Assembly (NCBI GenBank): GCA_018241565.1
Contig: JAFEDO010000031.1
Coordinates: 1 to 33,104, forward strand
From: Pseudomonadota bacterium
Lineage (GTDB): Bacteria; Pseudomonadota; Gammaproteobacteria; JAFEDO01
DNA length: 33,104 nt
Reading direction: 5' to 3'
Positions 1 to 33,104 of the stretch are shown piece after piece. How positions within the stretch are numbered: the stretch's first letter is position 1; each line of letters begins with the position of its first letter. The notes under the pieces were generated by a model that saw nothing but the letters and a program-made list of their open reading frames with translations, did not search any database and was not told the origin of the DNA. The translations under genes and the position numbers were made by a program.

Positions 1-130
1 AGAAACGGTGCCTTGAGGGAAACTTGAGCCCGCTTATCATTGGGCTCTCCTTCCCTTGGGGAATATTATAATAGAGCGTTTGTTACTTTGACTCTCATCG
101 CTTGACAGAGACACAGTAACCTACGCTGGG
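1..130 (+). other. Structured leader region upstream of metK
   Basis: This is non-coding sequence ahead of metK, cut by the window edge. It holds two imperfect hairpins. The first pairs GGGAA and GAGCCC (positions 17-30) with GGGCTC and TTCCC (41-56). The second pairs AGCGT and GTTACT (76-87) with AGTAAC and ACGCT (115-127), with an inner CTCT/AGAG pairing. A perfect TATAAT lies at 67-72 but has no good -35 box. I do not recognise a known SAM or SAH riboswitch. It could be an mRNA leader, a small RNA or the end of an upstream transcript. Confidence 0.3.
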
Positions 131-152
131 GTTAGACCTCATTGCCTCTCCG

Positions 153-190
153 TTCCCTCTCTCGGTATCCCGGGGGGGTTAGGGTGGGGG
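153..190 (+). repeat. Family D palindromic repeat, single half copy
   Basis: This is one half of the family D unit, TTCCCTCTCTCGGTATCC followed by a G run and GGGTTAGGGTGGGGG. Full copies lie at 2849-2936 and 21024-21132. The half copy has lost good pairing in its stem (CTCTCTCGG against CCGGGGGGG), so it looks decayed. It sits about 70 bp ahead of the metK start. Confidence 0.7.
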
Positions 191-260
191 CAATCTTTCC
201 CTGGAAATAAATCGGTACTCAAGTAAAATCCACCTCCTTTCACCAATTGAGAGAATACAC

Positions 261-1403
261 ATGGACGATTACAGTTTATTTACTTCTGAATCTGTTTCAG
301 AGGGTCATCCAGATAAAATTGCTGATCAAATTTCAGACGCTATTCTAGATGCCATTATCAAACAAGATCCACATGCGCGAGTGGCTTGCGAAACATTGGT
401 TAAAACGGGCATGGTATTTATCGCGGGTGAAATTACAACGAAAGCGTGGGTAGATGTAGAAGATATCGCTAGAAAGACGATTAAAGAAATTGGCTATAAC
501 AGTTCTCTCATGGGATTCGATGGAGAATCTTGCGCAGTAGTGACCGCGATAGGTAAGCAATCACCAGACATTGCTCAAGGGGTTGATCAAGAAAAAACGG
601 GCGCTGGAGATCAAGGATTAATGTTTGGTTACGCGAGCAATGAAACAGAAGTATTAATGCCTGCGCCGATTACTTTTGCGCATCGATTGATGTTACAGCA
701 ATCACGCTTGCGTAAGAATGGTCAATTGCCTTGGTTACGTCCCGACGCAAAATCACAAGTGACGCTTCGTTATCAAAATGGAAAACCTATTGCCGTTGAT
801 ACCATTGTTTTATCAACGCAACATGATCCGGAAATTTCACAAAGTAATTTAACAGAAGCTGTTATCGAAGAAATTATAAAACCTGTGTTACCTAAAGAAT
901 GGATACAATCATTCACGCGATATTTTGTTAATCCAACGGGACGTTTTGTGATTGGAGGACCATTAGGAGATTGTGGGTTAACGGGAAGAAAAATTATTGT
1001 TGATAGTTACGGTGGTATGGCTCGTCATGGCGGTGGATGTTTTTCTGGAAAAGATCCCACAAAAGTTGATCGTTCGGCGGCATACATGGGACGTTATGTT
1101 GCAAAAAATATTGTAGCAGCGGAATTAGCAGAACGTTGTGAAATACAAGTATCTTATGCCATTGGTGTTGCAGAGCCAATTTCTATCAGTGTAGAAACTT
1201 TTGGAACGGGCAAAATAACAGAGCATCAAATTGTAGAACTTATTCGAAAGCATTTCGATTTAACACCACGCGGCATGATCCAATCATTAAATTTATTACG
1301 ACCTATCTATAAGGCAACGGCAGCATATGGACATTTTGGTCGTGAAGAAAAAGAGTTTACTTGGGAAGCTACCGATAAAGTTGAATTATTGAAAAAAGGA
1401 TAA
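261..1403 (+). CDS. metK: S-adenosylmethionine synthase
   Basis: MetK joins methionine and ATP to make S-adenosylmethionine, the cell's main methyl donor, in the cytoplasm. The 380-residue product is close to the usual 384. The N-terminal GHPDKIADQ motif is at residues 15-23, the ATP/methionine-binding [12 protein letters not shown] loop lies in the first half, and the glycine-rich phosphate loop [19 protein letters not shown] follows in the middle. The ATG at 261 has a GAGAG ribosome-binding site upstream. The gene precedes ahcY and rsmE on the same strand, so SAM synthesis, removal of its product SAH, and one SAM user are grouped. A family A repeat separates it from ahcY. Identification is firm. 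Confidence 0.98.
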
Positions 1404-1410
1404 CGGTACT

Positions 1411-1479
1411 TGTCATCCTGAGCGTTAGCGAAGGATCTCATGGTAACCTCGAGATCCTTCGCTAACGCTCAGGATGACA
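1411..1479. repeat. Family A inverted repeat (metK-ahcY gap)
   Basis: Two arms pair almost perfectly. The left arm starts TGTCATCCTGAGCGTTAGCG and ends AAGGATCTC; the right arm is its reverse complement, ending CAGGATGACA. The spacer is ATGGTAACCTC. Each arm also contains ATCCT/AGGAT and could fold alone. Sister copies are at 8047, 25932 and 31598. The element starts 7 bp after the metK stop. Confidence 0.9.
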
Positions 1480-1529
1480 AAGCCACACATAACTAAAGTG
1501 AAAATAATGCATAATAGGAAGGATAAAAC

Positions 1530-2843
1530 ATGAAAGCAAATCTCGCAAAAGCGGCATCGCAAGATTACAAAGTGGCCGATATACATTTAGCAGAATGGGG
1601 TCGAAAAGAAATTGCAATTGCAGAAACAGAAATGCCTGGATTGATGGCATTACGAAAAGAATATGAAGGAGCTTTTCCTTTAAAAGGTGCTCGAATTGCC
1701 GGTTGTTTACATATGACTATTCAAACAGCGGTACTCATAGAAACATTAGTTGCTTTAGGAGCAGAAGTTCGTTGGTCTTCTTGTAATATTTTCTCGACGC
1801 AAGATCATGCGGCAGCAGCCATTGCTGCTAGTGGTGTTCCTGTGTTTGCATGGAAAGGAGAAACAGAAGAAGAATATTGGTGGTGCGTTGAGCAAACGAT
1901 TCATGGCCCAAACAATTGGTCCCCTAATATGATTTTGGATGATGGCGGCGACTTAACTAAAGTGATGCATGAACAATGCCCCGAACTGATGAAAGAAGTG
2001 AGAGGGATCACAGAAGAAACAACAACAGGTGTTCGACGACTTTATGAAATGGCGAAAGAACAGATATTAAAAACGCCAGCGATTAACGTGAATGATTCAG
2101 TGACTAAATCTAAATTTGACAATCTTTATGGTTGTCGAGAATCTTTATTAGATGGTATCAAACGTGCAACGGACGTCATGATAGCTGGTAAAATAGCGAT
2201 GGTTTTAGGTTATGGTGATGTTGGAAAGGGATGTGCACAAGCGCTAAGAGGTCAAGGCGCACAAATTTGGGTTTCAGAGATAGATCCTATTTGCGCATTA
2301 CAAGCAGCTATGGAAGGATACAAAGTAACAACGATGGAAGAAGCTGCAGACAAAGCTGATATTTTTGTTACTGCAACTGGTAATTATCACGTGATTAGTC
2401 ATGAGCACATGACTCATATGAAAGATCAAGCCATTGTTTGTAACATTGGACATTTTGATTCAGAAATTGATGTAGCATCTTTGCGTTCATATCAGTGGGA
2501 AAATATCAAACCACAAGTTGATCACATCATTTTCCCTGGCGGTAAGCGAATTATTTTGTTAGCAGAAGGACGATTAGTAAATTTAGGTTGCGCGACAGGA
2601 CATCCCAGTTTTGTTATGTCGAATTCATTTACGAATCAAGTTTTAGCGCAGATAGAATTATGGCAACATGCAGAAAATTATGAAAAACAAGTTTATGTGT
2701 TACCTAAACATTTAGATGAGAAAGTCGCGCGTTTACATCTTAATCGAGTAGGTGTTCAATTAACACAATTGACGCGTCAGCAAGCGGAGTATCTCGGGCT
2801 TTCAATTCAAGGACCTTATAAACCAGATTATTATCGCTATTAG
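1530..2843 (+). CDS. ahcY: Adenosylhomocysteinase (SAH hydrolase)
   Basis: AhcY splits S-adenosylhomocysteine, the inhibitory product of SAM-dependent methylations, into adenosine and homocysteine using tightly bound NAD. The 437-residue length is normal for the bacterial family. The Rossmann nucleotide-binding segment [19 protein letters not shown] lies mid-protein. The N-terminal substrate domain has [13 protein letters not shown], and the C-terminus ends in the typical KPDYYRY, whose lysine and tyrosine take part in NAD binding. A strong ribosome-binding site, AGGAAGGA, precedes the ATG. It probably shares a transcript with metK despite the hairpin repeat between them. I saw no SAH-riboswitch consensus in the gap. 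Confidence 0.98.
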
Positions 2844-2848
2844 TTAGT

Positions 2849-2936
2849 TACCCCCACAACCCTCCCCCGGAGTACCGAGGGAGGGAACCTTTATTCCCTC
2901 CCTCGGTACTCCGGGGGAGGGTTAGGGTGGGGGTGA
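2849..2936. repeat. Family D inverted repeat (ahcY-rsmE gap)
   Basis: Two head-to-head family D hairpins fill the gap. Each has the core CCCTCCCCCGGAGTACCG with a matching G-rich arm; the arms meet at AACCTTTATT. The outer ends are TACCCCCAC and GGGTGGGGGTGAG. It starts 5 bp after the ahcY stop and ends about 30 bp before the likely rsmE start. Confidence 0.9.
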
Positions 2937-2968
2937 GTCTGACTACATTGCTTCTAACGAGATATCTC

Positions 2969-3697
2969 ATGCGTATTCCAAGAATTTTTCATCCATCGCC
3001 GTTGTCAATGAATCAAATTGTAGAATTATCTAGTAATGCAGCTAATCATGTCAGTCGTGTTCTAAGATTAAACGAAGAAGATGAGTTGGTTCTATTTAAT
3101 GGAGAGGGTGGGGAGTACCAAGCAACTATTCATAGTATCAATAAACAGAAAGTCAGTGTGGTCGTATCGGCTTTTCACGAAACACAGACAGAGTCTCCCT
3201 TATCGATACAGCTAGGACAAGCGCTCGTCCGTAATCAAAAAATGGATTTAATTTTACAAAAAGCAGTGGAGTTAGGCGTAAAGGAAATTCACCCTCTTGT
3301 GACAGAACGGTGTGAAATCCATCTTTCTAATGAACGTTTGGAAAAGCGCTTGGAACATTGGAAAGGGATAATCATTAGTGCTTGTGAACAATCAGGCCGC
3401 AATATTCTTCCCAAGGTCTTCCCACCCATGCCTCTTTCTCAGTGGTTAGCTCAAAAACGCCAAACCCTGGGCTTAATCTTAGATCCAGAAGGGTCATCTC
3501 AGCTGAGAAAGCTTGAATTTTCTGAATTTGGGTTTACTTTACTAGTTGGACCCGAGGGTGGTTTGACGGAAGCAGAGATTTCATTGGCGAAAGCAGAGGG
3601 TTTTTTGGCCGTTAAGATAGGGCCTAGGATTTTGCGAACTGAGACAGCAGGTTTTACTGCCATCGCTGGGTTGCAGAGCCTTTTTGGGGATCTGTAG
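2969..3697 (+). CDS. rsmE: 16S rRNA (uracil-1498-N3)-methyltransferase
   Basis: RsmE methylates N3 of U1498 in 16S rRNA of the 30S subunit, using SAM. It is a SPOUT-class enzyme with a C-terminal trefoil knot. The knot motifs are visible: LLVGPEGGLTEAEI, then LGPRILRTETAGFTAIAGLQ (with I for L at the first position) at the end. From ATG 2969 the product is 242 residues, like the usual 243. An in-frame GTG at 2927 would add 14 residues, but these are encoded by the preceding family D repeat and do not fit the family N-terminus, which begins MRIPRIFHP. The position after metK-ahcY groups it with other SAM genes. Confidence 0.95.
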   Translation: MRIPRIFHPSPLSMNQIVELSSNAANHVSRVLRLNEEDELVLFNGEGGEYQATIHSINKQKVSVVVSAFHETQTESPLSIQLGQALVRNQKMDLILQKAVELGVKEIHPLVTERCEIHLSNERLEKRLEHWKGIIISACEQSGRNILPKVFPPMPLSQWLAQKRQTLGLILDPEGSSQLRKLEFSEFGFTLLVGPEGGLTEAEISLAKAEGFLAVKIGPRILRTETAGFTAIAGLQSLFGDL

Positions 3698-3842
3698 GTA
3701 TAATTCTAAAGAGTTGCTATACTGTGGCTCTGCTTTTTTGTCGTTAGTGTTGTACGCAATGTATATTAGAAATAAAAAAACCAACTGAAATGAATGTCAG
3801 AATGTGGTTTTAAAAGGATGTGTTCTAGGGGATATTAAAGTG

Positions 3843-4865
3843 ATGTATTATTCGGCTCTACCAGCTTGTTATTTTCCAAGTACGACTTTCTTCGTAGATG
3901 ATAGCCGAGAATTTTTGGTTAATTTTACTTTGCAATTGGAAGATAGCTTAGCATTTCAAGTATATGACTCACCCTATGATGCATTAGATGCTTTGTATGC
4001 TTCTCGTCAAACACCAGATTATTTAAGTCAACGTTGTATCACTGAATACTTAGATAGTCGTGCGTGGCCAATGACGAATCAAACCGTTAATTTGAATTTA
4101 GCAGCTATACATTCTGAAGTTTACAACCCACAAAGATTTTCAGAGGTTTCTGTCGTCGTTGTTGATTATGCAATGCCAGGCATGAATGGTTTAGATTTTT
4201 GTCAGCGAATACAAAACAGTCCTGTTAAAAAGATTTTATTAACAGGACGTGCAGATGAAAGAACAGTTTTAGAAGCATTTAATGAAGGATTGATTGATCG
4301 TTATATTGAAAAAAATATTCCTAATGTTGCGACAGTGATCAAACATGCAATTCAAAAATTACAACGACAATATTTTCAAGGTATGTCGGATCTTATTATT
4401 CGCATGGTTTCAGTAACTTCTCCGACTTGTTTGCAAGATGTCCTTTTTGCTCAGTTTTTAAAAAAAATATGTGATGAAAATGATGTGGCAGAATTTTACT
4501 TAACAGAAAATAGCGGAAGTTTTTTATTATTAGATAAAGATGCCAATTTGAGTTGCTTAATTGTAAAGAATCGACAAGATTTAAATTTACATTATGAAAT
4601 GGCTTTAGATAACAAAGCCCCAGAATCTGTTTTAGACGATTTGAAATCAGGTAGAAAAATCCCTTATTTTTCCGATAATGAAGGTCAAAAAACATCAGAA
4701 TGGTCTGATTGGTCAACTTTTCTTAGACCTGCTCAAGTCGTTCAAGGATTAGAAAATTATTACTACACTATCGTTAAAGATCCCATCGTGTTTAATATTC
4801 AAAAAGAAAAAATCACTTCTTATAGTGAATATCTGAAACTCAGTCGAAAGAAACGCAGATTCTAA
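3843..4865 (+). CDS. Atypical response regulator with long receiver insertion and unknown output domain
   Basis: A CheY-like receiver spans about residues 12-170: acidic pair D19/D20 in FFVDDS, phospho-acceptor D108 in VVVVDYAMPGMNG, T134 in ILLTGRAD and K157 in RYIEKN. About 45 extra residues (roughly 55-100) lie between the first helix and the phospho-acceptor strand, much longer than in ordinary receivers. Residues 175-340 form an output region that I cannot assign: no helix-turn-helix, GGDEF or EAL motif is visible, and it ends in basic SRKKRRF. No histidine kinase is adjacent. I chose ATG 3843 (AGGGG upstream) over GTG 3804, since the receiver begins right after it. The role is probably signal-dependent protein interaction, which is inference. 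Confidence 0.8.
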   Translation: MYYSALPACYFPSTTFFVDDSREFLVNFTLQLEDSLAFQVYDSPYDALDALYASRQTPDYLSQRCITEYLDSRAWPMTNQTVNLNLAAIHSEVYNPQRFSEVSVVVVDYAMPGMNGLDFCQRIQNSPVKKILLTGRADERTVLEAFNEGLIDRYIEKNIPNVATVIKHAIQKLQRQYFQGMSDLIIRMVSVTSPTCLQDVLFAQFLKKICDENDVAEFYLTENSGSFLLLDKDANLSCLIVKNRQDLNLHYEMALDNKAPESVLDDLKSGRKIPYFSDNEGQKTSEWSDWSTFLRPAQVVQGLENYYYTIVKDPIVFNIQKEKITSYSEYLKLSRKKRRF

Positions 4866-4889
4866 TTGAAGAGAACCCCATTGCTCTCG

Positions 4890-4941
4890 TGTCATCCCGG
4901 CCAAGCGCCGAGCTTTTGCGGCGCGCGAGCCGGGAGCCAGT
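4890..4941 (+). repeat. Family B palindromic repeat, simple copy
   Basis: A single uninterrupted copy runs TGTCATCCCGGCCAAGCGCC through GAGCTTTTGC to GCGCGCGAGCCGGGAGCCAG. Its arms match the outer halves of the nested composites at 14241, 25636 and 30792, so it looks like the unnested ancestor. A family F half motif (ACCCCATTGCT) lies at about 4875-4886. It ends 4 bp before the stop codon of the cytochrome gene on the other strand. Confidence 0.85.
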
Positions 4942-4945
4942 GTCT

Positions 4946-5395
4946 TTACTTCGGTTCCATATATTCAATTGCGGCTTTTAATTCTTCCGGTGTGCAGGTT
5001 GAGCAAGTGCCTTTCGGTGGCATGGCGTTGAATCCGTTGGTGACATGTTCAAGTAGAACATTGATGCCTTGAGTCATTCGGGGTTTCCAAAGAGAGGGAT
5101 CTCTAAACTTTGGTGCGTTTGCAATGCCCGTTGCATGACACACCGAACAATATTTTGTGTAAACCTCATTAACATTCGTAGATGCAGTCGTTTTAGTTTC
5201 CGCTGGCTTAGCAGAAAGTGGTGTTAGTGCTGGTGTAATCAATGCGGGTTGAGGGTTTTGTAATAGATGAACTTGCCCAATGGGTTTAATACGATCTTCG
5301 ATAATAGCTTGGTTATCAACGTCATTACTTCTTGCTAAAAGTGGAGTACTAATAATTATTAAGATCAATCCAATCGATGCAATATTTTTTTTCAT
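4946..5395 (-). CDS. Cytochrome c5-like class I c-type cytochrome
   Basis: This is a periplasmic electron carrier of 149 residues. An N-terminal hydrophobic segment (residues 4-20, cleavage near LLA-RS) would export it. One haem site, CSVCH, is at residues 83-87, with likely distal ligand M125 in FNAMPPKG. A cysteine pair, C131 and C134 in GTCSTCTPEEL, is typical of the cytochrome c5 family. A Pro/Ala/Thr-rich linker (about 48-75) joins the signal region to the haem domain. Its ATG overlaps the hemC stop by four bases (ATGA), so translation is probably coupled to hemC. Its redox partners cannot be inferred from the window. Confidence 0.9.
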   Translation of the reverse strand: MKKNIASIGLILIIISTPLLARSNDVDNQAIIEDRIKPIGQVHLLQNPQPALITPALTPLSAKPAETKTTASTNVNEVYTKYCSVCHATGIANAPKFRDPSLWKPRMTQGINVLLEHVTNGFNAMPPKGTCSTCTPEELKAAIEYMEPK

Positions 5396-6327
5396 GGATG
5401 AGCGTCTCCCTTTAATTTTTCAAGGACTTCATCAGCTCCTAATTTTAATAATTGTTCTGCCAGTTTTTCACCTTCTTGTTCAGGGGTTTTCAGATTGCCA
5501 ATCAATGATCCTTTAATTAAGCGAGAACCATCTGGTTCTGCAACCATTGCTTGCAAATGCAAAGTAGAATTCTTCAAACAAGCATAAGCTGCTATTGGTG
5601 TTTGGCAACTGCCTCCCAGTCGACGAGTGACAGCGCGCTCAGCTAATACACATTGATGCGTTTTTTCATGATTAAGAGGAACTAATAATTTCTGTAATGA
5701 TGTATCTGTTTTTCGACATTGTAATCCTAATGCACCTTGTGCTACGGCTGGAATCAATGTTTCAGGAGGAAAATAATCGGAAATATGTTCTATTAGTCCC
5801 AAACGTTTTACACCTGCTGCTGCAAGAATGATGGCATCAAATTCTTGTGCTAATAATTTTTTGATTCTGGTGTCTACATTTCCACGAAGAGGAATAATTT
5901 TAAGATCAGGACGCACTGATAGTAATTGACTTTGTCTTCGTAAACTTGAACTACCAACAATCGCACCTTGAGATAAATTTTTAAAATCATGATGCTGATG
6001 CGTTACTAATACATCACGAGGGTCTTCTCGTTGACAAATAGTAGATATGATTAAATCGGTGGGTAATTCTGGTGGCATATCTTTCATGGAATGAACGGCT
6101 AGATCTGCGCGGTCTTCTAACAAAGCGTTTTCTAATTCTTTAACAAATAATCCTTTGCCACCAATTTTTGCTAGCGATTTATCAAGAATTTTATCGCCAG
6201 TTGTTTGCATGGGGATCAATTCAACAATAAGATGTGGATAAAGTTTTATTAATCTTTCTTTGATGTGATTAGCTTGCCATAAAGCCAAAGCACTGCGACG
6301 TGTAGCGATTCGAATTTTTTTATGCAT
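5392..6327 (-). CDS. hemC: Hydroxymethylbilane synthase (porphobilinogen deaminase)
   Basis: HemC condenses four porphobilinogens into hydroxymethylbilane in tetrapyrrole synthesis. At 311 residues it has the family length. The N-terminus IRIATRRSALALWQ, the catalytic aspartate in HSMKD (D83), the arginine-rich stretch GSSSLRRQSQL, and the cofactor-attachment cysteine C241 in RRLGGSCQTP are all present. Its substrate-chain partner HemD lies about 3.6 kb away on the other strand with hemX and hemY, so the usual hemCDXY cluster is split here. It lies between glnB (21 bp upstream) and the overlapping cytochrome gene, in one likely operon. Confidence 0.97.
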   Translation of the reverse strand: MHKKIRIATRRSALALWQANHIKERLIKLYPHLIVELIPMQTTGDKILDKSLAKIGGKGLFVKELENALLEDRADLAVHSMKDMPPELPTDLIISTICQREDPRDVLVTHQHHDFKNLSQGAIVGSSSLRRQSQLLSVRPDLKIIPLRGNVDTRIKKLLAQEFDAIILAAAGVKRLGLIEHISDYFPPETLIPAVAQGALGLQCRKTDTSLQKLLVPLNHEKTHQCVLAERAVTRRLGGSCQTPIAAYACLKNSTLHLQAMVAEPDGSRLIKGSLIGNLKTPEQEGEKLAEQLLKLGADEVLEKLKGDAHP

Positions 6328-6348
6328 AATATCACTCGATAATCTAAG

Positions 6349-6711
<363 letters not shown>

Positions 6712-6722
6712 CTAAGACAAGT

Positions 6723-6833
6723 GTAGCCCGGGTAAGCGTTTTTGCTTTTCAAAACGCGCAACCCGGGATCCGATCCCGGGTTCTGCGTTTTGGCCAAACT
6801 ATTAAATTCGGCAAAAACGCTTACCCGGGCTAC
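6723..6833. repeat. Family C REP pair (BIME-like), head to head
   Basis: Perfect 23-bp terminal inverted repeats bound this element: GTAGCCCGGGTAAGCGTTTT then TGC at 6723-6745, and the complement at 6811-6833. The left unit is a full hairpin, with CCCGGGT/ACCCGGG outer and GCGTTTT/AAAACGC inner pairing, headed by GTAG as in REP sequences. A second palindrome, CCCGGGATCCGATCCCGGG, lies in the middle. It fills the gap between glnB and the dioxygenase gene. Confidence 0.9.
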
Positions 6834-6840
6834 ATAATGA

Positions 6841-7584
6841 TCACAATACATCAAAAGTAATAACTAAAGTGTCACGGTATGCGGGTGATTGTTGATCTTC
6901 TGAAGCAATGGGTGTCACCGCATGTTTTAAGATTCTATCATCTAAAAAAATGGCATCACCAATATCTAGAACACTTTTTTCAAGTAATGTTCCATCATCA
7001 TGATACAGAGTTGTTTCGCCACCAAATACATTAGCTTTATTAACTAACAATATAAACAAATAAGTTCTTCCATCGCGGTGTAGTCCTTCGGGGGTGGGAT
7101 ATCCTAATTGATATTGATCGGCCACTACCCTAAATTGATGCGCTTCAACATGCCAGCGAACATCTTGGTAAAAACTGTTAAACACACGAATAATTTGGTC
7201 CATTAAAGTTTGAAATATGGAATTATTCAAGGTTGTTTTTAAAAAAGGTTCATAATAACGATAAACATCCCCATTCAATGGGTTGTAAGTAGACGATTGG
7301 TAATGTGGTTGGTCAGGGTTTATTCGTAGTTCTGGGTTTTTACTATCTGAGCTGAAGACTTGAAAACGTCGAAAACGGTAACACCCTCCATCAGCCATAT
7401 AATTATCTTTGGGTAAATTTTTCCAACTGTCTTGAAAGGTTTGCCAATCGCTCGAAGAAAGATTCCAGGTCTTAATAATATTTTTAAGTAGACAATAATG
7501 TTCTTGCTGTATCTTTTGAGATAGAGCCTTGGTGAGGGTGTCGGGAGAAGTTACTTCAGCGATAGACATATAGCAAACAACCAT
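6841..7584 (-). CDS. 2-oxoglutarate/Fe(II)-dependent dioxygenase family protein
   Basis: The protein resembles the 2OG-Fe_Oxy_2 group, which includes free-amino-acid hydroxylases such as isoleucine dioxygenase. The iron ligands are visible as HRDG (LHRDGRTYLF) and the distal histidine in DRILKHAVTP. The 2-oxoglutarate-binding arginine is probably in YRDTLVITFD. Length is 247 residues from ATG 7584; a second ATG at 7569 (MSIAEVTS) is an equal candidate, since neither has a Shine-Dalgarno site. A TATAAT at 7602-7607 on this strand gives a very short leader. The substrate is unknown. It is divergent from ubiK. Confidence 0.8.
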   Translation of the reverse strand: MVVCYMSIAEVTSPDTLTKALSQKIQQEHYCLLKNIIKTWNLSSSDWQTFQDSWKNLPKDNYMADGGCYRFRRFQVFSSDSKNPELRINPDQPHYQSSTYNPLNGDVYRYYEPFLKTTLNNSIFQTLMDQIIRVFNSFYQDVRWHVEAHQFRVVADQYQLGYPTPEGLHRDGRTYLFILLVNKANVFGGETTLYHDDGTLLEKSVLDIGDAIFLDDRILKHAVTPIASEDQQSPAYRDTLVITFDVL

Positions 7585-7657
7585 CCAGTGAATCGACGCA
7601 TATTATAAACACCAAAAGACACTCAGGGTAGCGGGCGTTGCTAAATAAATGATGTAG

Positions 7658-7685
7658 TTGATTATCTTAAGAATAGACCTATAAT
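7658..7685 (+). promoter_or_regulatory. Predicted sigma-70 promoter of ubiK
   Basis: TTGATT at 7658-7663 and a perfect TATAAT at 7680-7685 are spaced by 16 bp. Transcription would start about 30 bases before the ubiK ATG, leaving AGGG (7711-7714) as the ribosome-binding site. Confidence 0.65.
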
Positions 7686-7721
7686 TGCCCAAGCGTTGTA
7701 ATCTACAAATAGGGAAATCCA

Positions 7722-7982
7722 ATGACAAAAGATCCAAATTTCATCGATGAAATTATCCAAAAAATTGGTGATGTGATCCCACCCCCCTTAAAAGAAATCG
7801 AAGCAGATTTATTGAAGAAATTTCACAGTATTTTACAAGGTTGTTTTGCCCAATTAAATTTGGTGACGAGAGAAGAATTCGATATTCAGGCAAAGGTGTT
7901 ACAACGAACCCGAGAAAAATTAGAAGCCCTTGAAAAGCAAGTGGCGGAAATCGAAAAGCAACTATTTGAAAACCCAGAGTAA
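7722..7982 (+). CDS. ubiK: Ubiquinone biosynthesis accessory factor (YqiC/BMFP family)
   Basis: UbiK is a small coiled-coil protein that assists the Ubi complex in aerobic ubiquinone synthesis and can associate with membranes. The 86-residue product has the family layout: an amphipathic N-terminal part (IIQKIGDVIPPPLKEIEADLLKKF), the signature LNLVTREEFDIQ in the middle, and a C-terminal coiled coil rich in Leu, Glu and Lys. The start has AGGG upstream and a good promoter. A short acidic tail, FENPE, ends it. It is a single-gene unit between the divergent dioxygenase gene and comM. Confidence 0.9.
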   Translation: MTKDPNFIDEIIQKIGDVIPPPLKEIEADLLKKFHSILQGCFAQLNLVTREEFDIQAKVLQRTREKLEALEKQVAEIEKQLFENPE

Positions 7983-8046
7983 CACCGACGCTTACTTAGA
8001 TCAGCGGGATTAGAAACCGAGGGGTGACGCGGCGAGGGGGGGCTAA

Positions 8047-8116
8047 TGTCATCCTGAGCGTCAGCGAAGGATCTCGAAGTTAACACTGAGATCCTTCGCT
8101 GACACTCAGGATGACA
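8047..8116. repeat. Family A inverted repeat (ubiK-comM gap)
   Basis: TGTCATCCTGAGCGTCAGCG to AAGGATCTC is paired with its near-complement across the spacer GAAGTTAACACT. Relative to the copy at 1411, TTAG is replaced by TCAG, with a matching change in the right arm; one mismatch remains (CACTC in place of CGCTC). Confidence 0.9.
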
Positions 8117-8278
8117 AGCTGCGCAAAAATGGGGGAGAGTCGCGGCAGGACCCCGAGGTCCTTGCTCCCTCCCGAAGTCTTTCTCAAAGCCTTCGACGTT
8201 TCTACAGTTCGAAGTTTAGTTACAGTCAATCACTAGGACATAAACATCCAGGATGAATATAAAACTCCGGAGGTCATT
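8117..8278 (+). promoter_or_regulatory. comM leader with hairpin
   Basis: After the family A repeat, a short perfect hairpin AGGACC-CCGA-GGTCCT occupies 8147-8162, inside a looser GGGAG/CTCCC pairing (about 8133-8170). It is not followed by a T-run, so it is not an obvious terminator. The comM ribosome-binding site GGAGGT is at 8269-8274. I could not place a convincing promoter. Confidence 0.35.
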
Positions 8279-9805
8279 ATGTCCATGGCACTCATCTATA
8301 GTCGTGCAAACAGCGGTATTGAAGCAGTATCAGTTACCATAGAAGCTCACATTTCAAACGGGTTACCCCACCTTGCCATAGTAGGTTTAGCAGAAACAAC
8401 GGTCAAAGAAAGCAAAGACCGCGTACGTAGTGCCTTACTAAATAGCCATTTCGAATTTCCAGTTCGACGGGTTACGATAAATTTAGCACCAGCTGATTTG
8501 CCTAAGTATGGTGGTCGATTTGATTTGCCTATTGCGCTGGGAATATTGGCAGCTTCGGGACAGATTCCTATTCAAGCATTAGATCAATATGAATTTGCAG
8601 GTGAATTAGCATTAAATGGATCGTTGAGAGCCATTTCTGGTGTTGTCCCTTTTGCGATTGCGACCCGAAGTACGGGGCGAAAATTAGTAATTCCGACTGA
8701 GAATGCAGAAGAAGCGAGTTTAGTGACGGGGATTGAAATTCTACCGGTGAAACATTTACTAGATATCTGTGCACACTTAAAAGGAAACCCACTCATTATT
8801 CCTTACTCAATAAAGGCATTCGCTGATATAGAGGTGAGTTACCCTGATTTAAGCGAAGTGTATGGACAATATAACGCAAAACGAGGCTTAGAAATTGCAG
8901 CAACGGGTTGTCATAGTTTGTTATTGATGGGGCCTCCAGGCACGGGAAAAACATTATTGGCCAGTCGCTTGCCTAGCATATTACCCGATATGACAGAGGC
9001 AGAAGCATTAGAATCGGCAGCAATAGGTTCTATCTCTATTCACGCTTTTACGCGATCAGAATGGCGCAAACGGCCTTTTCGTGCTCCCCACCATACCGCT
9101 TCAAATGTAGCGCTTGTAGGGGGAGGAAACCCTCCAAAACCAGGGGAGGTTTCTTTAGCACACAACGGCATATTATTTCTGGATGAATTACCGGAATTTA
9201 GCCGCCGTACCTTAGAAACACTGCGTGAGCCCCTAGAGTCAGGACATATTGTGATTTCGCGAGCGACGATGCAAATTGATTTCCCAGCCAAATTCCAATT
9301 TATTGCAGCGATGAATCCTTGTCCCTGTGGACATTTAGGTAATCCGCATATTGAATGTTGTTGTTCTGGCGATCAAATTCAACGATACCGTGCGCGATTA
9401 TCAGGTCCGTTATTAGATCGCATTGATTGCCATATTGAAGTGCCAACAGTCGTGCATGAAGTATTTAATCAGAAAAAACAGGGTATCCAAGAAACGAGCG
9501 CGGTTGTAAAAAAACGTGTAGAAATCGTTCGTGAAAAACAATTAGCAAGGGCAGGAAAGTGCAATTCAGAATTGAATAATCAAGAAATAAAAAAATACTG
9601 CGTATTATCAGAAGCAGAAGAACAGTTACTTCAGCAAATTGTTTTAAAATTAGGATTATCGATGCGAAGCTATCATCGAATACTGCGAATTGCGCGCACT
9701 ATTGCAGATATGGGGCAGTCAAAAGATATTGAAAAAGAACATCTGTGTGAAGCGATTTCATATCGATTACTTGATAGGAAAAGAGTGGGAAGTTTTAATG
9801 AATGA
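8279..9805 (+). CDS. comM: ComM/YifB family AAA+ ATPase (Mg-chelatase-like)
   Basis: ComM is a hexameric helicase that extends branch migration during integration of taken-up DNA in natural transformation. The 508-residue protein has the family architecture: an N-terminal Lon-like domain (LPHLAIVGLAETTVKESKDR), Walker A GPPGTGKT at 218-225, Walker B ILFLDELPEF near 298-307, AMNPCPCGHLG near 344-354, and a C-terminal helical domain with LSMRSYHRILRIARTIAD. The start ATG has GGAGGT only four bases away; a second ATG six bases later is possible. Its presence is compatible with natural competence but does not prove it, since no uptake genes are in the window. Confidence 0.95.
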   Translation: MSMALIYSRANSGIEAVSVTIEAHISNGLPHLAIVGLAETTVKESKDRVRSALLNSHFEFPVRRVTINLAPADLPKYGGRFDLPIALGILAASGQIPIQALDQYEFAGELALNGSLRAISGVVPFAIATRSTGRKLVIPTENAEEASLVTGIEILPVKHLLDICAHLKGNPLIIPYSIKAFADIEVSYPDLSEVYGQYNAKRGLEIAATGCHSLLLMGPPGTGKTLLASRLPSILPDMTEAEALESAAIGSISIHAFTRSEWRKRPFRAPHHTASNVALVGGGNPPKPGEVSLAHNGILFLDELPEFSRRTLETLREPLESGHIVISRATMQIDFPAKFQFIAAMNPCPCGHLGNPHIECCCSGDQIQRYRARLSGPLLDRIDCHIEVPTVVHEVFNQKKQGIQETSAVVKKRVEIVREKQLARAGKCNSELNNQEIKKYCVLSEAEEQLLQQIVLKLGLSMRSYHRILRIARTIADMGQSKDIEKEHLCEAISYRLLDRKRVGSFNE

Positions 9806-9810
9806 GTTAT

Positions 9811-9886
9811 GTAGCCTTGATGCGTTTTTTGCATCAAGGTTTCTATATGTTACTATCCCTTGATGCAAAAAACGCATCAAGGCTAC
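9811..9886. repeat. Family E REP pair (comM-hemD junction)
   Basis: Two GTAG-headed hairpins stand head to head. The first unit (9811-9839) is GTAG followed by CCTTGATGC, a GTTTTTT loop and GCATCAAGG. The second (9858-9886) is its exact complement, after an 18-base spacer. The layout equals family C (GTAG plus palindrome with GCGTTTTT) but the stem differs. It starts 5 bp after the comM stop. Confidence 0.9.
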
Positions 9887-9906
9887 AAAAGGAAAGAGAA
9901 TATAAA

Positions 9907-10668
9907 ATGGGTCTGCTATCTAATCTTTGCGTTTTAATCACACGTCCGGCACACCAAGCGCAATCTTTGGTTAAAGCTATTCAGTCATTGGGTGGGAAGA
10001 CAGTCCTATATCCAACATTAGAAATTGTGCCGATTCAAGATCTCACGCTAATAAAATCAATAATTGCAGAATTAGATCAATATACATGGATTATTTTTAC
10101 AAGCGCTAATGCGGTTTGGCAAAGTGTTCCACTCATTAAACAAGAATGGCCTACGTTACCGGCGACACTAAAAATAGCAGCGATTGGTGAAGTTACTGCA
10201 CATTGTTTATTTGAATCAGAATTCCCTGTTCACGCGTATCCAAAAAATGAAGGAAGCAGTGAGCGATTATTAGATTTGCCTGAACTTCAAAATGTTAAAG
10301 ATGAAAAAATATTAATAGTTGCAGGAGAAGGTGGGCGAGAATTATTAGAAATCACATTACAAAATCGTGGCGCTCAGTTAAAAAAAGTGGCTGTTTATCG
10401 TCGCATTCGCCCTGAACCTATCTTAACATATGAACAATTGGAAGAAGCACATATTGATATTGTGATCTCAACCAGTGAAGAAAGCTTAGTAAATTTATGT
10501 GAGATGATAAAAAACAAATCGCTATTTGAATGGCCACTTTTAATCATGAGTGAGCGAATAAAATTTAAAGCGCAACAGTTAGGATTTCAGAATATACTCA
10601 TCGCTGAAAAGACTTCAGATCAAGGATTAATAGATACTTTATGTGCTTGGAATCAAATAAGGAAATAA
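9907..10668 (+). CDS. hemD: Uroporphyrinogen-III synthase
   Basis: HemD closes hydroxymethylbilane with D-ring inversion to uroporphyrinogen III, the step after HemC. The fold is diagnosed by LCVLITRPAHQAQSLVKAIQSLGG near the N-terminus, WIIFTSANAVW, and the late VVISTSEESLVNL-type segment (IVISTSEESLVNL). From ATG 9907 the product is 253 residues, close to the usual 246. The reading frame is open back to ATG 9802, which overlaps the comM stop (ATGA). Those 35 extra residues are translated from the family E repeat and are unlikely to belong to the enzyme. It heads hemD-hemX-hemY. HemD diverges strongly between species, but the context supports the call. Confidence 0.93.
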   Translation: MGLLSNLCVLITRPAHQAQSLVKAIQSLGGKTVLYPTLEIVPIQDLTLIKSIIAELDQYTWIIFTSANAVWQSVPLIKQEWPTLPATLKIAAIGEVTAHCLFESEFPVHAYPKNEGSSERLLDLPELQNVKDEKILIVAGEGGRELLEITLQNRGAQLKKVAVYRRIRPEPILTYEQLEEAHIDIVISTSEESLVNLCEMIKNKSLFEWPLLIMSERIKFKAQQLGFQNILIAEKTSDQGLIDTLCAWNQIRK

Positions 10669-10672
10669 TACT

Positions 10673-11629
10673 ATGGAAGAATCTCAAATCGCAGCTTCAA
10701 AACCCAAAAAAAGATGGGGCGCTACATTAGTGAAATTTGTCATTTGGTGTATTCCAATGGCGATAAGCATCATGGTTTGGGCACAGTATCAGCAAATGGT
10801 AAGTGCATTCGATAACTATGAACAATTAAATAACTCTGATCAAAAGAAATTTATTGAACAAGTCAGTGAGATAAAAGAAAAAGTGATCGTTTTAGAAAGA
10901 GGATTTAGTACGGCACATGAGACGCTCAATACTTTGCAAGCTCAAGTAGCAAAAAGCCAAGAAGCAGACAAGAAAAGAAGAATTGTTTTGGTAGACGTTA
11001 AAAACCTTATTCAATTAGCACAATGGCAATTCTCTATTACCCATCAAATTATTCCAACGCAGAATTTATTAAAAGCTGCTGTAGAAAGGATTAGTTCATT
11101 AGAAGATCCAAAATTATCATCTTTGCAGCTACAGTTGGCGCAAGCTTTGGTACAAGTGAATGTGCTAGCAAAACTAGATAGAATAGAGCTTAGTTTACAA
11201 TTGCGAACACTCGCACGACAAATTACACAGTTATCTCGAATGCCAAGTACTAAGAAAGCAGAACCAGTTTCAGCAAGTAATCTTTCTTGGCAGCAACAAT
11301 TGCAGCAAACGTGGGAAGGTTTACAGAAAATTATGATCATTCGAAAACACGATCAACCTGTTCAACCTTTATTGACAGAGCAAGAAAAAACACTGTTTGA
11401 TCTTAATATTCAGTTACTGGCAGAAGAAGCTAATTGGGGCGTGTGGCAATCAGATAACGCACTGTATCGAGACAGTTTAGAAAAAATAAAAAATTGGGTA
11501 ACTACTTATTATGGTTCGGATGCCAGTGTGATAAAACAGATAGAGAAATTACAGGGTGTCAATGTTACTTCTCAATCATTGAATTTTGATGCGATGTTGA
11601 ATCAAGTTCAACAACTTCTCAACGTATAA
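10673..11629 (+). CDS. hemX: HemX family membrane protein
   Basis: The protein is the HemX-type partner found between hemD and hemY in gammaproteobacteria. It was once annotated as a uroporphyrin-III methyltransferase, but no methyltransferase motif is visible. A short positively charged N-terminus (KPKKRWG) precedes one membrane helix (about residues 20-38, FVIWCIPMAISIMVWAQY), followed by a coiled coil (about 45-105) and a helical C-terminal domain of DUF513/HemX type. The 318-residue length is shorter than the 393 of E. coli. It starts 4 bp after hemD, with AAGGA upstream. The bulk is periplasmic by topology, and its precise function is unsettled. Confidence 0.9.
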   Translation: MEESQIAASKPKKRWGATLVKFVIWCIPMAISIMVWAQYQQMVSAFDNYEQLNNSDQKKFIEQVSEIKEKVIVLERGFSTAHETLNTLQAQVAKSQEADKKRRIVLVDVKNLIQLAQWQFSITHQIIPTQNLLKAAVERISSLEDPKLSSLQLQLAQALVQVNVLAKLDRIELSLQLRTLARQITQLSRMPSTKKAEPVSASNLSWQQQLQQTWEGLQKIMIIRKHDQPVQPLLTEQEKTLFDLNIQLLAEEANWGVWQSDNALYRDSLEKIKNWVTTYYGSDASVIKQIEKLQGVNVTSQSLNFDAMLNQVQQLLNV

Positions 11630-11641
11630 GAGTTATAAAAA

Positions 11642-12823
11642 ATGAAAACGTTATTAAAATTCTTTCTTCTTTTGCTCTTTTCAATATGGCTGGGATTGAA
11701 AATTTCTGCAGATCCTGGTTATGTATTGATTGCATATCGAGAATGGAGTGTAGAAACACCCTTGTGGTTTTTTGTAATATTTTTGATTTTATTTTTCGTG
11801 GTTTTTCATGGGTTTTGGCGATTCTGCAGCATGACAAGTAAAGTTGCGCATGATATTGCGGCTTGGTCCAAAGAACATAGAAAACAAAAAGCACGATTGT
11901 TAACGAGAGAAGGTTTACTTAAATTATCTATGGGTTCGTGGCGAGATGCAGAAAGAACATTAATAAAATCTGCTAAAGAAAGTGACTTGCCTGTTTTAAA
12001 TTATTTGGCAGCGACTTGGGCGGCCCAGCAACAGGGAGGATATGAACGTTGTCATCGATATTTACAAGTTGCACAACGTGCTCGTCCTGATGCTATCAGG
12101 GCAATTGAATTAGCACAGGCACAATGGCAATTCAGTAGTGGTCAGTTAGAACAAGCTTTAGCAAGTTTGAAACATTTGCACCATCAAATCCCAAATCATT
12201 CCTATGTGTTGAAATTATTACAGGAAGTATATTTGCAATTACAAGATTGGGAGTCATTAGCCCATTTAATTCCATTGCTCAATGAATATGATGTGTTAAA
12301 TGCAGTAGAAATTGAATCTTTACAAATTAAAGTGTATCGATCATGGATTCAATATCTTAATCAAAAGAAAACAATAGAAGATGTTAAATTACACTGGGAT
12401 GAGTTTCCTAAAGCGATCAAAAAATTCGAAAGAGTTTTAGAAAGTTATGTAGAGGTGCTCATCGCACACGATGAACAAGAACTTGCAGAATCTATTCTGC
12501 AACCATTCATTAAACATGAATGGGATGAGTCATTGATAAAACTCTATGGTTTAGTACAAGGAAAAAACACGAATAAACAGCTATCGATTGCAGAGTATTG
12601 GTTGAAACATTATCCGAAAAATCCGGTTTTACTTTTAACATTAGGACGCATTTGTGTTTTTCAACAATTGTGGGGAAAAGCCCGTCATTATTTTGAAATG
12701 AGTTTACAGAATTTACCGACAGCAGAAACTTATCTTGAACTTGCTCGTTTGTTGGAACGACTTGGGAAAAAAGAAGAAGCCGCAGAATGTTATCGAAGTG
12801 GTTTGTTGCTAAAGAATGCGTAA
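11642..12823 (+). CDS. hemY: HemY family TPR membrane protein
   Basis: HemY of the proteobacterial hem cluster is an inner-membrane protein with tetratricopeptide repeats that associates with late haem synthesis. It is unrelated to the Bacillus protoporphyrinogen oxidase of that name. Two membrane helices are visible (about residues 4-22 and 42-62, WFFVIFLILFFVVFHGFW), then the HemY_N signature and TPR-like helices to the end. The 393 residues match the family. It starts 12 bp after hemX. The last alanine codon and the TAA stop (12818-12823) lie inside a family C repeat, so the repeat supplies the gene's end. Confidence 0.93.
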   Translation: MKTLLKFFLLLLFSIWLGLKISADPGYVLIAYREWSVETPLWFFVIFLILFFVVFHGFWRFCSMTSKVAHDIAAWSKEHRKQKARLLTREGLLKLSMGSWRDAERTLIKSAKESDLPVLNYLAATWAAQQQGGYERCHRYLQVAQRARPDAIRAIELAQAQWQFSSGQLEQALASLKHLHHQIPNHSYVLKLLQEVYLQLQDWESLAHLIPLLNEYDVLNAVEIESLQIKVYRSWIQYLNQKKTIEDVKLHWDEFPKAIKKFERVLESYVEVLIAHDEQELAESILQPFIKHEWDESLIKLYGLVQGKNTNKQLSIAEYWLKHYPKNPVLLLTLGRICVFQQLWGKARHYFEMSLQNLPTAETYLELARLLERLGKKEEAAECYRSGLLLKNA

Positions 12824-12881
12824 CCCGGGATCAAATCCCGGGTTACGCGTTTTGAAAGGCAAAAACGCTTGCCCGGGCTAC
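12818..12881 (-). repeat. Family C REP element overlapping the hemY stop
   Basis: On the minus strand this reads from the GTAG head at 12881 through CCCGGGCAAGCGTTTTTGCC to the same internal palindrome as the 6723 copy. The internal palindrome has arms at 12818-12831 (GCGTAACCCGGGAT) and 12835-12848. The arms of this copy carry TAACCC/GGGTTA, and TAA is used as the hemY stop codon. Confidence 0.88.
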
Positions 12882-13224
12882 AAAAAATTCTTTTTCGACT
12901 TTATAAAATTAATAAATAGTGGGTATTTTAAGGGCCAATTCTTAAGGAAATATTAAGAATTAGCTATTCTGTTTAAAATAGTATCAAAAAAAGCTGGATA
13001 TTTTTTATAAATAGGTGTAAATTTGACACGCTTAATTTTTGTCTAGAGTTTTCTCTGAAAGCATACCTAGAAAAAAAGTTAAAAAGATACTGAAAATCTC
13101 GAGATTTTAAGGGATTAAGCATAGTTCCGGGTGTTTTTTCGAGAAACCCCTGAATCAAAGGACGATAGGCAAAGAAAGAGCAGGTTATTTGGTTTTTGAA
13201 CAACTAACTGATGAGGATATATCA
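12882..13224 (+). promoter_or_regulatory. AT-rich fis upstream region
   Basis: About 340 bp without a gene. It is very AT-rich, with many A/T tracts, as expected for a fis control region. It contains TTGACA at 13023-13028 with a weak TAGAGT after 15 bp, and an inverted ATTCTTAAgg..TTAAGAAT (about 12937-12960). Several G/C-N-AT-rich stretches could bind Fis itself, but I cannot fix a site. No dusB gene precedes fis here, unlike in E. coli. Confidence 0.4.
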
Positions 13225-13521
13225 ATGGTGGATACAATGGAAAGGACTGAACAAGCGAAAGCTACAACGGCAAAACCATTACGTGAGCATGTATTGGATG
13301 CTTTAAAGCGGTACTTTGATGCGTTGGCTGGCAGTAATCCTGTTGGTTTGCATAACTTAGTACTTGAGGAAGTCGAATCTGCGCTGTATGAAGCGATTAT
13401 GAAGTTTGTGAGAGGTAACCAATCACGAGCTGCTCGCTTACTGGGCGTTAGTCGCGGTACTTTACGTACTAAACTCAAGCAATACTTCGGTACCACTCAT
13501 GTGGGTTTACCGTTAGAGTAA
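13225..13521 (+). CDS. fis: DNA-binding protein Fis
   Basis: Fis is a dimeric nucleoid protein that bends DNA and controls rRNA and growth-phase genes; in Legionellales it also affects virulence genes. The C-terminal helix-turn-helix is plain: RGNQSRAARLLGVSRGTLRTKLKQYF. The middle carries the dimer core HNLVLEEVESALYEAIMKFV. ATG 13225 has GAGGA seven bases upstream and gives 98 residues. A TTG at 13189 would add MVFEQLTDEDIS, which resembles the MFEQ start of E. coli Fis, so a longer form is possible. The C-terminus extends some nine residues beyond the E. coli end. A strong terminator follows. Confidence 0.95.
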   Translation: MVDTMERTEQAKATTAKPLREHVLDALKRYFDALAGSNPVGLHNLVLEEVESALYEAIMKFVRGNQSRAARLLGVSRGTLRTKLKQYFGTTHVGLPLE

Positions 13522-13538
13522 CTGTTTGTGAAGTTAAA

Positions 13539-13562
13539 TACCCATCCCGGCTGGGGTGGGTA
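13539..13562 (+). other. Hairpin downstream of fis
   Basis: TACCCATCCC and GGGGTGGGTA pair over 10 bp (one G-T pair) around the loop GGCT, 18 bases after the fis stop and just before the terminator. It may protect the mRNA 3' end or act as a second terminator stem. Confidence 0.6.
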
Positions 13563-13567
13563 TATAT

Positions 13568-13597
13568 AAAAAAGGGCTGTTAATCAGCCCTTTTTTT
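13568..13597 (+). terminator. Rho-independent terminator of fis
   Basis: AAAAAAGGGCTG, loop TTAAT, CAGCCC, then seven T's (13591-13597). The A-tract before the stem makes it a possible two-way terminator that could also stop transcripts arriving from the minus strand. Confidence 0.9.
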
Positions 13598-13620
13598 ATG
13601 TCTTTTATTTCTGGTTTTCT

Positions 13621-13677
13621 GTAGCCCGGGTAAGCGTTTTTGCCTTTCAAAACGCGCAACCCGGGATCCGATCCCGG
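13621..13677 (+). repeat. Family C REP element (fis-lipoprotein gap)
   Basis: GTAG head at 13621, then CCCGGGTAAGCGTTTTTGCC, TTTCAAAACGCGCAACCCGGG and a truncated second palindrome ATCCGATCCCGG. It is nearly identical to the left half of the 6723 element. Confidence 0.88.
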
Positions 13678-13678
13678 A

Positions 13679-13747
13679 GAGCAATGGAATTACGAGCTTG
13701 TCATCCCTCGCTCTGCGAAGGATGACAAGCTCGAGACCCCATTGCTC
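13679..13747. repeat. Nested F/A-like inverted repeat
   Basis: The outer arms are the family F core GAGCAATGG (13679-13687) and CCATTGCTC (13739-13747). The inner arms are GAGCTTGTCATCC (13694-13706) and GGATGACAAGCTC (13720-13732), the ends of a family A unit that has lost most of its stem. It is a composite of two repeat types, abutting the C element. Confidence 0.8.
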
Positions 13748-13761
13748 CTGCTAAAAAGTAA

Positions 13762-14151
13762 TTAACCTCTCCAATCGTGGATATGATTTTCAGATTTTTG
13801 TTGGGGAGTAGGTGTTGTTGTAGGGGTTTCGGTATTCTGAGGCTGACTAGTCTCGGCTTTCTTTTTATCTTCTTCTTTTTTGTTGTCGGCTTTTTTAGCT
13901 TCAGCTTTGATATTTTTATCCCCTAAAGTGGCCTTGTGAGAATCGATCGTAGATTTGATCATTTGATATTTTTCTTCATCGGGCACGTAATGTGAGGGTT
14001 CTCTACCTCCTCGATAAGCGCCATCAGAAGAAGAGGCTCGACCATAGCCGCTGCCTTGGTTATAAGAAGAGTCATCGCTCTGAAGCATTTCGCAGCCGGA
14101 TAACATAGATAGAAGGGTAATACTAAGAGTGGTTAATACTAATTTTTTCAT
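13762..14151 (-). CDS. Predicted lipoprotein, low-complexity
   Basis: I do not recognise the family. The N-terminus is a clear lipoprotein signal peptide, with lipobox LSGC and lipidated C20, so it is membrane-anchored after export. The mature 110 residues hold a Ser/Gly/Tyr-rich part (about 25-50), a short ordered segment (EPSHYVPDEEKYQMIKSTID), an alanine/lysine/glutamate stretch (KAEAKKADNKKEEDKKKAE) and a Thr/Pro-rich tail (TETPTTTPTPQQ). It ends with HIHDWRG. GGAGA lies seven bases before the ATG. No enzyme motif is seen; a structural or surface role is possible. It lies alone between repeat clusters. Confidence 0.8.
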   Translation of the reverse strand: MKKLVLTTLSITLLSMLSGCEMLQSDDSSYNQGSGYGRASSSDGAYRGGREPSHYVPDEEKYQMIKSTIDSHKATLGDKNIKAEAKKADNKKEEDKKKAETSQPQNTETPTTTPTPQQKSENHIHDWRG

Positions 14152-14240
14152 ATTTTTTTCTCCATTAATCTGAACGTGTAGAGTTTAGTTTAGATTGGAT
14201 AAAAATCTAGGAGAGTATTGTTGGATAAAAGTTAAAGACT

Positions 14241-14358
14241 CTGGATCCCGGCTCGCGCGCTGTAAGTATTGTGAATGTCATCCCGGCCGAGTGTTGAGCT
14301 GTTGCAACACGAGAGCCGGGATCCAGAGTTTTTCACACAGCGCTTGGCTGGGATGACA
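14241..14358. repeat. Family B nested composite repeat, copy 1
   Basis: An outer element is split into CTGGATCCCGGCTCGCGCGC (14241) and the complementary-type CAGCGCTTGGCTGGGATGACA end (14338-14358). Inside its loop sits a complete inner element (14276-14326) in opposite orientation: TGTCATCCCGGCCGAG, the stem GTGTTGAGCTGTTGCAACAC, and GAGAGCCGGGATCCAG. Total length is 118 bp. Confidence 0.88.
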
Positions 14359-14430
14359 GATATAGTTTCAAAACTCTGATGGAAGCAATCGAGTCTGACC
14401 CCCTTGCTGAGGCCACAAGAAAAATGGGAA

Positions 14431-15258
14431 TCACTGGTCTTCCGAGTACTTAAACTTCATTTTCTCAAATAACCCTTGCAGGATTTCCAAGTTATGAAAA
14501 TCAATCATCAATCGTCCCTTACCTTGGCCATCGTATTCTACATTAACCGGTGATCCAATATGAGCAGCTAAAGCGTGTTCTAGTTTTTTTAAGTTAGGAT
14601 CAGTCGTACATGTATGACTATCTTTAGTAGCTAATAATTTTTTGCTTTCCTTCTCTAATTGTCTGACACTGAATTGATTGGCGATAGATTTTTCTGCCAG
14701 GGTACGTTGAATATGTTCTGGTAATCCTACCAAGACTTTTCCGTGACCTTCGGAAAGCTGTCGAGAGATTAAAGCCTCTCGAATAAAAGGCTCTAATTTT
14801 AATAGGCGTAATGTGTTTGTAATTTTTGTTCTGGATTTCCCGACAACAGCGGCAATTTCTTCATGCACATAACCAAACTCATCCATCAAACGTTGATATG
14901 CCTCTGCTTCTTCAATAGGATTTAAATCGACTCGGTTGATATTCTCGACAGTCGTCACTTCAGCTGCTTGCTCATCGCTGTAATTATTGATGAGGCAAGT
15001 GACTTCGGTTAACCCGGCTAATTGAGCTGCTCGCCAACGCCTTTCTCCAGCGATGATTTCATATTTTTCGGGCAATAGTGGACGTACCACAATGGGTTGA
15101 ACTAAACCATTGGACCGGATGGATTGAGCCAATTCAGAAAGCGCATCGGCATCGAATTGCCGACGAGGTTGAAATCTTCCTCGGACTAAAAGCTCTATGG
15201 GTATATTTTTTAATATTGGTTGCGACATGGGTATATTTCTTAAAATCGGTTGAGACAT
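14431..15258 (-). CDS. ParB/Spo0J family DNA-binding protein (orphan)
   Basis: This is a ParB-type CTPase/DNA clamp homologue. The ParB N-domain motifs are present: FQPRRQFD near the start, GLVQPIVVRP, GERRWRAAQLAGL, and the CTP-binding ENINRVDLNPIEEAEAY. A helix-turn-helix follows (HEEIAAVVGKSRTKITNTLRLLKL), and a C-terminal region (DFHNLEILQGLFEKM) may dimerise. No parA gene is adjacent, which is unusual for a partition system, so it may act as a specialised regulator or use a distant ParA. From ATG 15258 it is 275 residues; ATG 15228 gives 265. The two starts head a 30-bp direct duplication. It is divergent from icd. Confidence 0.88.
   Translation of the reverse strand: MSQPILRNIPMSQPILKNIPIELLVRGRFQPRRQFDADALSELAQSIRSNGLVQPIVVRPLLPEKYEIIAGERRWRAAQLAGLTEVTCLINNYSDEQAAEVTTVENINRVDLNPIEEAEAYQRLMDEFGYVHEEIAAVVGKSRTKITNTLRLLKLEPFIREALISRQLSEGHGKVLVGLPEHIQRTLAEKSIANQFSVRQLEKESKKLLATKDSHTCTTDPNLKKLEHALAAHIGSPVNVEYDGQGKGRLMIDFHNLEILQGLFEKMKFKYSEDQ
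15199..15258 (-). repeat. 30-bp tandem duplication at the parB-like start
   Basis: On the minus strand two adjacent 30-bp units, 15229-15258 and 15199-15228, both begin ATGTC and encode MSQPILRNIP and MSQPILKNIP. They differ at a few positions, mostly silent. Each provides its own ATG. Confidence 0.9.
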
Positions 15259-15366
15259 AATGGGTAACATTATCGCATATTTATAGGTATTCTGATAAGA
15301 AATCGTTAGTACAAATTGCAAAGAGTTTTGGTACAATCTGTCGCTTGTTTCATCGGTGGGGCGGTT

Positions 15367-16815
15367 ATGAGTAGAATTCCTATCACAGTAGCTTATGGTG
15401 ATGGTATTGGTCCAGAAATCATGCGCGCAACTTTAAAGATCTTGCAAGCAGCACGCGCGCCTATCGATCCTATTGTTGTTGATATTGGTGAAAAAGCTTA
15501 TTTGTCGGGAGCCGATTCAGGCATTCCTAAATCAGCTTGGGATACAATTTATAAAACTAAAATTATTTTAAAAGCCCCTATTACAACACCGCAAGGGGGT
15601 GGCTATAAAAGTTTGAATGTGACTTTACGAAAAGCATTAGGTCTTTATGCGAATGTACGTCCTTGCAAAGCACTGAGTCCTTGCATACCGACACAGTATA
15701 CTGGAATGGATCTCGTGATCATTCGAGAAAATGAAGAAGATTTATATGCAGGCATTTCCTATCGCCAAACTGAAAATGTCTACCAAGATTTAAAATTAAT
15801 TTCACGTCCTGGATGTGAAAAGGTAATTCGTTATGCTTTCGAATATGCGCGGCACTACCAACGTAAAAAAGTAACTGCCATTACGAAAGATAACATCATG
15901 AAAATGACAGATGGATTATTTCATAAAGTATTTAATGAAATTGCGAAAGAGTATTCCGATATCCAGAATGAACATTTGATTACAGATATTGCGACTGCTT
16001 TGGTGGCTACAAAGCCTGAACGTTTTGACGTGATAGTGACTGAGAATTTATACGGAGATATTATTTCAGATGTAGCTGCTCAAGTAGTTGGTTCAGTGGG
16101 GTTAGCAGGTTCTGCAAATATTGGTATTCATGCAGCAATGTTTGAAGCGATCCATGGTTCAGCACCAGATATTGCAGGACAGAATAAAGCAAATCCTTCT
16201 GGTTTGATTAATGCAGCGATTTTAATGTTATTACATTTAAATCAACCAAAGATTGCAGAGCTGATAGAGAATGCATGGTTAAGAGCATTAGAAGATGGTG
16301 TACATACGGGAGATATTTATTGTGTCGGGACTACAGAAGTACAAGTATCAACGGATGAATTTGCCGATGCAGTGATTGCAAGACTAGGACAAGCACCTGT
16401 TCGCTTGGATAAAGCAAATTATCCGAGTAACACACAAATTCAATTACCAAAAGTAATAAAAAAAGCAGATAAAGCATCGCAAAAATTGTTAGTAGGGATC
16501 GATATTTATTTAGATAGCCAAGAAACTGATCCCACAGTTTTAGCAGGAAAGCTTATGCAAGAACCAAAAGAATTGTTTTTGCAGAGTTTGGCAAACCGAG
16601 GTTTAAAGGTTTGGCCAGAAGGATTACCAGATGTGTATTGTTCGGAGCATTGGCGATGTCGTTTTTTAGGAGATGCGTCGCTCAACTCGATCGATTATCA
16701 ACGGGTATTGACCTTGTTACAACAGTTATATGCTGAAGGATGGCATATTATAAAAACGGAAAACCTATACACTTTCGATGGAGAGAAAGGATTTTCATTA
16801 GCACAAGGTGAATAA
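15367..16815 (+). CDS. icd: Isocitrate dehydrogenase, NAD-type, two-domain long form
   Basis: Oxidative decarboxylation of isocitrate to 2-oxoglutarate in the TCA cycle. Residues 1-340 form the catalytic beta-decarboxylating dehydrogenase core: substrate-loop serine S82 in GGGYKSLNVTLRK, IIRENEEDLYAG (118-129), the KDNIMK segment and the ENLYGDIISD motif. Cofactor positions D268-I269 in HGSAPDIAGQNK replace the Lys-Tyr of NADP enzymes and point to NAD. A C-terminal extra domain (about 340-482) matches the long Thermus/Rickettsia-type enzymes rather than E. coli Icd (416 residues). ATG 15367 follows GGTGGGG; a longer start at 15316 would overlap the divergent gene's leader. Confidence 0.93.
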   Translation: MSRIPITVAYGDGIGPEIMRATLKILQAARAPIDPIVVDIGEKAYLSGADSGIPKSAWDTIYKTKIILKAPITTPQGGGYKSLNVTLRKALGLYANVRPCKALSPCIPTQYTGMDLVIIRENEEDLYAGISYRQTENVYQDLKLISRPGCEKVIRYAFEYARHYQRKKVTAITKDNIMKMTDGLFHKVFNEIAKEYSDIQNEHLITDIATALVATKPERFDVIVTENLYGDIISDVAAQVVGSVGLAGSANIGIHAAMFEAIHGSAPDIAGQNKANPSGLINAAILMLLHLNQPKIAELIENAWLRALEDGVHTGDIYCVGTTEVQVSTDEFADAVIARLGQAPVRLDKANYPSNTQIQLPKVIKKADKASQKLLVGIDIYLDSQETDPTVLAGKLMQEPKELFLQSLANRGLKVWPEGLPDVYCSEHWRCRFLGDASLNSIDYQRVLTLLQQLYAEGWHIIKTENLYTFDGEKGFSLAQGE

Positions 16816-16915
16816 TTTTAAAAAAACGATTAGAATGGCCATTCCAAAAAAAGGCGTGTGAATGATAAGGAGGCTGTTCCACAATAATCAAACCCAAGAT
16901 GTACAGGGGGTTCTC

Positions 16916-17248
16916 ATGCCAAATAAAAATAATAAATACTCTAATACTGATATTTTTAAAGAATTAGGGTTTAGTGAACAAGAAGCGGGTAATCTAAAAG
17001 TGCGCTCTAAGTTGATGCACGAGATTACTCAGTATATTGAGTCACAAAACATTACTCAGGTAGAAGCAGCAGAGCGATTTGGTGTTTCTCAACCGAGAAT
17101 CAGCGATTTAATGCGTGGTAAATTACACGTATTCACAGTGGACACCTTAATCAATATGTTGCACAGAGTAGGGTATAACGTTCAACTCAATGTCTTGCTG
17201 CCAAATTTTGCCGGTGGAAAAGAAGAGCTTAAGACTCGAGAAGGATAG
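16916..17248 (+). CDS. XRE-family helix-turn-helix regulator (HigA-like, HTH_37 type)
   Basis: A 110-residue DNA-binding protein. The core KVRSKLMHEITQYIESQNIT, followed by QVEAAERFGVSQPRISDLMRGK and FTVDTLINMLHRVGYNV, is typical of HTH_37 antitoxins that pair with Gp49/HigB-like toxins. ATG 16916 has AGGGGG five bases upstream; an alternative ATG at 16862 adds 18 residues. A perfect palindrome GAATGGCCATTC lies at about 16831-16842, upstream of the gene, and could be its operator. The expected partner is not upstream on the same strand. A HigB-like gene lies downstream in the opposite direction, across a repeat. It begins about 100 bp after icd and may be cotranscribed with it. Confidence 0.85.
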   Translation: MPNKNNKYSNTDIFKELGFSEQEAGNLKVRSKLMHEITQYIESQNITQVEAAERFGVSQPRISDLMRGKLHVFTVDTLINMLHRVGYNVQLNVLLPNFAGGKEELKTREG

Positions 17249-17284
17249 TTAGCGACTATTCAAATATCCGTACTTCGTTTTCTC

Positions 17285-17385
17285 GATTCCAGATCGCGCG
17301 TGTGTCATCCCGGTCGAGTGTTGAGCTGTTGCAACACGAGAACCGGGATCCAGTCTCGTTCTTGTTGCGTTTGGTCAAAATGACA
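17285..17385. repeat. Family B composite, outer arms decayed
   Basis: The inner element (17303-17353) is well kept: TGTCATCCCGGTCGAG, the GTGTTGAGCTGTTGCAACAC stem, then GAGAACCGGGATCCAG. Its CCCGGT/ACCGGG pair is a compensatory variant of CCCGGC/GCCGGG. The outer flanks (GATCGCGCG on the left, GTTGCGTTTGGTCAAAATGACA-like on the right) are degenerate. It separates the XRE and HigB-like genes. Confidence 0.82.
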
Positions 17386-17421
17386 GAAGACTGCTGAATA
17401 ACGACGATAATGGTTTCACTA

Positions 17422-17805
17422 CTAGACCACAGAACTTTCCGGAAAAAAAAGAGTGCGTAATTGATGACGTACTTTTTCAAGTTGTTGTTGTAGTTGCTCA
17501 TCAGATTCATACTGACAAACATGTAATATATAGATGCATTCTCTGAAGTGTGGGATGAAAGGTATTGTTTGAGAAATTGCAGCTAAATGATCGACTCTGT
17601 CTAAGTAAAAAAGTCGATAATCTCCACAAATGAGTAATTGCATTTCTTTTAAATGAGGATCGATAAATGACAGCGAGCGCCACAATAATGGTGGAACTCC
17701 GCTTAATAAGCGGTCTAATTGGAATCCTGCGGCTTCCCGAACTTGCTTTGGAAGAGACTTTAAATCATGCAGGGAAGTCCCTTTCCAAATGATATTTTTC
17801 TTCAT
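17422..17805 (-). CDS. HigB/Gp49-like RelE-superfamily protein (possibly inactive toxin)
   Basis: The 127-residue protein matches the phage-derived Gp49/COG4679 toxin pattern: IIWKGTSLHDLKSLPKQVREAAGFQLDRLL at the N-terminus, LICGDYRLFYLDRV in the centre, and CIYILHVCQ near the end. In active relatives the last motif continues as FQKKT/S; here it reads HVCQYESDEQLQQQ, so the basic residues are missing, and the central loop is longer. The usual partner is an HTH_37 regulator directly after it; here that gene is convergent, 173 bp away. ATG 17805 is preferred to TTG 17838. No Shine-Dalgarno site is visible, and the promoter predicts an almost leaderless message. Confidence 0.72.
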   Translation of the reverse strand: MKKNIIWKGTSLHDLKSLPKQVREAAGFQLDRLLSGVPPLLWRSLSFIDPHLKEMQLLICGDYRLFYLDRVDHLAAISQTIPFIPHFRECIYILHVCQYESDEQLQQQLEKVRHQLRTLFFPESSVV

Positions 17806-17814
17806 AGGGCGCGC

Positions 17815-17843
17815 AATATACAAAAGTTTATATGGCAAGTAAA
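17815..17843 (-). promoter_or_regulatory. Predicted promoter of the HigB-like gene
   Basis: On the minus strand TTTACT (17838-17843) and TATATT (17815-17820) are spaced by exactly 17 bp. A start seven bases after the -10 would fall only about three bases before the ATG at 17805, so the mRNA would be nearly leaderless. Confidence 0.55.
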
Positions 17844-17971
17844 GTATTGATTGTGTAAATGCCTCTGAGTTTTATTTTTCATTTTTTGGTCAAGAGATAG
17901 TAACAAATCGAGGGTTAGCAAAGTATGATGGTGGGTGTTAGAGCAGGAATTTAATAGGATAAGGTTGCATG

Positions 17972-18793
17972 TTAGGTGCTGGTTTCTGCGTTGACTTGGT
18001 ATTTTTCTCCATCTTCTACTCTCATTGCCGTTAATTGATTTCCCCAAACACAACCGGTATCTAGCGCAATGACGTGAGGAGTATGAGTTTCTCCATTAAG
18101 AGCAGCCCAGTGGCCAAAAAGAATGTCAGTATTTTTTAAGGCTCGATTAGGGCATTGGAACCAAGGCATATAATTTTCAGGGATTTCAGTTAAACCTTTA
18201 TTGTAATGTAAATCCAATTCTCCATCTGCTTTGCAGATCCGCATGCGAGTAAAATAATTAGTGATGAGTCGATATCGCTCCCAACCAGTTAATGATTCTT
18301 GCCACTGTGTGGGTGTGTTGCCGTACATATGCTTTAAAAGTTCTAAATACTGTTGTTCGCTTTGTAAAATGGTTTCAATTTCTTTCGCGTAATTTTGTGC
18401 TTGTTCCAAATTCCATTGCGGTGCGATGCCAGCGTGAACCAGAATGCTATTTAGACGGTGATCATAATGCATCAGCTTTTGTTGGCGTAACCAATGACAT
18501 AATGACTCACAATCGGGTGCGTTTAAGATCGGATGTATCGTATCTTTTTCACGAATGGGAATAACACCGTAAGCCACAGCAAGTAAATGTAAATCATGAT
18601 TGCCAAGTATTACGATGGTAGATTTTGGAAGAGATTGAATGAAGCGTAATACTTCTAATGATTGAGGGCCTCGGTTGACGAGATCCCCGGCAAACCATAA
18701 TTGATCATGAGCAGGATCAAAATGAATTTTTTTCAAAAGTTTTTGAAATTCATTAAAACAACCTTGAATATCTCCGATGGCATAAGTAGACAC
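17972..18793 (-). CDS. apaH: Symmetrical bis(5'-nucleosyl)-tetraphosphatase
   Basis: ApaH hydrolyses Ap4A to two ADP and keeps stress dinucleotides low; it can also decap NpnN-capped RNA. The metallophosphatase motifs are in order: GDIQGC at residues 7-12, FAGDLVNRGP in the first quarter, and ILGNHDLHLL after it. The later histidines VHAGIAPQW and GHWAALNG complete the metal centre. At 273 residues it matches the family (280 in E. coli). It is the last gene of the minus-strand lptD-surA-pdxA-rsmA block, 10 bp after the MobH-like gene. The usual partner apaG is absent. Confidence 0.96.
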   Translation of the reverse strand: MSTYAIGDIQGCFNEFQKLLKKIHFDPAHDQLWFAGDLVNRGPQSLEVLRFIQSLPKSTIVILGNHDLHLLAVAYGVIPIREKDTIHPILNAPDCESLCHWLRQQKLMHYDHRLNSILVHAGIAPQWNLEQAQNYAKEIETILQSEQQYLELLKHMYGNTPTQWQESLTGWERYRLITNYFTRMRICKADGELDLHYNKGLTEIPENYMPWFQCPNRALKNTDILFGHWAALNGETHTPHVIALDTGCVWGNQLTAMRVEDGEKYQVNAETST

Positions 18794-18803
18794 AGGTCAA
18801 ATC

Positions 18804-20147
18804 CTATTTTACTTTTGGAGTAATGATAGGTTTGGGAGGTTCTGGTGTATCTATTATTTTTTTTGCTGATGCAATGACTTCTCCAGCGCCATCGATAAAT
18901 TGCTGTTGGAAAGGTACGGATGCGCCTGCTGCAGAAACTTTAGTGAAATATTCTTGTAGTATGGGAGAAGCACGTAAAGTTTCTGCTGTTTGATAAGACG
19001 GTAATGCATACTCTAGTGGCAATATAACACCTTTCAATTCTTGCTTAGCTTCATTGACAAAGGTTTGCATTGTTTCTTGCGCTACAATTCCTAATTTCAT
19101 AAATGAGTCTTGTACGGCTTGCCAGTTTTTATATTGTATGTTTTCTTTTGAAAATAATTTGAAAGCATCAGCAGAAATGATAACGCCGTTCGCGGTATAT
19201 CCTAGTGGCGCTTTATTTAAGTTAAGTTTTTCACTTCCTAAACCTTCACGTACCCAGCGCAAAAATTCTACGCCGGCGAGATCTTGTAAAGCGAGATCCG
19301 TCGTATCTGTTTTTGGATTTGAGAAGTAACCTAAAAATGAAGAATCTTTCTTGAGTCCTAAACTATCTTTCAACTCTTTTGGAGGTCGATCTTGCATGTG
19401 TTTTTCAATGTATTGAAAAATAGCTTGGCGATCTGCCCACGGTAAAATAGGGCTCAGAGTGCTACCCGTACGAGTATTGTCATCTAACATAGCCAGCCAT
19501 AACATTAATACATTTTTATTACTGGCAATCCAATTGAAACCATCTTTGGGCATTAATTGTCGCGCTAAAATTTTAGTAACATCTCGTCGAAAAGTTTCTG
19601 GAAAATTAGGTTCAAAGTCATATTTGTAAAAAGCACCTTGAGATAACATTAATCCTTCACAAGGATTCCAATGCTTGACGAATTCGGCGTTGCGAGAATA
19701 GAGAGATATTTTAAGATCTACTAAAACACGACCAACATCATGTAACAAGCTCGCGCTGAATACGGCATATGCCCATAATGCTTGTGCTTTGGTTAATTGA
19801 TTAGAAGTAGGATCTTTTTCATTTGGCAAAAAATAATTTCGACACAAAGGAAGCGCAATAGCCGTACGATCTAAAGCATGATCAAGCAATCCCCCTTTGT
19901 GCGCATAATAACTATGTCGGGTTTCAGGTAAGTGTTGAACGAATTCTGCAAATTGACAAATCAATGAGTGTGCAAGTCTATCAAAATCAGTGTCGGATAA
20001 ACTGAGTAACAGTTGAAATTTTTGTATTTGTGTTTGTCGTTTTTCATGAGAAAGTAAAGATTCAGCAGGTAGAATCAAATGCATGTTGGGGTCAATGGGT
20101 TTTGCTTGAATCGCTTTTTGAATAATGCCTTGAATTCCTTGAAACAT
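18804..20147 (-). CDS. Orphan MobH/TraI_2-domain protein (relaxase-type, HD-like)
   Basis: The 447-residue protein resembles the TraI_2/MobH region of relaxases from SXT-like integrative elements. Residues 75-145 carry GGLLDHALDR (85-94) and SLLHDVGRVLVD (133-144), the HD-type metal-binding pattern of that domain. The second half (LGYTANGVIISADAFKLFSKE, about 310-330) looks like the TraI_2_C domain. A proline-rich tail ends it (PEPPKPIITPKVK). No other conjugation gene, attachment site or integrase is in the window. It occupies the place of apaG between rsmA and apaH. AAAAGGAG lies upstream, so it is well translated. Domestication of a mobile-element protein is likely but inferred. Confidence 0.72.
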   Translation of the reverse strand: MFQGIQGIIQKAIQAKPIDPNMHLILPAESLLSHEKRQTQIQKFQLLLSLSDTDFDRLAHSLICQFAEFVQHLPETRHSYYAHKGGLLDHALDRTAIALPLCRNYFLPNEKDPTSNQLTKAQALWAYAVFSASLLHDVGRVLVDLKISLYSRNAEFVKHWNPCEGLMLSQGAFYKYDFEPNFPETFRRDVTKILARQLMPKDGFNWIASNKNVLMLWLAMLDDNTRTGSTLSPILPWADRQAIFQYIEKHMQDRPPKELKDSLGLKKDSSFLGYFSNPKTDTTDLALQDLAGVEFLRWVREGLGSEKLNLNKAPLGYTANGVIISADAFKLFSKENIQYKNWQAVQDSFMKLGIVAQETMQTFVNEAKQELKGVILPLEYALPSYQTAETLRASPILQEYFTKVSAAGASVPFQQQFIDGAGEVIASAKKIIDTPEPPKPIITPKVK

Positions 20148-20212
20148 AACAGCTCCTTTTATATATGCTTAACCCGAATCCTTCGAGTGTGAAAAAAGCA
20201 TGTCATTATATG

Positions 20213-20995
20213 TTAATTAGGGGTCAAATTGCTAATTTCAACGTAGTTTTTCAAGCTTAATTGTTCAGGACGTAATTGAGGATCGATACCTAAATCTTCT
20301 AGACATTTTATAGGAACTATCCCTTTTAAACAGTTCCTCAGAGTTTTACGACGTTGCTGGAATGCTTGATTAACGATCTTAGCAAAAAGTTCTGGATTTT
20401 CAGCGTGATAAGGTGGTGTTTCATAAGGTGTTAACCGAACGATGGCTGAATAAACTTTAGGAGCTGGCCGAAATGCAGTGGGTGGCACTTGAAATAAAGG
20501 TTCAACTTGGCAATGGTATTGCACCATGACGCTGAGTCTTCCATAAGCCTTAGATCCTGGTGCTGCTGCCAAACGCTCAACCACTTCTTGTTGTAGCATG
20601 AAATGCATATCTTTAATTAAAGATTGAAAAGTAAGCAAATGAAAAATGAGCGCTGTTGAAATATTGTAAGGAAGATTTCCAACGATTCTTAATTTTTTAT
20701 TTGAAGTTTCTAGAGTAGAAAAATCAAATTTCAAAGCATCTGCTTGGTGAATGATTAATTCACCGAGATCAACGCAAGCCATCCGTAAAGGAGAAATCAA
20801 ATCACGATCCAATTCAATGACGGTAAGATGCTTTGTCATCGGTAATAAGACTTGGGTTAATGCGCCTAATCCAGGACCAATCTCAACTATAGCATCATCG
20901 GGTTTCGGATCAATGGCTTGGATAATTTGACGAATGATGTTGGGATCTACTAAAAAGTTTTGTCCGAAACGTTTGCGAGGTATATGAATATTCAT
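20213..20995 (-). CDS. rsmA: 16S rRNA dimethyladenosine transferase
   Basis: RsmA (KsgA) dimethylates A1518 and A1519 in helix 45 of 16S rRNA, a late check in 30S assembly. Diagnostic motifs are RKRFGQNFLVDPNII at the start, the SAM-binding VEIGPGLGALTQVLL (about 38-52), the catalytic NLPYNISTALIF, and FRPAPKVYSAIVRL near residue 200. Length 260 compares with 273 in E. coli. It follows pdxA after an 83-bp gap that is mostly a family D repeat, so the operon order is kept but the junction is invaded. Confidence 0.97.
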   Translation of the reverse strand: MNIHIPRKRFGQNFLVDPNIIRQIIQAIDPKPDDAIVEIGPGLGALTQVLLPMTKHLTVIELDRDLISPLRMACVDLGELIIHQADALKFDFSTLETSNKKLRIVGNLPYNISTALIFHLLTFQSLIKDMHFMLQQEVVERLAAAPGSKAYGRLSVMVQYHCQVEPLFQVPPTAFRPAPKVYSAIVRLTPYETPPYHAENPELFAKIVNQAFQQRRKTLRNCLKGIVPIKCLEDLGIDPQLRPEQLSLKNYVEISNLTPN

Positions 20996-21023
20996 AAATA
21001 TTTTCCAATTGAAAAATTATTCC

Positions 21024-21132
21024 CTCACCCTAGCCCTCCCCCGGAGTACCGGGGGAGGGAATTTTGGAGGGAAGGAACCTAATTATTCCCTCCCCCCGGT
21101 ACCCCGGGGGGAGGGTTAGGGTGGGGGGTGAG
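21024..21132. repeat. Family D inverted repeat overlapping the pdxA end
   Basis: Two family D hairpins head to head: CTCACCCTAGCCCTCCCCCG at 21024, paired in its own half, then a middle of ATTTTGGAGGGAAGGAACCT, then the second half ending GGGTTAGGGTGGGGGGTGAG at 21132. The right half is inside the pdxA reading frame and encodes its last 17 residues. It is larger than the 2849 copy because the middle has expanded. Confidence 0.9.
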
Positions 21133-22095
21133 TTGTATTGCTAACTTAACCGCAGCAAGTAAACTCCCCGCGTCTGCTTTCTCTGTTCCTGCCAAGTCTA
21201 GTGCAGTGCCATGATCAACAGAAGTTCGTATAAAGGGTAATCCTAAAGTCATATTGACTGCTTTATCGAAAGCCGCATATTTTAAAACGGGTAATCCTTG
21301 GTCGTGATACATCGCGAGGATAGCATCGAAATTTTTTAACTGTTGTGGAAGAAAAATAGTATCTGCCGGAAAGGGCCCTTGTAAGGCGTAATTTTCGCTT
21401 TGTAGTTTTTTAATGATAGGTTGAATCGTATCGATTTCTTCTCGTCCTAAGTAACCTCCTTCTCCTGCATGAGGATTAAGTCCACAAATAGCAATTCTTG
21501 GATGAGAAATATTAAATACTTGTTTTAAAGATTGATTCAAGATCCGTAAAGTATTTTCTAATAAGTCTTGAGTAATATGATGGGATACCTCGGCGAGTGG
21601 AATATGAGTGGTTGCGAGTGCCACTCGAAAATAATCGCTCACAAACAACATGACAACTTGAGGTGTATTAGAAAGGTTTGCTAAAAATTCAGTGTGACCC
21701 AAAAAAGAAATGCCACTCTCATTTATTATTTGTTTGTGCACAGGTCCAGTGACTAATGCTGAAAATTTTTTTTTAAGACAAGCAGTTGCTGCACTATGCA
21801 ATGTTTCTAAAACATAAGCAGCATTTTCTTTTTCTAAAACACCACACATAGAAAGTTTTTTTAATGGAATATGATGAATAGATAAAACATTTTTTTCTGA
21901 TGGTTGAAAAATTTCTGGATCAAAATCTTTTAAAGTAACGGATAAGCCTAATTGTTTGGCACGTTGTTGCAGCAAAGATTTATCTGCAAACACCACAATT
22001 TCTTCAGAGAATTTATGGTGTGCTAGTTGTAATGTAATATCAGGACCTATTCCTGCAGGCTCTCCTGGTGTCAGTGCAATTCTCAATGCACTCAT
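21079..22095 (-). CDS. pdxA: 4-hydroxythreonine-4-phosphate dehydrogenase
   Basis: PdxA oxidises 4-phosphohydroxythreonine in the DXP-dependent pathway to pyridoxal phosphate. The motifs fit: IALTPGEPAGIGPDI at the N-terminus, LVTGPVHKQII, GHTEFLA, the metal-site ICGLNPHAGEGG, AMYHDQGLPVLKY and VDHGTALDLAGTEKADAGS. The 338 residues exceed the usual 329 because the C-terminus ends in a tail, LTPHPNPPPGVPGGGNN, translated from the family D repeat. The genuine protein probably ends near KLAIQ. The start overlaps the surA stop by four bases (ATGA), giving translational coupling. Confidence 0.97.
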   Translation of the reverse strand: MSALRIALTPGEPAGIGPDITLQLAHHKFSEEIVVFADKSLLQQRAKQLGLSVTLKDFDPEIFQPSEKNVLSIHHIPLKKLSMCGVLEKENAAYVLETLHSAATACLKKKFSALVTGPVHKQIINESGISFLGHTEFLANLSNTPQVVMLFVSDYFRVALATTHIPLAEVSHHITQDLLENTLRILNQSLKQVFNISHPRIAICGLNPHAGEGGYLGREEIDTIQPIIKKLQSENYALQGPFPADTIFLPQQLKNFDAILAMYHDQGLPVLKYAAFDKAVNMTLGLPFIRTSVDHGTALDLAGTEKADAGSLLAAVKLAIQLTPHPNPPPGVPGGGNN

Positions 22096-23057
22096 GCGTT
22101 TATAATCTTGATGTATGCTCTACCATGTTGTTTTTGCAACCAGCTTTGCACAGCTGTTTCAAATTTTTGTTGATAAAGAAATTGTTCTATTTGTTTTCTG
22201 GTTTCTGCTGGACTTGTTTGTACTGCATCGCCACGAGTTCCAACAAGCTTAATGATGTGAAAACCATTAGGTGCGTGAATAGGACCAACAACTTGCCCAG
22301 GCTTCATTTTGATAATTTGTTTTGCAAAAACTTCAGGAAATCCAGCGAGTGGTCGAAAACCTAAATCTCCTCCTTCGAGTGCCCATTGCCCTGCAGAGCT
22401 AGCTACAGCTTCTTGACTAAAGTCACCACCATGCTGCAATTTACGAGTGATTTGCTCGGCAGTATTTTGCGCTTCTATTACTTGTTCTGAAGTGGGTGCT
22501 TCAGGGAGTGCAATTAAAATATTTTTAACATGATATTGTAAGTTTCCAGATTCAGATGGTTTATGTTTTTTCATGAATGCGTCAACTTGTTCTGGCGTGA
22601 TCTTGATATTGTCGGGAATAACTTGATGATGTAATTTCGCTAATAGAATTTCATCTTGAATGTTTTTACGATATTTTGAATAGCTAGTTCCTTGCTGCTC
22701 AATCATAGATTTCATTTGTGCAGTTGTTAAATGATTTCGTTTAGCAATGTCATCAATGGCTTTATCTGTTTGTAAATCATCTACAGAAAATCCCATTTCT
22801 TTTGCGATTTGTAATTGTAAACTTTTATCAATTAAATGTTGTAACACTTGTTTTTTGAGAACGCTATCAGAAGGAGCGGCTGTATTTGTACTTTGTAATT
22901 GTCGTCTTACTTGAGCCATTTGATTCCTAACTTCAGATTCAGTGATCACACTATTATTCACAATAGCAACGACTCGATCGAGTGGTTGTGCTTGAACAGA
23001 ATGGATTTGAAAAACAGATAAAAACAAAGATAAAAAAATAAAATAATGTTTTTTCAT
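22092..23057 (-). CDS. surA: Periplasmic chaperone SurA, single-parvulin form
   Basis: SurA escorts outer-membrane proteins through the periplasm to the BAM complex. A signal peptide covers residues 1-23 (ends VQA). The N-terminal chaperone domain begins LDRVVAIVNNSVITESEV. Only one parvulin domain is present (about 174-274: YHVKNILIALPEAPTS through GFHIIKLVGTRG), where E. coli SurA (428 residues) has two. Length is 321. ATG 23057 with AAGGG upstream is better than the GTG at 23066. It follows lptD by five bases and overlaps pdxA, in the classic outer-membrane assembly operon, so LptD is probably one of its clients. Confidence 0.94.
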   Translation of the reverse strand: MKKHYFIFLSLFLSVFQIHSVQAQPLDRVVAIVNNSVITESEVRNQMAQVRRQLQSTNTAAPSDSVLKKQVLQHLIDKSLQLQIAKEMGFSVDDLQTDKAIDDIAKRNHLTTAQMKSMIEQQGTSYSKYRKNIQDEILLAKLHHQVIPDNIKITPEQVDAFMKKHKPSESGNLQYHVKNILIALPEAPTSEQVIEAQNTAEQITRKLQHGGDFSQEAVASSAGQWALEGGDLGFRPLAGFPEVFAKQIIKMKPGQVVGPIHAPNGFHIIKLVGTRGDAVQTSPAETRKQIEQFLYQQKFETAVQSWLQKQHGRAYIKIINA

Positions 23058-23062
23058 AAATA

Positions 23063-25567
23063 TCACCCTTTAAATGAATCTTGATAACCAGGAATACTTT
23101 CTCGAATAGCGCCAGTGGAATCTTGAGTTGCGAGAGTCCCAAATCCTTTGAGTAGTATCTGTAATACGATTCTATTCTCGTATTGCGGCTGACTACTTGC
23201 ATTGAGTCTATCGAAGGTTCGAGTAACCACTGTGCGGACTGCCCAGCAACAGGTGTCGTATTCTACCCCAAAAAGATAATTAAGGGGATGGTTATGACTG
23301 ATGTTATAGCCTGCGCCTAAAAGCATATTCCATTGTGGGGTTAGCCTATGAGCAAGACCTACATGGATTTGATGCAAATTGGTGTTCCCTGTGGTCATAA
23401 ATGGGGTGTCACCGTTTCGTAAAAATGAATAAGATAAGTGGAAAACGCGGGTTTTTTCAGGGGAAAAATGCAAACTAATTTGACTATTTTCCGCGCGGTT
23501 TTTTTGAAAGTCCCAAGCGCCATCGGCATTGGCGTACCATTCGGGAGACAGCATATAACCAATTTGCCCAACCAAAGGAGAAGTTGCTGTGTTTCGTGGT
23601 GTAAATCCAATTAAGCCTTGATCATTCGGCGTCAAGGTTACTCGTCGATTTTGGAAATACATGATTTGTCCTATGCCAATGCGAAATTTTTCCGCACCGG
23701 TTGTCTCATCTATCACACGAGACAATAAGGCGAGACTCATTTGATTGGCATCACCCAGTCTATCGTTTCCAGTGAATCGATTGTTTCGAAATAGTTGATC
23801 GAAAGTAAAAATGTAATAAGTACTATCGAAATTTGGGAACGCACTTTGATTTTGAAAGGGCACATAAAGGTAATACAGCTTTGGTTCTAAAGTGTGTTGA
23901 TAGGCGCGATCAAACCACGAAAAATGTCGATCAAAATAAAGTCCCGCCCCTGCAGAGAGAATGGGAAGATGTCTTTGTAAATTGTCAGAAAACCCCGTGG
24001 GCTGATTATTTAAATAGTATTGTGTCGAAGACAATTGAGCTTGCGGTGTGAAATAACCCCATGATCGCTCGAATGGAAAATCAAAGCTGGGCGATAAATT
24101 AATGCGATTTCCTACGGGATTACCGACTTGTTGATTGCTCCAACCAAAGTAGTCGTATTCAGAACTAAAAGTAAAATTGGTGCCTGGTAAAATCTGAGGA
24201 TATCTTCCAACTGCCAACAGTTGAGGTAATCGTTCATACACCCCATTTACAGGGGGGATATCAATAGGGTGCAACGTTTGGAAGCTTTGTACACGCGATA
24301 AAACATCCCAATGAGTATCTGTATATTTAAGATTAGCTTCACGAACAAGTTGAGTTTGTGTGTTCGTAGCAAGTGATTCTCCAAAATCTTCGAAGTAGTA
24401 GTCGTCACTCGCGCGATTAAAAATAAAATTGCTAGACCAATGTGAATTAAATTGCGTGGTATTATCAACATGAAGTAATCCGCGATTAATAGAGTGATTC
24501 ACAATATTATTGTTTTGCTTAAATGTTTTATACGCTTGGTCAGCTGGCAAAAAGTTTCCTGATATTCTCCCACTGCTATTTTTCGTGAGATAACGAAAAT
24601 CACCATTCATCATGAAACCACGTTTGCTATACCATTCTGGCGTGAGTGTTAAATCATAATTAGGTGCTAAATTCCAATAAAAGGGGGCACCAAGAATCGT
24701 GCCTGATCGAGAAGATTGTTTGTAATAGGGAACTAAAAATCCAGTTTGACGACGATCATCAATAGGAAAATTAAAATAAGGGAAATAAAACACAGGAATA
24801 TCTTTTACGCGTAATTTCATGTGATACGCTTCACCACGTCTCGTTTTTTTATGAATGACCACTTTGCTTGCCGCAATTCGCCAGTCATTATGGCCCGGTG
24901 GACAAGTGCTATAAGTGCCTTGTTCGAAATGATAATCTCCCTCTTTATCTTGTTTGGCCGTTTTAGCCTCTCCCCAGGCATTCATACCATATAAGCTGAC
25001 GATTTGTTCTTGCGGCGGAGATAAATCACTCATGGCGATGCGATAAGTGGTTTTCTCGATAATGCCTGTTTTCGTGGTGGGATATAGTGTGGCTTTATCT
25101 CCATACAATAATTTTCCAGGCTCGCGTAATGTCACATGTCCGTAGAGCATGATTTGTGTAATTTTCTGAGTTTTCGCGTCACGAAATACTTTGGCAAAAT
25201 CTGCGGTTAATAATTTATTAGGTTGCTGAATGACGACGGGTCCTTCAAAGGTTGAACAGCCGCTGGCATATAAAGAAGTTTGACCACTGGCTTGAATTCT
25301 CGTGCCGTTTTGAGGCAATTCTTTTTCATCGATAGATAAAAGAGGTTCTTCGTAATGACCATGGCAAGAAGAAGTAGGGGCGGACGGTGAGTCTACCCAA
25401 CCAATGATTTGAGAAGTGGTGAGTTGAATCTTTGGAATAGCGCGCTTCTCGGCATCAGTCACCAGGCCACATTGTTCAATTTCAGTAACGTTAGGACGAG
25501 AAGGTATTGCGTGAGCAGATACGAACAAGCTAAGTAGGAGACATGAGAATAATATTTTTTTGAACAT
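23063..25567 (-). CDS. lptD: LPS-assembly outer-membrane protein LptD
   Basis: LptD is the beta-barrel that, with LptE, inserts lipopolysaccharide into the outer leaflet. A signal peptide ends at AHA (residue 20). A cysteine-bearing N-terminus (C33, C68 in SCHGHYEEP, C104) precedes the OstA-like jellyroll (about 90-230: ADFAKVFRDAKTQKITQIMLYG), followed by the large barrel domain (RQTGFLVPYYKQSSRSGTILG onward). The adjacent cysteines C773-C774 (YDTCCWAV) match those that form the long-range disulfides in E. coli. At 834 residues it is slightly longer than E. coli LptD (784). It is the first gene of the lptD-surA-pdxA-rsmA unit and divergent from amgK. Confidence 0.97.
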   Translation of the reverse strand: MFKKILFSCLLLSLFVSAHAIPSRPNVTEIEQCGLVTDAEKRAIPKIQLTTSQIIGWVDSPSAPTSSCHGHYEEPLLSIDEKELPQNGTRIQASGQTSLYASGCSTFEGPVVIQQPNKLLTADFAKVFRDAKTQKITQIMLYGHVTLREPGKLLYGDKATLYPTTKTGIIEKTTYRIAMSDLSPPQEQIVSLYGMNAWGEAKTAKQDKEGDYHFEQGTYSTCPPGHNDWRIAASKVVIHKKTRRGEAYHMKLRVKDIPVFYFPYFNFPIDDRRQTGFLVPYYKQSSRSGTILGAPFYWNLAPNYDLTLTPEWYSKRGFMMNGDFRYLTKNSSGRISGNFLPADQAYKTFKQNNNIVNHSINRGLLHVDNTTQFNSHWSSNFIFNRASDDYYFEDFGESLATNTQTQLVREANLKYTDTHWDVLSRVQSFQTLHPIDIPPVNGVYERLPQLLAVGRYPQILPGTNFTFSSEYDYFGWSNQQVGNPVGNRINLSPSFDFPFERSWGYFTPQAQLSSTQYYLNNQPTGFSDNLQRHLPILSAGAGLYFDRHFSWFDRAYQHTLEPKLYYLYVPFQNQSAFPNFDSTYYIFTFDQLFRNNRFTGNDRLGDANQMSLALLSRVIDETTGAEKFRIGIGQIMYFQNRRVTLTPNDQGLIGFTPRNTATSPLVGQIGYMLSPEWYANADGAWDFQKNRAENSQISLHFSPEKTRVFHLSYSFLRNGDTPFMTTGNTNLHQIHVGLAHRLTPQWNMLLGAGYNISHNHPLNYLFGVEYDTCCWAVRTVVTRTFDRLNASSQPQYENRIVLQILLKGFGTLATQDSTGAIRESIPGYQDSFKG

Positions 25568-25635
25568 ACTGGTCTGATTTTTGTTCTATCTGTATACTTT
25601 TGATTTTTTGCAACTATTTAGCCGTATTCTATTTT

Positions 25636-25752
25636 CTGGATCCCGGCTCGCGCGCTGCACGCATGACCTGTCATCCCGGCCTCGTGTTACGTTTTTTGTA
25701 ACACGAGAGCCGGGATCCAGCGTCGTTTTTGCAGCGCTTGGCCGGGATGACA
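25636..25752. repeat. Family B nested composite repeat, copy 2
   Basis: The outer halves are at 25636-25657 (CTGGATCCCGGCTCGCGCGC) and 25732-25752 (CAGCGCTTGGCCGGGATGAC). The inverted inner element spans 25669-25720, with the stem CGTGTTAC, loop GTTTTTT, GTAACACG in place of GTGTTG..CAACAC. Total 117 bp. It is the first of four repeats that fill the lptD-amgK gap (25568-26033). Confidence 0.88.
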
Positions 25753-25846
25753 CGGGTAGCCGAATAGTTGCGGTTTTCTAAAGTCGGCGATTATAGGTTT
25801 TTTGAGAGTATGGGGCTATTGAAAAATTAAATGCGGTAGTGTCCGC

Positions 25847-25892
25847 GTAGCCCGGGTAAGCGTTAAGCTTTTGTAACGCGCAACCCGGGATC
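25847..25892 (+). repeat. Family C2 REP element
   Basis: GTAG head at 25847, CCCGGGTAAGCGTTAAGC, TTTTGTAACGCGCAACCCGGG. The inner stem is GCGTTA/TAACGC rather than GCGTTTT/AAAACGC; the same variant occurs at 27011. Confidence 0.88.
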
Positions 25893-25897
25893 CAAGC

Positions 25898-25926
25898 AAA
25901 GCAATGGGGGCAGACCCCATTGCTTT
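25898..25926. repeat. Family F palindrome
   Basis: Perfect 12-bp arms AAAGCAATGGGG and CCCCATTGCTTT surround the five-base loop GCAGA. Half copies of GCAATGGGG or ACCCCATTGC occur at about 4875, 27859-27885 and 31837. It abuts a family A element. Confidence 0.85.
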
Positions 25927-25931
25927 GAGCT

Positions 25932-26000
25932 TGTCATCCTGAGCGAAGCCGAAGGATCTCAAGGTTACCACGAGATCCTTCGGCTTCGCTCAGGATGACA
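25932..26000. repeat. Family A inverted repeat (lptD-amgK gap)
   Basis: TGTCATCCTGAGCGAAGCCG to AAGGATCTC is perfectly paired with its complement around the spacer AAGGTTACCAC. The variable stem part is AAGCC/GGCTT in this copy. Confidence 0.9.
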
Positions 26001-26033
26001 ACAACTTACATTCTTTCTAAAGGTTAACACTAT

Positions 26034-27014
26034 ATGGATCAACGTTTATCTCAATTACAAGTTTGGGTACAGCAACAATTTCCAAAGCAGTCAGTGGATG
26101 TAAAACCATTGGCTGGAGACGCGAGCTTTCGTCGTTACTTTCGCGTGAGAGAAAATGGAAATAGCTATGTCGTTATGGATGCCCCTCCTGAGAAAGAAAA
26201 TTCAAAACCCTTCGTTGCTATTGCAGAGGCTTTTTCTAAGCAAGGCGTCTTAGTTCCTGAAATTATTGCGAAAGATTTAAATCAAGGCTTTTTACTATTG
26301 TCCGATTTTGGTGATCAATTGTATTTAGATATCTTAAATTCTGACAATGCTGATCAGCTATATCAGCAAGCATTTAATAGTTTAGTTAAAATTCAGCAAT
26401 GTTCATTGGTTGAAGCGTGGGAGCTTCCACATTTCGATGCAGCATTTATGCAAATGGAATTGCAGCGTTTTGATGATTGGTATTTACAAAAGGTACTTCA
26501 ATTATCACCAAGTGCATCGGAACAAAAGTTATTAGCGCAAGTTTTCAAAACGATTATTGAAAATGCATTGGCGCAACCAACCGTGTGCGTACACAGAGAT
26601 TATCATTCACGAAATTTATTATGGTTGCCTGATCAAACAGTCGGCGTCTTAGATTTTCAAGATGCTGTGTGGGGACCGATCACTTATGATTTAGTTTCAT
26701 TACTCAGAGATTGCTATATCACTTGGCCTGAATCTAAAGTGAGAGAATGGGTAATCAAGTTTTATAAACAAGTGGTGGATGCACAAATCACAGCATCTGG
26801 TGATGAAGAACAATTTCTTCGTTGGTTTGATTGGATGGGTGTACAACGTCACATTAAAGTGATTGGAATTTTTGCGCGATTGAGTGAGCGAGACGGCAAG
26901 CATCGTTATTTAGATGATATTCCACGCGCATTTAATTATTTAATGCAAGTGAGTCAACACTACCCAGAGTTACAATCATTTTCAGATTGGCTACAAGCAA
27001 AAATAATTTCGTAG
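26034..27014 (+). CDS. amgK: N-acetylmuramate/N-acetylglucosamine anomeric kinase
   Basis: AmgK phosphorylates the anomeric carbon of MurNAc and GlcNAc released from the cell wall, feeding MurU in the recycling route that bypasses de novo UDP-MurNAc synthesis. The aminoglycoside-phosphotransferase fold shows LAGDASFRRYFRV near the N-terminus, catalytic VHRDYHSRNLL (186-196) and metal-binding LDFQDAVWGPITYDL (206-220). Length is 326. The TAG stop (27012-27014) is formed by the GTAG head of a family C repeat. The placement beside lptD, with murU next, matches Pseudomonas and supports the name over a generic phosphotransferase. Confidence 0.93.
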   Translation: MDQRLSQLQVWVQQQFPKQSVDVKPLAGDASFRRYFRVRENGNSYVVMDAPPEKENSKPFVAIAEAFSKQGVLVPEIIAKDLNQGFLLLSDFGDQLYLDILNSDNADQLYQQAFNSLVKIQQCSLVEAWELPHFDAAFMQMELQRFDDWYLQKVLQLSPSASEQKLLAQVFKTIIENALAQPTVCVHRDYHSRNLLWLPDQTVGVLDFQDAVWGPITYDLVSLLRDCYITWPESKVREWVIKFYKQVVDAQITASGDEEQFLRWFDWMGVQRHIKVIGIFARLSERDGKHRYLDDIPRAFNYLMQVSQHYPELQSFSDWLQAKIIS

Positions 27015-27053
27015 CCCGGGTAAGCGTTAAGCTTTTGTAACGCGCAACCCGGG
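27011..27053 (+). repeat. Family C2 REP element providing the amgK stop
   Basis: GTAG head at 27011-27014; its TAG is the amgK stop codon. CCCGGGTAAGCGTTAAGC, TTTTGTAACGCGCAACCCGGG follow, identical in core to the copy at 25847. It lies in the amgK-murU gap. Confidence 0.88.
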
Positions 27054-27114
27054 TTTAGATCTCGAGTGGTAATTTTTGAATTGAATGACAGGATAAAATA
27101 ATTAAGGTGAAATA

Positions 27115-27783
27115 ATGAAAGCAATGATTCTCTCTGCCGGTCGCGGTGAAAGAATGCGACCACTCACAGATATGACTCCTAAAGCATTAATTCCCGTGAA
27201 AGGTAAATTTCTGATTGAATATCACTTGGAAGCTTTATCTAAAATAGGTGTGCAAGACATCGTTATTAACTTGGCTTATATGGGTGAAGAAATTAAAGAT
27301 GCTCTTCGTGATGGCAGAAAATATGGTGTTCGTATTCGATATTCTGAAGAAGGCGATCAAGGATTAGAAACAGGGGGTGGAATTTATAATGCGTTACCAC
27401 TCTTAGGAAAAGAACCTTTCATCGTTGTGAATTGCGATGTTTATACGAAATATTCATTTGATGCATTGCTAAAACCCATGAAGGGCTTAGTGCATTTAGT
27501 GTTAGTTGATAATCCAGAACATAACCAAAAAGGAGATTTTGATTTAAAAGAAAATCTTCTCATCCACGATAACTCTCTCCAACAACATGCCTATACATAT
27601 GCTGGTATCGGTGTTTATCACCCTGACTTATTTAAAGGTTGTAAGCATGGAAAATTCCGATTACTACCCGTATTGCTACAAGCTATCGAACAAAAAGTAG
27701 CGACAGGGGAATATTATCCTGGCCCTTGGATTGATATCGGCACTAGGGAACGATTAATCGAAGCTGAGCGTGGGAAGGCTTAA
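27115..27783 (+). CDS. murU: N-acetylmuramate-1-phosphate uridylyltransferase
   Basis: MurU converts MurNAc-1-phosphate and UTP to UDP-MurNAc, the step after AmgK. The nucleotidyltransferase signature LSAGRGERMRPLT is at residues 6-18, with PKALIPVKGKFLI behind it and the metal aspartate in VNCDVYTKYSF. Length 222 matches MurU proteins, which lack the left-handed helix domain of GlmU. AAGGTG lies upstream of the ATG. The amgK pairing distinguishes it from other sugar nucleotidyltransferases. The pathway confers low sensitivity to fosfomycin in pseudomonads, which is known for the family and not shown here. Confidence 0.93.
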   Translation: MKAMILSAGRGERMRPLTDMTPKALIPVKGKFLIEYHLEALSKIGVQDIVINLAYMGEEIKDALRDGRKYGVRIRYSEEGDQGLETGGGIYNALPLLGKEPFIVVNCDVYTKYSFDALLKPMKGLVHLVLVDNPEHNQKGDFDLKENLLIHDNSLQQHAYTYAGIGVYHPDLFKGCKHGKFRLLPVLLQAIEQKVATGEYYPGPWIDIGTRERLIEAERGKA

Positions 27784-27858
27784 GTTATTAAAGTATCTTG
27801 TCTAAAATGCCGCGCTATAAAATGGGTTATCCAAAAGTGAGTATTGCGAAGAAGGAAG

Positions 27859-27885
27859 CGATGGGTCCATATATGACCCCATTGC
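27859..27885. repeat. Family F palindrome, degenerate
   Basis: GCGATGGGTC, loop CATATAT, GACCCCATTGC with one bulged C. It lies between the convergent murU and yciA genes, where no clear terminator is visible. Confidence 0.6.
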
Positions 27886-27941
27886 CTCTAAGATTTTGAG
27901 ACATTTCTTTTGAAGAGTTTTATCCTGGGAGATGCTTTTTT

Positions 27942-28331
27942 TTAATTCGGATCAACAGGTCTTGGTTTTCCGTGTTCATCAATGGCAACATAAACAAAGA
28001 CGCCCTCGGTGACCTTCTTCTCTTCCCCAGAACAGTGGTCAATCACCCAAACTTCAATACTAACGGTCATGGAAGTTCGGCCTACCTTTTCTAAGGTCCC
28101 GTAACAGCAAACCAAATCGCCTACTTTAACGGGTGTATGGAAAACCATGGATTGAATGGCGACAGTCACGACTCGTCCATTGGAACGCTTTTTACTGATG
28201 ACGCCAGCGGCTAAGTCCATCTGTGACACGAGCCATCCCCCGAAGATATCTCCATTGGGGTTGGTATCGGCTGGCATGGCGAGGGTTTGAATGGCTAGAA
28301 TGCCCTTTGGTTTTTGGGTGTTTTTTTGCAT
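27942..28331 (-). CDS. yciA: Acyl-CoA thioesterase (YciA type)
   Basis: YciA is a hot-dog-fold hydrolase that releases acyl groups from CoA. NPNGDIFGGWLVSQMDLAAG contains the catalytic aspartate, and AIQSMVFHTPVKVGDLVCCYG and VTEGVFVYVAID complete the fold. From ATG 28331 it has 129 residues, near the E. coli 132, with GAGAG upstream. A TTG at 28367 would add 12 residues but has no support. It is divergent from argS, with 86 bp between the starts, so the promoters face each other. Confidence 0.94.
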   Translation of the reverse strand: MQKNTQKPKGILAIQTLAMPADTNPNGDIFGGWLVSQMDLAAGVISKKRSNGRVVTVAIQSMVFHTPVKVGDLVCCYGTLEKVGRTSMTVSIEVWVIDHCSGEEKKVTEGVFVYVAIDEHGKPRPVDPN

Positions 28332-28417
28332 TTTTCTCTCACTTCTAGGGTTGGAAGTATTGCTCAATGTAAATAAGCCGGCATAATAGCATTTCTTAGT
28401 ATTTCAGGAAAAACCGG

Positions 28418-30178
28418 ATGAAAGCCCATATACAACAACTTTTAACTGTAGCCGTCAAAGCCTTACAAGACAAACAAGAATTACCAGTTTCAATCGATGT
28501 AGCCATCATTATTGATAGAACTCGAGACGAAAGTCATGGAGATTTCGCGAGTAATATTGCAATGTTGTTGGCGAAAGCTGCGAAAACAAATCCTCGTGCA
28601 TTGGCAGAGAAAATTGTGGCAGCACTCCCCGCTTCTCAAAAAATTGAGAAGGTAGAGATTGCAGGGCCCGGGTTCATTAACTTTTATTTAGTCCATGCAG
28701 CATGGAAAGATATTGTCGCGACGATATTCGAGCAAAAAGAAAAGTTTGGACGATCTGATAAAGCAGCGGGGAACAAAATACTTTTAGAATATGTTTCTTC
28801 AAATCCAACAGGACCATTGCACGTAGGACATGGTCGTGGTGCTGCTTATGGTGCTTCACTCGCGAATTTATTAGCAGCAGTTGGATATGATGTGCATCAA
28901 GAATATTATGTAAATGATGCGGGACGCCAAATGGATATTTTGGCGGTGAGTGTTTGGTTGAGATATCTGCAAAAAGCAGGAGAGACAATCAAATTTCCAA
29001 GTAATGGATACAAAGGAGAATATGTTTTAAAAATTGCTGAACTTTTAACTCAACAATGTGAAACAAGATTAATAAAGCCAGTCGAAGACATATTTCAAGA
29101 TGTTTTACCGGATGAACCTGAAGGCGGCGATAAAGAATTGCATATTGATGGTTTAATTCGAAATGCTAAAAAATTATTAGGACAAGAAGATTATGCGTTG
29201 GTGCATAAAACAGCGCTAGAAAATATATTAGCGGATATCAAAGATGATTTGTCTGAATTTGGTGTGAACTTTCAGCAATGGTATTCAGAACGTTCTCTCG
29301 TAGACTCTGGTGCTATTCGACGTGCCGTTCAAAAATTAAAAGATGCGGGATACACGTATGAAAAAGAAGGCGCATTATGGTTTTGTTCCATTCATTTTGG
29401 TGATGAAAAAGATCGTGTATTAATTCGAGCGAATAGAGAGCCTACATATTTTGCTGCAGATGTCGCTTATCACATGGACAAATTTGATCGAGGATTCAAT
29501 CATTTAATTAATATTTGGGGTGCTGATCATCATGGGTATATTGCAAGAGTAAAGGCATCTATCCAAGCCTTAGGTCATGACCCCGAACAATTAGAAATCT
29601 TGTTAGTGCAATTCGCGGTATTGTATCGCGGTGAAGAACGTGTACAAATGTCTACGCGCAGTGGTTCATTTGTTACTTTACGAGAGCTAAGAGAAGAAGT
29701 TGGTAATGATGCCGCTCGATTCTTTTATGTGACGAGACGGTCAGAACAACATATGGATTTTGATTTAGAACTCGCGAAATCACAATCTTCTGATAACCCA
29801 GTTTATTATATCCAGTATGCGCATGCTCGAATTTGCAGTGTTTTTCGTCAATTAGCTGAAAAAGAGATGAGCTGGGATGAAGCACAAGGATTGGCATCGT
29901 TGGATCGATTGGTAGAGGCTCATGAAAAAGCCTTATTGGCCCAATTAGGGCGCTATCCGGAAGTGATTGATGTTGCTGCGGCAGCTTATGAACCCCATCA
30001 GATTGCCCATTACTTACGAGAGCTGGCGAATGATTTCCATACCTATTACAATGCGCATCAGTTTATCGTACCAGATGACGCATTACGTAACGCAAGATTT
30101 TGTTTAATTGTTGCAGCGCGTCAAGTAATCAAAAATGGATTAACTTTATTGGGCGTTAGCGCTCCGGAAACAATGTAA
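28418..30178 (+). CDS. argS: Arginyl-tRNA synthetase
   Basis: A class Ia synthetase that charges tRNA-Arg. The N-terminal additional domain (about 1-110) binds the tRNA D-loop. The HIGH-type motif is HVGH at residues 135-138 in [15 protein letters not shown], and the KMSKS-like loop is QMSTRSG. The C-terminal DALR anticodon domain holds [16 protein letters not shown]. The 586 residues match the family (577 in E. coli). The stop overlaps the start of the following SPOR gene (TAATG), so the two are translationally coupled. Confidence 0.98.
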
Positions 30179-30786
30179 TGGCAAGAGATTATGTTAAAAA
30201 AGCAAAACCAGAACAAGGTTCTGGAAAAGCAATCAAATTATTAATATTTACGATTATTCTCGTTGTCTTTTTTGTTTTAGGGTTAGTTTATTTAAAAAAT
30301 CATCCCATGACTTCTACAACAAAACAGCAACCATCTCCAGAACAAAAGAAACTAGAAATTAAATCTAAAAAGCGCGCTCATAAAGAACCACGATTTGAAT
30401 TTTATACAATGTTACCTAAAGGCGCTCGCTCTACTGAAAAAAATACGACTGCACTTGAATCTCCAGTACCTGCATCAGAAAGTAAAACAGATAAAGCACC
30501 TGATGCAAACCCAAAAGAAGTGGCTGCTAAAACTGAAACAACAACGCCTGCTAATATTAAATATATTATTCAAGTAGCGGCGTATAGAAATTATAGTGAT
30601 GCGGATCGTTTGAAAGCAGAATTAATTTTACTAGGATATCAGGCAAAAATTGAAAAAATCCAAAACCCTAATGGTACTTGGCATCGTGTTCGATTAGGTC
30701 CTTATGCAACACAAGAAGCAGCCGCACAAGATCGCGCGAAGCTATCAAAAATTAATTTAAAATCGATCGTGCGAAAAGCAGGTTAA
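30178..30786 (+). CDS. SPOR-domain cell-division protein (FtsN-like)
   Basis: A 202-residue inner-membrane protein with a basic cytoplasmic start, one membrane helix (residues 21-41, LLIFTIILVVFFVLGLVYL), a disordered Lys/Pro/Thr/Ala-rich periplasmic linker (about 45-122) and a C-terminal SPOR domain (about 123-202, KYIIQVAAYRNYSDADRLKAE to LGPYATQEAAAQ). SPOR domains bind denuded septal peptidoglycan. FtsN is often found after argS, so FtsN is the best guess. The conserved FtsN essential segment is not obvious, so I leave the symbol empty. Confidence 0.88.
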   Translation: MARDYVKKAKPEQGSGKAIKLLIFTIILVVFFVLGLVYLKNHPMTSTTKQQPSPEQKKLEIKSKKRAHKEPRFEFYTMLPKGARSTEKNTTALESPVPASESKTDKAPDANPKEVAAKTETTTPANIKYIIQVAAYRNYSDADRLKAELILLGYQAKIEKIQNPNGTWHRVRLGPYATQEAAAQDRAKLSKINLKSIVRKAG

Positions 30787-30791
30787 CGACG

Positions 30792-30909
30792 CTGGATCCC
30801 GGCTCGCGCGCTGCAACTATCGTGATTGTCATCCCTGCCGAGTGTTGAGCTTTTGCAACACGAGAGCAGGGATCCAGCGTCTTTCATGCAGCGCTTGGCC
30901 GGGATGACA
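30792..30909. repeat. Family B nested composite repeat, copy 3
   Basis: The outer halves are at 30792-30813 and 30889-30909. The inverted inner element (30827-30877) carries CCCTGCC/GAGCAGGG where the other copies have CCCGGCC/GAGCCGGG, a paired change that keeps the stem. Total 118 bp, 6 bp after the SPOR gene stop. Confidence 0.88.
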
Positions 30910-30952
30910 GTACAAAGCGTAGTGAACTCTGGCTGTAGATCTCGAGGTAATC

Positions 30953-31309
30953 ATGAAAGACATTTTAGTTATCAACGGTTTGACTGTAGAAACATCACTG
31001 GGCGTTTATGCTTGGGAAAAGAAAATCAAACGTAAAATAAAATTAGATTTTGAAATAGCTGTCGATATTCAAAAAGTCGCATCAACCGATGATTTAAAAT
31101 CTACAATTGATTATCACGCACTAAATCAACAAGTCACAGAATTCTTATCAGAAAATTCATTTCAATTAATTGAGACATTAGCAGAGCGTGTGGCGGAATT
31201 TGTTTTAGAAAAATTTTCAGTGAGTTGGTTACGTTTGTCGGCTTATAAAGCGTATGCAATTCCCACGGCAAAAGAAGTAGGCGTCATTATCGAGCGTCCC
31301 CGAGCTTAA
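30953..31309 (+). CDS. folB: Dihydroneopterin aldolase
   Basis: FolB cleaves dihydroneopterin to 6-hydroxymethyl-dihydropterin in folate synthesis. Motifs: VINGLTVETSLGVYAWEKK (general-base region), IDYHALNQQV, the catalytic-pocket LIETLAERVAEFV, and the active-site lysine region KAYAIPTAKEVGVIIER at the C-terminus. Length 118 is typical, and it forms an octamer in relatives. GAGGT lies five bases before the ATG. A shorter overlapping frame from 30826 is a by-product of the repeat and not a gene. Confidence 0.95.
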   Translation: MKDILVINGLTVETSLGVYAWEKKIKRKIKLDFEIAVDIQKVASTDDLKSTIDYHALNQQVTEFLSENSFQLIETLAERVAEFVLEKFSVSWLRLSAYKAYAIPTAKEVGVIIERPRA

Positions 31310-31316
31310 ACCTAAA

Positions 31317-31556
31317 TTAATGTGTAGCACCCAATTTCATCAAAGCATCTAATATTCTGTCTAACAAGTTGTTGGTGTCTCTGCTATGAATAGGCATGTT
31401 TTCTTCTTCTGCGATCATGAGTTGGCGTTCTTCATAGGCCCAACGCTCTAAAATATCGATTTTTTCAGTACGGGTTAAATCATCAGAATTGAGTATTTCC
31501 TCAGGGCTTCTAAAAACCTCAGCGGGATCCAATCTGGCTTGTTCTAGGTTAATCAT
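31317..31556 (-). CDS. Conserved hypothetical small acidic protein
   Basis: I know of no function. The 79 residues follow a pattern seen in uncharacterised proteobacterial proteins: ARLDPAEVFRSPEEILNSDD, then LTRTEKIDILERWAYEERQL, then MIAEEENMPI and a leucine-rich helix at the end (LLDRILDALMKLG). It has no signal peptide or membrane segment and is probably all-helical and cytoplasmic. GGAGA seven bases before the ATG supports translation. It converges on folB with a 7-bp gap. Comparable small proteins are often dosage partners of enzymes, but I see nothing that links it to one. Confidence 0.75.
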   Translation of the reverse strand: MINLEQARLDPAEVFRSPEEILNSDDLTRTEKIDILERWAYEERQLMIAEEENMPIHSRDTNNLLDRILDALMKLGATH

Positions 31557-31597
31557 AATAGTATCTCCGATGTCAAAAGTGCCATTTTGTAAGAGCT

Positions 31598-31665
31598 TGT
31601 CATCCTGAGCGCAGCGAAGGATCTCAGCGTTAACCTTGAGATCCTTCGCTGCGCTCAGGATGACA
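31598..31665. repeat. Family A inverted repeat (upstream of sufR)
   Basis: TGTCATCCTGAGCGCAGCG to AAGGATCTC is perfectly paired with its complement around the spacer AGCGTTAACCTT. The palindrome extends outward by four bases (AGCT on each side). It lies between the small hypothetical gene and the sufR promoter region. Confidence 0.9.
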
Positions 31666-31798
31666 AGCTTGCGTAGAACGGCAAGTTACTTATCTTCAGT
31701 GTAGTCAAAATTCAATCACAGCGGGGTCATAAGCTCATAAAGCTCTGGTAGAGAGACCTAAAAACCCCTTTTTATCGTCCCAAATCTAGACTAAACTT

Positions 31799-31830
31799 GT
31801 ACTATATAAGATAGTACTAACTTGGTACTA
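31799..31830 (+). promoter_or_regulatory. Candidate SufR operator: three GTACTA half-sites
   Basis: GTACTAT (31799-31805) and ATAGTAC (31811-31817) form a 7-bp inverted repeat with a 5-bp spacer. A third half-site GTACTA at 31825-31830 pairs with TAGTAC (31812-31817) across 7 bp. The cluster ends 22 bp before the sufR start and probably overlaps the promoter. Autoregulation by the Rrf2 protein is the expected use; this is inference. Confidence 0.6.
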
Positions 31831-31852
31831 GATCAAGCAATGGGGTGATGAT

Positions 31853-32350
31853 ATGCTGCGCGTCAGTAAATTAGCCGATTATGGTTCAGTTCTTATGGTC
31901 CAGCTGGCTAGGCATAGAGATGCTGTTTTAACAGCGACTGATTTGGCGGAAAAGACTCGGATTAAATTACCAACCGTCAGTAAATTATTAAAACTTTTAG
32001 CCAAGAGAAATCTACTTGAGTCACACCGAGGTGTTAACGGCGGTTACGGTTTAGCACGAGCACCCGAAGAAATTTCTATCGCTGAAATCATTCAAGCAGT
32101 TGAAGGAAAGCCAGCTCTTACCGAATGTAGTTTTCATGCCGGTGATTGTGCATTAGAACCTATTTGTGAAATCCGAGGGAATTGGCGTTTAATCAGCGAT
32201 GCAGTTTATGCCGCATTGGATAGTGTTTCACTAGCCAAATTAGCAAACCCATCTATGAAGATCACTTCAGTAGATGTAAAAAAAATTACGGGATTAGGTA
32301 AAGTCAGTCAACGTGGAGTTAGCGATGACAGAAGCTCAGGAACTCGATAA
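31853..32350 (+). CDS. sufR: Rrf2-family SUF system regulator (SufR-type)
   Basis: A transcription regulator of iron-sulfur cluster assembly that probably senses clusters. Residues 1-60 form the winged helix ([39 protein letters not shown]) and [11 protein letters not shown] is the wing. Three cysteines in [16 protein letters not shown] are the likely [Fe-S] ligands. This fits the Xanthomonas/Legionella-type SUF regulator rather than classic IscR, and the length (165) agrees. It overlaps the sufB start by 26 bp, a common link with the suf operon. The name sufR is a family name for this group and is unrelated to the cyanobacterial SufR. Confidence 0.9.
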
Positions 32351-33104
32351 ATTAATCAGTCAGGAATACCAGCATGGTTTCGTGACTGATATAGAATCAG
32401 AATCATTACCACCAGGTTTGAATGAAGAAACTATTCGCGCACTCTCTAAAAAGAAAAATGAACCTGAGTTTATGTTGGAATGGCGATTACAAGCTTACCG
32501 TTATTGGTTAACGCAAACAGAACCAGAATGGGCGAGCGTGCATCATCCCGTGATTGATTATCAAGCGATTACTTATTATTCCGCGCCAAAATCTAAAACA
32601 GATGGTCCAAAAAGTTTAGAAGAAGTCGACCCAGAAATATTAAAGACTTATGAAAAATTAGGTATCCCATTAGCAGAACAAAAAATGTTAGCCGGTGTTG
32701 CTGTTGATGCTGTGTTTGATAGCGTTTCTGTTGCAACCACATTCAAAGAAAAGCTCGGTGAATATGGCATTATCTTTTGCTCTTTCTCTGAAGCAGTTCA
32801 AAAGTATCCTGAATTAGTAAAGAAATATTTAGGATCAGTCGTTCCCGTTAAAGATAATTTTTTTGCGACACTCAATTCAGCGGTCTTCAGTGATGGATCT
32901 TTTGTATATGTGCCGAAAGGTGTTCGATGCCCCATGGAGTTGTCGACTTATTTTCGTATCAATGCAAAATCATCCGGACAATTTGAACGTACGTTGATTA
33001 TTGCAGATGAAGGCAGTTATGTGAGTTATCTCGAAGGCTGCACGGCACCTATGCGCGATGAAAATCAATTGCACGCTGCAGTCGTAGAGTTAGTTGCTTT
33101 AGAA
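32325..33104 (+). CDS. sufB: Fe-S cluster assembly scaffold SufB (5' part)
   Basis: SufB, with SufC and SufD, forms the scaffold on which [Fe-S] clusters are built. The frame opens at ATG 32325, with GGAG seven bases upstream, and continues without a stop to the window end (260 codons). The translated N-terminus has [20 protein letters not shown], then [20 protein letters not shown], and [20 protein letters not shown], which are SufB hallmarks. The remainder, about half of the usual 480-500 residues, lies outside the window. It is translated in an overlapping frame with sufR, so the two are cotranscribed. Confidence 0.96.

What the first reader, a model, noticed from the sequence alone, without database searches (positions are those of the whole stretch)
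18804..20147. Orphan MobH/TraI_2 relaxase-type protein in the place of apaG
The pattern GGLLDHALDR..SLLHDVGRVLVD and a TraI_2_C-like second half place this protein with the MobH relaxases of integrative elements. It sits alone, with a perfect Shine-Dalgarno site, inside an otherwise conserved housekeeping operon (rsmA-apaH) from which apaG is missing. That points to capture of a mobile-element protein, perhaps for chromosomal DNA or nucleotide metabolism (HD-type domains can be phosphohydrolases).
Basis: partly seen in the sequence, partly recalled or inferred. Interest (0 to 1): 0.6.

Follow-up and report, generated by a model that had tools for sequence, protein, structure and literature searches.

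The report
Ancient domesticated relaxase beside rsmA
This gene is an old DNA-transfer enzyme (a plasmid-type relaxase) that became a permanent housekeeping-operon gene in Legionella-like bacteria and lost the motif needed to cut DNA, although this copy still keeps a metal-binding site that most of its relatives have lost.

Summary
A 447-aa gene with a Shine-Dalgarno site lies between rsmA and apaH, scores above cut-off for TraI_2 and TraI_2_C, and is the only such gene in its genome.

It is not a recent or local capture. It is an orthologue of L. pneumophila Lpg2927 and a homologue of C. burnetii CBU0560 (PDB 3KQ5). A profile finds it in 136 of 140 Legionellaceae-order genomes. rsmA-X-apaH is intact in all 30 of those loci laid out. 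A published in-frame deletion of lpg2927 impairs growth in macrophages.

It does not pass as a MOBH relaxase. The 3H motif (HHH), 30/30 in mobile-element relaxases here, is 0/65 in the rsmA/apaH-linked family (mostly SYY). An arginine absent from all 30 relaxases is invariant there (65/65).

This copy is special in one way. With one relative, it keeps the full HD metal-ligand set (H90, H136, D137, D239); Legionella has QG at the HD.

'In place of apaG' is half right. apaG is missing here and in most relatives, but one relative has X-apaG-apaH, so apaG was lost separately.

Best reading: an ancient domesticated pseudo-relaxase (HD fold plus TraI_2_C domain), probably binding nucleic acid; residual phosphohydrolase activity in this lineage is possible but untested.

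The parts
18804..20147 (-). gene X: 447-aa TraI_2 + TraI_2_C protein, orthologue of Lpg2927, homologue of CBU0560/3KQ5
20153..20158 (-). Shine-Dalgarno AAGGAG, 5 nt before the ATG
   Evidence: sequence
19404..20069 (-). TraI_2 (HD-fold) domain, residues 27-248
   Evidence: fold match to 3KQ5 (Z 25.9) and SAMHD1 (Z about 11)
19905..19913 (-). residues 79-81, SYY, at the place of the relaxase 3H motif HHH
19878..19880 (-). H90, first HD-domain ligand (GGLLDH)
19866..19868 (-). R94, invariant in the rsmA/apaH-linked family (65/65), absent from the 30 relaxases
19737..19742 (-). H136-D137, the HD dyad, kept here and in L036 only within the family
19431..19433 (-). D239, presumed last HD-domain ligand
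19077..19274 (-). TraI_2_C domain match, residues 292-357
20213..20995 (-). rsmA (ksgA), upstream neighbour, 65-nt gap
17972..18793 (-). apaH, downstream neighbour, 10-nt gap

Best explanation
Shown by sequence: X belongs to an ancient chromosomal offshoot of the MOBH (TraI_2) relaxase family, carried as a single-copy gene next to rsmA and apaH in Legionella-like bacteria. It has lost the 3H motif and carries conserved new residues in its place or nearby (Y80/Y81, R94; most relatives also R187). The HD dyad has decayed in most lineages but is intact here. Inferred: it no longer nicks an origin of transfer. It works as an HD-fold protein with a C-terminal domain that looks like a winged helix and binds nucleic acid (RNA or ssDNA). 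Its operon with rsmA points to rRNA or ribosome-related work. Since Legionella lost the HD dyad and still needs the gene, the core role is probably non-catalytic. In this lineage the intact H-HD-D set may add a metal-dependent phosphohydrolase activity. My confidence is about 0.85 for 'domesticated, not a relaxase' and about 0.3 for the nucleic-acid-binding role.
For: Domains over cut-off. rsmA-X-apaH in G024, G041, G063, in nearly all the Legionellaceae loci, and annotated in L. adelaidensis. A match in 136/140 genomes of the order of L. jamestowniensis, one copy each (two split in pieces). Motif tally over 65 distinct family proteins against 30 relaxases: HHH 0 vs 30; R94 65 vs 0; HD dyad 2 vs 29; full H-HD-D set 2 vs 28; position 187 H in 30/30 relaxases, R in 52/65 of the family. 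The tree puts all 42 non-mobile proteins on one side of a branch (80/72; 84% of bootstrap trees). Purifying selection, dN/dS 0.05-0.12 in Legionella pairs. Model pLDDT 80 matches 3KQ5 (Z 25.9), SAMHD1 HD domains (Z about 11) and the DUF1528/TraI_2_C structure 2IPQ (Z 10.8). In-frame deletion of lpg2927 impairs growth in macrophages and is complemented; the apaH deletion shows no defect, the ksgA deletion does (PMC11559062). Both 3H and HD motifs are required for cleavage by the one MOBH relaxase studied biochemically (PMC12857230).
Against: No biochemistry exists for any member that I could find. Nucleic-acid binding is inferred from the fold and operon only. X sits away from rsmA in several lineages (Coxiella-type: between leuS and lnt), which weakens a tight link to RsmA. 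The branch separating mobile from chromosomal forms has only moderate support. TIGR03760, a relaxase domain model, is passed narrowly.
Confidence: 0.6

Rival explanations
1. X is an HD-type nucleotide phosphohydrolase (for example on Ap4A, (p)ppGpp or dNTPs) working with ApaH. The relaxase fold lost DNA specificity and keeps a two-metal hydrolase site.
For: Complete H90-H136-D137-D239 set in the window protein and in L036, which are only 38% identical (157/414); nearest non-family folds are SAMHD1-type dNTPases and the nuclease YhaM; immediate neighbour of apaH.
Against: 63 of 65 family members lack the full set, Legionella having QG, yet the gene is kept and matters there. ApaH deletion has no phenotype in the same assay. 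It could hold only for this lineage.
Confidence: 0.2
2. X is still a functional MOBH relaxase, a remnant of an integrated conjugative element acting on a chromosomal or trans-acting oriT.
For: Passes TIGR03760 (164.5 vs 161.4) and both Pfam domains; HD dyad and Y174 intact.
Against: HHH replaced by SYY, PASE by PETR, and the relaxases' invariant H187 lost; MobH cut-off not met; no conjugation genes in the 33-kb contig; same locus fixed across many families.
Confidence: 0.05
3. X is pure structural scaffold or protein-protein adaptor with no nucleic-acid or catalytic role; the conserved YY/R pocket binds a partner protein.
For: Catalytic ligands decay repeatedly while the fold and new residues stay under constraint.
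Against: The TraI_2_C domain is kept, and the window copy keeps all HD ligands.
Confidence: 0.15

Closest known systems
Lpg2927 family of Legionella (ksgA-lpg2927-apaH, PMC11559062)
   Same: Same operon position, size, domains, SYY and R94 signature; about 35% identity
   Different: Legionella has QG instead of HD and often N at D239; litOPAI genes lie downstream there, not in the window
C. burnetii CBU0560, PDB 3KQ5
   Same: Same fold over both domains (Z 25.9), R94 kept
   Different: First-H and HD positions are lost (SLMNEGLLR, LLLEVAH); related Coxiella-type copies sit between leuS and lnt
MOBH relaxases of ICEs and plasmids (PFGI-1 class TraI, MobH)
   Same: TraI_2 + TraI_2_C architecture, HD dyad, Y174
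   Different: Relaxases have HHH (30/30), H187 (30/30), no R94, a long middle segment (mostly 570-1000 aa overall), and an oriT/T4SS context
HD-domain phosphohydrolases (SAMHD1-type dNTPases, YhaM)
   Same: Helical HD fold (Z about 11) and H-HD-D ligand set
   Different: 10-15% identity only; no substrate evidence

Membership tests
MOBH relaxase | TraI_2 domain over Pfam cut-off | tested here: met
   93.9 vs 23.9 bits; TIGR03760 164.5 vs 161.4
MOBH relaxase | NCBIfam MobH (NF041494) cut-off | tested here: not met
   141.4 vs 200
MOBH relaxase | 3H motif (H/Q)-X2-PASE-X-HHH-X3-GG-X3-H-X-L (PMC4036041) | tested here: not met
   QHLPETRHSYYAHKGGLLDHAL; HHH 0/65 in the family, 30/30 in relaxases
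MOBH relaxase | HD motif (L/V)-X-HD-(AVLI)-GK | tested here: met
   LLHDVGR, with K replaced by R
MOBH relaxase | Carried on a conjugative element with coupling protein and T4SS | tested here: not met
   Annotated contig genes are housekeeping or other non-conjugation genes; the assembly is incomplete
MOBH relaxase | Site-specific oriT cleavage | not testable with these tools
   needs purified protein
Lpg2927 / CBU0560 chromosomal family | Position between rsmA and apaH | tested here: met
Lpg2927 / CBU0560 chromosomal family | R94 and Tyr/Phe at 80-81 in place of HH | tested here: met
   R94 65/65; Y or F at 81 65/65, at 80 62/65
Lpg2927 / CBU0560 chromosomal family | Groups with the chromosomal proteins, apart from mobile relaxases, in a tree | tested here: met
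   support of the dividing branch 80/72, moderate
HD-domain phosphohydrolase superfamily | H...HD...D ligand set | tested here: met
   H90, H136, D137, D239
HD-domain phosphohydrolase superfamily | HD fold | tested here: met
   SAMHD1 Z about 11, 165-180 residues, rmsd about 4; helical fold, so moderate weight
HD-domain phosphohydrolase superfamily | Metal-dependent phosphohydrolase activity | not testable with these tools
   needs an enzyme assay

The most novel reading that the evidence does not exclude
A conjugative relaxase was domesticated once at the base of the Legionella/Coxiella-like bacteria, lost its DNA-nicking 3H motif, kept an HD phosphohydrolase site for a time (as in the window lineage), and became a core gene needed for full intracellular growth, with rebuilt Tyr-Tyr and Arg residues serving a new, undescribed role.
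Probability: 0.4. Interest if true: 0.65.

Novelty: new variant of a known kind. Interest (0 to 1): 0.42.

Why it matters
The Legionella orthologue is required for full growth in macrophages, and its function is unknown; it has been described only as possibly helicase, relaxase or nickase. The motif tally argues against nickase activity in the whole family. It names the residues to test, and the HD-intact copies here and in L036 are the ones in which a catalytic role can be tested directly.

Tried and rejected
A first single-protein scan of named genomes found nothing; the alignment scan worked. Family and order searches around the window's genome, and the orders of G239 and G024, hold one genome each. 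RsmA and ApaH trees did not fix the window's exact branching. Recent capture rejected: conserved synteny across families. Substitution for apaG rejected: X-apaG-apaH in G078. A nearby ICE rejected: the annotated genes of the contig are not conjugation genes. Foldseek on the whole model gave only 3KQ5 below E 0.001. The biochemical MOBH paper (Heilers 2019) is not held, so its residue numbers were not used. Motif columns were not removed from the tree (a few of 408 columns).

Full report
What is there. The ORF at 18804-20147 (-) is real: 447 aa, ATG, AAGGAG 5 nt upstream. It lies 65 nt after rsmA and 10 nt before apaH, in the order lptD-surA-pdxA-rsmA-X-apaH. It scores over cut-off for TraI_2 (93.9 bits), TraI_2_C (29.1) and TIGR03760 (164.5), but under the MobH equivalog cut-off (141.4 against 200). 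It is the only match in its assembly. The annotated genes of the 33-kb contig are housekeeping and other non-conjugation genes (metK, ahcY, hemCDXY, yifB, icd, parB, lptD, surA, pdxA, argS and others), so no ICE is near.

It is known. The paper PMC11559062 describes lpg2928 (ksgA), lpg2927 and lpg2926 (apaH) in L. pneumophila. Lpg2927 is a hypothetical protein with possible helicase/relaxase/nickase domains, and HHpred links it to C. burnetii Cbu0560 (3KQ5). In-frame deletion of lpg2927 impairs replication in macrophages and is complemented; deletion of lpg2926 has no effect. The same paper is the only one in the open library that names lpg2927 or CBU0560. Our protein matches 3KQ5 by sequence (E 1e-17) and by fold (Z 25.9).

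It is old and vertically kept. Among 94 class relatives 16 have a match, mobile relaxases included. In the order of L. jamestowniensis 136 of 140 genomes have a match, nearly always one (two genomes have it split in two pieces); two of the four without it are 0.5-Mb reduced genomes. All 30 loci laid out from that search keep rsmA-X-apaH (L086-L115). L. adelaidensis is annotated the same way. Coxiella-type homologues (L027, L028 with a stop, L031) sit next to leuS, two of them with lnt on the other side or nearby (neighbours named from their sequences). Close Legionella pairs show dN/dS of 0.05-0.12.

It is not a relaxase by motif. The published MOBH motifs are PASE-X-HHH-X3-GG-X3-H-X-L and (L/V)-X-HD-(AVLI)-GK (PMC4036041), and both are needed for cleavage in the GGI TraI (PMC12857230). 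In 30 mobile-element relaxases HHH is 30/30, H187 30/30, the HD dyad 29/30 and R94 0/30. In 65 distinct rsmA/apaH-linked proteins HHH is 0/65 (mostly SYY), R187 52/65 and R94 65/65. R94 also occurs in 10 of 14 relocated homologues. The tree puts all chromosomal proteins on one side of a branch, with moderate support of 80/72. One domestication is the simplest reading.

What is special here. Only the window protein and L036 (MAG CSMAG_131), 38% identical, keep H90, H136, D137 and D239. Legionella has Q-G at the dyad; another clade keeps D137 but not H136. L021, which groups with L036 in the tree (100/97), has lost the dyad, so losses happened more than once. Either the window lineage keeps an ancestral phosphohydrolase site with a use, or it is simply slower to decay; two lineages cannot decide.

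apaG. PF04379 is absent from the window's assembly (86% complete) and from 32 of 36 genomes tested. In G078 the order is X-apaG-apaH. X therefore stood beside apaG, and the loss of apaG is a separate event.

Structure and mechanism. The model (pLDDT 80) has an N-terminal HD fold (SAMHD1-like, Z about 11) and a C-terminal domain matching 2IPQ, DUF1528/TraI_2_C (Z 10.8). The order of its helices and strands looks like a winged helix. From this and from the operon I infer a nucleic-acid-binding, mostly non-catalytic role. These steps are inference. No activity has been shown for any member.

Limits. The residue match between D239 and the last HD ligand rests on the alignment. Coordinates of the model were not available for checking the pocket. 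The literature search covers open-access papers only.

Noticed in passing
window 16862-17248 (+) and 17422-17838 (-): An antitoxin-like HTH_37 gene (76 bits) and a Gp49/HigB-like ORF (21.8 bits, just under the 23.9 cut-off) lie tail to tail on opposite strands, an unusual layout for a toxin-antitoxin pair; the ORF directly follows apaH.
   Followed up: partly
window 21022-21130: A C/G-rich inverted repeat (CCCTCACCCTAGCCCTCCCCC...) lies between pdxA and rsmA and runs into the 3' end of pdxA. The exact 21-mer occurs once in the assembly; diverged copies were not sought.
   Followed up: partly
L028 (G027): Coxiella-like genome in which the TraI_2 gene has a TAG inside after 128 codons, a likely pseudogene.
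   Followed up: no
L026 (G092:C29): Genome G092 holds a second, very diverged TraI_2-like protein (415 aa) besides its main copy, with both motifs lost.
   Followed up: no
window 3804-4865 (+): 353-aa protein with a response-regulator receiver-like stretch in its middle (42 bits); the rest matched no family.
   Followed up: no
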